From Candidatus Gastranaerophilales bacterium (GTDB lineage Bacteria > Cyanobacteriota > Vampirovibrionia > Gastranaerophilales > Gastranaerophilaceae): a DNA stretch of 59,075 bases. The DNA lies in the NCBI GenBank assembly GCA_944324485.1, contig CALUWM010000012.1, positions 1 through 59,075 of the forward strand, given 5' to 3'. A model generated the notes under the pieces. That model saw only the letters and a list, made by a program, of their open reading frames with translations. It ran no database searches and was not told the DNA's origin. Shown piece by piece: positions 1 to 59,075 of the stretch. The first letter of the stretch is position 1. Every line of letters begins with the position of its first letter. The position numbers and the translations under genes were made by a program.

Positions 1-1
1 A

Positions 2-295
2 TTGGCACAAATTAATAGTTACAGGTCGGATTTAGAATATCAAATCCAACTTATTTCAACTACAAAACTTGATTTATCTTCTCAAATCAACAATCTTGTA
101 GGTTTTGGTTCTGATATGGACCCAAGTAGTCCCGAAATGAAAGCTCTTGAAAAGAAAAAAGAACGATTATATCAAGCAGAAAAAGCGCTCGATCAAAAAC
201 TACAAAGACTTCAAACGCAACTTCAAATGATCGAAGCAGAAGAACAAAGTGTAAAACAACAACTTCAAAGCGCAATACAAAGAAGCTTTAGTTAA
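2..295 (+). CDS. Helical hypothetical protein, probably 5'-truncated by the window edge
   Basis: The frame is open from the window edge and stops at TAA 293-295. The first start-like codon is a TTG at position 2, so the true start may lie outside and this would be the C-terminal ~97 residues. The protein is rich in Gln, Lys, Glu and Leu; residues ~45-95 look like a continuous amphipathic helix or coiled coil. There is no catalytic motif, signal peptide or membrane segment. It converges on the transporter gene, and the two stop codons share TTAA at 292-295. Function unknown. Confidence 0.6.
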   Translation: MAQINSYRSDLEYQIQLISTTKLDLSSQINNLVGFGSDMDPSSPEMKALEKKKERLYQAEKALDQKLQRLQTQLQMIEAEEQSVKQQLQSAIQRSFS

Positions 296-1590
296 TGAAA
301 TATATATATAGCAACAAACACTGCAATAGCAAGTGCTAAATTATAATGCACAAAAGTCGGAATGCAAGTATCTTTTATATGATTATGTTGTCCATCTGCA
401 TTTAAACCTGCCGTAGGTCCCAAAGTCGTGTCCGAGGCAGGTGAGCCAGCATCACCAAGAGCAGCCGCAGCAGCTAATAATATTACCATCGAAGGCACCG
501 AAAAACCCAATTTTGTGTAAATTGGAATAAATAAAACAGCTAAAATCGGTATCGTACCGAATGAAGAACCTATTCCAATCGTTATAATAAGCCCAACAAT
601 AAGCATAAAAAATACAGCCAAAAATCTAGAATTTTGTATAAAAGGAATAACTGAATTAACTAAATTATCTATTCCGCCGGATTCCTTAAGCACAAGTGCA
701 TATCCAGCACAAACCAGCATAACAAAAGCAATATACCCCATTAAACCGACACCTTCATCGGTTAAAATATCCATTTTTTTATGAGGAACAGCACGAAAAC
801 CAAAAATTACTCCCAAACCAACCAAGGCACCAAGTGGAAGCGAACCGCTCCAAAGTTGAACAACAAGAGTAACCAAAGCGCCAAGCAATGTAATATAATG
901 TTTTTTGCTTAATTTTTCCTCTTTGTCATCAGTTTCTATTTCATCAATTTCATTATATATTCTTGGTTTTTTATAAGTAACAAAAACAGAAAACAAAAGA
1001 GCAATAAACATTGCAAACCCTAAAATCCACGTATAGTGCCATACATCAGTTTTTAAAACATTTATACCATTTTGTGTCATATTGTCTGCAACTAAACCTT
1101 GAAAAATCAAACCAAATCCGGCAGGTATCGATATATATGGTGCTTTAAGTCCAAAAGCCAAGGCACAAGCAGCAGCCCTTCTATCTAACTTCAATTTATT
1201 CATAAGTCCCAACAATGGCGGAATTAATATTGGGATAAAAGCTATATGCACAGGAATCAAATTTTGAGACAAAACCGAAATAAAAACCAAAATTCCCAAA
1301 AAAGCATATTTATTATTTTTAATAAATTTTGATATTTTCCTTGCCAATATTCCTGCAAGTCCCGTATGAGTCATCGCAGCAGCAAGTGTTCCAAGAAGAA
1401 TATAGCTCAGAGCAGTTTCAGAATTTTGGCCCATACCCGAAACAAACAAATTCATTGTTTTAGAAATTGACATATCGGACAAAAGCCCAGCGATAATTGC
1501 ACTTATCATTAATGAAAATAAAACATTAATTTTAAGTACACATAAAACACACAAAACTATAACAGATATTAAAACAGGGTTAAATTCCAT
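292..1590 (-). CDS. YuiF/NhaC-type membrane transporter (putative Na+/H+ antiporter or amino-acid transporter)
   Basis: A 432-residue polytopic inner-membrane protein with about 11-12 hydrophobic segments. The C-terminal GDAGSPASD...GPTAGLNADGQHNH stretch is characteristic of the COG2056 (YuiF) branch of NhaC-like carriers, annotated variously as Na+/H+ antiporters or predicted histidine transporters; the substrate cannot be read from sequence. A charged cytoplasmic loop (residues ~210-230, DEIETDDKEEK) separates the two halves. The ATG at 1588-1590 has no Shine-Dalgarno sequence; a TGATAGTAT extended -10 box ends 6 nt before it, suggesting a leaderless mRNA. The gene follows the glycosyltransferase operon by 23 nt on the same strand. 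Confidence 0.8.
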   Translation of the reverse strand: MEFNPVLISVIVLCVLCVLKINVLFSLMISAIIAGLLSDMSISKTMNLFVSGMGQNSETALSYILLGTLAAAMTHTGLAGILARKISKFIKNNKYAFLGILVFISVLSQNLIPVHIAFIPILIPPLLGLMNKLKLDRRAAACALAFGLKAPYISIPAGFGLIFQGLVADNMTQNGINVLKTDVWHYTWILGFAMFIALLFSVFVTYKKPRIYNEIDEIETDDKEEKLSKKHYITLLGALVTLVVQLWSGSLPLGALVGLGVIFGFRAVPHKKMDILTDEGVGLMGYIAFVMLVCAGYALVLKESGGIDNLVNSVIPFIQNSRFLAVFFMLIVGLIITIGIGSSFGTIPILAVLFIPIYTKLGFSVPSMVILLAAAAALGDAGSPASDTTLGPTAGLNADGQHNHIKDTCIPTFVHYNLALAIAVFVAIYIFH

Positions 1591-1596
1591 AAAAAA

Positions 1597-1605
1597 ATAC
1601 TATCA
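1597..1605 (-). promoter_or_regulatory. Putative extended -10 promoter placed for a leaderless yuiF-like mRNA
   Basis: On the minus strand TGA-TAGTAT (1605 to 1597) is followed by six T and then the ATG at 1590, which puts the expected transcription start on or next to the A of the start codon. No clear -35 box is seen. Confidence 0.45.
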
Positions 1606-1613
1606 TAAAAAAA

Positions 1614-3062
1614 CTATAACTTAACAACCTGATAAACAGAAAAATTTATATCTTTTTCATATTTTACTCTTTTTAAAAGATAAGACGATTTTTTTGTTTT
1701 AAAGATAAAATCACCATTTTTTTTAGGAATATATAAAAGATTTATAAATCTTTGCTCAAACAAAGACCCCATCGATAAAATATAAAAATTCTGAGGAGCG
1801 TTTTTATAAAATTCATCAAAATCAATCAATTCATTTTTTAAATTAAAAATATCTTTCAAACTCTCGTATGACCTTCTGTTACGATTAAAAACATCATATA
1901 CAATAACATTATCCCTATAAAGATAAACGCTTGCTCCCGGAAAAATATCACTCCACCATTCAAGAACATATAATTTAGAATGTTTTAATTTTTCATCCGC
2001 CAAAATCAATTCAGAAACTTTTTTTGACTTTGAAGAATAAATATATTCAATTTTTCCACCATCATGCACAACAAAAGGAAACAACATAAAAAACAATATC
2101 AAGCAATAAGAAAACTTAAGAAATTTGCTTTTATATAAATCCTTTTTAAATATCCAAAACAAAACTATAAAATAAATATAGTAAAAATAATGATTCCAAT
2201 AACTTCCATGATATTTAAATATAAAAACATAACTCAAAGTTAAATACACACCGAGTGCAAAAACAAAAGCTTTTTTTGAATTTTTAAAAAGATAAACAGA
2301 AAGAAAATAAAATACTGAGCTTGAAATCAAATGAAATAAAAACGAAAAGCCATTTTTGGCATATGGAACAATAACAAAATTAATTAATCTTTTTAAAAAA
2401 TCATTTTGTCCAACGGTTTCCGGAGATTTAGCCAAAATAAATTGTATTAATAGCTCCATAAAACAAAAAAGAAAAATTAAAAAAATCTTTATTACAACAG
2501 GCTTTTTAAAAGTTCTTTTAAAATATTTTTGCAATATTTCAAAAATATATATTAATCCTATCCAAAAACAACCTACCGCCGCCATAAGACTAGTATTAGC
2601 GCATATTACGATAAAAAAAGTAAACATAAATGGTCGTTTAAATCTAAATGGATAATAAGCACAAATTAAAAACAAAAAGAAAATGCCAACGCTGTAACAT
2701 CTTGCAACCGGAGCAAAGTACAAAAGAAAAGGGCAAGAAAATGTAATAAAAGCTTTTATTATAGGACTAAAGGGTGCCTTTTTCCAAAGTATGAATATTG
2801 CAAACAAGCAAAAAAGCCAATTTATAATAAACATTGGATAAGGATAAAAATCAATACAGCTAAATGGCTTTAAAATCAAATACCAAAGAAAGGTATGTCC
2901 CTCTCTTGATGCCAATTCAAAAATTTTATCAACATTTAAGCAAGCAATATCAAAAGCATGGGTTTCATCCCAAAAAGGAGTTCTTGAAAAACAAATTAAA
3001 AATGTTGAAATTGCAAAAATAATTATTGAATATTTATTTAAATAATTATTTAAAAGTTTCAT
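1614..3062 (-). CDS. GT-C-like membrane glycosyltransferase, paralog 1 of 3
   Basis: A 482-residue protein with about 10 transmembrane segments and a soluble C-terminal domain. The first external loop carries RTPFWDE, an acidic motif in the position where GT-C enzymes (PMT/ArnT type) place catalytic acid residues, followed by an EGH...LWYL motif. A second shared block near the C-terminus reads KLYVLEWWSDIFPG...VYDVFNRNR. The same blocks occur in the two paralogs upstream. GT-C enzymes move sugars from polyprenyl-phosphate donors to periplasmic acceptors; that role is inferred, not shown. It overlaps rdgB by 17 nt and is the last gene of the operon that also holds uppS. Confidence 0.65.
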   Translation of the reverse strand: MKLLNNYLNKYSIIIFAISTFLICFSRTPFWDETHAFDIACLNVDKIFELASREGHTFLWYLILKPFSCIDFYPYPMFIINWLFCLFAIFILWKKAPFSPIIKAFITFSCPFLLYFAPVARCYSVGIFFLFLICAYYPFRFKRPFMFTFFIVICANTSLMAAVGCFWIGLIYIFEILQKYFKRTFKKPVVIKIFLIFLFCFMELLIQFILAKSPETVGQNDFLKRLINFVIVPYAKNGFSFLFHLISSSVFYFLSVYLFKNSKKAFVFALGVYLTLSYVFIFKYHGSYWNHYFYYIYFIVLFWIFKKDLYKSKFLKFSYCLILFFMLFPFVVHDGGKIEYIYSSKSKKVSELILADEKLKHSKLYVLEWWSDIFPGASVYLYRDNVIVYDVFNRNRRSYESLKDIFNLKNELIDFDEFYKNAPQNFYILSMGSLFEQRFINLLYIPKKNGDFIFKTKKSSYLLKRVKYEKDINFSVYQVVKL

Positions 3063-3651
3063 TTTTAAGCCATTTCAAAACAGAATTCAGTGCTTTTGCC
3101 CGATGGGAAACTTTTGCTTTTTCATCAGAATTTAGCTCAGCCATTCCTTTATTTTCAGAATTTACAAAAAAAACAGGGTCATATCCAAAGCCATTATTGC
3201 CTTTTCTTTCTAAAAGAATTTTACCTAAACATTCTTCTTGAACCTTAAATAAAACTTCTCCTTTTTTGTTGGTAACAACCATAGCACATACAAATTTCGC
3301 ATCCCTATTTTCAATATTCTTCATTGCATTCAAAAGTTTATCAATTCTCTCTTGAGCACTTGGCGCATATCTTGCACTTCTTATCCCCGGAGCTCCACCA
3401 AGAGCCTGAACGCATAAACCTGAATCGTCAGCAAGGTAGAGTTCTGTTTTACCGCTTTTTGTTGCTTCTTTTGCCTTACAATAAGCATTTTCAATAAAAT
3501 CAGAACCGTCTTCAATTGGATCGAACTCACCTTCCGGCAGAACAAATTGAATATTATATTGTTTTGCTATAAGGTTTATTTCTTGCACTTTGTGCATATT
3601 TCCTGTCGCAAGAGTTATCTTGTATGCCTCTTTCAATACTATTTTCCCCAT
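3046..3651 (-). CDS. rdgB: XTP/dITP diphosphatase (RdgB/HAM1)
   Basis: Cytosolic nucleotide-pool sanitiser that hydrolyses dITP and XTP to the monophosphates. The 201-residue protein has the family hallmarks: ATGNMHKVQE at the N-terminus (phosphate-binding SHR/TGN motif), the acidic FIENAYCKA block, LADDSGL and GGAPGIRSARY, and the C-terminal NGFGYDPVFF plus SHRAKAL. It sits between uppS (13-nt overlap) and the GT-C-like gene (17-nt overlap), so it is translationally coupled inside an envelope operon. Confidence 0.95.
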   Translation of the reverse strand: MGKIVLKEAYKITLATGNMHKVQEINLIAKQYNIQFVLPEGEFDPIEDGSDFIENAYCKAKEATKSGKTELYLADDSGLCVQALGGAPGIRSARYAPSAQERIDKLLNAMKNIENRDAKFVCAMVVTNKKGEVLFKVQEECLGKILLERKGNNGFGYDPVFFVNSENKGMAELNSDEKAKVSHRAKALNSVLKWLKNETFK

Positions 3652-4394
3652 CTTCTTTGACGACTTGCAAACTCTATAATCGCACCAGCTAAAGCGTTTT
3701 TATCAAATTCAGGCCAATAAATATCCGTAATGTACAATTCGCTGTACGCTATTTGCCAAAGTAAATAATTGCTTATTCTTTTTTCTCCGCTAGTTCTAAT
3801 TAATAAATCAGGATCCGGAATATTTTTTGTGTACAAATATCTTGAAATAAGGTCAGGATTTACATCATCTTCCTTAATACCATCTTTTACAATATTTTTT
3901 ACAGCGTTAACAATTTCATCTCTGGCGCCATAATTAATTGCAACGGTAAGAACCACACCTGTATTATTTTTTGTTATTTCAGTTGATTCAGCTAAAATAT
4001 TTTGCAAATTTTTATTCAACTGAGTCAAATTACCTATATAATTCATTTTGACATTATTTTCATTTAACTCTTTTAATTCATTTTTTAAAGTAGTTGCAAG
4101 CAAATCCATTAAAAAATCAACTTCTTCTTTTTTTCTATTCCAATTTTCAGTAGAAAAAGCATATAAAGTTAAATATTTTACACCAAAATCACTGCAAGCT
4201 CTTGTTGTCTTTTTAAGAGCATCAACACCTCTTTTGTGTCCCATCATGGAAGGTAACATGCGTTCTTTTGCCCAACGCCTGTTTCCATCCATAATTATTG
4301 CAATATGTTTTAAATTGGTATTCCTGACAGCATCAATAATATCTTTTTCAAAATAGCTATCTTCTGATATTTTTATCGCTTCCTTAATTTCCAT
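3639..4394 (-). CDS. uppS: Isoprenyl transferase (undecaprenyl diphosphate synthase)
   Basis: Makes long-chain cis-polyprenyl diphosphate, the lipid carrier for wall and surface glycans. Seen: IAIIMDGNRRWAKE with the catalytic Asp (residue ~36), GHKRGVDALK, YAFSTENWNR, NYGARDEI, and the C-terminal PDPDLLIRTSGEKRISNYLLWQIAYSELY, all standard for the UppS family. I choose the ATG at 4394 (251 residues, normal length) because AGGAAG lies 6 nt upstream; the frame extends to a TTG at 4433 that has no such support. It lies between GT-C-like genes, which would use the carrier it makes. Confidence 0.95.
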   Translation of the reverse strand: MEIKEAIKISEDSYFEKDIIDAVRNTNLKHIAIIMDGNRRWAKERMLPSMMGHKRGVDALKKTTRACSDFGVKYLTLYAFSTENWNRKKEEVDFLMDLLATTLKNELKELNENNVKMNYIGNLTQLNKNLQNILAESTEITKNNTGVVLTVAINYGARDEIVNAVKNIVKDGIKEDDVNPDLISRYLYTKNIPDPDLLIRTSGEKRISNYLLWQIAYSELYITDIYWPEFDKNALAGAIIEFASRQRRWGK

Positions 4395-4447
4395 TAATAA
4401 ACTTCCTACGTTATCCTCTCTAATTTTATACAAAAAACAAAATGATG

Positions 4448-5902
4448 CTATCGTTTATTTACTTTTATTACATAACTCCAAAGATGAATCTTTTCATAAC
4501 TCAAATAAGGGATAAAACTAACTATATATTTTTTACCCCAAAAAGAAACAACTCCTGTTTTTTCGTCATATTTTCTTATTGGATTATTCAGTTCATGATT
4601 TAAAAAAGCTGTTGTTGTTAAAAGTATAGAATCTTTATCAACAAATCTATAAAAATCATCAGGATTAAAACTTTCCAAATTAAACCTTAACTGGTTTCTC
4701 ATGCTTCTATATGAAAATCTGTCATCACCAAAAATATCATATATAACCACCTTATTTTTTAAAAAAGGTAAGCTGGAAGGCACAATGTCACTCCAAGGAT
4801 CAAGACAAAAAAGCTTTTTGCCTTTAAAAGGCTTATTATTCAATATTTCTTTTGCTATATAAATTGAAGTTGAATTATTTATAGTTGTCAATTTTGAATC
4901 AATAAAAAGAGATCCTTTGAACATAAAACAACATAAAATTAAAATAAAACAGACATTTAAAGATTTTATTATTTTTCCTTCTGACTTTAATATCCAAACA
5001 GAAACGATAAAATACAAATAAAAATAAAAATAATGCCAAAAATTACCACTATAAAAAAACGTAAATAAAATAACCATCGAAAAATAAGTTGAAAAAATAA
5101 AGAATAAAACTTTTTTATTCTTTTTAATACAATATTTAACAAAAGAAAATAAAGTAGCTAACACACTCAATCTTAATATGGTCATTAAAAAAGACTGTAT
5201 TTTAAATTCAGGAATTATAATTATCGGATTAAAAATATATGCTAAAAAATCTCTTAAAAATGCCATTTCCGGTGCTTGTTTTAAATAATCAGGCTCAAAA
5301 GAAAAAACTTGCAAAAGTACTATAAGTAAAGTTACTAAAAAAATCGAAAAAAGTTTATAAAAATCTTTTTTCCTAAAATTTTCAAACAAAAAAATCAAAG
5401 ATAAATAAAATCCACCAATAAAAGCCATAACTGATGTATTCATCGAAATACATAATAAAGTCAAATACAAAAAAGGTTTTCTAAATCTAATTTTATAAAA
5501 AGATAAAGCAAGAAAAAGAAATAAAATACCAACACTATAACATCTTGCAACAACACCCCATAAAAACAAAAAAGGAACAGAAAAAGTAATTAAAAACTTT
5601 TCCAAAGTTGAAAAGGGAGATTTTTTCCACAAAACATAAATAGCAAGAAAGGAAAAAACAGCATTTAAAATATATATAGAATAAGGATAAAACAAATTCA
5701 ATTTAGCAAATGGAGCAATTATTAAATACCAAATAAAAAGATGACACTCCAATTTCATCATATCCAAAAATTCAAACAAGTTACAATTTTGTGCTATCAA
5801 CCAAGCTCTTGCCTCGTCCCAAAAAGGTACACGCAAAAAAGCAATTATTAAACACAATATCAAGTATATTAAAGGTATTATTTTTTCGTATTTCTTATTC
5901 AT
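4448..5902 (-). CDS. GT-C-like membrane glycosyltransferase, paralog 2 of 3
   Basis: A 484-residue protein with about 10-12 membrane segments and the same architecture as its neighbours: R-x-PFWDE in the first external loop (RVPFWDEARAW), an ECHLFIWYL motif ~30 residues later, VARCYSVGILFLFL, NTSVMAFIGG, and a C-terminal soluble block KLFCLDPWSDIVPSSLPFL...IYDIFGDDR. Its start overlaps the end of paralog 3 by 8 nt, and 53 nt separate its stop from uppS. Probably transfers sugars from polyprenyl-phosphate donors in the periplasm; acceptor unknown. Confidence 0.65.
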   Translation of the reverse strand: MNKKYEKIIPLIYLILCLIIAFLRVPFWDEARAWLIAQNCNLFEFLDMMKLECHLFIWYLIIAPFAKLNLFYPYSIYILNAVFSFLAIYVLWKKSPFSTLEKFLITFSVPFLFLWGVVARCYSVGILFLFLALSFYKIRFRKPFLYLTLLCISMNTSVMAFIGGFYLSLIFLFENFRKKDFYKLFSIFLVTLLIVLLQVFSFEPDYLKQAPEMAFLRDFLAYIFNPIIIIPEFKIQSFLMTILRLSVLATLFSFVKYCIKKNKKVLFFIFSTYFSMVILFTFFYSGNFWHYFYFYLYFIVSVWILKSEGKIIKSLNVCFILILCCFMFKGSLFIDSKLTTINNSTSIYIAKEILNNKPFKGKKLFCLDPWSDIVPSSLPFLKNKVVIYDIFGDDRFSYRSMRNQLRFNLESFNPDDFYRFVDKDSILLTTTAFLNHELNNPIRKYDEKTGVVSFWGKKYIVSFIPYLSYEKIHLWSYVIKVNKR

Positions 5903-7367
5903 AATTTATCTTATATACACTAAAAGGAATGTTAGGATAATTTTCTTTTATTTCAAAAAATATTTTTGATTTCTTGCCTACATATTTAAAGCCTTTTTGT
6001 TTTTTATTTGATACAAATGCAACATTTTTTGCAATAAAACCTTGCGAGAAAAAATAATTTTGAGTAATTAAATAATTATTTTTATTTTTATCCAAATATT
6101 TTATAAAATCATCTCCAAAAAACGGTGTATTGTAATATTTAGGAGTTAATTCAAGACTTTTTAAAGTAGTTCTATCATAACCATTTAAATCATATATCTT
6201 TATATTATTTTTCTTAAAATAAGGCAAAAGACCGGCAGAAAAAGGACTAAACCAATCAAGACAAAAAAGCTTTGAATCTCTATATTCATCATTATTTAAA
6301 ATTTTATTCAACATAAAAGGATAATAAGAAGTATCAAGCGCTACATCATAACCTTTTTTATAAAATGAATAAGAATTTAAAGACAAAACAAGAAAAATAA
6401 CCAATAAAAAATTTAAAATTTTATTTAATTTAATTTTATCCCAACAAAGCCAAAGTCCTGCAATCAAATATACAAAATAAAAATAATAATGCCACATAGC
6501 ACCTATATATACCTTAACAAAAAAGATTGTCATCAAAAAATAAACAAACAAAATAAAAAATAAAGCCTTTTTATCTTTTCTAAAAAGCAAAAAAGAAACG
6601 AAATAAAATAAAAGCATACCACTAACACAAAATAAAGTTTGAAAAACGCTATCTTTAAACGGAAAGAAAAGAAAACTCAGAACACTTGTTTTAAATTCGT
6701 TTATTGTCTCAAGCGGTCTTGAAGGTGGAATTTGCAAATTAAAAAATTGAAAAGCAAAAAAGAAGCCGCCTAAAAATAAAATCAATAGAGAATATAATAA
6801 TGCTTTTTTATTTAAATCTTTGAAATTTAAATATACATTATAAATAAATAAAACAAAAAAAGATAAAGCTCCAAACATCCCCATTGCAGTTGTATTTGCA
6901 CAAAAAACAATTAAAACAGAAAACAAAATCGGCTTTTTTAAAGAACTTTTATAAAAATAACACAATAAAAATATAGCAAGCACGCTCAAACCATATGGCC
7001 TTGCAATAACCCCAAAATAATTAAAAAAAGGGTATGAAAAAGTTATCAAAAACTTAATTAAATTATTAAAAGGCGCTTTTTTCCATAAAAACAAAATTAA
7101 AATAGCAGCAATAATCCAATTTAAAATAAGCATAGAATAAGGATAAATATCAAAATCTGTTAATTTTAACATTAAATACCATAAAACCGGATGACCCTCT
7201 ATTCTTGCAAGATAAAATATTTCAGAAACCTTTAAACCTGAAATAATATAAGCATAAGCCTCATCAAAAAAAGGTACTCTTAAAATAGAATAAAAAAAAG
7301 TCAAAACAATAAAAGCAAAAGGTGCAATTCTAGGTAAAACTTTGTCAACTGTTTTTAAATAGTTCAT
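5895..7367 (-). CDS. GT-C-like membrane glycosyltransferase, paralog 3 of 3
   Basis: A 490-residue polytopic protein, first gene of the operon. It carries RVPFFDEAYAY (Trp of the FWDE motif replaced by Phe), EGHPVLWYL, VIARPYGLSVLAIFLL, NTTAMGMFGA and the C-terminal block KLFCLDWFSPFSAGLLPYF...IYDLNGYDR. It is divergent from the other two in the ExH and WSD motifs, so donor or acceptor use may differ. The ATG lacks a Shine-Dalgarno sequence and has a TGATATATT -10 box 7 nt upstream. It is transcribed divergently from the PadR-type gene, with only 38 nt between the two ATGs. Confidence 0.65.
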   Translation of the reverse strand: MNYLKTVDKVLPRIAPFAFIVLTFFYSILRVPFFDEAYAYIISGLKVSEIFYLARIEGHPVLWYLMLKLTDFDIYPYSMLILNWIIAAILILFLWKKAPFNNLIKFLITFSYPFFNYFGVIARPYGLSVLAIFLLCYFYKSSLKKPILFSVLIVFCANTTAMGMFGALSFFVLFIYNVYLNFKDLNKKALLYSLLILFLGGFFFAFQFFNLQIPPSRPLETINEFKTSVLSFLFFPFKDSVFQTLFCVSGMLLFYFVSFLLFRKDKKALFFILFVYFLMTIFFVKVYIGAMWHYYFYFVYLIAGLWLCWDKIKLNKILNFLLVIFLVLSLNSYSFYKKGYDVALDTSYYPFMLNKILNNDEYRDSKLFCLDWFSPFSAGLLPYFKKNNIKIYDLNGYDRTTLKSLELTPKYYNTPFFGDDFIKYLDKNKNNYLITQNYFFSQGFIAKNVAFVSNKKQKGFKYVGKKSKIFFEIKENYPNIPFSVYKINYE

Positions 7368-7374
7368 GATTATT

Positions 7375-7383
7375 AATATATCA
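7375..7383 (-). promoter_or_regulatory. Putative extended -10 promoter of the glycosyltransferase operon
   Basis: Minus-strand TGA-TATATT (7383 to 7375), 7 nt before the ATG at 7367. There is no Shine-Dalgarno sequence between them, so transcription would begin at or one base before the start codon. Confidence 0.5.
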
Positions 7384-7390
7384 AAAATTA

Positions 7391-7399
7391 TGATAATAT
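7391..7399 (+). promoter_or_regulatory. Putative extended -10 promoter of the PadR-type gene
   Basis: TGA-TAATAT at 7391-7399, six bases before the ATG at 7406, with no Shine-Dalgarno sequence. It lies back to back with the divergent -10 box at 7375-7383; the two boxes are 7 bp apart and cannot be occupied by polymerase together. Confidence 0.5.
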
Positions 7400-7405
7400 A
7401 AAAAT

Positions 7406-7897
7406 ATGTTTGAAATCGTAATATTATATATTTTAAATAAATACGATGCTACCATATATCGTATTTCAAAAATAATCGATGAATTATTTTTTGCTTTTCT
7501 AAAATCAAGCACAGGAACCATTAACCCTGCACTTAAAAGACTCGAAAAAATAGGATGTGTAGAATATATTGAAAAAATGACAGATGGCGGACTGCTTTCA
7601 AAAACATACTCAATAACAAAAGAAGGGAAAAAACACTTATCGGAATTACTTCTTGCTTTTGAATCAAAAAACCCTTATCACATTATAAATGAAGCAAAGA
7701 TACTAATGTATTGTTCAGATATATTAAATATTACAGAATATACAGAATTCAAAAATAATCTTTTAAACATCCTTGAACTACACAAAATTAAACTTGAAAA
7801 AGGTTTAAAAAATGAATACATAAAACTGAACGAACTGCAAAAAAGAACAGTTGAAATAACTCTCGAAGAATTGGAAGGTCTAATTAAAGCCTTATGA
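7406..7897 (+). CDS. PadR-like winged-helix transcriptional regulator
   Basis: A 163-residue protein. The N-terminal ~75 residues fit a PadR winged helix: ILYILNKYDATIYRISKIID, TGTINPALKRLEKIGCVEYIEK (recognition helix) and the wing LLSKTYSITKEGKKHL. The C-terminal half is helical and Leu/Lys/Glu-rich, as in the PadR dimerisation region. It is coupled to the radical-SAM gene by ATGA (4-nt overlap). Because its own promoter is back to back with that of the glycosyltransferase operon, it may control both; this is inference. The ligand is unknown. Confidence 0.75.
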   Translation: MFEIVILYILNKYDATIYRISKIIDELFFAFLKSSTGTINPALKRLEKIGCVEYIEKMTDGGLLSKTYSITKEGKKHLSELLLAFESKNPYHIINEAKILMYCSDILNITEYTEFKNNLLNILELHKIKLEKGLKNEYIKLNELQKRTVEITLEELEGLIKAL

Positions 7898-9201
7898 ATA
7901 TTAATATGATAGTTGAAGATATAGTTAAAAATTCAATAGCAGACGAACTAAACATAAAAAAGGGCGATAAAATTATATCAATCAACAACAAAACTCCAAA
8001 AGACATAATCGAATATAGTTTTATGATAAATGAAGAAGATGTTAATCTCCTTGTTCAGCATCAAAACGATGAAATTGAAGAATATGAAATTGAAAAAGAT
8101 TACAATGAAGACTTAGGGATTATTTTTTCTTCTGCTGTCTTTGATAATGTTAAAAAATGTCAAAATCATTGTATATTTTGCTTTGTAGACCAACAACCAA
8201 AAGGTCTCAGAAAAAGCTTGTATGTTAAAGATGACGACTGGAGACTATCTTATATTCAAGGTACATACATTACTTTAACTAATTTTGAAGAACAAGACTG
8301 GGAAAGAATTGAAAAATACCACATTTCTCCCTTATTTGTTTCAATTCACACTACAAACCCTCTCTTAAGAGAAAAAATGACAAGAAACCCAAAATCTAAA
8401 GACATAATAGAACAACTTAAACGCTTTAAAAAAATAAAAACAAAACTACACTGTCAAATTGTACTTTGTCCAAATTACAATGACGGAGAAGAACTAAAAA
8501 GAACACTTAAAGATTTAGAACAATTCAAAAGTATATTAAAATCCATTGCGATAGTTCCCGTTGGAATTTCAAAGTACAGAAAAGAGAAATTCAAAAAAGT
8601 AAATAAAAAAATTGCTATCGAAACAATAAAGATAATTGAAGATTTTAATAAAAAAATTAAAAAACAAATAGCAATGGTATCAGATGAATTTTTCGTTATA
8701 GCAGGACTTGAAATTCCCGAAAAAAAATATTACGGCAATTTTTTACAAATAGAAGATGGAGTTGGGGCAATAAGGCTTTTAAAAGACAGTTTTAAAAAGA
8801 ACCATAAAAAATTAAAGAAAAAACTAAAAAAACCAGCTAAAATTACCATTGCAACAGCTAAAACAGCAAGCAAACTATTTAAAGAATTTAAAAAAGAAAT
8901 AAAAATACAAGGGCTTGATTTAGAAATATTAGAAATAAAAAACAATTTCTTTGGTGATGACATAAATGTAGCTGGTCTAGTTGTAGGACAAGACATAATT
9001 AATGCTATAAAAGACAAAAAAATTGAACACTTAGTTATCCCATCTGTAATGCTAAAAAAAACAGGTGAAAATTACGAAGAAATCTTTTTGGATGAAGTTA
9101 CGACAGACGATATAAAATCAACAAACAAAGATATTAAAATACATATCTTGAAAGATTGTTACAGCTTTGATGAAATAAGAAAACTTATAAATTCCCTCTA
9201 A
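7894..9201 (+). CDS. PDZ/radical-SAM/DUF512 iron-sulfur protein
   Basis: A 435-residue protein with a PDZ-like N-terminus (residues ~8-60, ELNIKKGDKIISINNKTP), a radical-SAM cluster motif CQNHCIFCFVDQQPKGLRKS (Cys x3 Cys x2 Cys, residues ~88-95) followed by the family-specific KDDDWRLSYIQGTYITLTN, and a C-terminal DUF512 region. The family (COG1625) is known as a putative FeS oxidoreductase with a branch widespread in Cyanobacteria; its reaction is undetermined. Lys-rich insertion at ~290-305. Start ATG overlaps the padR stop by 4 nt. Confidence 0.85.
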   Translation: MNINMIVEDIVKNSIADELNIKKGDKIISINNKTPKDIIEYSFMINEEDVNLLVQHQNDEIEEYEIEKDYNEDLGIIFSSAVFDNVKKCQNHCIFCFVDQQPKGLRKSLYVKDDDWRLSYIQGTYITLTNFEEQDWERIEKYHISPLFVSIHTTNPLLREKMTRNPKSKDIIEQLKRFKKIKTKLHCQIVLCPNYNDGEELKRTLKDLEQFKSILKSIAIVPVGISKYRKEKFKKVNKKIAIETIKIIEDFNKKIKKQIAMVSDEFFVIAGLEIPEKKYYGNFLQIEDGVGAIRLLKDSFKKNHKKLKKKLKKPAKITIATAKTASKLFKEFKKEIKIQGLDLEILEIKNNFFGDDINVAGLVVGQDIINAIKDKKIEHLVIPSVMLKKTGENYEEIFLDEVTTDDIKSTNKDIKIHILKDCYSFDEIRKLINSL

Positions 9202-9264
9202 TTTAATAGCAAAAAATTTCTTTTACGGATTTTTACACATAAAAAGTCTACAAAAGGAAATCTT

Positions 9265-10821
9265 GTGCGTATTTCACCGGTTAATTTTAATCTTTTAAAT
9301 AGAAAATATACAAAACAAATTGAAAACAAAAATCATTCAATGTTATCTTATAATTCAAATGTATGTAAAGAAAATTGCTATCCTATTTTTAAAGCAACAT
9401 TCAAGCCTAAACAAACCAAAGATGTACCCGAAAAAAGTCCATTAATAGCTGCAATAGAAGCAGAAGAAAATGGGGTAGAATCAATAGAAAACATTGCTAA
9501 AAGCTCTTTATACGAATTTAGACAAGCAATGCTTGAAACTGATCAATACGGATACACGCCATTATTACATGCAGCAATCACAAAACATCAAGGAGCCGAA
9601 AAGTTAAGAATCTTAGCAACATACGCTCCAAAAGAATTTAAACAAACAAGCTCAACTCCAAACAGACTTGGTAATACCCCCTTATCATATGCTGTAATAT
9701 CACAACATAATGGAATTGAAAAAATAAAAGCTTTATATAAATACGCACCAAATGAAACAAAAAAAGCACTTGAAATACCCGACCAAAATGGTTATACACC
9801 ATTACATTATGCAATAATTTCAGAATATAACGGAGCAGAAAAAATAATGGCGCTATATAAAATTAATCCTGAGGTTACAAAAAATTTATTAACAAAACAA
9901 AGTCTGCCATATAAAGAAACACCTATATCATTAATTAAAGCCCAAGTAAAAGACAAGGAAAAAAAATTAGCTATACTACAAAAAATTGCACCTGGAATTG
10001 TTGAACAAAACACTCTATCAGAAAAAAATACAGGCTCAGATGATTATGAAAATTTCTTAATAAAATCACAAGAAGAAAATTTATCACAAGATGATATTAA
10101 AGCAATAAAAGAAAAGTTATCCACTCCAAATTGTGAAAATGACACACTTCTTTCATACGCAGTAAAATCAAAAAAAATTGAAGCCTCAACTATACATAAC
10201 CTTGCAAAAATTGCTCCAAAAGAATTTAAAAAAGCAATGCTTGAAGCTGATCAATATGGCTACACACCAATTTTTTATGCAATCATTTCACAAAATAAGA
10301 CAGAAAAATTAAAAGCTCTTATTGAAAATGCTCCAGAGGAGATTAAGTTGCTTATGCAATCAAAAGATGACTTCAGTCAAACAATAATAAACTATGCTAT
10401 AAGAGCAAAAATTAATGGAGCGGAAAAGTTAAAAATTATAGCTCAAGCATTACCCGAAGAAACAAAAAACTCAATTTCAAATCTAAATTCAATAAAAAAT
10501 ATGCCCACAGTACAAGCACTAATGTCTAGCCATGACAGTACCAAAAAATTATACGCCCTATCTCAAATTGCTCCTGAAGAATTTAAATTATCAATACTAT
10601 ACCAAGATTCAGAAGGAAACAACCCTGTTATGCAAACAATAATTAATCTACCCGATGGAGAAGAAAAACTAAGAATATTAAATATATTAACTCCAAAAGA
10701 AACAAGATATGCGCTTTTAAGAAAAAATACAGACAATAAAACGCCATTTGATATAGTAAGGAATACCGGATCTAAAGATACAAATTTATTAAAAACGATA
10801 CAAGAAATACTAAATAACTAA
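9265..10821 (+). CDS. Ankyrin-like protein built of 40-residue repeats
   Basis: A 518-residue protein starting at a GTG with AAAGGA upstream. Residues 93-132, 133-172 and 173-212 are successive units of exactly 40 residues, consensus DxxGYTPLxYAII...GAEKlxaL...AP-E-K-al; more diverged units continue to ~residue 505, and the sequence around residue 330 (MLEADQYGYTP) nearly repeats that around residue 90. The core GxTPLxxA is ankyrin-like, but the classical unit is 33 residues. There is no classical signal peptide; the N-terminus reads MRISPVNFNLLNRKYTK, then PIFKATF near residue 40. Probably a protein-binding solenoid. A terminator follows at once. Confidence 0.7.
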   Translation: MRISPVNFNLLNRKYTKQIENKNHSMLSYNSNVCKENCYPIFKATFKPKQTKDVPEKSPLIAAIEAEENGVESIENIAKSSLYEFRQAMLETDQYGYTPLLHAAITKHQGAEKLRILATYAPKEFKQTSSTPNRLGNTPLSYAVISQHNGIEKIKALYKYAPNETKKALEIPDQNGYTPLHYAIISEYNGAEKIMALYKINPEVTKNLLTKQSLPYKETPISLIKAQVKDKEKKLAILQKIAPGIVEQNTLSEKNTGSDDYENFLIKSQEENLSQDDIKAIKEKLSTPNCENDTLLSYAVKSKKIEASTIHNLAKIAPKEFKKAMLEADQYGYTPIFYAIISQNKTEKLKALIENAPEEIKLLMQSKDDFSQTIINYAIRAKINGAEKLKIIAQALPEETKNSISNLNSIKNMPTVQALMSSHDSTKKLYALSQIAPEEFKLSILYQDSEGNNPVMQTIINLPDGEEKLRILNILTPKETRYALLRKNTDNKTPFDIVRNTGSKDTNLLKTIQEILNN

Positions 10822-10850
10822 AAAAAACGACTCAACAGTCGTTTTTTTTA
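10821..10850 (+). terminator. Rho-independent terminator of the repeat-protein gene
   Basis: ACGACT (10827-10832), loop CAAC, AGTCGT (10837-10842), followed by a T tract to 10849; the preceding A tract extends the stem. It begins on the last base of the stop codon. Confidence 0.85.
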
Positions 10851-10934
10851 GTTAAGAAACGAATTTTATTAAGAAATGTAACAAAAAAAACAATAAAAGC
10901 AATTTTTTATTTTATATATACTTTATATATATGT

Positions 10935-11047
10935 AAGACATAAATACCTCCCCCCTACATAGTTAATTTTAACACACTAACCTTTTCACACGAGAATCAA
11001 GCAAAAAGATTTTCAAAGCCCTTAAATTATTAAGGGCTTTTTTTTAT
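10935..11047 (+). ncRNA. Candidate small C-rich RNA or gcvPB leader
   Basis: Between the terminator at 10850 and gcvPB at 11089 there is no open reading frame, yet a second strong plus-strand terminator sits at 11015-11047. Something must be transcribed into it: a free small RNA of about 100 nt or an attenuated leader. The putative 5' end follows an AT-rich, -10-like stretch (10924-10931); the exact start is not defined. The segment contains ACCTCCCCCCTAC (10946-10958), which can pair with the GGGGAG ribosome-binding site of gcvPB. No known riboswitch fold was recognised. Confidence 0.4.
11015..11047 (+). terminator. Strong Rho-independent terminator upstream of gcvPB
   Basis: AAAGCCCTTAA (11015-11025), loop ATTA, TTAAGGGCTTT (11030-11040), continuing into a run of T to 11045. 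An 11-bp perfect stem. It lies 42 nt before the gcvPB start and has no gene to end except the candidate RNA above. Confidence 0.85.
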
Positions 11048-11088
11048 TTGTTATATAATTAAATTAAAAATATTTTGGGGAGTATTAA

Positions 11089-12426
11089 ATGAAAAAGAGA
11101 ACATCTGAAATTAAAATCGAAAACAAAACAGAACTTGAATTAATGAGACATTATAAAAAACTTTCAGACCAAAATTTTTGCATAGAAAAAGGATTTTATC
11201 CGCTAGGTTCTTGCACAATGAAATACAACCCAAGAATTAACGAATGGGCAAGCAGAATTGAAAATTTTTCAAAACTGCATCCAAACCAATCGGATGAAGA
11301 TTGCCAAGGTGCACTTAAAATTATGTATGATCTTCAAAACTTTTTAAAAATAATTACAGGAATGGATGAAATAAGCTTACAACCTTGCGCAGGGGCACAT
11401 GGTGAATTAAGCGGCATGATGGTAATTAAAAAATTTTTTGAAGCAAATAACGACAAAAGAAAAAAAGTTATTATTCCTGATAATGCCCATGGTACAAATC
11501 CTGCAAGTGCCTCTATGTGTGGTTTTGAAATTGTCGAAGTCAAGTCAAACGAAAAAGGGTTAGTTGATATCAATGAATTAACTAAAATCGTAAACGAATA
11601 CTCAACCGATATTGCAGCAATAATGATGACAAATCCAAATACTTTAGGGCTTTTCGATGACAACATTTTAAAAATCTCAGAGATAATGCACAATAATGGA
11701 TCATTATTATATTATGATGGTGCGAACTACAATGCCATTATGGGCTTAAGTAATCCAAAACTTATGGGTTTTGACGTTGTTCATCTAAATCTCCATAAAA
11801 CATTTTCAACGCCACATGCAGGCGGTGGTCCAGGAGCAGGTCCAATTGGTGTAGTTGAAAAACTATCTGCTTACCTGCCTGTGCCAAGAATAGAATTTAA
11901 AAATAACAAATTTATAAGAAACTATAATTACCCTGAATCTATTGGAAAAGTTGCAACATTTTTCGGCAACTTTAACGTTCTTATTAAAGCATATAATTAC
12001 ATCTATATGATGGGAAAATCATTAAAAAATGTATCTCAAGATGCAATTTTAGCAGCAAATTATATAAAAGAAAGCCTTAAAAATGATTACAATGTACCAT
12101 TTAAACAACATTGTGCACATGAATTTGTTATAGATAATTCAGACAAAAAAGAAAAACATGTTTCAACTCTGGATATTGCAAAAAGATTAATGGATGAAAA
12201 TATACATCCTGCAACAATATATTTTCCGCTTATTGTTCATGAAGCTTTTATGGTTGAACCAACTGAATCAGAAACAAAAGCAGTTCTGGATAATTTTATA
12301 AATGTTATGAAAAAAATTGCAAAAGAAATAGAAAATCAAGAAGATTTTAGTCAATACCCAAAAACAACACCTGTTACTAGAATTGACGAAGTACAAGCAG
12401 CAAGGCATCCGGATTTAAAAGAATAA
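11089..12426 (+). CDS. gcvPB: Glycine dehydrogenase (decarboxylating) subunit 2
   Basis: The PLP-carrying beta subunit of split P-protein in the glycine cleavage system; it decarboxylates glycine and passes the aminomethyl group to lipoyl-H protein. Seen: N-terminal GFYPLGSCTMKYNPR, SLQPCAGAHGE, PDNAHGTNPASA, and HLNLHKTFSTPHAGGGPGAGP with the Schiff-base Lys near residue 237. 445 residues, within the family range. GGGGAG lies 6 nt before the ATG, and a TATAAT at 11054-11059 may be its own promoter. The genes for subunit 1, H and T proteins are not in the window. It is 2 nt upstream of queA. Confidence 0.95.
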   Translation: MKKRTSEIKIENKTELELMRHYKKLSDQNFCIEKGFYPLGSCTMKYNPRINEWASRIENFSKLHPNQSDEDCQGALKIMYDLQNFLKIITGMDEISLQPCAGAHGELSGMMVIKKFFEANNDKRKKVIIPDNAHGTNPASASMCGFEIVEVKSNEKGLVDINELTKIVNEYSTDIAAIMMTNPNTLGLFDDNILKISEIMHNNGSLLYYDGANYNAIMGLSNPKLMGFDVVHLNLHKTFSTPHAGGGPGAGPIGVVEKLSAYLPVPRIEFKNNKFIRNYNYPESIGKVATFFGNFNVLIKAYNYIYMMGKSLKNVSQDAILAANYIKESLKNDYNVPFKQHCAHEFVIDNSDKKEKHVSTLDIAKRLMDENIHPATIYFPLIVHEAFMVEPTESETKAVLDNFINVMKKIAKEIENQEDFSQYPKTTPVTRIDEVQAARHPDLKE

Positions 12427-12428
12427 CC

Positions 12429-13475
12429 ATGAACTTAAAAACATCAGATTTTGATTATGAGCTTCCCAAAGAACTTATTGCACAAAACCCTATTGAAAAA
12501 AGAGAGTTTTGTAAAATGATGGTTCTCGACAAAAAAAGCAAAACCATTGAAAATAGACATTTCTTTAATATTTTAGACTATTTAAAAAAAGGTGACATTC
12601 TTATTTTAAATGACACAAAAGTTTATCCTGCAAGAATAATAACAAAAAGGACAACCGGCGCAAAAATTGAAGTTTTTTTACTTAATCCTACAAACAAAAT
12701 AAATCAATGGGAAGCGCTAACAAAAAATGCAAAAAGGGTTAAAGAAAATGAAATTTTAAATGTTGCCGATGATTTTCAAATAAAAATAATAGAAAAAAAA
12801 CCTGCTGAAAATGAAAACGAAATTCCAAAATATATTGTTGAGCTAATTTTTGAAGGTGAAAATGTATATGAAATATTAAATAAATATGGTTCAATTCCTC
12901 TTCCTCCATATATTTCAAGAGAAGCAACCAAGGAAGATACCACTAACTATCAAACAGTATTTGCAAAAAACATTGGTTCGGCAGCTTGTCCCACAGCAGG
13001 ATTGCACTTTACAAATGAATTATTAGATAAAATCAAAAAGAAAGGCGTAGAAATAGCATATATCACCTTAAATGTCGGTTTAGGAACTTTTATGCCGGTA
13101 AAAACCGAAAATATAGAAGAACACTCAATGCACTATGAAAGTTTTGAAATACCTACTGAAACAGAAAAACTAATTAATGAAAAAAAAGGCTCTATTATAG
13201 CAGTGGGAACAACCGTATTAAGATGTTTAGAAGCAACATATCAAAAAAATGGAAAAATAATTGCAACTAAAGATAAAACAAATATTTTCATATACCCGCC
13301 ATATAAAATTAAATCAATAGATAAGCTGATAACAAATTTTCATTTACCAAAATCAACCTTGGTTATGCTTGTTAGTGCTTTTGCAGGAAAAGATTTTATT
13401 TTTGAAGCATATCAAAAAGCAATTGAAGAAAAATACAGATTTTTTAGCTACGGAGATTGCATGTTGATTTATTAA
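12429..13475 (+). CDS. queA: S-adenosylmethionine:tRNA ribosyltransferase-isomerase
   Basis: Adds the ribosyl part of SAM to preQ1 at position 34 of tRNA to give epoxyqueuosine. The 348-residue protein begins LKTSDFDYELPKELIAQNPIEKRE and carries LILNDTKVYPARI, GSIPLPPYI, FAKNIGSAACPTAGLHFT, LNVGLGTFMPV and the C-terminal LITNFHLPKSTLVMLVSAFAG, all QueA signatures. Co-oriented with gcvPB (2-nt gap), so likely cotranscribed. Its 3' end contains the promoter of the next gene. Confidence 0.95.
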   Translation: MNLKTSDFDYELPKELIAQNPIEKREFCKMMVLDKKSKTIENRHFFNILDYLKKGDILILNDTKVYPARIITKRTTGAKIEVFLLNPTNKINQWEALTKNAKRVKENEILNVADDFQIKIIEKKPAENENEIPKYIVELIFEGENVYEILNKYGSIPLPPYISREATKEDTTNYQTVFAKNIGSAACPTAGLHFTNELLDKIKKKGVEIAYITLNVGLGTFMPVKTENIEEHSMHYESFEIPTETEKLINEKKGSIIAVGTTVLRCLEATYQKNGKIIATKDKTNIFIYPPYKIKSIDKLITNFHLPKSTLVMLVSAFAGKDFIFEAYQKAIEEKYRFFSYGDCMLIY

Positions 13476-13491
13476 ACAAATATTATATAAT
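13464..13491 (+). promoter_or_regulatory. Sigma-70-type promoter of the SIMPL gene
   Basis: TTGATT (13464-13469), 16-bp spacer, TATAAT (13486-13491), starting inside the queA coding end. The start site would lie around 13498, giving a very short leader that still contains AAGGAGG before the ATG at 13509. Confidence 0.6.
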
Positions 13492-13508
13492 CAAACAAGG
13501 AGGTAATT

Positions 13509-14234
13509 ATGGATAAGATAGAAAAATTTCAAGCAATCATATGTTGTCTTATCATTGTTCTAGGTTTACTTTTTGTATCGCTAATTTTTGCTTCAAGAAT
13601 TCCTAAAAGCGAAAACATAACAGTAACGGGTTCTGCATATAAAATCGTTAAATCTGATAGTGCAAAACTTGGGTTCGATATTCAATCAAAAGCTAAAACT
13701 CAAAAAGAAGCATATGCAATTATTAAAGCTCAATACCCAGAAGTAATAAAATACCTCCAAGCAAAAGGTATAGATTCAAAAAACATAGAAACAAAACCAA
13801 TAAGCAGCTATTTTACCTATAAAACAGGTCCAAACGGATACTCTACAAATGAAATAGCAAGCTACAATGCTTCACAAGAAATACAAATAACTTCAAATGA
13901 TGTGGAAAAAATAAAAAATATTTCTACTGATATACAAAACCTAACTGAAAAAGGGATAAACCTAACAATTTTTAGACCCGAATACTTTTATTCAGATTTA
14001 GCTTCAATTAAAGTCGATTTATTAAAAGAAGCAACCCTAGACGCTAAACAAAGAGCTGAATCCATGCTAAAAGCGGCTGGAGCCAATGTTGGCAAAGTTA
14101 AACAAATGAGAATGGGTGTCTTTCAAATCACCCCACCGGATAGCACAATGGTATCTGATATGGGTGTAAACGACACAACAACAATAGATAAAAAAGTTAC
14201 TGCAGTTGCAAATATAGTATTTAAAGTAAAATAA
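13509..14234 (+). CDS. SIMPL-domain (DUF541/YggE-like) membrane-anchored protein
   Basis: A 241-residue protein with one N-terminal membrane anchor (residues ~9-28, CCLIIVLGLLFVSLIFA) and a periplasmic SIMPL domain: ENITVTGSAYKIVKSDSAKLGFDI, alternating strands and helices, then LLKEATLDAKQRAESMLKAAGANVGKV, the conserved family block. SIMPL proteins are linked in other bacteria to oxidative stress resistance or oligomeric periplasmic assemblies; molecular role is not settled. Preceded by AAGGAGG at good spacing and its own promoter. Confidence 0.85.
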   Translation: MDKIEKFQAIICCLIIVLGLLFVSLIFASRIPKSENITVTGSAYKIVKSDSAKLGFDIQSKAKTQKEAYAIIKAQYPEVIKYLQAKGIDSKNIETKPISSYFTYKTGPNGYSTNEIASYNASQEIQITSNDVEKIKNISTDIQNLTEKGINLTIFRPEYFYSDLASIKVDLLKEATLDAKQRAESMLKAAGANVGKVKQMRMGVFQITPPDSTMVSDMGVNDTTTIDKKVTAVANIVFKVK

Positions 14235-14237
14235 CAG

Positions 14238-14792
14238 ATGAGTGAAAAAGAAAAAATGCTAAAAGGCGAGCTCTACTCATACAATGATGAAGAACTCGTT
14301 GAAGATAGAAAAAAATGCAAAACTCTTTGTTTTGAATACAATAATACAAATTTTTCAGAAATTGAAAAGAGAAACAAATTATTAAAACAAATATTGGGCA
14401 AAGTAGGTTCAAATTGTCTTATAGAGCAAACCTTTCAATGCGACTACGGTTACAACATAGAAGTTGGAGATAATTTTTACTCTAACCATAATTTAATAAT
14501 TTTAGACTGTGCAAAAGTAACGTTTGGAGATAATATTCTAATTGGACCAAACTGTTCCTTTTTTACTCCCGAGCACCCGCTTGATGTAAAAACAAGAAAC
14601 AGTGGAGTTGAATACGCAAGAGAAATTAAAGTTGGCTCAAATGTTTGGTTCGGAGGTAATGTCACAGTGCTGTCCGGCGTAACAATTGGCGACAATTCTG
14701 TTATTGGAGCAGGGAGCGTTGTAACAAAAGATATACCTGAAAACGTAGTAGTTGCAGGAAATCCTGCAAAAATAATTAAAACAATAAACTAA
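14238..14792 (+). CDS. Sugar O-acetyltransferase of the Maa/LacA/NodL type
   Basis: A 184-residue hexapeptide-repeat enzyme that moves acetyl from acetyl-CoA to a sugar hydroxyl. The N-terminal Mac domain (EKMLKGELYSYNDEEL) is followed by left-handed beta-helix repeats, the catalytic His in FFTPEHPLD (residue ~114), the loop NSGVEYAREIKVGSNVWFGGN, and the C-terminal IGAGSVVTKDIPENVVVAGNPAKII. Maltose, galactoside or surface glycan are all possible substrates. It starts 3 nt after the SIMPL stop and abuts the convergent PBP gene with no gap. Confidence 0.9.
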   Translation: MSEKEKMLKGELYSYNDEELVEDRKKCKTLCFEYNNTNFSEIEKRNKLLKQILGKVGSNCLIEQTFQCDYGYNIEVGDNFYSNHNLIILDCAKVTFGDNILIGPNCSFFTPEHPLDVKTRNSGVEYAREIKVGSNVWFGGNVTVLSGVTIGDNSVIGAGSVVTKDIPENVVVAGNPAKIIKTIN

Positions 14793-16892
14793 CTACATAC
14801 CAGGTAAAGGTGCAGAGTTTAGTGCTTTTTCATCATCGTATTCAATTAAATCAGGTTTTGGAACCTCAAAAATCTTTTTTGGTTTTTGAGGTTTTGCTTG
14901 CTCAATATTATTTTGATTTGAAGGTGTGTTAACAGGCAAAGGCGCAGACACAGTAGTCTTATTAACCATTACATCATCTTCATCAGTTTCATCAACTGTT
15001 TCATCAGCATCTTCAAGCTTTATTGGGCTCAAAACATTTGAACCATTCATTTTAGGATAATCAAACACACTTTTTGGGAAGTTTTGAATTGCAACTTTCA
15101 TATATTCAGCAAATACTCTTGCCGGCATAGCACCACCTGTAATCCCCGGAAGCTTAGAATTATTATCATTTCCAACCCAAACTCCGGTAACAATATCCGG
15201 CGTATAACCCACAAACCAAGCGTCCCTGTAATCGTTTGTAGTACCTGTTTTTCCTGCAACATTTTGTGCAATATTAGCAGCTTTTCCTGTTCCTACCTCT
15301 ACAACTTTTCTCAACATATACGTCATACCGGCAGCAGTTTCAAAATTAATTACTTTAACTATCTTCGGTCCTGAGTTTTCATAAATTGTAACACCTCTTG
15401 AATTTTCAACACGCTCAACGCAATACGGGCGAACTCTAAAACCACCATTTGCAAATGCACCATATGAAACAACCATATCATACAACTTTACACCATTAGA
15501 TCCTAAGGCAATCGTCATATCACTCGCTAAAGGTGTAGTGATTCCCATTTCCCGAGCTGTTTGAATAACTGCATCTACACCTGATTTTTTTATAAGCCTT
15601 ACAGCTGCAACATTAGAGGAAATTGCAAGAGCTTGCCATATAGTAATCTTGCCTCTATACTTTTTACCATAATTTTTAGGAGTCCAGTCCTGAATGGTAA
15701 GAGGAGTATCTTCAATCGTATCATCAACGCTTACTCCCTGTTGCAATGCAGTTGCATAAACAAAAGGTTTAAATGAAGAACCCGAAGGCCTTATAGCTTT
15801 AGTTACTCTATCATATTGACTTTGTTCATAGTTCTTTCCGCCAATATAAGCGTATATTCTACCTGTCGTAGGAGAAAATGAAAACAGGGCAATTTGATTT
15901 GCAGGTTTTGTTAAACCAGCCTTATTGAGCGCATTCTGCACTGCATTTTGAGCAGCATTCTGCGATTTATAATCAAGAGTAGTGTATATCTTTAGACCAC
16001 CTTGAGAAATTTCCTGCTCTTCAAAACCAATATTCTTTAACTCGTTTAATACAAAATCTATATAATATGGCGCTTTATTGTACGAGTAGATACGGGGCTT
16101 ATTTGATAAGTGCAGCCCCTCCTTTTGAGCTGCTACCATTTGTTCTTGTGTAATATATTTATTTCTGTACATTCTCCTTAAAACTTGGTTTCTTCTTTTT
16201 AAGCCAGCTTTTTTATTTGCAAAAGGAGAATATATAGATGGTGCTTGAGGTAAACCGGCGATAAGTGCTTGTTCAGCAAGAGTCAACTGTGATAAATCTT
16301 TATCAAAAAACGTTCTTGCCGCACTGGAAACACCATAAACACCTGATCCTAAATACACGGAATTTAAATACAATTCCAATATTTCATCTTTTGAAATAGT
16401 TTTTTCAATTCTATGAGCAATAATTAATTCCTTGATTTTTCTATCAAAAGTTCTTTCGTTTGACAAGAAAAGTATTCTGGCTAACTGTTGTGTAATTGTT
16501 GAACCACCCTGTTTAACTTCACCGGACAATACATTTGTAATAGTAGATCTAATCATGCCCATAGTATCAAAACCTCTATGATGATAGAAGTTTTTATCTT
16601 CAGTAGCAATTACAGCTTCTTTTAAATATTTTGGAATCTTGTCTATTGAAACTTTCTCGAATTTAAAAGCTGTAAAAGTTTTTATTACTTCCCCATCAGC
16701 AGAATATATTGTTGTGACAGGATTTGGTTTAATATCTTCAAAATTTGAAATAGGAGGAAGTGAAGCTAAATATATATTAAAAGCAGCAATTGCAGCAAGC
16801 ATTGCAGAAACACACATTGAAAACAAACACAAAAATATATTACGCTTTTTTGGTCCTCTTTTAGTAACTCTTTTTCTTCTAACACTATTCAT
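14793..16892 (-). CDS. Class A penicillin-binding protein (PBP1A-like)
   Basis: Bifunctional peptidoglycan glycosyltransferase/transpeptidase, 699 residues, anchored by one N-terminal membrane segment (~22-45). The GT51 domain shows ATEDKNFYHHRGFD with the catalytic Glu and GGSTITQQLARI; the transpeptidase has SxxK in SGSSFKPF, SSN in AISSNVAA and KTGTT. The C-terminal ~80 residues are a low-complexity Asp/Glu/Pro-rich tail (DETDEDD). No Shine-Dalgarno sequence; TGCTATAAT ends 8 nt before the ATG. Its end abuts the convergent acetyltransferase gene directly. Confidence 0.95.
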   Translation of the reverse strand: MNSVRRKRVTKRGPKKRNIFLCLFSMCVSAMLAAIAAFNIYLASLPPISNFEDIKPNPVTTIYSADGEVIKTFTAFKFEKVSIDKIPKYLKEAVIATEDKNFYHHRGFDTMGMIRSTITNVLSGEVKQGGSTITQQLARILFLSNERTFDRKIKELIIAHRIEKTISKDEILELYLNSVYLGSGVYGVSSAARTFFDKDLSQLTLAEQALIAGLPQAPSIYSPFANKKAGLKRRNQVLRRMYRNKYITQEQMVAAQKEGLHLSNKPRIYSYNKAPYYIDFVLNELKNIGFEEQEISQGGLKIYTTLDYKSQNAAQNAVQNALNKAGLTKPANQIALFSFSPTTGRIYAYIGGKNYEQSQYDRVTKAIRPSGSSFKPFVYATALQQGVSVDDTIEDTPLTIQDWTPKNYGKKYRGKITIWQALAISSNVAAVRLIKKSGVDAVIQTAREMGITTPLASDMTIALGSNGVKLYDMVVSYGAFANGGFRVRPYCVERVENSRGVTIYENSGPKIVKVINFETAAGMTYMLRKVVEVGTGKAANIAQNVAGKTGTTNDYRDAWFVGYTPDIVTGVWVGNDNNSKLPGITGGAMPARVFAEYMKVAIQNFPKSVFDYPKMNGSNVLSPIKLEDADETVDETDEDDVMVNKTTVSAPLPVNTPSNQNNIEQAKPQKPKKIFEVPKPDLIEYDDEKALNSAPLPGM

Positions 16893-16900
16893 AGCAACAT

Positions 16901-16909
16901 ATTATAGCA
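16901..16909 (-). promoter_or_regulatory. Extended -10 promoter of the PBP1A gene
   Basis: Minus-strand TGC-TATAAT (16909 to 16901), a full consensus extended -10, 8 nt before the ATG at 16892. The mRNA would be leaderless or have one or two leader bases. Confidence 0.6.
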
Positions 16910-16966
16910 AAAAGTTAAACTTGCAACATAAAACAAAGAAAACTATTCAAAATTTAACATTTAAAT

Positions 16967-17001
16967 AAAAATTGCCTCCTTAAACCAAGGAGGCAATTTA
17001 A
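16967..17001 (-). terminator. Rho-independent terminator of the SLH gene
   Basis: Perfect 13-bp inverted repeat: AAATTGCCTCCTT (16969-16981), 5-nt loop, AAGGAGGCAATTT (16987-16999). On the minus strand it is followed by TTTTATTT. It lies 20 nt past the stop of the SLH-domain gene. Confidence 0.85.
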
Positions 17002-17019
17002 AATTATACCTAATAGATA

Positions 17020-18444
17020 TTAGAAAATAATTGTTAATTCTTCATTAGGATTTAGAGCAGATGAATTTGAAACAGATGGAACAATTGTATATAACAATTC
17101 ATCACCAATTTCATAAATCACGCCAAATGTACCAGATATAACAGTCTTAACAATTCCATAGACACCTTTTCCTAATGTTACAAATGAATTACCAAAGCTT
17201 GCAACACCACGTCCTAAATGTCCTGTAAATGTTTCAACAAAAGTATCTGATAATCTATCACCATACTCTTCAAGTCCATTTGCTGAAATATTTACGACTT
17301 GTCCAACAGAACGACCAGCAACACCAACTGTACGAGCCGCAGCTGTGAATGGAAGTCCTAAAATTCTAGCAAAAATATTAGGATTTTTTAAACAATCTGC
17401 TTTTGCAGAAGTTAATTCTTTTGGGAATTTAGCACAGCAATCACCGTTTTTGATTTCTGTAAATTTAACAGTAACAGAACCAGGATGAGTTCCAAGACCC
17501 GGTCTTTGAACAGTAACAACTTTACCATATACAATAGAACCAGCCGGGAAAGTTTTTCCGTCAACCATTACTTCTTCTGTTGTCTTAGCAGCAAATCTAT
17601 CACCAATATTTGAATGTTTTGCATCTATTCTATCAAGCATTTTAACTTTAATAGCAACAGGTGCAGCTTTAAACGCATCGCCAATTAATTTACCGTTTGC
17701 GCCATATTTTAATCTCAATTCACCAATTAAATTAGCAACTTGATGTCTTGATAAATATGGAGCTTCAAGCAAAGTTTTTTCATCAGGTAAGTTATCGATC
17801 AATCCTGAAGCAACAACTTCCTTTGTGCATCCATAAGCCCAAGTTGGGATATTTTCAATCTTCTTGCCATTTAACACAGGAGCTGAACCATCATTTGTAT
17901 ATGGTACTTCTATTAATTTAGCAACTGTTGCGAAGACTTCTGCCTTAGTAATTGCTTGGTCAGGTTTAAATGATTTATCCGGATATCCAATCATAACGTC
18001 AGCAGCAGTGGCTTTTTTAATTTCCTCGCTAGCCCAATATGAAGCAGTTACATCGGTATATTTTTTAACTACACCAACACTTTTCATATTTAAACCTTCA
18101 GAAAGCATATAAGCTAATTCCGATCTTGAAATAGGCATTTTGATATCAAAATCTCTATCACCTTTTCTAACGCTCATAGCGTTCAATAAATCTTTTGACC
18201 ATGCATTAACATACATGTTGTCTTTGTTGGTAAAACCGATTCTGTTCTTTTGTTTAAGAACTTTTCCACCAATTCTGTAAATGCTGTCAGCATCTTTGAA
18301 TTCAGTAGCGTCAGCATTCATTAATGAAGGGTGAGCATAAACCTCAACTTTTTCCTGACTGCAGCAGGGTTGTTTTGCCATAACAACAGCACATGTTAAA
18401 AACATAGCTAAAGTTACAGATAACACTTGCGTAGTTTTTCTCAT
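17020..18444 (-). CDS. Secreted S-layer-homology (SLH) domain protein
   Basis: A 474-residue exported protein: a signal peptide (residues 1-23, ending VVMA), then an SLH region at ~95-230 with SRSELAYMLSEG, YTDVTASYWASEEIKKA, IGYPDKSFKPDQAITKAEVFATVAKL and a third partial unit. A small beta-rich domain follows (~255-320, IDAKHSNIGDRFAAKTTEEVMVDGKTF), and a Gly/Val-rich amphipathic C-terminus. SLH domains bind peptidoglycan-linked polymers, so it probably ties the outer layers to the wall. It has the clearest promoter in the window plus AGGAGT and a strong terminator, suggesting a monocistronic, well-expressed gene. Confidence 0.85.
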   Translation of the reverse strand: MRKTTQVLSVTLAMFLTCAVVMAKQPCCSQEKVEVYAHPSLMNADATEFKDADSIYRIGGKVLKQKNRIGFTNKDNMYVNAWSKDLLNAMSVRKGDRDFDIKMPISRSELAYMLSEGLNMKSVGVVKKYTDVTASYWASEEIKKATAADVMIGYPDKSFKPDQAITKAEVFATVAKLIEVPYTNDGSAPVLNGKKIENIPTWAYGCTKEVVASGLIDNLPDEKTLLEAPYLSRHQVANLIGELRLKYGANGKLIGDAFKAAPVAIKVKMLDRIDAKHSNIGDRFAAKTTEEVMVDGKTFPAGSIVYGKVVTVQRPGLGTHPGSVTVKFTEIKNGDCCAKFPKELTSAKADCLKNPNIFARILGLPFTAAARTVGVAGRSVGQVVNISANGLEEYGDRLSDTFVETFTGHLGRGVASFGNSFVTLGKGVYGIVKTVISGTFGVIYEIGDELLYTIVPSVSNSSALNPNEELTIIF

Positions 18445-18495
18445 AACATACTCCTATTCTTAGTGCGGAATTAATACTCCCTATAACACAAATCT

Positions 18496-18524
18496 ATTAT
18501 CTAACAATAGGAAAATATAGTCAA
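18496..18524 (-). promoter_or_regulatory. Consensus-like promoter of the SLH gene
   Basis: Minus-strand TTGACT (18524 to 18519), 17-bp spacer, GATAAT (18501 to 18496). It leaves a ~45-nt leader with AGGAGT before the ATG at 18444. Confidence 0.75.
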
Positions 18525-18548
18525 GAAAAAATGTGAAAAAGCAGACTA

Positions 18549-19736
18549 TTAAAGGTTTTTAATATCATTATAAATCAAAAGCGAAGCATCTTGAATTAAA
18601 CTTTTTGCAGACCAATCATTATCAGGTCTTTTGACAAGAATAGTAACAATATACTTTTTACCGTTATTTGTATATACAATACCTGTATCACCAAGCATAG
18701 AAGCAATATCTCCGGTTTTATGGAGTATCATAACATCTTTAGGCAATTTTTCATTTAAAAGATGTATGTTTTTTGTATTTCCTAGATATTCTTTTAAAAT
18801 ATTTTTATACTTTACATTAATATAATTGGGATTATCGATATTATATAATATTTTTGATATTTCTCTTGCAGTAATTTTATTTTCACCATTCAAATCGGGT
18901 AGCCATTCATGCATTGAAGTAACTTTTAAACCCAAATTACGCATAGCACGATTAAATCCATCCACACCGCCTATTTCATATAAAAGCATATTTGTAGCCG
19001 AATTATCAGAATCAGCAATCATAATATTTGCAAGATGATCAAGAGAATATATATTTCCTGCTTTTGTATATTGAAGATTACCTGAGCCTAATGTCCTAAA
19101 TTCCTCACTAAATGCTCTTTTATCTGTAAGTTCAATAGGATGTTTTGTATCTTTTGAACTGTCAATTAAACGCATAAGCTCAAATACAATAGGGATTTTT
19201 ATTATACTTGCAGAAGGATATACCTCGTCTGAATTTATCTCCAAACCTGCACCAGTAGAATATTCCCAAACAAAAACGCTTGGTTTTAGTCTTGGATATT
19301 TCTGAAATAAAGTTATTAATTTATTTTTAGTATCTGTTAATTCAGAAACAACTTGTATATCAGATATTTCTTTAGACTTATTGACTTTTAATACAAGAAG
19401 ATTTTTATCAATTAAAAAAGAATTTTTAAAATATGCTCTTGTCGGGAAAACATAAGGCGAAATATCAAAATCTAAATGTTTATTGTAAACTCTGTTTAAA
19501 AATAGCGGACAAAGGTATTTCTCATACATATAAGGACAAATATAATAACACCAAACTCCCAAAATAACTAAAGCAAAAAAACTTGCAACTGCATTTTTCT
19601 TTTTAATTTTGTGCTTTTTAGTAATCTTTTTTTTAATTGGCTTTATATCAAAATCACAATATGAATGATTTTTTTCATATAAAGATTCATAACGATATTT
19701 TTGATTGTAATTATATTTTCTTAATGGACTAGACAA
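18549..19736 (-). CDS. Membrane-anchored class A beta-lactamase-fold serine hydrolase
   Basis: A 395-residue protein. Residues 1-48 are a Lys/Tyr-rich cytoplasmic tail, 49-67 one membrane segment, and 120-395 a periplasmic beta-lactamase/transpeptidase-fold domain with SIIK (Ser177, Lys180), SDN (243-245) and HKTGD (Lys340). Glu277 in MHEWLPDL may stand for the omega-loop Glu. It resembles the cyanobacterial beta-lactamase-related hydrolases rather than clinical enzymes; a wall-remodelling role is as likely as drug resistance. The only upstream start in frame is a TTG at 19736, so the start is uncertain. Confidence 0.8.
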   Translation of the reverse strand: MSSPLRKYNYNQKYRYESLYEKNHSYCDFDIKPIKKKITKKHKIKKKNAVASFFALVILGVWCYYICPYMYEKYLCPLFLNRVYNKHLDFDISPYVFPTRAYFKNSFLIDKNLLVLKVNKSKEISDIQVVSELTDTKNKLITLFQKYPRLKPSVFVWEYSTGAGLEINSDEVYPSASIIKIPIVFELMRLIDSSKDTKHPIELTDKRAFSEEFRTLGSGNLQYTKAGNIYSLDHLANIMIADSDNSATNMLLYEIGGVDGFNRAMRNLGLKVTSMHEWLPDLNGENKITAREISKILYNIDNPNYINVKYKNILKEYLGNTKNIHLLNEKLPKDVMILHKTGDIASMLGDTGIVYTNNGKKYIVTILVKRPDNDWSAKSLIQDASLLIYNDIKNL

Positions 19737-19837
19737 TACAATATACCCAAAAAACTGTCGACAAATTTAGTGTAAACAATATATAAAAATTAAACATAAT
19801 ATAAATGTATGAATTAAAGGTAACAAAGCCAAAATTA

Positions 19838-19846
19838 TGCTATACT
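19838..19846 (+). promoter_or_regulatory. Extended -10 promoter of the GGDEF gene
   Basis: TGC-TATACT at 19838-19846. It leaves a ~25-nt leader holding TGGAG before the ATG at 19878. No -35 match is seen. Confidence 0.5.
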
Positions 19847-19877
19847 TTAAAAGAAAAATATTATGGAGTAAAAGTCT

Positions 19878-20750
19878 ATGAACATTGTATTGTATAGTGA
19901 AAATGGAAATTCTGAAATTACAAAATTAATCGACAATATTGACGAAGTTGAAATCAGAGAATTTGAGCTTAATGAACTAGAAAACTATAAACAATACAAC
20001 CCTTCAATATTAATACTTGATTTTGATTTAGAAAAAATTAGAGAATTTTGCGCAGTTAGAAAATTTGAATGCAGTGTCCTAATTCCAACCGATGAAATCC
20101 CTGAAGGCTTTATTGTAAGGGCTTTAAGTCATGATTATATCAAAAAACCAATCAACAAAACAGAATTAAATATCAGAATAAAAGCACTTTTAAAAACTTT
20201 TGAAATAAAAAAAGAACTTGTAAAAAGTGCAATTTGCGATGAATTAACAGGTTTATACAACAGAAAATATCTTCACCACAGGCTTGATGCTGAAATATCT
20301 CGCTCAAAAAGATACGGCACACCGGTTTCTTGCTTGCTGCTTGATATAGATTATTTTAAAATAGTAAATGATATGTATGGATACGACTGGGGTGATATTT
20401 TACTTAAAAAAATTGCTCAAATGTTAAATGCACTTGTTAGAAAAGAAGACGTTTTAACAAGATATGGCGATGAGGAATTTATAGTAATACTTCCTGAAAC
20501 AACAGAACAACAAGCAATGATTTTTGCAGAACGTTTTAGAAGTGACGTTGAAAAAATGGAATTTATACCCGCAAATGAAGAAGAGCGTCATCCAATAACA
20601 ATATCCGGAGGAATTGCATCTTTTCCAACCGATGGAGACATAGAAGAAAATTCAAATACACTAATAAGATATGCAGAACACGCATTATATAATGCAAAAC
20701 AATCAGGTAAAAACAAAATAGTTGAATTCTCTAAAATGAATTTGGGTTGA
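19878..20750 (+). CDS. Receiver-like/GGDEF protein with a variant signature
   Basis: A 290-residue cytosolic protein. Residues 1-110 resemble a degenerate receiver domain (LILDFD at ~45-50, YIKKPINKTEL near 88-96) without an obvious full phosphoacceptor pocket. Residues 118-285 are a GGDEF domain with DELTGLYNRKYL, the metal Asp in LLLDIDYFK (Asp156), and YGYDWGDILLKKIA. The signature reads RYGDEEF (195-201) instead of RYGGDEF. The inhibitory RxxD site (Arg188-Asp191) is intact. Whether it makes c-di-GMP or only binds it is open. It precedes the efflux operon by 39 nt. Confidence 0.85.
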   Translation: MNIVLYSENGNSEITKLIDNIDEVEIREFELNELENYKQYNPSILILDFDLEKIREFCAVRKFECSVLIPTDEIPEGFIVRALSHDYIKKPINKTELNIRIKALLKTFEIKKELVKSAICDELTGLYNRKYLHHRLDAEISRSKRYGTPVSCLLLDIDYFKIVNDMYGYDWGDILLKKIAQMLNALVRKEDVLTRYGDEEFIVILPETTEQQAMIFAERFRSDVEKMEFIPANEEERHPITISGGIASFPTDGDIEENSNTLIRYAEHALYNAKQSGKNKIVEFSKMNLG

Positions 20751-20789
20751 TAGAATTAACCTAACTAAACTATTTAAAAAAGTTTTAAA

Positions 20790-22124
20790 ATGCTAAAAAA
20801 TTCTTGTATGAAATTTTTTAGCATTTTATTTTTTATCATATTACAATTTTTAAACTATGTATATTCAAGTCCCATTATTCCAAATCTTGAATTTTTTAAC
20901 AATTTTAATGATGAATATTTAACACAATACATATCTAGAGCACTTGAAAATAACCACGAATTAAAAAAAACAAACCACATAGTAGAACAATACAGGCTTG
21001 AGATAAAAAATTCATTTTCTCAAGAACTTCCAAAACTTTCTGTCGGGGCAAATTATCTTGGAACTCATTTTCCTAACGGAGATATGAATATCTTTTTAGA
21101 TAAAAATTCATTTGTTTTACCCTTTCAAGCAAGTTATGAACCTGATTTTCTACTAAAAAATAGAGATAAAACAAAATCAACAAAAAAACTATATCTTGCA
21201 GAACTTGCAAAGCAACAAAACATCTATATTTCACTTCTAAGTGATGTTGCAAGCAGTTATATAAATATTTTGCTTTATGATGACCTTATTAATAAACAAC
21301 TCGATATTTTAAAAAATAACGACAAAAATTTAATAAAAAATGAAAAAAAATTTAACCTAGGAGTAATTGATTCAACAAATTTAAATGATATTAAAAAAGA
21401 AAATACAAACCAAAAAACAATATATGATAATTTAATTAAAAACAGAAACACTATTATCAATAATTTTTGTCTTTTAATCGGAGACAGTGCCGATAATTCA
21501 AGTGATATTAAAAGAGGTAAATTAGAAAAATTTGAATATGTAAAAAAAATACCTGAAAATATTGACAGCAACATTATATACTCAAGACCCGACTTAATTG
21601 AAATAGAAAACAAATTAAAAAGTGCCAAAATTGATATTACCGTTGCCAAAAAAGACTTTTTTCCTTCATTTAAATTAAATGGCTTTTTAGCCTTTGACAC
21701 AGCAGGGAGTGGAAATTTTTTTTCGTGGGAATCATCTTTTGCATTTTTAATTGCCGGTCTGACACAAGATATATTTACAGGCGGGAAAAAAATCGCAAAT
21801 CTAAAAATCAAAAAAGCACGTTTTCAAGAATTATTCGAAATGTATAAACAAGCAGATTTAAACGCCATAAAAGAAATTAACAATGCACTTAATATAATAA
21901 AATACGATAAATTAACGGAAAACAACGCAAAAAAAGAAGTATATCTTGAAGAAAAAAATTATAATAATTCAAACAAAAAATTAAAAAGAGGCGTTATTTC
22001 TGAAATTGAACTTTTAGAATCAAAAAATTCTCTAAACCAAAAACAACAAATTTTATCCGGAGCAAAAGCCTCCAGATTAATAAATTACATAACATTATAT
22101 AAAGCATTGGGCGGGCAATTATGA
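20790..22124 (+). CDS. TolC/OprM-type outer-membrane efflux channel
   Basis: A 444-residue protein with an N-terminal signal sequence (FSILFFIILQFLNYVYSS) and no lipobox Cys. The body is long helices rich in Lys, Asn and Leu with the internal duplication typical of outer-membrane efflux factors: LPKLSVGANYLG...FLLKN in the first half and FFPSFKLNGFLAFD...LIAGLTQDIFTGGKK in the second. It opens the efflux operon and overlaps the adaptor gene by 4 nt (ATGA). It would form the exit duct of the pump encoded downstream. Confidence 0.85.
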   Translation: MLKNSCMKFFSILFFIILQFLNYVYSSPIIPNLEFFNNFNDEYLTQYISRALENNHELKKTNHIVEQYRLEIKNSFSQELPKLSVGANYLGTHFPNGDMNIFLDKNSFVLPFQASYEPDFLLKNRDKTKSTKKLYLAELAKQQNIYISLLSDVASSYINILLYDDLINKQLDILKNNDKNLIKNEKKFNLGVIDSTNLNDIKKENTNQKTIYDNLIKNRNTIINNFCLLIGDSADNSSDIKRGKLEKFEYVKKIPENIDSNIIYSRPDLIEIENKLKSAKIDITVAKKDFFPSFKLNGFLAFDTAGSGNFFSWESSFAFLIAGLTQDIFTGGKKIANLKIKKARFQELFEMYKQADLNAIKEINNALNIIKYDKLTENNAKKEVYLEEKNYNNSNKKLKRGVISEIELLESKNSLNQKQQILSGAKASRLINYITLYKALGGQL

Positions 22125-22972
22125 TAAAGAAGATTATAATTATTTCAGTTATTATAATTATCTCAATTATTTTTATAACATTTATTTTTCTTTTTTTTAA
22201 GAAAAAACCTAATACAATAGAAACTTTTGGCAACATAGAAATAAGACAAGTTGATTTATCTTTTCAAGTATCAGGAGTAATTAACAAATTATTCAAAGAA
22301 GAAGGAGATTATGTAAAAAAAGGAGATTTGCTAGCAACAATAGACGACAAAGATTATATTGCAAACTATAACAAAGCAATATATTTAGAAAAAAGTTCTC
22401 TAGCAGAAGCAAAAGATGACTTAGCTAAATTTAAAAGAAATTACCCCCTGTGTTTTGATGATACCATTTCAAAAGAAGAATGTACCACGCTTTTAAATAA
22501 AAAAGATTATTCAAATGCAAAATACAAAGAAAACGTTGCAAACAGAATTTATCAAAAAAACCAATTAGACTACACCAAACTATATGCACCTCAAGACGGT
22601 ATAATAACAACCAGAGCACAAGAAAAAGGTGCATTTGTAAATGCTTCTCAGATAGTTTTTGTAATGAGCCTAAACAATCCTGTCTGGGTAAGAACATACA
22701 TAAAAGAGACTGATTTAGGAAATATTAAATACGGGCAAAAAGCACATATATTTACAGATACCACTGACCCTAAAACAAAAAAGAAAAAAGAATACGAAGG
22801 ATATATTGGCTACATATCCCCAGTTGCGGAATTTACACCAAAAACTGTTCAAACAGAAGACTTAAGAGTTGATCTTATGTATAGAATAAGAGTTTATATT
22901 TATAAAACAGATGAATACCTAAGACAAGGGATGCCGGTTACAATAAAAATTGACCTTAATGAGGCAAAATAA
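22121..22972 (+). CDS. HlyD/YbhG-family periplasmic adaptor
   Basis: A 283-residue membrane fusion protein. One N-terminal membrane anchor (~5-26, Ile-rich) is followed by a split lipoyl domain (IRQVDLSFQVSGVINKLFKEEGDYVKKGDLLATID and later DYTKLYAPQDGIITTRAQEKGAFV), a short helical hairpin at ~75-135 and a beta-barrel part. It links the inner-membrane ABC permeases to the TolC-type channel. Like E. coli YbhG it stands directly before a double-ATPase gene; the stop and next start overlap in TAATG. Confidence 0.9.
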   Translation: MIKKIIIISVIIIISIIFITFIFLFFKKKPNTIETFGNIEIRQVDLSFQVSGVINKLFKEEGDYVKKGDLLATIDDKDYIANYNKAIYLEKSSLAEAKDDLAKFKRNYPLCFDDTISKEECTTLLNKKDYSNAKYKENVANRIYQKNQLDYTKLYAPQDGIITTRAQEKGAFVNASQIVFVMSLNNPVWVRTYIKETDLGNIKYGQKAHIFTDTTDPKTKKKKEYEGYIGYISPVAEFTPKTVQTEDLRVDLMYRIRVYIYKTDEYLRQGMPVTIKIDLNEAK

Positions 22973-24456
22973 TGATAAATTGTATTGAAATAAACAATTT
23001 GACAAAAACTTATGATAACCATGAAGTTCTAAAAAACATAAACCTGAAGCTCAAAAATAAAAAAATAATTGCCTTACTTGGAGCCGATGGCTCAGGAAAA
23101 ACAACTCTTTTAAGACTAATTATTGGTTTGATATGCCCTACTAAAGGCGAAATTTTAACCTTAAACTTTAATCCGGTAACAAATAAAAATAATTTGGTTA
23201 AATTAATAGGCTACATGCCACAAAAATTCGGATTATACGAAGATTTAACCGTAATAGAAAATTTAAAACTTTATTCAAAATTAAAAAAAGATAAAAGCAA
23301 CTTTGACGAGCTACTTGATTTTACAAAATTAAAACCTTTCAAAAACAGACTCGCAGGAAGACTCTCGGGCGGTATGAAACAAAAACTCGGGCTTGCTTGT
23401 GCTCTTATAGGAAAACCAAAGCTTCTAATCCTAGATGAACCGTCAGTTGGAGTTGATCCCATTTCAAGAATGGATTTATTAAACTTGGTTAAAAAAACAA
23501 TTGACGAAAATACAAGCGTAATATGGTCCAGTTCTTATTTAGATGAAGCATTTAATTTTGATTTAAGTATTATTTTAGATAAAGGAAAAATAATTTTTGA
23601 AGGCTCTACATCATCTCTTGGGGACAATCTAAATATATTTGAAGAAAAAATAATAAACCTAATGGGAGGATACAAACAAAAATCTTCAGAAATTGCAAAA
23701 AATTACCACATCCAAGAATTTAGCGAGAATTGCAGAGTGCTTGCTGAAAATTTATCAAAACGATATGGGAATTTTTGGGCAGTTAAAAATAATTCTTTTT
23801 GTATTCAAAAAGGAGAAATTTTTGGGCTTTTAGGTCCTAATGGAGCAGGCAAGTCCACAACTTTTAAAATGATGTGCGGCTTAATAAAACCTACCTCGGG
23901 CAAAGGCTATGTAATGGGAGAGGATGTCGCCGAAAATCCAGAAAAAGCTAGGAGCTATTTAGGTTATATGGCACAAAAATTTTCACTTTATTCAAGATTA
24001 TCTGTTCTTGATAATTTAAATTTTTTTTCAGGTATATATGGGCTTTCAGGAAAAGAAAAAAAGAAAAAAATAGATAAAATCATTGAAGTTTTTGAGCTTG
24101 AAGAATATAAAAACACTATCACGTCATTACTACCCTTAGGATTCAAACAAAGACTATCATTGGGCTGTGCGTTAATTCATCAGCCGCCGGTTTTATTTTT
24201 AGATGAACCTACTTCAGGAGTAGATATTATTCAAAGAAAAGAATTTTGGACGCACATCAAAGCCTTATCTAAAATGGGGGTTAGTGTACTTGTTACGACA
24301 CATTTTATGGATGAAGCACAGTTTTGCGACAATATAAGTCTTTTTTATAACGGAGAAATTATAGCACTCGACACTCCGCAAAATTTAATCAAGAAAGCAA
24401 ATGCAAAAAATATGAACGAGGCTTTTTTTAATCTCATAAAAGGAGTAAAAAACTAA
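22972..24456 (+). CDS. Tandem ABC ATPase of the YbhF type
   Basis: A 494-residue protein with two fused ABC domains. Domain 1: Walker A GADGSGKTT (37-45), signature LSGGMKQ, Walker B LLILDEPS. Domain 2: Walker A GPNGAGKST (~288-296), signature degenerated to LPLGFKQR, Walker B VLFLDEPTSGVD. The degenerate second signature is also a feature of E. coli YbhF. It powers the two ABC-2 permeases that follow, with a 1-nt overlap at its 3' end. Confidence 0.9.
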   Translation: MINCIEINNLTKTYDNHEVLKNINLKLKNKKIIALLGADGSGKTTLLRLIIGLICPTKGEILTLNFNPVTNKNNLVKLIGYMPQKFGLYEDLTVIENLKLYSKLKKDKSNFDELLDFTKLKPFKNRLAGRLSGGMKQKLGLACALIGKPKLLILDEPSVGVDPISRMDLLNLVKKTIDENTSVIWSSSYLDEAFNFDLSIILDKGKIIFEGSTSSLGDNLNIFEEKIINLMGGYKQKSSEIAKNYHIQEFSENCRVLAENLSKRYGNFWAVKNNSFCIQKGEIFGLLGPNGAGKSTTFKMMCGLIKPTSGKGYVMGEDVAENPEKARSYLGYMAQKFSLYSRLSVLDNLNFFSGIYGLSGKEKKKKIDKIIEVFELEEYKNTITSLLPLGFKQRLSLGCALIHQPPVLFLDEPTSGVDIIQRKEFWTHIKALSKMGVSVLVTTHFMDEAQFCDNISLFYNGEIIALDTPQNLIKKANAKNMNEAFFNLIKGVKN

Positions 24457-25589
24457 TGAACATATATTTTGCACTCATTCAAAAAGAATTCTACCAAATT
24501 ATAAGAGATTTTTCGAGTATATTAATAGCCTTTATTCTTCCCTTGGTAATCCTAATTCTGTACAGATATGGAGTCAATTTAGATACTGTAAAAGTAACTA
24601 TTGGAATAAAAAACGATGATATCAACCCTAAATTATCAACTTTGATTAATTCTTTTGACCATAGCGAATACATTAAAACTCAATATTTCTTTGATAAAGA
24701 TAAAATGTATAAAAAAATTCAAAACTCCTATCTTAAAGGTGCAATAATTTTTCCAAACAACTTTACAAAAAATTTAGCCAAACAAAACAACGCAGACGTT
24801 TTTGTAATAACAGACGGATCAGAAGCAAATCTTGCAAATTATGTTCAAAATTACTGTTCCGAAATAGTAAAAAACTGGCTTATTAATTCATCAGATTTCA
24901 AATATCAAACTTCAAAAGACTTAATTTCAAGTGATACCAGATTTTGGTACAATCAAGACATTAATTCACACCATTTTATCTTGCCGGGATCGTTAGCAAT
25001 CACTATGAATTTGATTGGAATGCTTCTAACGGCACTTGTAATCTCAAGAGAATGGGAAAGAGGTACAATAGAATCTCTTTATGCAACAAATATAACAAGA
25101 TTAAATTTTGTTTTAGGAAAATATATTCCATACTTTATATTAGGAATGCTGTCTTTAGCTTTTAATGTTTTTTTATGTATAAAAGTTTTTCAAATACCTT
25201 TTAAAGGAAATATTTTAGTTTTATTGTTTGTAGGAGGATTATACCTTTTTTGTTGTCTTGGAGTTGGACTTGCAATCAGCTCATCATACAAAGAACAATT
25301 TTCATCTTCGCAAATGGCGCTTTCTTTTGGACTTTTACCAGCTTTTATGCTGTCAGGGCTTATTTATCCAATTTCTTCCATGCCTGTAATTTTTCAATAT
25401 TTAACAATGATTTTACCTCCGAGATATTTTATTATTTTTATTCAAAGCGAGTTTATGGCAGGAACAATTCCAAAAATCGTACTTATAAATTCAGCATTTA
25501 TGAGTATTTTAGGAATTTTATTGTTTCTGCTTGTATATAAAAATATAAATTTGAGGCTTGAAAAATGCAAAACACAGCTACAAGAATAA
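24456..25589 (+). CDS. ABC-2 type permease (YbhS-like)
   Basis: A 377-residue inner-membrane protein: one N-terminal membrane segment (~20-40), a periplasmic domain to ~165, then five C-terminal segments with the ABC-2 block SREWERGTIESLYATNITRLNFVLGKYIPYFILG and GLIYPISSMPVIFQYLTMILPPRYFI. It forms the channel with the next permease. Its 3' end overlaps the next gene by 25 nt, indicating tight coupling. Confidence 0.9.
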   Translation: MNIYFALIQKEFYQIIRDFSSILIAFILPLVILILYRYGVNLDTVKVTIGIKNDDINPKLSTLINSFDHSEYIKTQYFFDKDKMYKKIQNSYLKGAIIFPNNFTKNLAKQNNADVFVITDGSEANLANYVQNYCSEIVKNWLINSSDFKYQTSKDLISSDTRFWYNQDINSHHFILPGSLAITMNLIGMLLTALVISREWERGTIESLYATNITRLNFVLGKYIPYFILGMLSLAFNVFLCIKVFQIPFKGNILVLLFVGGLYLFCCLGVGLAISSSYKEQFSSSQMALSFGLLPAFMLSGLIYPISSMPVIFQYLTMILPPRYFIIFIQSEFMAGTIPKIVLINSAFMSILGILLFLLVYKNINLRLEKCKTQLQE

Positions 25590-26683
25590 AAGCGTTAATT
25601 AAAAAAGAATTTTTAGCAATCTTTAAAGATCCTAAAAATAGAGCTTTAATAATATTTCCACCAATAATTCAGCTTTTTATTTTTGCTCATGCAATAACAC
25701 TTGAGGTAAGAAATATTGATGTTTCAGTTCTTGACTATTCAAATACGCAATATTCAAGAGAATTAGTTTCAAGATTTTATAACTCAAAATGGTTTAGAAA
25801 AATTCATTACAGGAAAACGCTAAATGAACTTAAAAACGATATAGATTTAAAAAATTCACAACTCGGAATAATAATTCAAAACGATTTTGCAAAAAAAATT
25901 AACGAAAAAAATCCAACTAAAGTTCTTATTGTAACCGATGGCAGACAAACAAACTCAGCAAGCATAATATCAGGATATGCAAGCCAAATAATAGGAATAT
26001 ATAATAATGAACTCGAAAAAAAATTAAATATCAAAAAAACACAAATTAATGTAATAACAAGAAATTGGTTCAACCCAAACATAGAATATAAATGGTTTTT
26101 AACAGTAAGTATGATTGTTATGCTTTCACTTGTTTTAAGCCTTTTATTAAGCGCACTATCCATTGCAAGAGAAAGAGAATTGGGAACTTTTGAACAACTT
26201 ATGGTAAGCCCTCTTAATAGCGATGAAATCTTAATCTCAAAAACAATTCCGCCTTTAATTGTAGCACTTATTTCAAGTGGAATTATTACTTTAATAGTTG
26301 CCTATATTTTTAAAGTACCTTTTTCGGGTTCAATTATTTTATATCTGATTTCCACATTTATTTCATTATTTTCTATAATAGGAGTCGGGCTTTTTATATC
26401 ATCTCTCGCTTATACTCAACAACAGGCAATTTTAGGAGTTTTTGCATTTCAAATGCCTGCAGTACTGTTATCAGGATTTGTTTCACCAATTGAAGATATG
26501 CCAAAATTTTTTCAATACATAAGTTCACTTAACCCCCTAAGGTACTATATGCTTATAATTAAAGGGATATATTTTAAAAATATGGACGCTTTTACGGTTT
26601 TTAAAAACTTAATTCCGCTAATTATTATTGCAATAATCACGCTTTCAATTGCAAGGTGGAGTTTTAAAAGAAAAGTAGAATAA
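25565..26683 (+). CDS. ABC-2 type permease (YbhR-like)
   Basis: A 372-residue partner of the upstream permease with the same layout: segment at ~25-42, periplasmic domain with DVSVLDYSNTQYSRELV, then the membrane domain bearing SIARERELGTFEQLMVSPLNSDEILISKTIPPLIVALI and GFVSPIEDMPKFFQYISSLNPLRYYM. Last gene of the efflux operon, followed by a terminator. E. coli YbhGFSR is linked to drug and cation efflux; the substrate here is unknown. Confidence 0.9.
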   Translation: MQNTATRIKALIKKEFLAIFKDPKNRALIIFPPIIQLFIFAHAITLEVRNIDVSVLDYSNTQYSRELVSRFYNSKWFRKIHYRKTLNELKNDIDLKNSQLGIIIQNDFAKKINEKNPTKVLIVTDGRQTNSASIISGYASQIIGIYNNELEKKLNIKKTQINVITRNWFNPNIEYKWFLTVSMIVMLSLVLSLLLSALSIARERELGTFEQLMVSPLNSDEILISKTIPPLIVALISSGIITLIVAYIFKVPFSGSIILYLISTFISLFSIIGVGLFISSLAYTQQQAILGVFAFQMPAVLLSGFVSPIEDMPKFFQYISSLNPLRYYMLIIKGIYFKNMDAFTVFKNLIPLIIIAIITLSIARWSFKRKVE

Positions 26684-26685
26684 AA

Positions 26686-26713
26686 CAAAAACGGCTTAAA
26701 TAAGCCGTTTTTG
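26686..26713. terminator. Bidirectional Rho-independent terminator
   Basis: CAAAAACGGCTTA (26686-26698) and TAAGCCGTTTTTG (26701-26713) form a stem flanked by A and T tracts, so it can act on both strands. It lies between the stops of ybhR-like (26683) and the minus-strand gene at 26733. Confidence 0.85.
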
Positions 26714-26732
26714 TCTTCAATTTCTTTAATTA

Positions 26733-27854
26733 TTAAATAGAACCATCTAATAATCTATACTCGCCAAACGCTTGCAATACTCCTATTACATTTTCATATC
26801 CATATTGTTGAACTAATGTATTGTAATTTGCGCCATCTTTAATTAAAGCTGCATAAATTGCCTTTTGTTTTGCAGATAGACCACTGAGTACAGCTTTTAC
26901 CAATCCGCCATTTGCACTAGCATTTGCTTTTAAAGTTTTTATTAATCCTTGTCCACCTATACGCTTCAATATACTTGAAATGCTGGTTTTAATATTACTT
27001 GGTTTTAATGCACTTCTTACATTTGTTCCAAATTGAGACAAGCTATTAGCAGTAGCTTTCACTTCAGGAGAGCTGTATGTTTCCAATACATCCAATTTTC
27101 TTTGTTGAGCAAGTTCGTCTGCTGTTAAAGCACCTTTTTGATTTGCTACCGCTTTTCTTGTATTATTCAATTCTCTGGCATCCAAGAATGTTCTTACATT
27201 TGACTTTAATCTTGCAAAATTATTTTTACTTGAAGATATCATATCTTTACCTAAAGCCTTCAAATATCCTAAAGGATTGCTTGTAAATGATGAAGTTTCT
27301 TTAAATGTAGATAACGCTCCGGCAGAAGAAGAATTTTGCACTGCCTTGATTGAACTCTTTGCTCCAAAAACAGATAAGCCTAATGTTAGACCACCTTCAC
27401 CAACTTGTTCCCAAGCGTCTTTTGCTTCCGCATCTGTATCAGCATTCAAAGCATTAACCACACCTGAAGCAAGTTTTACACCGCCGGTAACTGCTCCAGC
27501 TCCTGCTAAAACAACACCAGCAGCAGGAAATACTACACAAGCAGCCGCTGTACCAATTGATAACAATGTTTTACCCAAAGAAAAATTACCGTTTGAATCG
27601 GTAAATGCACCTTTTATGCCTTTTACTATGCTTTTTGCCGCTCCTTCAATAATATTTCCTATTGCACTAAAAAACCCTATTTTTCCATCATCGTTTCCAT
27701 CAGTACATGTATTGCCGGATTCAGAAGTATCTGTAAAAACCGATTCATTTAAATCTGATTGCCGAGATTGTTCTGCAACCATTTTTCTTCGTGCATTTGC
27801 AATAAACTGATTACTTGCAGCCTCAAAATCTGCCGCAACAATAGATGTTGACAT
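26733..27854 (-). CDS. Unrecognised Gly/Ala/Ser-rich protein with a hydrophobic core
   Basis: A 373-residue protein with no assigned family. Residues 1-50 are polar; residues 52-59 form a Ca-binding-loop-like DGNDDGKI, and DSNGNF follows at 86-91. Residues ~95-130 are strongly hydrophobic and Gly/Ala-rich (ACVVFPAAGVVLAGAGAVTGGV). The remainder is helical, Ser/Lys/Asn-rich. There is no signal peptide. It has a strong GGGGAGGA ribosome-binding site 10 nt before the ATG and stands alone between two terminator or promoter regions. Possibly exported by a non-Sec route or membrane-associated; this is a guess. Confidence 0.65.
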   Translation of the reverse strand: MSTSIVAADFEAASNQFIANARRKMVAEQSRQSDLNESVFTDTSESGNTCTDGNDDGKIGFFSAIGNIIEGAAKSIVKGIKGAFTDSNGNFSLGKTLLSIGTAAACVVFPAAGVVLAGAGAVTGGVKLASGVVNALNADTDAEAKDAWEQVGEGGLTLGLSVFGAKSSIKAVQNSSSAGALSTFKETSSFTSNPLGYLKALGKDMISSSKNNFARLKSNVRTFLDARELNNTRKAVANQKGALTADELAQQRKLDVLETYSSPEVKATANSLSQFGTNVRSALKPSNIKTSISSILKRIGGQGLIKTLKANASANGGLVKAVLSGLSAKQKAIYAALIKDGANYNTLVQQYGYENVIGVLQAFGEYRLLDGSI

Positions 27855-28020
27855 TTGTGTGTGTCCTCCCCAAAAATATATACCCCTATATTGAAATAAA
27901 GTTTTTTTTCAAAAAAAAATTTACTTTAATTCTTATTTTGTTAACTTTTGTTAAAATTAGCCAACATGAGGAATATTTTTTACAAAAAAGCAAGTATAAA
28001 ATTAATAAAAAGGAGAAAAT

Positions 28021-28161
28021 ATGAAAAAATACATTTGTAAAGTTTGTGGCTATATATATGATCCTGAGGAAAATAATAATATTGAATTCAAAGACCTAGA
28101 AGAAGATTGGGTATGTCCAATTTGTCATGTAACAAAAGAAGAATTTTCTGAAATACTCTAA
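28021..28161 (+). CDS. Rubredoxin
   Basis: A 46-residue one-iron electron carrier. It begins [17 protein letters not shown] and ends near [14 protein letters not shown]: the paired CxxCG and CPxC motifs give the four Cys ligands of the iron site. Length is slightly below the usual 52-54 because the central loop is short. AGGAG lies 5 nt before the ATG. In anaerobes rubredoxin feeds electrons to desulfoferrodoxin, rubrerythrin or rubredoxin-oxygen oxidoreductase; a desulfoferrodoxin gene lies ~6.5 kb downstream. Confidence 0.92.
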
Positions 28162-28212
28162 GTTTAAAAAAATAAATATAGAAAAAAAATTTATTTTCTG
28201 CTTTTATATACA

Positions 28213-28893
28213 ATGGCGAAAGCAAAGAACATCATGTTAGTAGAAAATAACAAATATTTTAATTTTAAATCATACAAAGATTTCAAAAATAATATAAAAG
28301 AACAAACTAAGCAACAACAAATAAACCTAAGGCCATTAGCGGGGGCTGTTTTCGGAGCGGGTGTTGCAATGGTTGCGTCTGCCAAAATATTTAAACATTC
28401 TCTTATACCTGATACCAGTAAATTAAAAAAATCGACACTAAGAGATGTAGCAGAAATGCTTTTAATGGCAGGAGGAGCGAACATTGGCGGTGTTGTTGCG
28501 GGTTCGATCGGTGCTACAAAAAAACAAAAAAAGAAAAAACGCAAAGAAGCAATGTTTCAAATAATGAACACTTCAATACCAATGCTTATGGTAACAGGGG
28601 CAATTAAAACCTGTGAAAATATTAAAGCGTTAAACAAAAATTCAAGTAAAATAATAGCTTCTATTATAGCTATGCTAAGCGGTGCAATGATTGCAACCGG
28701 CATCACAAATGCAACTAAAAAAGAGAATGAACCCGAAAGAAAATATACAATAAAAGACTCACTTGCCAATTTTGATGATATTGTTGCAACAATCAAACTT
28801 GGTTTCAAAAAAATAGCGGAAATTATTCCTGTTGATGTTTTGCTGCCCATTATATACATATATAACGGCTATCGTTCAGGAAGCAAAGAATAA
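28213..28893 (+). CDS. Unrecognised basic membrane protein
   Basis: A 226-residue protein without recognised family. N-terminal ~40 residues are Lys/Asn/Phe-rich; then about four hydrophobic segments (LAGAVFGAGVAMVASAKIF, MLLMAGGANIGGVVAGSIGA, IPMLMVTGAIKTC, IIASIIAMLSGAMIATGI), broken by a very basic KKQKKKKRKEA stretch that would sit in the cytoplasm. No Shine-Dalgarno sequence is visible before the ATG at 28213; TGCTTTTAT ends 5 nt upstream. It follows rubredoxin by 51 nt and precedes metG. Confidence 0.6.
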   Translation: MAKAKNIMLVENNKYFNFKSYKDFKNNIKEQTKQQQINLRPLAGAVFGAGVAMVASAKIFKHSLIPDTSKLKKSTLRDVAEMLLMAGGANIGGVVAGSIGATKKQKKKKRKEAMFQIMNTSIPMLMVTGAIKTCENIKALNKNSSKIIASIIAMLSGAMIATGITNATKKENEPERKYTIKDSLANFDDIVATIKLGFKKIAEIIPVDVLLPIIYIYNGYRSGSKE

Positions 28894-28895
28894 TT

Positions 28896-28923
28896 TTAAC
28901 ATAATTTTTTTCTGTGATATAAT
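28896..28923 (+). promoter_or_regulatory. Promoter of metG
   Basis: TTAACA (28896-28901), 16-bp spacer, TGA-TATAAT (extended -10, 28915-28923). A start near 28930 gives a ~24-nt leader containing GGGG before the ATG at 28954. Confidence 0.65.
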
Positions 28924-28953
28924 CCCTTATGTCAACAAAAATGGGGTTAAAAA

Positions 28954-30507
28954 ATGGAAAAATTTTATGCAACAACTGCAATAGACTACGTTAACGGTGC
29001 TCCTCATATTGGTCATGCTTATGAGAAAATTCTAACCGATGTAATAGTAAGACATTTTAGCCAAAGAACTGATAATGCTTATATGTTGACTGGAACAGAT
29101 GAGCACGGAATTAAAATTCAAAAAACTTCTGCCAAAATCAACATGAACCCCAAAGAATTTTGTGACACAAATGCACAAAAATTCATTGATTGTTGGAAAT
29201 TACTTGATATAAATTATTCACAATTTATAAGAACAACAGATGATTATCACAAATTAACAGTACAAAACATATTTAAAAAACTAACTGAAAAAGGCGACAT
29301 ATACAAAAATTCTTACACAGGATTGTACTGTTCTGGTTGCGAAGCATTCTTAGCAGAAAAAGATTTAGATGAAGACGGATGTTGCCCTGTTCACAAGAAA
29401 AAACCAGAACAAATATCTGAAGAAAACTATTTCTTTAAATTAACCAAATACAAAGACGCCATTTTAAAACATATAAAACAAAACCCTGATTTTATAGTGC
29501 CTGCCTTTAGGGCAAATGAAGTTATAAACCAACTTGAAAATATTGAAGACATATCTGTTTCAAGAGCAATAACAAGCGTCAACTGGGGAATTAAAGTGCT
29601 TGATGACCCAAGCCAAGTTATATATGTATGGATTGATGCACTTTCAAACTATATAACAGCTCTTGGATATGACATTAACAATCCATCTGAAAAATTCAAA
29701 ACATACTGGCCGGCAGATGTTCAAGTCATAGGAAAAGATATTTTAAAATTTCACAGTATATACTGGCTTGCAATTTTAATGGCACTTGAACTTCCTTTAC
29801 CAAAACATATTTTAGCTCATGGCTGGATTACCATTGATGAAGCAAAAATGTCTAAATCTCTGGGAAACGTTGTTTCACCGGAAAATGTTTTGAAAGCATA
29901 CAATCTTGAAAGTCCGGATGCTTTTAGATACTACATGGCAACCGCTGCTCCGGTTGGTCGGGATGGCAACTATTCAGATGAAGATTTTAAAGAAAAAGTC
30001 AATGCCCACCTTGCAAATTCAATGGGAAATCTTTTAAATCGTACTCTTTCAATGCTAGTCAAATATTTTGACGGAGAAATAAAATCTGAATTTATAAAAG
30101 AGTCTCCCTTGTTTAGTGAAGCAATAAATACAATTAAAGAAGTAAAACATCATTTTGACTATTTTGAAATTCAAGAAGCAAGCTTAAAAATCAATGAACT
30201 TGTTGACAAGGCAAATAAATTCGTAACAGACAATGCCCCTTGGACTTTAGCAAAAGAAGGAAAAATGGAAGAATGTGGCACTGTTCTTTATACAATTCTT
30301 GAAATAATGTGTGTTATATCATCTCTAATATACCCATATTGCCCAAATATAGCAAAATCAATGGCAAAACAATTAAAATATGATATAAACACTAAACTGG
30401 ACGATATAAAAATAAACAATATAAAAACAGGAAAATTAACTTCAAAAGAAGAAATTACACCTGTATTCTTAAGAATAGATAGTGAACTTGCAGACAAAAA
30501 GAAATAA
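28954..30507 (+). CDS. metG: Methionyl-tRNA synthetase
   Basis: Class I synthetase charging tRNA-Met, 517 residues. HIGH-type motif in YVNGAPHIGHAYEK (residue ~18), a zinc knuckle CSGC...CCPVH at ~127-147, WIDALSNYI, and KMSKS in EAKMSKSLGN. It stops after the anticodon-binding helical domain and lacks the C-terminal Trbp111-like dimerisation domain found in many bacteria. One nt separates its stop from that of the convergent membrane-protein gene. Confidence 0.97.
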   Translation: MEKFYATTAIDYVNGAPHIGHAYEKILTDVIVRHFSQRTDNAYMLTGTDEHGIKIQKTSAKINMNPKEFCDTNAQKFIDCWKLLDINYSQFIRTTDDYHKLTVQNIFKKLTEKGDIYKNSYTGLYCSGCEAFLAEKDLDEDGCCPVHKKKPEQISEENYFFKLTKYKDAILKHIKQNPDFIVPAFRANEVINQLENIEDISVSRAITSVNWGIKVLDDPSQVIYVWIDALSNYITALGYDINNPSEKFKTYWPADVQVIGKDILKFHSIYWLAILMALELPLPKHILAHGWITIDEAKMSKSLGNVVSPENVLKAYNLESPDAFRYYMATAAPVGRDGNYSDEDFKEKVNAHLANSMGNLLNRTLSMLVKYFDGEIKSEFIKESPLFSEAINTIKEVKHHFDYFEIQEASLKINELVDKANKFVTDNAPWTLAKEGKMEECGTVLYTILEIMCVISSLIYPYCPNIAKSMAKQLKYDINTKLDDIKINNIKTGKLTSKEEITPVFLRIDSELADKKK

Positions 30508-30508
30508 G

Positions 30509-31504
30509 CTATAAACTTATATAATGTTTTATAAGTCCAACTATATTTTCATATTGGTTTATTGCAAAAACAACTCCTATTGAAATAACAAGTCCAATTA
30601 TAGCTTTTGATAAGTCTTTTATTAAATGCTTATAGACTTTCTTTTCAGTTATAAAACGCAATCTGTTATATAATGCAATTTCTCTGCCTGCCAAAACTCC
30701 AAGGAAAACCCAAGTAGTTGACATTGGAATATTGTTTACATATTGAAAATACAAAAGTATTAAAGCATACACACAATCTATAATAGTAGCACTTCTAGGA
30801 TCTTGCGTGTTTGTTTTTAATTTAACAATATTCTGAATTTCTCCACCACGATTATAACATAAAACAAAAAGCAATGCCGAAAACACTAATAAACTAAGAA
30901 TCATTTGTAATAAAGTTAATTTTCTAGGAAGGTATATAAATAATACAGCCCCATCCTGCAATAACCAAGCACTCCACAAAAAAGCAGTAGAAAGCCATTT
31001 TGCAACTATCCAAGGAGTTGAAACAGGCTTGTTTTTCATATATAAAAATATTTTTTCAACTTTTCTGGCAATAAAAAAGTATAATATTAAAGAAACAATC
31101 AAAGCGGTAATATAGCCTATAAAAGACTTCGCAATCATTAATCCTGTTACTGTATTTGATGAAAAAACACTAACTATCAAGAATGCCGTTGCAACGGGAA
31201 TACCTTTTTTGGTTAAATACAAAAGTACTAGTGGAGGTATAATATGCCACCAATAAAATTGCTCAGCATGAGGAATTCTATCGAGTCTATGAAAAGCCAT
31301 GTCTCCATCGTTCAATACCCAGCCTACACTGAAAGTTATTACCATAACCAAACTAACATAGAGCCAAATCAACCACACTGGTCTATTTTTTGTGGTATTT
31401 AAAAAAGTACCTAAAGTTTGAATTGCATCATTTGAAACACAAGCATAAAGGGATAACAAAAACCCTGTAATCATAAATATAAAGCTTGGTGTAATTTCTA
31501 TCAT
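30509..31504 (-). CDS. PiT-like inner-membrane protein
   Basis: A 331-residue protein with about 9-10 membrane segments. Two inverted-repeat motifs recall phosphate permeases of the PiT/PHO4 family: SNDAIQTLGTF near residue 25 (family GANDVANAFGT) and NNIPMSTTWVFLGVLAGRE near 265 (family VPVSTTHAIVG); a middle copy reads GIPVATAFLIVSVF. It is shorter than typical PiT (~400-500 residues) and lacks the large cytoplasmic loop. Phosphate or another anion is plausible but unproven. Confidence 0.6.
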   Translation of the reverse strand: MIEITPSFIFMITGFLLSLYACVSNDAIQTLGTFLNTTKNRPVWLIWLYVSLVMVITFSVGWVLNDGDMAFHRLDRIPHAEQFYWWHIIPPLVLLYLTKKGIPVATAFLIVSVFSSNTVTGLMIAKSFIGYITALIVSLILYFFIARKVEKIFLYMKNKPVSTPWIVAKWLSTAFLWSAWLLQDGAVLFIYLPRKLTLLQMILSLLVFSALLFVLCYNRGGEIQNIVKLKTNTQDPRSATIIDCVYALILLYFQYVNNIPMSTTWVFLGVLAGREIALYNRLRFITEKKVYKHLIKDLSKAIIGLVISIGVVFAINQYENIVGLIKHYISL

Positions 31505-31521
31505 AAAACCTTCTAAACAAA

Positions 31522-32316
31522 TTATACATCAAGTGAGTTCATAATTTCATCGCTTGCTTCAAAATTTGAATAAACATTTTGCACATCATCATGTTCATCT
31601 AATTTTTCTAAAAGAAGGATGACTTTTTTTGCAACACTGGCATCTGTTACTTCGTTAGAATTTGAAGGAATTCTTGTTAGTTCAGAGCTTTTTAATTTAT
31701 AGCCCAACTTCTCAAGACCTTCAGCTGTCATTTGCAAATTTTCTGTTGTGGTTTTAATCTTATAATCGCCTTCTTCTTCATCTTCCCAAACATCCATAGG
31801 GTCAAATTCCATACAGTCTTCAAAAAGTTTATCGAAATCAAACATTTTAACTTCTTCTTTAGAGCGTTTATCAGCCTCTTGTGGTTTATCTATGGAAATT
31901 AATCCGCAAGGCTCAAATATCCAACCAACACAACCCGTTTCGCCTAAATTACCACCAAATTTTGTAAAATAACTTCTAATATCGCCAGCTGTTCTGTTTC
32001 TGTTGTCAGTTGCTGCTTCTATGAATATTGCAACACCACCGGCGCCATATCCTTCATATGTAATTTCTTCAAAATTATCACCTTGTGAATTACCACAACC
32101 CTTATCTATGGCTCTTTTTATTGTATCATTTGGAAGTCCGCCCGCTTTTGCCTTTTCAACAGCAGTTCTCAAACGAAAATTACCGCTTAAATCACCGCCA
32201 CCAATTTTTGCAGCAATGATTATTTCTCTTGAATACTTAGCAAAATTAGCACCTCTTAAAGCATCGGTTTTTGCTTTTTTATGTTTTATATTTGCCCACT
32301 TTGAGTGTCCTGACAT
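31522..32316 (-). CDS. YebC/PmpR family translation or transcription regulator
   Basis: 264 residues, beginning MSGHSKWANIKHKKAKTDALRGANFAKY, the invariant start of the YebC/TACO1 family, followed by GGLPNDTIKRAIDKG, YEGYGAGGVAIFIEA and NRNRTAGDIRSYFTKFGGNLGETG. Slightly longer than usual because of an acidic insertion near 155-185 (EDEEEGD). Members bind ribosomes to help translate proline-rich stretches or act as DNA-binding regulators. AAGGAAG precedes the ATG. Confidence 0.92.
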   Translation of the reverse strand: MSGHSKWANIKHKKAKTDALRGANFAKYSREIIIAAKIGGGDLSGNFRLRTAVEKAKAGGLPNDTIKRAIDKGCGNSQGDNFEEITYEGYGAGGVAIFIEAATDNRNRTAGDIRSYFTKFGGNLGETGCVGWIFEPCGLISIDKPQEADKRSKEEVKMFDFDKLFEDCMEFDPMDVWEDEEEGDYKIKTTTENLQMTAEGLEKLGYKLKSSELTRIPSNSNEVTDASVAKKVILLLEKLDEHDDVQNVYSNFEASDEIMNSLDV

Positions 32317-32416
32317 ATCAACTTCCTTATATTATTCTTTTCTTAATTAAAACATAGGGATAATAAATTATCAAGAATATTCATTTCTACTTTATAGTGT
32401 ATATATTTTTTATTTT

Positions 32417-32425
32417 TGTTAAAAT
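32417..32425 (+). promoter_or_regulatory. Extended -10 box placed for a leaderless TPR-gene mRNA
   Basis: TGT-TAAAAT (32417-32425) ends six bases before the ATG at 32432; no Shine-Dalgarno sequence lies between. Confidence 0.5.
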
Positions 32426-32431
32426 AAATAT

Positions 32432-32893
32432 ATGCAAAATGAACTTTCAAGAATAGATTACATAAGAGAATTAATTGCCGACTGCAGGTATGATGATGCT
32501 ATGGAAATGTTATCCATTGCAACCGAAGAAGAACCCGACAATATAGATTATAATTACGAATTAGCCAGAATATTTATGGAGTTGGGTAATTACGCTTCAG
32601 CAATTTCTAATTTAGAATTAGTTACAGAAAAAACAAGAAATCACCTGCTTTTTTATATGCTAGGAGAAGCCTATCAAGCAGACGAACAAATAGATAAAGC
32701 CATAGGAGCTTATCTTAAATCTATAATGCTCAATGAAAAATTTGCGCTAAGTTACAAAAAGTTAGGCATACTTTTTCTTGGCAGAAATGATAAAATTTCC
32801 GCAATTGAATATTTTGAAGATTATCTGAAATTAGATATACCGGAAGATGAGAAAGAATCGGTAATTAAAATTTTAGATAGGATTAAAAAATGA
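32432..32893 (+). CDS. Tetratricopeptide-repeat protein
   Basis: A 153-residue all-helical protein of about four TPR units: YDDAMEMLSIATEEEPDNIDYNYELARIFMELGNYASAISNLE, FYMLGEAYQADEQIDKAIGAYLKSI and LSYKKLGILFLGRNDKISAIEYFEDYLKLD. A scaffold for protein binding with no catalytic residues. It overlaps the glutaredoxin gene by 4 nt, so the two are translated together. The start has no Shine-Dalgarno sequence. Confidence 0.85.
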   Translation: MQNELSRIDYIRELIADCRYDDAMEMLSIATEEEPDNIDYNYELARIFMELGNYASAISNLELVTEKTRNHLLFYMLGEAYQADEQIDKAIGAYLKSIMLNEKFALSYKKLGILFLGRNDKISAIEYFEDYLKLDIPEDEKESVIKILDRIKK

Positions 32894-33150
32894 CAAAACA
32901 AGTTAAAATTTACACTCTTGACTACTGCCCATTTTGCCAAAAAGCTAAAATGTTTTTAGATGAACACAATGTTAAATTTGAAGAAATTTCATGCGAAGAA
33001 AATGAAGATGAAATGAGAGAAAAGCTCACAAAAAAATATAATCTTTCTTATCTTGCAACTTTTCCGCAAATCATTATTGACGGCAAAAATATAGGTGGCT
33101 ACACCGATTTAATTGAAAAATTCGAAAACAATGAAATTTCCTTTAACTAA
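32890..33150 (+). CDS. Glutaredoxin
   Basis: An 86-residue thioredoxin-fold thiol oxidoreductase of the GrxC class. Dithiol site CPFC at residues 13-16 (TLDYCPFCQKAK), the cis-Pro in ATFPQIIIDG, and GGYTDL for glutathione binding. Coupled to the TPR gene (ATGA overlap). Its TAA stop interlocks with the TAG stop of the convergent thioredoxin gene at 33147-33150. Confidence 0.93.
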   Translation: MTKQVKIYTLDYCPFCQKAKMFLDEHNVKFEEISCEENEDEMREKLTKKYNLSYLATFPQIIIDGKNIGGYTDLIEKFENNEISFN

Positions 33151-33470
33151 AGATATTTTTTAATATTAGAAGTTATGGCTGATTTTGCTAATAAACCGAC
33201 CATAACTTCTTTTATATTACCATCTTTAAAAATCAAAACGCTTGGAAGCGCTGAAATTCCATATTCCTTAGCAGTATTCATATTTTTATCAGCATCTATT
33301 TTAACAAATTTTACACTATCTTTAAATTCATTTTGTAATTGCTCTAAAACAGGTGCAAGTTTTCTGCAAGGACCACACCAAGGTGCCCAAAAATCAACTA
33401 CTACCGGAATATCAGACTTGATTACCGTTTGTTCAAAATTATTATCATTTATTTCTAAAATTTCACTCAT
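33147..33470 (-). CDS. trxA: Thioredoxin
   Basis: A 107-residue cytosolic protein disulfide reductase. Active site WCGPC at residues 31-35 in [26 protein letters not shown], and the cis-Pro in [15 protein letters not shown] lies 5 nt before the ATG. It is divergent from nth, with 33 nt between the start codons. Confidence 0.95.
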
Positions 33471-33491
33471 GAATTTCTCCTTATTTTTTTG

Positions 33492-33497
33492 TATGAT
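33492..33497 (+). promoter_or_regulatory. -10 box placed for a leaderless nth mRNA
   Basis: TATGAT (33492-33497) ends six bases before the ATG at 33504. No Shine-Dalgarno sequence is present and no clear -35 box is seen. Confidence 0.4.
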
Positions 33498-33503
33498 TAT
33501 ATC

Positions 33504-34145
33504 ATGGATATTGACAAAATTTTTTCTATTTTAAAAGATGATTTTGACAAAAATCGTCTTAAACACAGTGAATTTGTAGATTTTATGGAAAACATAAAAG
33601 ATCCATATTTGGTTTTGATATGTTGCATTTTATCACTAAGAACGAATGATAAAATTACCATAAAAGCTACAAAAAGAATGTTGGAACTTGCAAAAACACC
33701 GCAAGAAATCTCAAAATTAAGCGTTGAAACGCTATCTAAAGCGATTTATCCTGTTGGTTTTTATCAAAATAAAGCCGAACAAATTATTAACCTTTCAAAA
33801 ATTATAGTTGAAAAATACAATTCAAAAGTCCCCGACTCAATTGATGAATTGATTAAATTTAAAGGAGTTGGAAGAAAAACCGCCAACCTTGTTTTAACAA
33901 AAGGATTTAACAAACCTGCAATTTGCGTTGATGTCCATGTACACCGAATTTCAAACAGATTAGGTTACGTTAAAACAAATTCACCGGATGAAACCGAATT
34001 TGCCTTAAGAAAAATTCTCCCTGAAAAATATTGGATTGATTTCAACACTCTTCTTGTTACATTAGGACAAAATATATGTAAGCCACAAAAACCAAAATGT
34101 GATTTATGTTCAATTAAAAACTTTTGCCAAAAAAACATAAATTAA
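33504..34145 (+). CDS. nth: Endonuclease III
   Basis: DNA glycosylase/AP lyase for oxidised pyrimidines, 213 residues from the ATG at 33504. The helix-hairpin-helix [12 protein letters not shown] holds the catalytic Lys125; the catalytic Asp143 lies in [14 protein letters not shown]; the [4Fe-4S] loop is Cys192-x6-Cys199-x2-Cys202-x5-Cys208. A TTG 15 nt upstream is also in frame, but the ATG is favoured by family length. Its stop interlocks with the ferritin-like stop (TTAA). Confidence 0.95.
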
Positions 34146-34630
34146 ATTTTAAGTTCATTTATAACTTCATCAAGATGTTCTATATTTGTTGAAATTATAT
34201 TGCTGTTTTTAACCCTAAATACAAGTTTTCTATAACATCCAACGGTAAGAACTTTATCATTTAAAAGAGCCGAAATAAATTCTTGTGCGGCAATATCATC
34301 AACGTCCCTTGCGGTTCTATATAATTCATTAACTTGACTCAACATAAATTCTTCATGAGATAAAGCTGTTGAAAATATATCAGAAACATTAATCCAATCA
34401 ACTGAAGGTTCTTCTATTTTTGAAAAAGTAAGCTTTTCATCTCTTAAAATAATGTAATCATAAATTTTTTGTGCACAATTTAATTTTTCAGACGCCTTGT
34501 GTTTCATGAATTTTGAAAAACCATTCATTGCAATCTCATCGAAATAAGTTGACATAGCAAAATATAAATATGCACTGTAAAATTCATGATTAATTTGCTT
34601 GTTAAACGCTTGTATCAATTTAGCTTCCAT
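34142..34630 (-). CDS. Ferritin-like protein with a degraded ferroxidase site
   Basis: A 162-residue four-helix protein with the bacterial ferritin pattern: [18 protein letters not shown] (Glu16), [54 protein letters not shown]. Measured against E. coli FtnA, Glu17, Glu49 and Glu94 are kept, but Glu50 reads Lys49, His53 reads Cys52, and the QxxE of helix D is replaced (NDKVLTVG). It may be a non-catalytic subunit or store iron slowly. Eleven nt after desulfoferrodoxin, with GAGGG before the ATG; the two form an operon. Confidence 0.85.
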
Positions 34631-34641
34631 CTTGAACCCTC

Positions 34642-35040
34642 TTATATTTCTGTTTTTGTAACCCAGCCGCCATCTTTATTGCAATAAAGTCTGATATAAA
34701 AACCTTCATCACAATGACATCTAACAGTCATTTCTGGAGTTTCATCAAACTTTAAAAATTTCTTTTTTATATATTTTTTATCTTTTGAAATTGCTTCAAT
34801 AAATTCTATATGATGCTCATATGTCATTCCATGATTAACTTTGACAGTAATAACTTTTGTTCCGTCAGAATTTTCTGTTTTTTCGACATGTGCAAAATGA
34901 GCATTTTCAGGTGTTGCTTCGTGTTCATTTACAAGTTTCATATCCGCATTGCAACAAACCAAAGTGCCCGCACCTTCATGTTCAATCTCAACAAGATTAT
35001 TACAAATTTCACATCTGTAAAGTTCAAGTAATTTAGTCAT
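34642..35040 (-). CDS. Desulfoferrodoxin (superoxide reductase) with an altered catalytic-iron site
   Basis: A 132-residue two-domain protein. Residues 1-36 are the desulforedoxin domain with Cys10, Cys13, Cys29, Cys30 for centre I. The neelaredoxin domain keeps His48, His70, His76 and Cys120, but the fourth equatorial His of the YCNLHGHW motif is Asp123 (YCNKDGGW), and the catalytic Glu-Lys before the first His reads Asn-Ala. A nearby RCHC (107-110) offers other ligands. Known members reduce superoxide to peroxide with rubredoxin as donor. GGAGAA precedes the ATG. Confidence 0.88.
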   Translation of the reverse strand: MTKLLELYRCEICNNLVEIEHEGAGTLVCCNADMKLVNEHEATPENAHFAHVEKTENSDGTKVITVKVNHGMTYEHHIEFIEAISKDKKYIKKKFLKFDETPEMTVRCHCDEGFYIRLYCNKDGGWVTKTEI

Positions 35041-35140
35041 TTTCTTCTCCTTTAATTTTATCTGAATAAATTTTTACACAGGATAAAATCAAAGAAAATT
35101 AGCAACATCGGCTAAGTCTAACTATTTTTTTAAAAAAATA

Positions 35141-35149
35141 TGGTATAAT
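35141..35149 (+). promoter_or_regulatory. Extended -10 promoter of the ribbon-helix-helix gene
   Basis: TGG-TATAAT at 35141-35149, a consensus extended -10. The ~20-nt leader holds CGGAG before the ATG at 35176. Confidence 0.6.
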
Positions 35150-35175
35150 ACAAACATAGTTTACGGAGTAAATTT

Positions 35176-35364
35176 ATGGCCAGAATTTTAATTTCTATGA
35201 AAGACAACTTTTTAAAAACAATAGATGAACTTGCAAATAAAGAACAAAGAACACGCTCCGAATTTGTAAGAGAAGCCATAAGAGAATATATTAAAAAATC
35301 ATCAAGGATAGTGCCTAAAAACGCTCAAAAAAATGCTGATATACTTGAAAACTTACTAAACTAA
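35176..35364 (+). CDS. Orphan ribbon-helix-helix DNA-binding protein
   Basis: A 62-residue CopG/Arc-like protein: the beta strand ARILISMKDNFLKTID, helix A LANKEQRTRSEFVREAIREYI with the R-S-E-F-V-R-E-A core, and a basic tail. Such proteins bind DNA as dimers and often are antitoxins, but no toxin gene is adjacent: the next gene is convergent and abuts with no gap. CGGAG lies upstream and the promoter is strong, so it is probably a self-standing regulator. Confidence 0.85.
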   Translation: MARILISMKDNFLKTIDELANKEQRTRSEFVREAIREYIKKSSRIVPKNAQKNADILENLLN

Positions 35365-36912
35365 CTACATTGCCCTATATTTTGCAAGGCTGATTAAATA
35401 TACTTGAAGTTCAAGAGGCTCAAGCGTTAGCATGATTTTATTTTTCTCTGTTTTTGGTTGATTTTTAGTATTTACGGCTAAAAATAAATAGTCTTTTTTT
35501 AGATAATCAGACTTTACAATAGCTTTTTGATTATTATTTTCATCTAAAGAACCAACAACAATTAATTCCCTGTCAAAATTTTTAATTTTATACGCAAAAA
35601 CTTTATCGTTGTTTGTTTTTAAAAGCGAAAACTCACCATTGGTAATTAAATCTGCGTTTCTTTTTTTGAAATCAATCGCTTTTAAATATTGTTTCTTTAA
35701 ATGAGGATATTTACCGGCTGGGCTTGCCGATAAATTAAAAATATCAAACATGCCTGAATGTACAAAATAATATTCATCATCTGTATAAGTTTTTTTAGCC
35801 TTTTTATTTTCATAAGAATATATATAATCATCACCTGTTGAAAATCCATCAAGAAAATAGGCATTTTGTTTCAAAGTGGCATTTAACCATAAAATCATAT
35901 TCCAATAATTTTGACCTCGAAGTATTGGAGCTTGTTGATCATGAGTTGCAAAAGCAGACATTATTGATGAATTTTTATTTTTTTTCAAAATCTTCAAATT
36001 CTTCTCAATTTTTAAATCAAAATCTTTTTTAAATTTAACGTTTTTAAAATCACTCCAAGAACCATAATAACAATCAAATCCTGCTGAAAGCAATTCTTCA
36101 ACAGTGCTATAATGGCTAACAACCCCCAAGGCCGGATTTGTCCAATCAGAGCTTGCTTCCGCCAAAAACAAAAAGTCATTATTTTTGCTTCTTGCATATT
36201 CAATTATATTTTTCCAAAATGAATAAGGCTTGATTGCGGCAACATCTGCTCTGATGCCATCAAATCCTATATTTTGAGCTAAATCAACAAAACTTTTAAA
36301 ATTATTCAAAGTATCTTCGTTTAACGTACGATTACGATTAAAAACTTTAAATAATCTTACATCAACCCAATCCGCAGGTGCATAAGTCTCATTATTTCTA
36401 TCTTTCAAAAACCAAGAGGGTTTTTTTAAACTTAAATCAAAAGAACCACAACTCGGAAGATCAACTATCACCTTTAAACCCAAACTATGAGCATAGTCAA
36501 CAAAATCTTTGGCTTCGTCATATACAGACAATTCATTTGTTTTGTCATCTAAAAAAGGGCTTATTTCACTAAAACTGTCCATTGCGTATAGTGAACCTGC
36601 TGTACCGAGAGCTTTCAATTTACCTGTTTTAGTAATTGGAAGAACATAAATTGTATTTATACCTTCATCTTTCAAATTTTTAAGCTTATCTTTAGCATTA
36701 ACAAAAGTGCCTGCTATATCATTTGAATCAATATCAATAATTCCGTCATTGTCTTTATCTACTGCACCAAAATTTCTTATATTTATTGTATATATAATTG
36801 CTTCATTATTTTTAAAAAGCTCTCTGATACTTTTTGTTTCATTTTCAGCAAAGACTAACCCCTGAAACATTAATATACTAAACAATCCGATAATAATTCT
36901 AATTCTTTTCAT
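35365..36912 (-). CDS. Secreted GH13 alpha-amylase-family protein
   Basis: A 515-residue exported protein: signal peptide 1-22 (ends LVFA), a Ca-loop-like DKDNDGIID at 52-60, then a TIM-barrel with GH13 regions. Region I VIVDLPSC lacks the usual NH; region II GFDGIRADVAAI has the Asp nucleophile; region III FLAEAS has the acid Glu; region IV FATHDQQ has the third Asp. A beta-sandwich C-terminal domain follows. It probably acts on alpha-glucans in periplasm or outside. No Shine-Dalgarno sequence; TATACT ends 8 nt before the ATG. Confidence 0.9.
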   Translation of the reverse strand: MKRIRIIIGLFSILMFQGLVFAENETKSIRELFKNNEAIIYTINIRNFGAVDKDNDGIIDIDSNDIAGTFVNAKDKLKNLKDEGINTIYVLPITKTGKLKALGTAGSLYAMDSFSEISPFLDDKTNELSVYDEAKDFVDYAHSLGLKVIVDLPSCGSFDLSLKKPSWFLKDRNNETYAPADWVDVRLFKVFNRNRTLNEDTLNNFKSFVDLAQNIGFDGIRADVAAIKPYSFWKNIIEYARSKNNDFLFLAEASSDWTNPALGVVSHYSTVEELLSAGFDCYYGSWSDFKNVKFKKDFDLKIEKNLKILKKNKNSSIMSAFATHDQQAPILRGQNYWNMILWLNATLKQNAYFLDGFSTGDDYIYSYENKKAKKTYTDDEYYFVHSGMFDIFNLSASPAGKYPHLKKQYLKAIDFKKRNADLITNGEFSLLKTNNDKVFAYKIKNFDRELIVVGSLDENNNQKAIVKSDYLKKDYLFLAVNTKNQPKTEKNKIMLTLEPLELQVYLISLAKYRAM

Positions 36913-36946
36913 AATATAAAAGTATATAGTAAAAACAAATTTATTG

Positions 36947-36952
36947 TATAAT
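36947..36952 (+). promoter_or_regulatory. -10 box of the pgpH operon
   Basis: TATAAT at 36947-36952 in the 71-nt divergent gap between the GH13 and pgpH genes. The leader contains GCGGAG before the ATG at 36984. No -35 match is evident. Confidence 0.5.
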
Positions 36953-36983
36953 TTAATAGTATTAGGTTTAAAAGCGGAGTCTT

Positions 36984-39194
36984 ATGAAAAAATTTTATAA
37001 TATTTTTAAAAATGAAGATATTTTTCATTCATCTAAACCGGCTGCAATAAGTGCCTTTTTATTAGTAGCCATAATTCTAACAGCGCTATTATCTATCAGA
37101 TACTATCTTTATCAAAACATAATTTCAAACGGAATAGCCCAAAAAACCATATACGCAAAAAACAGCTTTGAAGTAGTCGATAAACAAAGAACAGAACTTA
37201 TAAGACGAGAAGTTGCAAACAAAATAAGACCCGTAGTAGCACCCGTTGAAGGTGATTATATTAAAATCGACCTGCAAAAAGTACAAGACGATATAGAAAG
37301 AATTAAAAGAGAAAAAACCACCTATCAAACAAAGCAAAAAGAACTTTTTGATCTTCTTGAAATTAACGATACCGAAAGAAAAAATAAAGCTATCGGTTTT
37401 ATACTTTCAACCTCAGAAGCCAATTTAACCTCGGCATTTACAAACACCAAATATATCCTAAATGAGCTTTTAAATATAGGTTTCTTTGATACCGATGTTT
37501 CAAACTTTATAACAGATAGCTATATAGATAAAACTCTTGGAATGCACGTTAAAAAAAATCAATATCCTTTAATTATAGGTTTAATAGAACACAGCGTCAT
37601 TCCAAATCTCATCATAGACGAATATGCAACAGAAGTTGCACGCAAAAATGCAAAAAATGCAGTTAAACCCTATGTTGTTTCCTTTAAAAAAGGAGATAAA
37701 ATTTTAACCCTCGGGGAAAAAGTAACTCAACTCAAAAAAGATGCCCTAAGACAATCAGGATACAATGCCTTTGAATTAAACAGGGAAGGAGTCATAGGCA
37801 TTTTTGCCCTTGTTTGCCTTTCTATGTATTCTCTAATGTTATATATAAAAAAATACGAAAAAAAATACTATACCCCTCGCTATATGTCATATGTAGCTAT
37901 GTCATCAATTCTGCTTACTTATATATGTATATTAATTTCTAATTCAGGATATGTATCAAATTATTTGATGCCGTTTGTGGCTTTTACAATGATACTTGCG
38001 ATTTTTACAAATCCAATTTTGTCATTTTTAGTTTCAATTTTAATGCTTGGTATATTATCTGTTACGTTATTTTTTGATTCCCAAATTTTCTATGTATTTA
38101 TATGTGCAATCTTATCTTCAAGCTATTTAGTTTCAAAAATGTCATACTCAAAAAGATTTGATATTATCTGGTGCGGTATACAAGCCGGAATAGTTATGTT
38201 CTTTGCGATGTTTTTTGTCTCTTTATTTGAAGTACAAACAGAAGCATTCACAAGACTAATACATCTGCAAGCACAAAACCCTATTTTAGGAATTATAAAC
38301 GGGTTAATATCATCAATGATTGCAATGTTTTTAATTCCAATAATAGAAAAAATATGCAAAATTGTATCTCCATATGCTTTAATTGAACTTGCAGACCAAA
38401 ACCAAGAACTTTTATCCAAAATGAGAAGTTCTGCCCCTGGAACATTTCATCACTCGCTTATGGTTGCTAACCTATGCGAATCAGCAGCCGCAGCAATCGG
38501 TGCAGATTCAATTTTGGCACGTGTAGGTGCTTTTTACCATGATATAGGAAAACTTCAAAGACCCCTGTTTTTCATTGAAAATCAATCATATTTTGGGGTC
38601 GAAAATCCGCATACAACCCTTACACCAAGACAAAGCAAAATGGTTATAACGCTTCACACTAAAGATGGCGTTGAAATGGCAAAAAAATATGGTCTTCCGC
38701 AGGTTATAATTGATTTTATTCAACAACACCACGGTGAAAGTTTAGCCGGACATTTTTACAATAAAGCAATAGAACAAGAAGGGGCTGAAAACGTACAAGA
38801 AGGTCAATTCCGTTATCCTGGGCCTAAACCTCAAACAAAAGAAACGGCAATTTTAATGCTTGCAGATGCTCTGGAAAGTGCTGTTCGTTCTCTCAAGAAA
38901 CCTACACAAGAAGAAATTGAAGCAATAGTTAATAAAATATTTACGGAAAGATTAAATGACGGGCAACTTTCAGACAGTCCACTAACCTTAAAAGATATTA
39001 AAATAATCGCTATGACATTCAATAAAATTCTTCGAGGTATGCAACATGAAAGAATTAAATACCAAGAAAAAGTAATAAATGAATTAGCAAACAAAAATAA
39101 AATAACAATTCAAAACCCCGCAGATGACGAATTTGAAAAGAAAATCCAAGAACTGCAAGAAAAAGCGCAAAAGAAAGAGGAAGATGAAAACTAG
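36984..39194 (+). CDS. pgpH: 7TM-HD family phosphohydrolase (PgpH-like, c-di-AMP phosphodiesterase family)
   Basis: A 736-residue protein: N-terminal membrane segment (~20-40), a large extracytoplasmic domain (~45-265), seven membrane segments (~270-465) and a cytosolic HD domain with HHSLMVANL (His ~488), GAFYHDIGKLQRP, QHHGESLAGHF and ILMLADALESAVRS. Homologs in Firmicutes hydrolyse c-di-AMP. Its position before ybeY and dgkA reproduces the gene order of Firmicutes and Cyanobacteria. It overlaps ybeY by 11 nt. The tail is a Lys/Glu coiled coil. Confidence 0.93.
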   Translation: MKKFYNIFKNEDIFHSSKPAAISAFLLVAIILTALLSIRYYLYQNIISNGIAQKTIYAKNSFEVVDKQRTELIRREVANKIRPVVAPVEGDYIKIDLQKVQDDIERIKREKTTYQTKQKELFDLLEINDTERKNKAIGFILSTSEANLTSAFTNTKYILNELLNIGFFDTDVSNFITDSYIDKTLGMHVKKNQYPLIIGLIEHSVIPNLIIDEYATEVARKNAKNAVKPYVVSFKKGDKILTLGEKVTQLKKDALRQSGYNAFELNREGVIGIFALVCLSMYSLMLYIKKYEKKYYTPRYMSYVAMSSILLTYICILISNSGYVSNYLMPFVAFTMILAIFTNPILSFLVSILMLGILSVTLFFDSQIFYVFICAILSSSYLVSKMSYSKRFDIIWCGIQAGIVMFFAMFFVSLFEVQTEAFTRLIHLQAQNPILGIINGLISSMIAMFLIPIIEKICKIVSPYALIELADQNQELLSKMRSSAPGTFHHSLMVANLCESAAAAIGADSILARVGAFYHDIGKLQRPLFFIENQSYFGVENPHTTLTPRQSKMVITLHTKDGVEMAKKYGLPQVIIDFIQQHHGESLAGHFYNKAIEQEGAENVQEGQFRYPGPKPQTKETAILMLADALESAVRSLKKPTQEEIEAIVNKIFTERLNDGQLSDSPLTLKDIKIIAMTFNKILRGMQHERIKYQEKVINELANKNKITIQNPADDEFEKKIQELQEKAQKKEEDEN

Positions 39195-39675
39195 CTTTAC
39201 TTTAACCAAAATTGATGAAATAAACTTAAAAAAACACAATATCATTCTAAAAAGCTATAAAAAGGACATTAAAAATTTACTTAATATTCTTTTAAACTAC
39301 ACTGAAATTAAAAAAAGCAAAGTTTTTTCACCACAAATATCAAAAATAAGGTTTGATATATCCTTTTGTAATGATGAAACCATAAAAAACATTAATAGAG
39401 AATACAGAAATAAAGATACGAGTACTGATGTTATAACTTTTTCACTGTTTTATGATGATATCAATTCAACAATACACAGAAAAACTGCTGATTTAGGACA
39501 AATTATAGTATCGGTAGAAACTGCTGAAAAACAAAAAGGAAGCAATGATTTAAGAAAAGAAATTTTAACGTTAATTTGTCATGGAATTTTACATTTAATT
39601 GGATTTGACCATTTAACAAAAAAGGATTACGATTTTGTTGTAGGTGTTCAAAAAAAAGTTTTAGAGGATTTATGA
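39184..39675 (+). CDS. ybeY: Endoribonuclease YbeY
   Basis: 163-residue zinc-dependent RNase acting in 16S rRNA 3'-end maturation and ribosome quality control. The metal site CHGILHLIGFDH (H-G-x-L-H-L-x-G-F-D-H) is intact; also NREYRNKDTSTDVITFSL. I place the start at the ATG 39184 because AGAGGAAG precedes it; the frame continues upstream inside pgpH but encodes only a Lys/Arg run. Overlaps pgpH by 11 nt and dgkA by 4 nt. Confidence 0.95.
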   Translation: MKTSFTLTKIDEINLKKHNIILKSYKKDIKNLLNILLNYTEIKKSKVFSPQISKIRFDISFCNDETIKNINREYRNKDTSTDVITFSLFYDDINSTIHRKTADLGQIIVSVETAEKQKGSNDLRKEILTLICHGILHLIGFDHLTKKDYDFVVGVQKKVLEDL

Positions 39676-40052
39676 ACAAATTTCAATCAAGAAACTTTCA
39701 AAAAAGTTTATTATATGCACTGAATGGATTAAGATTAGCTTTTCGCTCACAAAGAAATTTCAGAAAACATCTTTTAATAGCTTTTTTAACTCTTTCAATA
39801 GCATTTTTGCTAAAAGTTAGTATTGTTGAATTTTGCATAATTATTTTTGCAAACACCTTTGTTTTGGTTATGGAAATGATAAATTCAGTTGTAGAATTTG
39901 TAATTGACGCATACTACAAAAACAAATGGGCTAAATTAGCAAAACTATCTAAAGACATAGCAGCAGGTTCTGTGTTATTATCAGCTTGTTGCGGAGTTAT
40001 TATATCCTGTTTAATATATGGAAGTAAAATATACGAACTATACTATAAATAA
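39672..40052 (+). CDS. dgkA: Diacylglycerol/undecaprenol kinase
   Basis: A 126-residue three-segment membrane kinase. The family signature EMINSVVEFVIDAYYKNKWAKLAKLSKDIAAGSVLLS holds the active-site Glu, Asn and Asp. The Gram-positive/cyanobacterial branch mainly phosphorylates undecaprenol, so it would recycle the carrier made by UppS. An amphipathic N-terminus (FQKSLLYALNGLRLAFRSQRNFRKH) lies on the membrane surface. Start overlaps the ybeY stop by 4 nt. Confidence 0.93.
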   Translation: MNKFQSRNFQKSLLYALNGLRLAFRSQRNFRKHLLIAFLTLSIAFLLKVSIVEFCIIIFANTFVLVMEMINSVVEFVIDAYYKNKWAKLAKLSKDIAAGSVLLSACCGVIISCLIYGSKIYELYYK

Positions 40053-40062
40053 GGAAGCAAAT

Positions 40063-40488
40063 ATGGATAAAAATTTTCAATCTTTGGCACCAAATTATTT
40101 TAAAGAAGGATATTCATGCTCAGAATCCATAGCAAGAGCAGCAGTTGAAATGAATATGGCAGATGAAAGCTTGGTTTCTATTGCAACAAGTTTTTCTGGC
40201 GGAATGAGCTTACGATGCTTGTGTGGTGCTGTTGCTGGCTCTCAAATGGTTTTGGGACTGCTTCATGGCAGAAATAAAGATAATAAGGCAAGGGTACTTG
40301 CAAAAGAATTTTACGAAAGATTCACCAATAACCATAAAGTTGCATGTTGCAAGGTATTATCCGCAGGTTTTAAGGACTTTCATTCACCTGAAAGAAAAGC
40401 CCATTGCGCTAATATAGTTGAAGAATGCGGAAAAATACTTGATGAAATGTTATCTCAAATTAAATCAGATACGCTCATAAAAAAATAG
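40063..40488 (+). CDS. C_GCAxxG_C_C family redox protein
   Basis: A 141-residue protein from the ATG at 40063 (AAGGAAG upstream; 10 nt after dgkA). It has the conserved Cys pattern: GYSCSES, FSGGMSLRCLCGAVAGSQMVLGLLHG, VACCKVL and a C-terminal HCANIVEECG. The family (PF09719) is predicted to bind a metal or flavin-linked redox centre; no reaction is established. Probably read from the pgpH operon. One nt separates its stop from the convergent rsmI stop. Confidence 0.88.
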   Translation: MDKNFQSLAPNYFKEGYSCSESIARAAVEMNMADESLVSIATSFSGGMSLRCLCGAVAGSQMVLGLLHGRNKDNKARVLAKEFYERFTNNHKVACCKVLSAGFKDFHSPERKAHCANIVEECGKILDEMLSQIKSDTLIKK

Positions 40489-40489
40489 C

Positions 40490-41311
40490 TCATTCAATTT
40501 TTAAACATAAATCATATATTTCATTTCTATTTACATCAAACAATAATGACAAAATCTTTGAAATATCCTTATTGCTATATTTTAGTGTTTTTAATTTTTT
40601 AATCTCAATACTCAAATCCATTTCATCTGACTCAATATCAGCATATAACATACAAGCTATTTCACCCTTTAGAGGATTATTTTTATAATATTCTATAATA
40701 TCTGTTATATTTAAAACTTTTATTTCTTCAAATTTTTTAGTAAGTTCTCTACCAATAGCAATTTTTTTATTTGGATATTCTTCTTTTATAATCTCAAGCG
40801 TTTCAATTAAACGATTAGGGCTTTCATAAAAAACCAGATTTTCATTTTTGTTTTTTAAAATTATTTCTTTTATTTGATTTTTAACTCTTGGCAAAAATCC
40901 GATAAATTTAAAACTTTCATCATTCCTTGGAATTGATGACAACAACGCTAAAATCGCACAAGCACCAACGATTGGAATAACTTTATAACCTTCTTTTTTA
41001 ACAGCCTCAACTAAAACTGCACCGGGGTCGGATATCAAAGGGGTTCCGGCATCAGACACTAATGCTATTGATTTTCCTTCCTTTAAATATCCTAAGAAAA
41101 GCTCGAGACGAGAATTTTCACTGTATTTATGATAACTTATCAATTTTGTTGAAATTGAATATTTTTCTAATAGTACACTTGTATTTCTAGTGTCTTCCGC
41201 TGCAATTACATCAGCATTTTTCAAAACATCAATCGCCCTTAGAGTAATATCATCCAAATTTCCTATGGGTGTTGCAACAACATAAAGCGCATTTTCTATA
41301 TTATTTGCCAA
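40490..41311 (-). CDS. rsmI: 16S rRNA (cytidine-1402 2'-O) methyltransferase
   Basis: 273 residues. N-terminal YVVATPIGNLDDITLRAIDVL, AAEDTRNTSVLLEKY, LVSDAGTPLISDPGAVLV and IPIVGACAILALLSSI match RsmI of the tetrapyrrole-methylase fold; FYESPNRLIETL is typical. It modifies C1402 in the ribosomal P site. The gene overlaps the end of cysS by 16 nt and is therefore coupled to it. Confidence 0.95.
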   Translation of the reverse strand: MANNIENALYVVATPIGNLDDITLRAIDVLKNADVIAAEDTRNTSVLLEKYSISTKLISYHKYSENSRLELFLGYLKEGKSIALVSDAGTPLISDPGAVLVEAVKKEGYKVIPIVGACAILALLSSIPRNDESFKFIGFLPRVKNQIKEIILKNKNENLVFYESPNRLIETLEIIKEEYPNKKIAIGRELTKKFEEIKVLNITDIIEYYKNNPLKGEIACMLYADIESDEMDLSIEIKKLKTLKYSNKDISKILSLLFDVNRNEIYDLCLKIE

Positions 41312-42693
41312 GTTGTACCTTCTTTAGAATCTTTTAGTTGAATTTTATGAGCCAACAATTTATCTCTTATCTCATCAGATTTAGCCCAATCTTTGTTGTC
41401 TCTAGCTGTTTTTCTGATTTTAATAATTTCATCAATTACATTTTTCTTATCAACTGATTTATCAATATTAAATTCCTCATATAAAGGTTCAACTATTTTT
41501 TCCAATTCTTCATCAGATACTTCTTTTAATGATAATGAAAAATCAAACCCTAAAACTGAACCTAAATAAGATAATGTATTAGCGCTAATCTGTTTATCTT
41601 CATTTTTTCTTACTTTATCAGCCAATTTAAATAAAATTGCAAGCGCTTTTGATGTATTTAAATCTTCATCCATAGCTTCTTCAAATTCTTTTATAGCTTC
41701 AATATCGTATTCATTGCCTAGTTCAATTCCTGCAATAGAATTAATAAGTCTTTTAGCTCCGCTTGAGGCGCCTGATAGCGCTACATCGTTAAATTCAACA
41801 GGCATCCTGTAATGGTTAGTTAAAATAAATAATCTAATTGCATTTGTATCATAAGTTTTTAATACATCATCAATAGTAAGAAAATTATTCAAAGATTTTG
41901 ACATTTTTTCTTTATTGATAGTAACAAAACCATTGTGCATCCAATATTTTGCAAATTGACATCCATTTGCACATTCTGATTGAGCTCTTTCATTTTCATG
42001 ATGAGGAAAAGCTAAATCAGCACCGCCTGCGTGGATATCTATTGTATTACCTAAATGTTTTTTGCTCATCGCAGAACATTCTATATGCCACCCCGGACGA
42101 CCTATGCCCCAAGGAGATTTATATCCGTGAACTTCATCTTTTTTCCATAATGCAAAATCAAGAGGGCTTTCTTTTTTGTCATTAGCTTCTACCCTTGCTC
42201 CATTTAATAAATCCTTTATTGGTTGAGAAGATAGTTCACCATATTTTTTATATTTTTCAACTCTAAAATAAACATCTCCATCAATAGCATAAGCAAAACC
42301 ATCTTGTTCAAGCTTTTTAACCATAGCAATCATCTCGCCCAATGTTTTAGTTGCACGAGGTTCAATATCGGGCTTTAAGACATTTAAATTATTCATTGAA
42401 TTTATAAAAGATTTATAATATCTATCAGTGATTACCGAAGGGTCCACCCCTTCATTTTCAGCTTTTTTAAGAATTTTATCGTCAACATCTGTTACATTTC
42501 TGCAATATGTAACATCATAACCTTTAAATTTCAAATAACGATATAATGTATCCCAAGTGATATAACATCTTGCATGACCTAAATGTGCATTATCATAAAC
42601 AGTAGGTCCGCAAACATACATTTTAACTTTATTTTCTTCAACCGGTTTGAATTCTTCAATTTTATTTGATAAAGTATTATAAATTTTTAACAT
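41296..42693 (-). CDS. cysS: Cysteinyl-tRNA synthetase
   Basis: 465-residue class I synthetase. Zinc/cysteine site begins with MYVCGPTVYDNAHLGHAR (HLGH is the HIGH motif); HIECSAMSKKHLG and FPHHENERAQSEC supply the other ligands; KMSKS in KEKMSKSLNNFL. GAGGGA precedes the ATG. Divergent from purA over 82 nt that hold a perfect inverted repeat. Confidence 0.97.
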   Translation of the reverse strand: MLKIYNTLSNKIEEFKPVEENKVKMYVCGPTVYDNAHLGHARCYITWDTLYRYLKFKGYDVTYCRNVTDVDDKILKKAENEGVDPSVITDRYYKSFINSMNNLNVLKPDIEPRATKTLGEMIAMVKKLEQDGFAYAIDGDVYFRVEKYKKYGELSSQPIKDLLNGARVEANDKKESPLDFALWKKDEVHGYKSPWGIGRPGWHIECSAMSKKHLGNTIDIHAGGADLAFPHHENERAQSECANGCQFAKYWMHNGFVTINKEKMSKSLNNFLTIDDVLKTYDTNAIRLFILTNHYRMPVEFNDVALSGASSGAKRLINSIAGIELGNEYDIEAIKEFEEAMDEDLNTSKALAILFKLADKVRKNEDKQISANTLSYLGSVLGFDFSLSLKEVSDEELEKIVEPLYEEFNIDKSVDKKNVIDEIIKIRKTARDNKDWAKSDEIRDKLLAHKIQLKDSKEGTTWQII

Positions 42694-42711
42694 CTTTTTT
42701 CCCTCAAAAAG

Positions 42712-44065
<1,354 letters not shown>

Positions 44066-44368
44066 TTAAATTCTATTATATCTACCGGAATAATACGCAG
44101 GTGAATATCTCTGTCTTGCAGTAAGAGGCATGTGTGTTTGTCTTTTTTCAATATTTGGATATGAACTATATCTATTTGGATATTTTATATTTCTGGTAGG
44201 ACTTGTATTATATCGCATCTGTTTTCTTTGTGCCATCATTCTTTGATTTTGAAGCATCTGCTGAACACCAAGATATTCCTTATATTGATACTCACCAAAA
44301 TCTGCACCGATAGCATACAAAGGAATACTAAAAATAAACAAAAAGAAAATAAATAAAAATCTTGACAT
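44066..44368 (-). CDS. Small secreted Tyr/Arg-rich protein
   Basis: A 100-residue protein with a clean signal peptide (1-21, FIFFLFIFSIPLYAIGA). The mature part is basic, Gln/Met-rich at ~32-50 (LQNQRMMAQRKQM) and Tyr/Arg/Pro/Ser-rich beyond, with no Cys; it looks disordered. No family recognised. The strand, signal peptide and a TATAAT box exactly 6 nt before the ATG support a real gene. Confidence 0.65.
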   Translation of the reverse strand: MSRFLFIFFLFIFSIPLYAIGADFGEYQYKEYLGVQQMLQNQRMMAQRKQMRYNTSPTRNIKYPNRYSSYPNIEKRQTHMPLTARQRYSPAYYSGRYNRI

Positions 44369-44374
44369 AAAAAA

Positions 44375-44380
44375 ATTATA
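44375..44380 (-). promoter_or_regulatory. Consensus -10 placed for a leaderless mRNA
   Basis: Minus-strand TATAAT (44380 to 44375), then six T, then the ATG at 44368. A TTGTTT 16 bp upstream may act as a weak -35. Confidence 0.5.
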
Positions 44381-44435
44381 TTAACATCATACAAAAAAAC
44401 AACAACTCTTTATACGAAATATTAACAATTAATTT

Positions 44436-45446
44436 TTAATTTATATCCCATCTGCCGCATGTACCACCCCAGCGAGCAATTATATTTCCTTTTATGTCAG
44501 ATATTTTTTTAATTTCACTTCTTTCTTGCTGTTCTTTGCCTTCAAGAATAGTTATAACTTCGCAATTATTTGAACATCCGGTGCAAGAACAAGTTATGCT
44601 ATGAAATTCCATATCCTTAATTGTCCAACCTTTGAATTTTGTAGGACGATTTGTATATTGATGATGTTCCATTGCAAGCATAGCTGCCCCAATTGCTCCC
44701 ATTGTTTGGTGGTTATCAGGAACGATAATTTTATGTCCCAAAGCTTCTTCGAAAGCTTTTACCATTCCCTTATTTGTTGCAACTCCCCCTTGGAATGATA
44801 TTGAAGGCAATAAATCCTTGCCTAAAGCAAGATTTGAAATATAATTTCTTACCAAAGCCTGACATAAACCATACAATAAATCCTCAACAGCATAACCGAG
44901 TTGTTGTTTATGAATTAAATCAGATTCGGCAAAAACCCCGCAGCGTCCGGCAATTCTTGCAGGAGATTTTGATTGAAGCGCAATATCACCAAAATCTTTT
45001 ATATCTACATTTAATCTTTGTGCCTGATGATCAAGAAAACTTCCTGTTCCTGCGGCACATACGGTATTCATGGCAAAATCTGTAACAATACCGTCTCTTA
45101 AAATAATTATCTTAGAGTCTTGCCCGCCAATTTCCAGAATAGTTTGAACATCCGGTATTGCACTTGAAGCCGCAACTGCATGAGCAGTAATTTCATTCTT
45201 GATTACATCAGCACCAACCAACGCACCTGCTAAATTTCTTCCTGAGCCGGTTGTTCCGACTGAACAAATTTCATATTCTCTGCCATTAGCTTGAGCTAAA
45301 ATATTATCCAGACACTTTTGAACAGCTATAACAGGTTGTCCTGCTGTTCTTGTCATATAACTATCAACATATTTTCCGTTTTCATCAACAAGAGCTATCT
45401 TAGTAGTAACGGAACCTACATCTATTCCTAAATAAACTTTCATCAT
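44436..45446 (-). CDS. BadF/BcrA-type ATPase, CoA-dehydratase activator-like
   Basis: A 336-residue ASKHA-fold ATPase of COG1924. It begins VYLGIDVGSVTTKIALVDE; then ILEIGGQDSKII, CAAGTGSFLDHQAQRL and AGRCGVFAESDLIH supply the two Cys that hold a [4Fe-4S] cluster between dimer halves in HgdC-type activators. The C-terminal ~60 residues add a Cys-rich CSCTGCSNNC. Such proteins drive an electron into 2-hydroxyacyl-CoA dehydratases or benzoyl-CoA reductases, but no such partner lies in the window. TAAAAT ends 6 nt before the first of two ATGs; no Shine-Dalgarno sequence. Confidence 0.9.
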   Translation of the reverse strand: MMKVYLGIDVGSVTTKIALVDENGKYVDSYMTRTAGQPVIAVQKCLDNILAQANGREYEICSVGTTGSGRNLAGALVGADVIKNEITAHAVAASSAIPDVQTILEIGGQDSKIIILRDGIVTDFAMNTVCAAGTGSFLDHQAQRLNVDIKDFGDIALQSKSPARIAGRCGVFAESDLIHKQQLGYAVEDLLYGLCQALVRNYISNLALGKDLLPSISFQGGVATNKGMVKAFEEALGHKIIVPDNHQTMGAIGAAMLAMEHHQYTNRPTKFKGWTIKDMEFHSITCSCTGCSNNCEVITILEGKEQQERSEIKKISDIKGNIIARWGGTCGRWDIN

Positions 45447-45452
45447 GACTTA

Positions 45453-45458
45453 ATTTTA
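45453..45458 (-). promoter_or_regulatory. -10 box placed for a leaderless activase mRNA
   Basis: Minus-strand TAAAAT (45458 to 45453), six bases (TAAGTC), then ATG at 45446. No Shine-Dalgarno sequence is present. Confidence 0.4.
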
Positions 45459-45526
45459 ATACAAAAACAAAAATATTAAAAACTTTTAATTTCAATTTAT
45501 GTTATGATAAACAAAAAAGGCTAATT

Positions 45527-46906
45527 ATGAAAAAAACAGAAATTACATTTGGAACAGACGGTTTTAGAGGAATCATAGCAAAAGAATTTACATTTGATAC
45601 AGTAGAAAGAATAATTAAAGCCATAAGCTTATACTTGCGCAATCTAAAATCAAATAAAAACACTGTAATAATTGGCTACGATCCAAGATTTATGGCTAAA
45701 GATTTTGCAATCTTTAGCGCAGAGCTTATGAAAACATATGGTTTTAATATTATTTTATCATCAAAAGTAGTTCCAACACCGATTGTAGCGTATTGTGCAA
45801 AATACTATCCTAATTCAATAGGGGCAATCATGCTCACCGCTTCTCACAACCCTAAAGAATATCAAGGAATTAAATTTATACCAAACTATGGCGGACCGGC
45901 AACAAAAAAAATAACAGATGAAATTTTAAAATACGCAGATAAAGAAATTTCAGTTAAAAATGAAGGAAATATCTCAATTCAAAATCTGGAAGATGATTAT
46001 ATTAAACATCTTGAAAATATTATTGACTTTAAATTAATTGCAAAAAAACAACCAAAAATCATATATGACGGGCTTTTTTCCTCCTCTATCGGATATTTTG
46101 ACAAAATTTTAGAAAAAAACAACATAAAATTCGAAAGCTTCAATATGTACCACTCATCAGACTTTGGAGGAGGCTTACCGGAACCCAAAGAAAAATATAT
46201 GAAAAATAAAAAAACAGGTTACATTGTTATAGCTAACGATGGAGATGCTGATAGATACGGTGTTCTAGATGAAGACGGAAACTATGTAAGTCCAAATATA
46301 ATCCTTGCTTTACTTTTAAAATATCTAAAAATTGATAAAAAAATTCAAGGTAAAATGATAAAAACAGTTGGAGTTAGTAAACTCGTTGAAATTGTTGCAG
46401 AAAAAACAAACACTGAAATCATAACAACTCCGGTTGGTTTTAAATGGCTATCTGAAGCTATGAGAAATAATGAAACAATACTCGCAGGAGAAGATTCAGG
46501 GGGGCTTTCAAGCGGAAATCATATCCCTGAAAAAGATGGAATTTATGCAAATCTATTAATTTTAGAAATGATGTCTTATAAAAATAAATCATTGAAAGAA
46601 TTAGTTAACGAGATTAACGATTTTGCAGGAATAAAATTTTACACAGACAGAATTGATGTAAAATTAGAAAATGACATCCAAGCTGAAAAATTAAAAGAAA
46701 AATTCAATGAATTCAATTTTATCGCAGATTACAAAATAATAGACAAAAACTTCATTGACGGAACAAAAATAACACTTGAAGATAATTTAAGTTCTTTATT
46801 AATAAGAAAAAGTGGCACAGAACCCCTGTATAGATTTTACATTGAAAGTAACGACACAGATAAACTAAATAAAATTAAAGTCTTTATTAAACAAAACGCT
46901 CTTTAA
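45527..46906 (+). CDS. Phosphoglucomutase/phosphomannomutase family protein
   Basis: A 459-residue alpha-D-phosphohexomutase. FGTDGFRGII near the N-terminus, phosphoserine loop TASHNPKEYQGIKF, metal loop NDGDADRYGV, sugar loop AGEDSGGLSS and the phosphate-binding RKSGTEPLYRFYIE. Interconverts hexose-1- and hexose-6-phosphate, feeding nucleotide sugars or glycogen. The substrate cannot be fixed from sequence. AAAAAAGG precedes the ATG. Its stop interlocks with the HDOD stop (TTAA). Confidence 0.93.
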   Translation: MKKTEITFGTDGFRGIIAKEFTFDTVERIIKAISLYLRNLKSNKNTVIIGYDPRFMAKDFAIFSAELMKTYGFNIILSSKVVPTPIVAYCAKYYPNSIGAIMLTASHNPKEYQGIKFIPNYGGPATKKITDEILKYADKEISVKNEGNISIQNLEDDYIKHLENIIDFKLIAKKQPKIIYDGLFSSSIGYFDKILEKNNIKFESFNMYHSSDFGGGLPEPKEKYMKNKKTGYIVIANDGDADRYGVLDEDGNYVSPNIILALLLKYLKIDKKIQGKMIKTVGVSKLVEIVAEKTNTEIITTPVGFKWLSEAMRNNETILAGEDSGGLSSGNHIPEKDGIYANLLILEMMSYKNKSLKELVNEINDFAGIKFYTDRIDVKLENDIQAEKLKEKFNEFNFIADYKIIDKNFIDGTKITLEDNLSSLLIRKSGTEPLYRFYIESNDTDKLNKIKVFIKQNAL

Positions 46907-47733
46907 CCGGGCATTGCCATCTCTTTTAAAAATATAGTAGCTTTTGCTAAAACAGTTTCTCTTAAAGCAACCGGATCATTTATACTAAATTCCATTTTGT
47001 TCATTATTTTTGGATCAAGTATAGGTGATTGAATATTAGGTTGCACCAACCTATCAGCACAATAAACAATGCCGCAAACAGTTGGAAGAGAACTTTGCGC
47101 AGGATCATGATGATACCTTATGCAATTTGTTAAAATTACAGGTAATTGCCATTTTTTAGAAATTAAAGCTCCTAAAACACAATGGTTTGTACCAAATTGA
47201 GCATCTTCAACTTCAATTAAATCAACATTTCCTTGTGCAGCCAAATATCTTACTTTTGAATATTTTAAAGGATTTTTTGAATTTAAAAGCATTTTACCTA
47301 TGTCATGCAAAAAACCTATAACAAAAGCGTCATCCGGATTTATTACTTTATATTCTTTTGCTAAGATTTCTGCCGCAACAGCACACTTAATAGAATGTTC
47401 CCATAATTCTCTGCTGCCTTGAGCCGTCATCATCTGTTTTAAAGCTAAACTCATTATTATATTTTTAGCTTTCATCATTCCTAAAACAACAAGAGCTTTA
47501 TTAATAGAAGTTATTTGCTGTCTAAAGCCATAAAAAGCAGAATTAACAAGACTCAATGTCTTAGTTGAAATTGCTTGATCAACTTGCATTATTTTTGCAA
47601 GCTCAGCAATACCCGTTGTAGGGTTCTTAATAACACTCAACGCCTTAACCATAACATTTGGCATTGGCGGGATGTCTTTAAATTCAGCAACCACTTGCTG
47701 CGGATCAAGCTTATTTGAATTATTATTCATCAT
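46903..47733 (-). CDS. HDOD-domain signalling protein
   Basis: A 276-residue protein with one HDOD domain spanning ~20-215: LPPMPNVMVKALSVIKNP-type start, TLSLVNSAFYGFRQQITSINKALVVLGM, and HDIGKML near residue 143, with CIRYHHDPAQ. Most HDOD proteins are non-catalytic signalling scaffolds although an HD pair is visible here. Last gene of the tagA-ftsEX operon, 5 nt after ftsX. Confidence 0.88.
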   Translation of the reverse strand: MMNNNSNKLDPQQVVAEFKDIPPMPNVMVKALSVIKNPTTGIAELAKIMQVDQAISTKTLSLVNSAFYGFRQQITSINKALVVLGMMKAKNIIMSLALKQMMTAQGSRELWEHSIKCAVAAEILAKEYKVINPDDAFVIGFLHDIGKMLLNSKNPLKYSKVRYLAAQGNVDLIEVEDAQFGTNHCVLGALISKKWQLPVILTNCIRYHHDPAQSSLPTVCGIVYCADRLVQPNIQSPILDPKIMNKMEFSINDPVALRETVLAKATIFLKEMAMPG

Positions 47734-47738
47734 ATTTT

Positions 47739-48653
47739 TTATACCTGCAAATGTTTCTTGATACTCATAAAGCTTCCTATTGAGCCAAATGCGACACCAA
47801 GAGTTAATACACTAAATAATACGGTAAATTGTGCAAATGGGTCAATCGAAATCATGAAAAATTCATGCATTTTAATTATATAATTTTGCACAATATCAAT
47901 CGGAATAATTGCAACAAGAGCGCCTAGAAAGCCATAAATAGCACCTTGTAACACCAAAGGAGTTTTAATATACCAATTAGATACGCCCATCAAACGCATT
48001 ATCTCAATCTCCTCTTTTCTCGACTGAATTACTAATTCTATTGTATTGTTTATAATCGCAATTGTCAAAATACAAACAATAACGACAAACACAAAAGTAG
48101 CTGTGTTTATAATAGCATTAATCATTTCAAATTTCTGAACAAGATCTTGAGCATAACTTGCGTCATCTACTCCTGGAACTTTTTTTAAACTTGCAATAAC
48201 AGATGCAATATTTTTTGTATCATCCAACTTTAATCTTAGAGTATTAGGAAGAGGATTTGTTATATCCGGAACGTCAATTTCTTTTTTTAATTGAATCCAA
48301 GATGCTTCTTTTGAAATAAAAGAAACCTTAACAACATGTTCTAAATCCCTTACTTTATTAATTGTTGCATTAACATCAGCATCTTGCGATAAATAAGCAC
48401 TCACCTCTAGGGCAGAACCCATTGAAGTTACAAAAGAATTAAGAGCAAGTGTTACTCTAAATATCGAACCAAAAATTGTTAATATTGCTGCAATAGTAGT
48501 TATTATAGCAATATTAACCAATCCCGTCTGAGCAATTCCTTTAACAGTTTCCATTGCTATTCTACATGTTATCCTAATTTCGCTTAACCAATCCTTTGGT
48601 ATACGAGATTTTACTTTTTGTTTTAAATTTTGATTTTTACTTCTTCTAGTCAT
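47739..48653 (-). CDS. ftsX: Cell-division protein FtsX
   Basis: A 304-residue membrane protein: basic N-terminus, segment ~45-68, extracytoplasmic domain (~70-195) with VSAYLSQDADVNATINKVRDLEHVV, then three segments with the FtsX block VIQSRKEEIEIMRLMGVSNWYIKTPLVLQGAIYGFLGAL. With FtsE it controls septal peptidoglycan hydrolases. Overlaps ftsE by 8 nt. Confidence 0.95.
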   Translation of the reverse strand: MTRRSKNQNLKQKVKSRIPKDWLSEIRITCRIAMETVKGIAQTGLVNIAIITTIAAILTIFGSIFRVTLALNSFVTSMGSALEVSAYLSQDADVNATINKVRDLEHVVKVSFISKEASWIQLKKEIDVPDITNPLPNTLRLKLDDTKNIASVIASLKKVPGVDDASYAQDLVQKFEMINAIINTATFVFVVIVCILTIAIINNTIELVIQSRKEEIEIMRLMGVSNWYIKTPLVLQGAIYGFLGALVAIIPIDIVQNYIIKMHEFFMISIDPFAQFTVLFSVLTLGVAFGSIGSFMSIKKHLQV

Positions 48654-49320
48654 AAGTTCCCGCTTGCATATCTCTTACCACCTGCCCGTGGTCAAGTGTT
48701 ATTACTCTTTTTCTAAAATAATTTACCATAGCCTGATCATGAGTTGAAACCAAAATGGTAATTCCTCTCTGGTTAACTTGCTCCAATATTTGCATAACCT
48801 CAAGAGAATTTTTAGGATCAAGATTTCCGGTAGGTTCATCTGCAATTAACAGCGGCGGACCATTTACAATTGCTCTTGCAATAGACACTCTTTGTTGTTC
48901 ACCGCCTGATAATTCACAAGGCTTTGAACGATACTTATCTTCCAAACCGACAACTTTAAGAGCACCCATAACTCTTGATTCAATTTCTCTTGAAGAAATA
49001 CCCATCGTTCTTATTACATATGCAATATTATCGTAAACAGTATGATTTTGCAGAAGTTTATAATCCTGAAATACAATTCCCATGCACCTTCTAAGGCTAG
49101 GAATTTTATTTGGAGACAAATTTCCTATATCAATTCCTGCCACATAAACATTTCCTCTTGTGGGACGCTCTTCAAGATATAACATTTTCATCAAAGTAGA
49201 CTTACCGGCACCGGAAGAACCAACAAGAAAAACAAATTCCCCAGGGCGAATATGAAGATTTATACCTCTTAAAGCATACTTATTTTTATACTGTTTAACT
49301 AAATCTCTTACTACTATCAT
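48646..49320 (-). CDS. ftsE: Cell-division ATP-binding protein FtsE
   Basis: 224-residue ABC ATPase: Walker A GSSGAGKSTL, Q-loop VFQDYKLL, signature LSGGEQQRVSIARAI, Walker B LLIADEPTGNLDP, and the switch His in VSTHD. Partner of FtsX. It overlaps the transketolase C-terminal gene by 4 nt, an unusual operon partner. Confidence 0.96.
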   Translation of the reverse strand: MIVVRDLVKQYKNKYALRGINLHIRPGEFVFLVGSSGAGKSTLMKMLYLEERPTRGNVYVAGIDIGNLSPNKIPSLRRCMGIVFQDYKLLQNHTVYDNIAYVIRTMGISSREIESRVMGALKVVGLEDKYRSKPCELSGGEQQRVSIARAIVNGPPLLIADEPTGNLDPKNSLEVMQILEQVNQRGITILVSTHDQAMVNYFRKRVITLDHGQVVRDMQAGTYD

Positions 49321-50270
49321 TTTACATCCATAAATTTTATTATTTTTTCGTAAATTTTTCTATCAGTCAACCCGTAAAACTCCAACAACTGACGCTGTTC
49401 ACCCGACTGACCAAAAGTATCCTTTGTTCCTATTCTATATACTTTTGAAGGCGCATGTTGTGATAAACTTTCACAAACAGCAGAACCAAGCCCACCTATT
49501 ACACTATGATTTTCCACAACTACAACTTTTTTAGTTTTCAATGCACTTTGTTTTAAAGTAGTATGGTAAAAAGGCTTTACAACAGGATAATGCAGAACAT
49601 CTGCCTCAATTCCAACCTCATGTAACATTTTAGCTGCTTCAAGAACTTCAAACAATGTTTCACCGTTTGAAACTATTGTTAAATCTTTACCTTCCCTAAT
49701 CTTAACACCCGCAACAGGATTAAATTTATATAATTCAGGGTCAAAAATTTGTTTTAAATTTGTTCTTGGAATTCTTATATACATAGGTCCTGAAGTATTT
49801 GCTGCATATTCTATTACATCATTAACTTCGGTACAGTCTGCAGGAACTATAACCTTCATATCAGGAATAGAACGCATATAAGAAATATCCTCTAAAGCCT
49901 GATGCGAAGCACCATCTTCACCGACTGTTATTCCGCCGTGAGTTGCTACAATTTTTACATTTAACTTTGAATAACAAATTGTATTTCTGATTTGATCCAA
50001 ACATCTTGCAGTAGCAAACATAGCAAAAGTACTTGCAAAAACAACTTTTCCGCCATATGCAAGTCCGGCAGCCGTTCCCATCATGTCCTGTTCTGCTATA
50101 CCGCAGTTAAAAAATCTTTCAGGATATGCTTTTGCAAACTTACAAGTTTGTGTTGAACAAGACAAATCGGCATCCAAAACAACAATATTAGGATTTTTTG
50201 CACCCAACTCAACTAATTTTTCACCGTAACAATTTCTTGGAGAACCCGTCTTTTGAGCTTTACTTAACAT
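49317..50270 (-). CDS. Transketolase, C-terminal (Pyr/C) subunit
   Basis: 317 residues matching the second half of split transketolase: pyrimidine domain with NIVVLDADLSCSTQT, FFNCGIAEQDMMGTAAGLAYGGK (conserved Glu for TPP activation) and GASHQALEDISYMRSIP, then the C-terminal domain with VVVVENHSVIGGLGSAV. Works with the N-terminal subunit encoded just upstream (11-nt overlap). 1-deoxyxylulose-5-phosphate synthase is excluded by the split form and length. Confidence 0.93.
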   Translation of the reverse strand: MLSKAQKTGSPRNCYGEKLVELGAKNPNIVVLDADLSCSTQTCKFAKAYPERFFNCGIAEQDMMGTAAGLAYGGKVVFASTFAMFATARCLDQIRNTICYSKLNVKIVATHGGITVGEDGASHQALEDISYMRSIPDMKVIVPADCTEVNDVIEYAANTSGPMYIRIPRTNLKQIFDPELYKFNPVAGVKIREGKDLTIVSNGETLFEVLEAAKMLHEVGIEADVLHYPVVKPFYHTTLKQSALKTKKVVVVENHSVIGGLGSAVCESLSQHAPSKVYRIGTKDTFGQSGEQRQLLEFYGLTDRKIYEKIIKFMDVK

Positions 50271-51108
50271 TCAATTCCTCCAATGCCAACTTTAATTCCT
50301 CGTCATTTGGTGCTTTTCCATGCCAAGAAGCATTATTTTCCATAAACGAAACTCCCTTTCCTTTTATGGTATTTGCTATAATTGCAGTCAATTTATTCGA
50401 TTTTTTTGCTTCCATAAACGTTTCTTCTAATTGATTATAATTATGACCATCTACTTCATATACATCAAAACCAAATGCCCTTAATTTTTCATCCAATGGT
50501 TCAAGCGTTTTGACTTCTTGAACTAAACCATCAATTTGTAGATTGTTTTTATCAATTATTACAACCAAATTGTCAAGTTTTTTTGCATTAGCATTCATTA
50601 AACTTTCCCAAACGCTGCCTTCTTGCATTTCTCCATCACCCATCAAGCAAAAAACTTTTGAATTAATTTTATCCAAACGAAGCGAAAGAGCAATTCCAAC
50701 AGCTATTGAAAGCCCTTGTCCCAAAGAACCTGTTGAAACTTCAACCCCCGGAAGTTTTGCTCTGGAACTCGGATGTCCTTGAAGCTTAGAACCTAATTTC
50801 CTAAAACCTGACAGTAAATCTTTTGAAAAGTATCCACAATGAGCTAAAGTAGCATACAAAGCGGTACTTGCATGTCCCTTAGACAAAACGAATCTGTCTC
50901 TTTCTTTAAAATTAACAGCTTTATCCCATTCAAGCGGTACATTTAATATTTTTTTATATAATACCGCCAAAATATCAACACAAGAACAAGCACCACCCGG
51001 ATGACCGGATTTAGCATCATGAATCATCTTTAAACAATCACTTCTAACAGCTCTGCAAAATGCTTCCAATTTGATTAACCCTTCTTTATTACAGTATCTA
51101 TTATACAC
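50260..51108 (-). CDS. Transketolase, N-terminal (TPP-binding) subunit
   Basis: 282 residues as given, with the TPP-binding half: MIHDAKSGHPGGACSCVDILAVLY, SKGHASTALYATLAH, GSLGQGLSIAVGIAL and the GDG motif LMGDGEMQEGSVWE...IIDKNNLQIDG. The frame opens at a GTG (51108), which would overlap tagA by 34 nt; a TTG at 51069 with AAGAAGGG upstream is an equally good start and gives a family-typical N-terminus. With its partner it shuttles two-carbon units in the pentose-phosphate pathway. Confidence 0.92.
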   Translation of the reverse strand: MYNRYCNKEGLIKLEAFCRAVRSDCLKMIHDAKSGHPGGACSCVDILAVLYKKILNVPLEWDKAVNFKERDRFVLSKGHASTALYATLAHCGYFSKDLLSGFRKLGSKLQGHPSSRAKLPGVEVSTGSLGQGLSIAVGIALSLRLDKINSKVFCLMGDGEMQEGSVWESLMNANAKKLDNLVVIIDKNNLQIDGLVQEVKTLEPLDEKLRAFGFDVYEVDGHNYNQLEETFMEAKKSNKLTAIIANTIKGKGVSFMENNASWHGKAPNDEELKLALEELNVK

Positions 51109-51806
51109 TTTATCAAAAATATTGGCAAAGTCGGAAATATGCGCCTAAACCTCTCCGGCTGTTTTACGGTTCTATACAGCCATTCAAGTCCAAGCTTTCT
51201 ATATATTTCGGGTGATTCTTTTACAATTCCCGAAAATACATCAAAGCTACCACCTACTCCAACCATAACACAACCGGACAATTTCTCTTTCAATTTCACA
51301 ATAAATTCTTCTTGTTTAGGTGAACCCAATCCAACAAGCATAATTTGCGGATTAGCATCAACTATTTCTTTTATTATTTCATCATCATTTTGAAAATAAC
51401 CGTTCCTTGAATATACAATTTCTAAAGATGGGTACTGCTTTAAGAAATTTTCTTTTGTTTTTTGAATAACCTCTTCCTTAGCCCCCAAAAAACCAACCCT
51501 ATACTTATCGTTGGAAGCAAGTTGAATTAATTTTCTTGAAAAATCTACTCCCCTAATCTGATTTTGGCTAATTCCTTTAAGCTTCAGCGCTATTTTCACG
51601 CCAACACCATCAGCAATATTCAAATCAGAAGAATTTAAAATATTAAAGAAAGAAGAATTATTCTGCGCATTCATTATCATCTCAGGGTTAATCGTAATGA
51701 TATGAAAATTTCTTTTTTCTTCTATTGATTCCTTTGAAAGCTTTAAAGCTTCATTTTCATCTAATAAATCAACAGGACAACTCAAGACGGTAGTTTTCTT
51801 TTTCAT
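51075..51806 (-). CDS. WecG/TagA/CpsF family (GT26) glycosyltransferase
   Basis: A 243-residue cytosolic, membrane-peripheral enzyme. NPEMIMNAQNNSSFFNIL, IADGVGVKIALKLKG, VDFSRKLIQLASN, VGFLGAKEEV, LVGLGSPKQEEFI and VGVGGSFDVFSGIVKESPEIYRKLGLEWLYRTVKQPERFRR are GT26 hallmarks, with the catalytic Asp in ADGVG. It adds an N-acetylmannosamine-type sugar to a polyprenyl-linked intermediate. First gene of its operon. TGTTAGTAT ends 6 nt before the ATG. Confidence 0.93.
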   Translation of the reverse strand: MKKKTTVLSCPVDLLDENEALKLSKESIEEKRNFHIITINPEMIMNAQNNSSFFNILNSSDLNIADGVGVKIALKLKGISQNQIRGVDFSRKLIQLASNDKYRVGFLGAKEEVIQKTKENFLKQYPSLEIVYSRNGYFQNDDEIIKEIVDANPQIMLVGLGSPKQEEFIVKLKEKLSGCVMVGVGGSFDVFSGIVKESPEIYRKLGLEWLYRTVKQPERFRRIFPTLPIFLIKCIIDTVIKKG

Positions 51807-51812
51807 AAACCT

Positions 51813-51821
51813 ATACTAACA
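51813..51821 (-). promoter_or_regulatory. Extended -10 box placed for a leaderless tagA operon mRNA
   Basis: Minus-strand TGT-TAGTAT (51821 to 51813), six bases (AGGTTT), ATG at 51806. The AGG in that spacer is too close to act as a normal Shine-Dalgarno. Confidence 0.45.
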
Positions 51822-51880
51822 TAAACTGACCCAAATTATAAAAATGTAAAGTATTTTTTTACGTTTATAGAGTTTTTTGT

Positions 51881-51909
51881 TTGACTATAAAATTCATGTA
51901 GATTAAAAT
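51881..51909 (+). promoter_or_regulatory. Promoter of the Gfo/Idh/MocA gene
   Basis: TTGACT (51881-51886), 17-bp spacer, TAAAAT (51904-51909). The ~30-nt leader contains AAAGGA and AGAAGGA before the ATG at 51946. Confidence 0.7.
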
Positions 51910-51945
51910 TTAATTAAACTAAAGGAATCAAGAAGGATTTATCTA

Positions 51946-52938
51946 ATGAATAAATGTGTAGCTGTAATAGGTTGCGGCATATGGGGAAGAAACATAGTTA
52001 GAAATTTTTATAATCTTGGCGCACTTCATAGTGTTTGCGACTTAGATGAAGAAAATTTAAAAATGATAAAAGAACTTTATCATGACATAAATATTACAAA
52101 AAATTTTGACGAACTTTTATCAAATCCTGAAATAAAAGCTATGTGTATAGTTACCCCAAGCCACACTCATTTCAATATGGTTAAAAAAGCCCTTCTTGCA
52201 AACAAACACGTATATGTTGAAAAACCAATTTCAACATCAGCACAAGAAACAAAAGAATTAAAAGACTTAGCTGAAAAAATGAATGTTAAACTTCTTGTTG
52301 GGCATTTGCTTCTTTATCATCCAGCAGTAAACAGGTTAAAAATGCTTATAGCTCAAGGGGTTCTCGGTAAAATTAAATATGCTCAATCAGACAGATTAAA
52401 TATCAACTATTTTAAAAACGACAGAAGCGTTATGTGGGATTTAGCTCCGCATGATGTGTCTATGATAGCTCATGTTACAGGAAAAGCTCCGTTAAAAGTC
52501 TTGAATGCGGTTGGTGTTGCAAGCGAATTTGAAAACATTTTTGATATAACTCATCTTACAATTGAATTTGAAGATGGTGTCATAGGACAAGTTTCAGATA
52601 GTTGGATTCATCCGCAAAAAAGAGTAAGCCTTCTTGTAAGAGGTGAAAAGGCAACTGCAATACTTGATGACACCTTGACTGAAGGCAAACTTAAAGTATA
52701 CGACAACAAGAAAAATGCACAAAAAGATATAGAAGTCTTTGACTATCTTGAAATAGAACCGTTAAAACTTGAATGTCAACATTTTTTAAACTGCATAGAA
52801 CACGACAAAACTCCCCGCTCAGACGGAGAAAACGGCTATATGATAGTTAAAATACTTGAAGAAGCAGAAAACATTATGCTTGGAGCTAAAAAAGAAATTC
52901 TTGATAAACACGAATTCAAACTCTCAAGAGCAAAATAA
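51946..52938 (+). CDS. Gfo/Idh/MocA family NAD(P)-dependent oxidoreductase
   Basis: 330 residues. Rossmann N-terminus VAVIGCGIWGRNIVRNFYNLG, IVTPSHTHFNMVKKALLANKHVYVEKPIS with the active-site Lys of EKP, then the C-terminal alpha/beta domain with WDLAPHDVSMIAHV holding the catalytic His. Close relatives act on UDP-sugars or sugar alcohols in surface-glycan synthesis; the substrate here is unknown. The cysteine-containing GCGIWG replaces the usual GxGxxG third Gly by a bulkier pattern seen in UDP-sugar dehydrogenases of this group. Confidence 0.88.
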   Translation: MNKCVAVIGCGIWGRNIVRNFYNLGALHSVCDLDEENLKMIKELYHDINITKNFDELLSNPEIKAMCIVTPSHTHFNMVKKALLANKHVYVEKPISTSAQETKELKDLAEKMNVKLLVGHLLLYHPAVNRLKMLIAQGVLGKIKYAQSDRLNINYFKNDRSVMWDLAPHDVSMIAHVTGKAPLKVLNAVGVASEFENIFDITHLTIEFEDGVIGQVSDSWIHPQKRVSLLVRGEKATAILDDTLTEGKLKVYDNKKNAQKDIEVFDYLEIEPLKLECQHFLNCIEHDKTPRSDGENGYMIVKILEEAENIMLGAKKEILDKHEFKLSRAK

Positions 52939-52951
52939 AATAATTTAATAA

Positions 52952-54733
52952 TCAATCTTCAAGAATAGCCTTTTTAATCAATAAGAATTTTTTTTCTGAC
53001 GATGATGTCTCATAATTTTTATTTTTTATTATTCCTATCGCACTGCTTAAGGCTTTGTTTGAAGTAATTGTTGAATTATGTAAGAAAGAATCAAAAATTT
53101 TTGCAACAATTAATGGAGAGTTATCCGGAATTATATATGGAAAAACTATTGCTGAAGCACAACCTAAAAAACCTCTTTGAAGATGCCTTTTAAGCATTTC
53201 TATTTCGTCATAACTAAAAATATTTTTCTTAAAATCACATAAAGTTCCGTCAAAAAATTCACCGTCAATTATTACATTGGGGTTTTTAACTATAACATTA
53301 TCAATTACATTAATATCGTCATCAAAAGATTCCTTTGGCTTAACAGAAATCAAAGGTACAAAATAAGATTTCACATCTTCTAGTTCATTAATTAAAAGCA
53401 TTTGATTTAAATCATCATAACAAGATTTAATACTTTCACCACTAATAGAAACATCATCAACTACAAATATTTGACAATCATCCTTAAAAATTTTGTTTCC
53501 TATTGCAATTTTGCTAAAAGGAATATTGTTAGCTTTTGCAAACATATAACCTATAAGTCCGTAACTTTTATACTCATCAGGAATATAAAACAAACTTTCT
53601 TTATCAGATTTTTCTGCTACTTTTTGTATTCGCCTATAAGCCTGTTTTGATAATAATTCAAAACTCGCAGGCGAATACACGGAACAAAAATTATCCAAGT
53701 ATTTCATTACAGCTTTTTGATAAGTTTTAAAATCTGACCTTAAATTGATACTTAAAGGCACTTCACTCAAATATTTTTTTACTTTATCTTCGCTTATATT
53801 TTTTGCCTTTAAATTTTTCAATATTGTTTCTGGAGTTATTTTATCGGGTTTATTTTTTTTAAATATCAAAAATTTACCACAAAAATCAGGGAAAATTTCT
53901 TTAAAACGCCTTATCAAATCTCCATTTAAAACTTCATCTAAATTTTCCCCTTTTTGAACTCTTTTTATAACATCAAAAGCAAGAGATTCTAGGTACCCTG
54001 AACCAGAAGCAAAACCGGAACTATAATATCTGCCATTACTGGCTTTTACATCAAAACCATCTAATATACAGGCCTTTGCAGAAAGTGAATTTAAGTTATT
54101 TTTAACATATTCGCTTTCATCTGTATAATAAAAATCGCCTTTTTCTGATGCTTCTAACATTTCCAATAACAAATTATCAATAAAAAAGGTTTTTCTGGCA
54201 TCCTTACAACAAGCAAAACCAAATTTACGATTTTCAAGATAATTAAACACTGCATTAATAGACAAAAAACCTGTATAAGGAACAAAATCAATTTCTTCTT
54301 TATTCATTATTTTTTCTATATCGGAAAGCGAATCATAAGAAGAAAATTGAGTCAACCTATACAAAACCTCCATAATTAAATCCAAAGGTGCTTGTGTTCT
54401 ATTCGAAAGACTCAAAATCAAACGGTTTACATCCTCAATAGTAGGATTTAATAATTGCGTTTCCAATTTTTTAACAAATTGTTTTGAAAAAATATCAACA
54501 TTATCATAGCTACAACAAGGTTCATATACGGGTTTTGCTGATGCAATCTGATGAAATTTTAAATCATCTTGATATTTACATACACCCAAAAAACTTAATG
54601 CACAAGAAGCATCTACTCTTAATGGCTTTTTCCCATCTATAAAAATTTTTTTATCTTCAATCGGACTGCTATTTATAGCAGTCTTTAAAGAAAATCTATT
54701 TAAATTAATGCTTTTAACAGAAGATACTTTCAT
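52952..54733 (-). CDS. Unrecognised protein with a phosphoribosyltransferase-like C-terminal domain
   Basis: 593 residues from the ATG at 54733 (a GTG 9 nt upstream is also in frame). Residues ~1-350 match nothing I know; Cys pairs recur. From ~380, SLFYIPDEYKSYGLIGYMF and IFVVDDVSISGESIKSCYDDL form a PRPP-binding-loop pattern (hydrophobic run, Asp-Asp, then S-G-x-S) of type I phosphoribosyltransferases, and the end has IVFPYIIPDNSPL. The N-terminus MKVSSVKSINLNRFSLK resembles that of the repeat protein at 9265. No signal peptide or membrane segment. It converges on the oxidoreductase with a 13-nt gap. Confidence 0.65.
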   Translation of the reverse strand: MKVSSVKSINLNRFSLKTAINSSPIEDKKIFIDGKKPLRVDASCALSFLGVCKYQDDLKFHQIASAKPVYEPCCSYDNVDIFSKQFVKKLETQLLNPTIEDVNRLILSLSNRTQAPLDLIMEVLYRLTQFSSYDSLSDIEKIMNKEEIDFVPYTGFLSINAVFNYLENRKFGFACCKDARKTFFIDNLLLEMLEASEKGDFYYTDESEYVKNNLNSLSAKACILDGFDVKASNGRYYSSGFASGSGYLESLAFDVIKRVQKGENLDEVLNGDLIRRFKEIFPDFCGKFLIFKKNKPDKITPETILKNLKAKNISEDKVKKYLSEVPLSINLRSDFKTYQKAVMKYLDNFCSVYSPASFELLSKQAYRRIQKVAEKSDKESLFYIPDEYKSYGLIGYMFAKANNIPFSKIAIGNKIFKDDCQIFVVDDVSISGESIKSCYDDLNQMLLINELEDVKSYFVPLISVKPKESFDDDINVIDNVIVKNPNVIIDGEFFDGTLCDFKKNIFSYDEIEMLKRHLQRGFLGCASAIVFPYIIPDNSPLIVAKIFDSFLHNSTITSNKALSSAIGIIKNKNYETSSSEKKFLLIKKAILED

Positions 54734-54801
54734 GTACGTCACAATTAAAACTTAATCAAGTTCCAATACAACGTCTAAAAATATTTTATTTTGCTAAAAG
54801 T

Positions 54802-55335
54802 CTATTTTGAACCGGGAGCAAGAATCATAACCACATTCCTGCCTTCAATTAAAGGTTTTTTCTCTATTTGAATAGAATCTTGTTCAAATTCTGACATAAA
54901 TTTATTTATTAAATCCATTGCAAGATGGCTATGCTGCATTTCTCTACCTCTCAGCATAACAACAACTTTAACTTTATTTCCTGAAGCTAAAAATTTCCTT
55001 GCAGCTTTAAGACGAACTTCATAATCATGTACATCAATCTTATAACGCATCTTAACTTCTTTTACATCAACAGTATGTTGTTTTTTCTTAGCTTCTTTTG
55101 CTCGTTTTTCTGTCTCGTACTTATATTTACCCCAATCTAAAATCTTTGCAACAGGAGGGGCTTGGTTAGCAGACACAACAACTAAATCTAAATCTCTCTC
55201 ACGTGCCATTTGAAGGGCTTTTGCTGTCGGAACTGTTCCATGGTTTACGCCTTCATCATCAATCAATCTAACTTCTCTGGCTCTGATTTTTTCGTTCAAA
55301 AGCTCATTTTGAGCTCTATTATCATTTCTACTAAT
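54802..55335 (-). CDS. infC: Translation initiation factor IF-3, apparent AUU start
   Basis: Prevents premature 30S-50S joining and checks start codons. NEKIRAREVRLIDDEGVNHGTV, ALQMARERDLDLVVVSANQAPPVAKILDWGKYKYE and KEVKMRYKIDVHDYEVRLKAARKFL...HSHLAMDLI are standard IF-3. The nearest ATG-like option is a TTG at 55299, which would cut conserved upstream residues. In frame, two ATT codons (55338 and 55335) follow AAAGGAG, the second at 8 nt, giving an N-terminus SRNDNRAQNELLNEK. The usual downstream rpmI-rplT genes are missing. Confidence 0.92.
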   Translation of the reverse strand: MSRNDNRAQNELLNEKIRAREVRLIDDEGVNHGTVPTAKALQMARERDLDLVVVSANQAPPVAKILDWGKYKYETEKRAKEAKKKQHTVDVKEVKMRYKIDVHDYEVRLKAARKFLASGNKVKVVVMLRGREMQHSHLAMDLINKFMSEFEQDSIQIEKKPLIEGRNVVMILAPGSK

Positions 55336-55406
55336 AATTTTATCTCCTTTTATCTGCTACCTACTTATTATTTATACCATAAGTTTATTTTTTTTAAAAC
55401 AAAAAA

Positions 55407-56999
55407 CTAAAGTTTGCTTAAATCAATAGGGGCGCTTATATGACATAAGCCTTCCAGAGTGGTTTTTTTATCTTCTTTTTCTATGTGCATAAAACCATTT
55501 GACGTTCTTTTATTATTTTTTAAAGATAACCACATTGCAAAAAGACCTTCATTTTTTTGCATTTTTATTTTCTTAATTTTTATATCTGCACTTCCATAAG
55601 ATTCATAATTATACGGAATATATTGAAATTCAATTATTTTACAATTTTTTGGAATTTTTAAAGAGGCATATTTAAGCTCATTAATAAATTCTTTTTTTGA
55701 CCAAGTATAATTTTGCCAAGCAGAATTTTTATCTTTAACAAAAGGGATTTGCTCTGCTATAATTAACAAAATAACCAATGATAAAAGTATATAAGTTATC
55801 ATTTTATTTTTAATTACTGTATTTTCCAAATGTTGTACCAAAACCCCAAGACCAAATGAAAATATAATTAAAGCAACAAAAGACACCCTTGTTAAAGAAT
55901 CAATCATTTCAGACCCAAATAACAAAAAATATAACACCTTCCACAAAATAACAGCACTAATCCCGCAAGAGATTAGAAATATAAAAATTAAAAGTATTAT
56001 ACAAACACCTTTTGAATATTTCACTTTCCACAAACCAATCAAAGAAAATAATAAAGTTAAAAATCCTATTCCTATCGAAAATTCAGCGCTTTTCAAATAT
56101 CCAACATAATAAAAATCTTTAAAAAATGGACTGTCTAAAATACTTAAATTTCTAATCCAAATCGTAAAATCAAAAAAATTTTCAAATAATTGCGAGTATG
56201 TTTTCATCATCCCTAAACTCACAAAATTGTACGAAAGCGGAGTTAGCATTAAAATAATTACCAAAGCATAAAACAAAAACAATTTATAATGATTTCTAAA
56301 AAAATCAACAACGCAGTCTCTGCCTGTTTTTGGTAAAAGCGCAGTTAATAAACCAACAAAAGCAATAAAGCAGGCAAAAAATCCAAGCGAAAAACAACTA
56401 TAAAATTGCAATATAACAGAAATTGCAAACAAAAGAAACCAAATATGATTTTTTATTTTAGAATTATTTTTATCCACATTTAAAAGAAAAATCACTGCCA
56501 AAATAGTATAAAATTGAGTAAAGTAATTAATTTCATCAAACCTAAAATATCTCATTAAAGAAAAAGCAAAAATAAAAGATGAAACAGAAGAAGCCAAAAC
56601 TGAAAATTTTAATTTGCTTTTCATTAAATAATAAAAAGTCGAATAATTTAAAATACATAAAAAAACCATTAAAATCTGAAAAGAGCTAAAAGGATTTATT
56701 GATAAAATCCTTAAACCCCAATAAAACGGTATAATTCCAATTAATGAATCACTTATTGCTAAAGTATGTTCTGTTGGATAATAAAACGGCGGAGACCAAA
56801 AATAATAATTTGGCGCAACTTGTTTTATCCACAACCAAGAATATTCTAAAATATAATTAAAATACTTACTATACTCACCTCGACCGGGCATCAAATCAAA
56901 ACCAGTAGACATCATAGGATAGAAAAATATAATAAGTCCCATGAATAAAAATAAAAAATAAAAACCAAAATTTTTAAATATTTTTTTTACACAATCCAT
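55407..56999 (-). CDS. Large polytopic membrane protein, GT-C-like
   Basis: A 530-residue protein with about 11 membrane segments and a ~100-residue soluble C-terminus. The first external loop carries MPGRGEYSKYFNYILEYSWLW and then FYYPTEHTLAISDSLIGIIPFYWGLR; such an acidic first loop with a conserved PTxHTL/SDSL block is seen in uncharacterised GT-C-like or YfhO-like proteins. It shares no motif with the three paralogs at 1.6-7.4 kb. Read from the ruvC-mtnA operon (3-nt gap after mtnA). Probable role in surface glycans, unproven. Confidence 0.55.
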   Translation of the reverse strand: MDCVKKIFKNFGFYFLFLFMGLIIFFYPMMSTGFDLMPGRGEYSKYFNYILEYSWLWIKQVAPNYYFWSPPFYYPTEHTLAISDSLIGIIPFYWGLRILSINPFSSFQILMVFLCILNYSTFYYLMKSKLKFSVLASSVSSFIFAFSLMRYFRFDEINYFTQFYTILAVIFLLNVDKNNSKIKNHIWFLLFAISVILQFYSCFSLGFFACFIAFVGLLTALLPKTGRDCVVDFFRNHYKLFLFYALVIILMLTPLSYNFVSLGMMKTYSQLFENFFDFTIWIRNLSILDSPFFKDFYYVGYLKSAEFSIGIGFLTLLFSLIGLWKVKYSKGVCIILLIFIFLISCGISAVILWKVLYFLLFGSEMIDSLTRVSFVALIIFSFGLGVLVQHLENTVIKNKMITYILLSLVILLIIAEQIPFVKDKNSAWQNYTWSKKEFINELKYASLKIPKNCKIIEFQYIPYNYESYGSADIKIKKIKMQKNEGLFAMWLSLKNNKRTSNGFMHIEKEDKKTTLEGLCHISAPIDLSKL

Positions 57000-57001
57000 A
57001 A

Positions 57002-58039
57002 CTACTCAAAAATCTTATACAAATCTTCGGGTTTAAATATACCATATTCTGTTATAATGCCTGTAATCAAAGAGGAAGGAGTTACATCAAACCCCGGATT
57101 TATAACATTGACATCATTTGCACAAATTGACTTTCCGTTTATTTCAGTAACTTCTTTTTTATCTCTTAATTCTATAACTATCTCGTCTCCGGTTTTGATT
57201 GATGAATCAATAGTTGACTTTGGCGCAGCGATATAAAATGGAACGTTATGGTACTTTGCTGCTATTGCAACCATATAAGTTCCTATTTTATTAGCACTAT
57301 CACCATTTAAAGCAATTCTATCCGCCCCTACTACAACAACATCAATCATGCCTTTTTTCATAAAATACGCACTCATACCATCTGTAATAAGCGTTGTATC
57401 AATTCCATCTCTTGTTAATTCATATGTAGTAAGCCTTGCACCCTGTTGACGCGGTCTGGTTTCATCTGCAAAAACTTTTATTGTTGAATCTTTTTCATAT
57501 GCACTCCTTACAACGCCTAGTGCAGTTCCATAACCCACTGTGGCAAGAGCACCTGCATTACAATGGGTTAAAATCGTTGCTCCTTTGGGAATAACTGCGC
57601 TTCCAAACTCGCCTATTTTTTTATTAATTTCAATGTCTTCATTTTCAAGCTTTATCGCATTTTCTATAAGAAGCTCAACGATTTTTTCATTCGTTTCATT
57701 AGAATTTTCAACTATTTCAATTTGTTTTTTAATTGCCCAACTTAAATTAACTGCGGTGGGACGTGATGAATTTATGTAATTTGCCTTTGAAATAACTTCA
57801 GACTTAAAATCAGAACAATTTAAACTCTCAAGAGCAGCAAGAATTACACCATGTGCTCCGGCTATTCCGATTGCAGGCGCCCCCCTTACAATCATAGTTT
57901 TAATTGCGTTATACATTTTTTCAGTTGTATCGATATCTACTTTTTTGTATTCATAAGGTATCAAAGTCTGATCGATCATCCTTGATACACCTTTTAAATT
58001 ATCTTGTTTTATCCACTCAATAGTTTTTTCAATTTTCAT
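57002..58039 (-). CDS. mtnA: S-methyl-5-thioribose-1-phosphate isomerase
   Basis: 345 residues; converts methylthioribose-1-P to methylthioribulose-1-P in methionine salvage. IDQTLIPYEY, MIVRGAPAIGIAGAHGV, the catalytic Cys in LTHCNAGALATVGYGTALG, ADETRPRQQGARLTTYEL and the catalytic Asp in VVGADRIALNGDSANKIGT match MtnA; the eIF2B-regulatory-subunit look-alikes lack the Cys/Asp pair. Other salvage genes are absent nearby, so the enzyme may serve another pentose-phosphate isomerisation. GAGGA precedes the ATG. Confidence 0.93.
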   Translation of the reverse strand: MKIEKTIEWIKQDNLKGVSRMIDQTLIPYEYKKVDIDTTEKMYNAIKTMIVRGAPAIGIAGAHGVILAALESLNCSDFKSEVISKANYINSSRPTAVNLSWAIKKQIEIVENSNETNEKIVELLIENAIKLENEDIEINKKIGEFGSAVIPKGATILTHCNAGALATVGYGTALGVVRSAYEKDSTIKVFADETRPRQQGARLTTYELTRDGIDTTLITDGMSAYFMKKGMIDVVVVGADRIALNGDSANKIGTYMVAIAAKYHNVPFYIAAPKSTIDSSIKTGDEIVIELRDKKEVTEINGKSICANDVNVINPGFDVTPSSLITGIITEYGIFKPEDLYKIFE

Positions 58040-58041
58040 TT

Positions 58042-58524
58042 TTAATCCTCAATTTTAATATCCAAAGGAGCATCGTAATCCTTTGGTTTTTCTTCTATTT
58101 TACCCAACATAAAAGCAGTAGCCATGCCTGTTGCACTATTTGTTAAAGCAAAAATTATACTAACCATTACTATTATCACAACAAAAAGCCAAAAAGCATC
58201 TGATATAATATCAGGAATCGCATATGAATAATATTTTTCTTTGAAAATCATTCTTAAGATACAAACCATAGGAGAAAAAGAAGCAAAAAAACCAACGCCA
58301 CTAAAAAAGCCTATTATTCCGCCTAAAATTGCACCTTGTTCGTTATTGATTATTCCCAAGTGTTTTTCATTTTTTTTCATATACAAAATAACAATAGCAG
58401 AGGATAAAAAAGCAACAATAAAAAGCGAAAAACCTATTACAGAAGGAAAAAGAGCAAGTAAGCCCAATGCTGCTCCTAAAATAAGCGAGAAAATAGCAGC
58501 TCTTTTCACAACAATTTGATTCAT
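58042..58524 (-). CDS. Unrecognised small membrane protein
   Basis: A 160-residue protein with four membrane segments (~8-28, 32-48, 65-87, 110-135) and an acidic C-terminal tail (KIEEKPKDYDAPLDIKIED). No family recognised; the Gly-rich GAILGGIIGFFSGVGFFASF suggests helix packing. Strong AAGGAGGAG 7 nt before the ATG; overlaps ruvC by 4 nt and precedes mtnA by 2 nt, so cotranscribed. Confidence 0.7.
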   Translation of the reverse strand: MNQIVVKRAAIFSLILGAALGLLALFPSVIGFSLFIVAFLSSAIVILYMKKNEKHLGIINNEQGAILGGIIGFFSGVGFFASFSPMVCILRMIFKEKYYSYAIPDIISDAFWLFVVIIVMVSIIFALTNSATGMATAFMLGKIEEKPKDYDAPLDIKIED

Positions 58525-59009
58525 TTTATCTCCTCCTTAAACCTCAGGTTATATGCATGACATACCGCAAGTGCTATTGAATCTATTGTATCATCTAATT
58601 TTACTTTTTCATTAATATCTATACAATTTTTAACCATCATCTTAACTTCTGATTTGTCAGCTCTTCCATGTCCTGTTATAGTTTGTTTAACAACAAGAGG
58701 TGTATACTCATACATAGGTATATTATTTTCCGCTAAAGTTAACAAGATAACTCCTCTAGCTTGTGCAACAGGAATAATGGTTTTTTGATTTTTAAAGAAA
58801 AATAATTGTTCAACAGAAGCGCTATCAGGTTTATATTTCTTTATTAAAAAATCCAAATCGCTCTTAAGCTCCATAAGCCTTTTAGGGTGAGGCGCCTTTT
58901 TATCAGTTTGAATTGAACCGCTAGCTATAAGAGACAAATTGTCATTATTCAGTTCAACAAAACTGTATCCTGTAATCCCGATACCGGGGTCTATTCCTAA
59001 AATCAACAT
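58521..59009 (-). CDS. ruvC: Holliday-junction resolvase RuvC
   Basis: 162-residue RNase-H-fold nuclease. Catalytic acids Asp7 (ILGIDPGIGITGY), Glu67 (SVEQLFFFKNQKT), Asp140 and Asp143 (LDDTIDSIALAVCHA) are all present; family-typical QARGVILL and VKQTITGHGRADKSEV. ruvA and ruvB are not in the window. It begins an operon; no Shine-Dalgarno sequence, with a promoter ending 7 nt before the ATG. Confidence 0.96.
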   Translation of the reverse strand: MLILGIDPGIGITGYSFVELNNDNLSLIASGSIQTDKKAPHPKRLMELKSDLDFLIKKYKPDSASVEQLFFFKNQKTIIPVAQARGVILLTLAENNIPMYEYTPLVVKQTITGHGRADKSEVKMMVKNCIDINEKVKLDDTIDSIALAVCHAYNLRFKEEIK

Positions 59010-59016
59010 ATTCTAA

Positions 59017-59045
59017 ACAATAATTTATAATATTTTTTTTGTCAA
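59017..59045 (-). promoter_or_regulatory. Promoter of ruvC, placed for a leaderless mRNA
   Basis: Minus-strand TTGACA (59045 to 59040, full -35 consensus), 17-bp spacer, TATTGT (59022 to 59017), 7 nt, ATG at 59009. Confidence 0.6.
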
Positions 59046-59075
59046 ATTGTAAGTTCACAATCAACAAAATCCCTT

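Follow-up and report, generated by a model that had tools for sequence, protein, structure and literature searches.

A multicopy small RNA gene family with a conserved HLR1-like promoter repeat in Candidatus Gastranaerophilales

Does the gap upstream of gcvPB in a Candidatus Gastranaerophilales genome hold a leader that controls this gene, or a separate small RNA? The window analysed here is a stretch of 59,075 nucleotides, in which a sequence-only reading had drawn attention to a strong terminator closing a region devoid of reading frames. Both observations were confirmed: no ORF of at least 60 amino acids lies between 10822 and 11088, and the terminator (11015-11047) consists of a stem at 11015-11040 followed by a run of T. 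The C-rich word noted upstream, AATACCTCCCC (10943-10953), does pair with GGGGAGTATT (11077-11086) through ten base pairs with one bulged C, and CCTCCCCCC occurs once in this AT-rich window against 0.02 occurrences expected by chance. The TATAAT at 11054-11059 had been taken as a hint of a separate gcvPB promoter, and this holds: a TATAAT hexamer stands before gcvPB in each of the 14 orthologues examined, whichever direction the neighboring sRNA faces. The features of the region are as follows.

10815-10854, strand not assigned: terminator-like hairpin with A/T flanks and an 18-pair stem, 3' of an ankyrin-repeat ORF
10865-10882, + strand: HLR1-like direct repeat TTTATTAAGAAATGTAAC (reverse complement of KTTACAWWNNKTTACAWW, two mismatches), proposed RpaB site
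10899-10904, + strand: GCAATT box, a -35-like promoter element, each base 95-100% conserved in 66 promoters
10919-10937, + strand: core promoter and start region TACTTTATATATATGTAAG, most positions 94-100% conserved in 66 promoters from many genera
10937-11047, + strand: sRNA, one of three copies in the genome (covariance models R1 and R2, 123-129 bits)
10943-10955, + strand: putative C-rich anti-Shine-Dalgarno word AATACCTCCCCCC, genus-specific
10972-10982, + strand: family core ACACACTAACC, predicted to be unpaired
10992-11014, + strand: hairpin 1, GAGAATC/GATTTTC (94.6% of cells paired, two pairs with two-sided changes)
11015-11047, + strand: Rho-independent terminator (91.3% of cells paired, 7 of 7 pairs with two-sided changes)
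11054-11059, + strand: TATAAT, -10 element of gcvPB's own promoter
11077-11086, + strand: gcvPB ribosome-binding site GGGGAGTATT; pairing with the sRNA is possible and is not conserved

With one hairpin at 10815-10854 and the terminator at 11015-11047, positions 10855-11047 are insulated on both sides. The suggestion of a separate C-rich RNA was upheld, as a gene of about 110 nucleotides with its own promoter and its own terminator; like a trans-encoded sRNA gene, it has neither an ORF nor a fixed mRNA partner. The segment 10937-11047 folds with a z-score of -5.6 relative to shuffles, mostly owing to the terminator, and both the C-rich word and the core are unpaired in the predicted fold. The predicted 5' end lies at about 10930-10938. 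The upstream neighbor, an ankyrin-repeat ORF with a GTG start (9265-10821), is diverged or absent in relatives although gcvPB is kept.

Copies, distribution and structure of the family

A DNA search of 39 relatives matched the gap in genomes of the genus and revealed further sites within these same genomes. The source genome has three copies: that of the window, one beside pyrG (contig C9, 50295-50430) and one beside acpS that is truncated where contig C28 ends. A covariance model built for the family was positive in all 28 genomes of the genus, with one to five copies each, and in 111 of 146 genomes across the order, every match falling within one family. With a second covariance model, applied to a sample of 386 genomes from the phylum, 156 genomes of that one family were positive, and the remainder of the sample yielded doubtful matches only, none convincing. 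The matches span some 30 genera. Records with a label are given as Candidatus Gastranaerophilales, 'Cyanobacteria bacterium' or uncultured metagenome-assembled genomes (MAGs). The sRNA family is present in most genomes of one family of Candidatus Gastranaerophilales, which are non-photosynthetic Cyanobacteriota.

Weak matches in one genus with small genomes, from a different family of the phylum (E-values of 0.002-0.01 over the 386 genomes), were taken as chance, because the window itself has a 33-bit match within a coding gene (16288-16420). The phage records searched gave no match, and 25 viral contigs that carry the core pattern are not matched by the covariance model. When the window and 20 related loci were compared with Rfam 15 at the gathering threshold, nothing matched except one tRNA; the best sub-threshold scores were 28.7 for Phe_leader (gathering 55) and 18.7 for Yfr10 (gathering 43), and a permissive search was fruitless. 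We found no literature on sRNAs in Gastranaerophilales. The family is apparently undescribed and of a kind that is already known; the surprise lies in the proposed link to RpaB.

Many MAG contigs end inside a copy (L005, L037, L062, L067, L070, L072, L081, L088, L089 and L095). Near-identical copies break assemblies, and copy counts are therefore lower bounds. In some other genera the copies occur as tandem pairs, spaced about 230-320 bp from start to start (L172, G052:C9, G077:C15, G088:C25 and G104:C6).

From 30 aligned copies we derived a common plan. At the 5' end stands GUAAGACAUAAA, followed in most copies by a C-rich word; after a spacer that varies in length come ACACACUAACC and ACACGAG, and the unit closes with a small hairpin and the terminator. 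The covariance analysis in relatives that had been proposed for this gap supported the structure, in that the terminator stem varies in sequence yet stays paired. Among 83 distinct sequences, 92.9% of cells were paired compared with 79.5% in shuffles, the covariation score was 0.449 compared with 0.217, and two-sided changes affected all seven terminator pairs and two hairpin pairs. These values come from an alignment fitted to the covariance model and hence favouring that structure, and the signal is lost when the partners are shifted by one to three columns. From the plain alignment, RNAalifold recovered four terminator pairs only, which is why the model-based alignment was used instead.

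The core word ACACTAACC is intact in 72 of 77 copies. Some loci had been retrieved with the core word, which biases this figure in part, although the copies that BLAST and the model located in other genera keep the core too. The C-rich word behaves differently. At least four consecutive C were found in the 5' part of 41 of the 53 copies of the genus and in none of the 24 copies from other genera. Judged from these alignments, the C-rich word is a genus-level addition; it cannot be the common function of the sRNA family, and any family-wide function must rest on the core. Within the genus, the word may widen or redirect targeting.

The promoter and its candidate regulator

The promoter boxes GCAATT and TACTTTAT..ATGTAAG are 94-100% conserved at most positions across 66 promoters of the family. 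Farther upstream, 54-55 nt from TACTT and at near-fixed spacing, lies a direct repeat resembling the reverse complement of HLR1, the RpaB site of cyanobacteria with the consensus KTTACAWW-NN-KTTACAWW (PMC13421787, PMC11633204). Its spacer and W positions vary and TGTAA is largely kept. Of 72 promoters examined, 13, from several genera, match HLR1 exactly and 62 match with at most two mismatches, most boxes departing from it at one or two positions; shuffles gave exact matches in 0 of 7200 cases and matches with at most two mismatches in 2.9%, statistics that overstate the significance because the sRNA copies are related by descent. Genome-wide, sites with at most two mismatches are hardly commoner than in the control (497 versus 470), and the argument for RpaB thus rests on the fixed position and conservation of the repeat. 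The window's own box has two mismatches and spans about -65 to -48 if transcription starts at 10930, or -72 to -55 if it starts at 10937; the position described for activation is -66 to -45 (PMC13421787).

The genome encodes three full OmpR-type regulators, and the sole OmpR-type protein to pass any equivalog cut-off is an RpaB equivalog (NCBIfam NF045944, 361 bits against a cut-off of 330). Its gene (G000:C9:40122-40355) shares a contig with the sRNA copy at C9:50295-50430, at a distance of about 10 kb. RpaB is a light and redox regulator of true cyanobacteria, and homologues of RpaA, RpaB and NblS, those of RpaB and NblS being of unknown function, were reported in Melainabacteria in 2013, a lineage from which photosynthesis genes are absent (PMC3787301). 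Since these organisms lack a photosystem, the presence of such homologues has been a puzzle. A conserved HLR1-like box before an sRNA family offers a concrete candidate for an RpaB regulon. We put forward tentatively, as a possibility rather short of a probable one, that RpaB keeps its HLR1 site in this non-photosynthetic gut sister lineage and that one of its principal regulons is a multicopy antisense-RNA family. If so, a circuit of RpaB and an sRNA either predates photosynthesis in the lineage or persisted without it.

The conserved promoter might instead be read by a regulator other than RpaB, such as an RpaA-like, a PhoB-like or another OmpR-type protein. TGTAA direct repeats 10 bp apart fit OmpR-family proteins generally, two further OmpR-type regulators are available, and the one or two departures from HLR1 in most boxes would be accommodated. 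Against this, the 13 exact matches come from several genera and RpaB alone among the OmpR-type proteins passes an equivalog cut-off, and we regard another regulator as somewhat unlikely.

Candidate targets and competing explanations

Candidate targets were ranked by duplex energy over 388 gene starts (the window plus 400 kb), and no single one stands out. The 5' segment is predicted to pair at -7.5 kcal/mol at gene starts versus -6.0 in coding sequence, and shuffled segments at -8.1 versus -7.7 kcal/mol. Genome-wide, neither the complement of the C-rich word (33 occurrences versus 40 in the control) nor that of the core (381 versus 608) is enriched. A second GGGGAG ribosome-binding site, mentioned earlier as another possible target, does exist, at the gene at 26733-27854 on the minus strand (MSTSIVAADFEAAS..., no Pfam match), and this gene comes third of the 388 starts in predicted pairing with the C-rich 5' end. 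In this genus only, the sRNA has what a C-rich anti-Shine-Dalgarno RNA is expected to have, namely a word that is accessible in the predicted fold and prefers gene starts. As far as sequence can indicate, a general blocking of GGGG-type Shine-Dalgarno sites is plausible.

As a particular target, gcvPB found no support: it ranks 25th of the 388 gene starts, and its GGGGAG ribosome-binding site is kept solely in the four closest species, being absent from the relative represented by locus L004, where the sRNA has the same word and orientation and gcvPB has a different ribosome-binding site. This bears also on the idea, likewise raised by the sequence-only reading, that the region is a cis-acting leader or attenuator in which the terminator and the pairing of the C-rich word with GGGGAG switch gcvPB on and off. 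The copy of the window does stand immediately before gcvPB, shares its direction and has the 10-bp match to its ribosome-binding site. However, the unit is multicopy, with other copies beside clpC, pyrG, rpsA, acpS and other genes (these names are our own reading of the adjoining proteins), and of the 14 species with a copy next to gcvPB, seven have it pointing towards the gene and seven have it facing away, so the sRNA is not a gcvPB leader by its orientation. Here, moreover, the TATAAT of gcvPB lies downstream of the terminator. Synteny has largely refuted the leader, and we give it hardly any credence.

Two further explanations dispense with antisense pairing. In one, the RNA would serve an RNA-binding protein as a decoy or scaffold, the protein recognizing the invariant ACACACUAACC...ACACGAG core, as might be expected from a core that is near-invariant across genera beside a variable 5' word, from the lack of enrichment of its complement in the genome, and from several copies per cell, which suit titration. 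No candidate protein was found, though, and an invariant core is typical of antisense seeds too, such as the Yfr1 motif; we consider a decoy unlikely. CsrA is present in the genome, and a CsrB-type decoy of it was considered and rejected: GGA motifs are almost absent from the copies of the genus, and a CsrB-like role therefore does not fit. In the other, the copies would be functionless remnants of a dispersed repeat or a mobile element, with which the varying neighbors and copy number and the contigs often ending within copies would agree. Yet promoter and core are conserved, the terminator covaries, model matches extend over so many genera, and the clustered neighbors include no transposase-like gene, which makes debris very improbable.

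We favour a free-standing, multicopy, trans-acting sRNA gene at 10937-11047 that would be activated by RpaB and whose product would pair with mRNAs, probably blocking ribosome-binding sites, and we hold this to be reasonably likely as a whole. Sequence comparison establishes the gene family with its copies, the structure with its covarying terminator, the conserved promoter with the HLR1-like repeat and the RpaB equivalog; transcription, the binding and sign of RpaB, and the targets are all predictions. An RpaB-type response regulator would bind the HLR1-like repeat, some 50-70 nt before the start, most likely activating, and RpaB or a close OmpR-type regulator would set the transcription of several copies together. 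Transcription would stop at the intrinsic terminator, and the accessible, G-poor 5' part and the core would pair with mRNAs in trans. The C-rich 5' end, taken in reverse complement, gives an ideal ribosome-binding site, GGGGGGAGG-UAUUU-AUG; as the antisense of such a site, the 5' end GACAUAAAUACCUCCCCCC in this genus probably keeps mRNAs with G-rich Shine-Dalgarno sites from being translated. Paralogues whose 5' words differ slightly may share or split targets. A search of 11 genomes found no Hfq, and the family would add an sRNA to a gut lineage for which we found no regulatory RNA described.

Comparison with known systems places the family near several of them. PsrR1 of Synechocystis is a trans-acting sRNA in a feed-forward loop with RpaB, within the RpaB/HLR1 regulon (PMC13421787), and the present RNA would likewise be a cyanobacterial trans-sRNA tied to RpaB and HLR1, here through predicted binding. 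It differs in showing no sequence homology, in being multicopy in non-photosynthetic gut bacteria, and in carrying its HLR1-like box far upstream, about where activating sites are described to lie. As for the HLR1/RpaB regulon of cyanobacteria at large, the RpaB equivalog is shared and the direct repeat is HLR1-like, whereas photosynthesis genes are missing here and the putative boxes mostly show one or two departures. Yfr1 and Yfr10 are short RNAs with an invariant unpaired motif beside stem-loops and are near-universal in their lineage (PMC6778093). The present sRNA has these same properties, but with another motif, another order of parts and a Yfr10 score below the Rfam gathering threshold. 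An assignment to Yfr1 itself, whose motif with UCCU lies between two stem-loops, was rejected: here ACACACUAACC is followed by the hairpin and the terminator, and Rfam gave no match.

C-rich anti-Shine-Dalgarno sRNAs are known as RsaE-type RNAs in Firmicutes and as the Cuckoo and CcsR RNAs in Proteobacteria, Cuckoo being multicopy. The present RNA resembles them in its unpaired CCUCC(C) word, which would be expected to block ribosome-binding sites, and resembles Cuckoo in copy number; it differs in that the word is limited to one genus and in lacking Rfam homology to them.

In relatives, sRNA copies adjoin genes of two kinds without Pfam matches, one starting MGWVTLTLRK, which is multicopy, and one starting MSYKND (L288:3000-6455 on the minus strand, L274:5450-6265, L091, L096, L050 and L083). 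The ribosome-binding sites of these genes in the source genome are among the top 20 predicted pairing sites. At L179:40-60, close to where a pilin-like ORF starts, an AT-rich genome has twelve consecutive G, which may be a phase-variable tract or an error of assembly.
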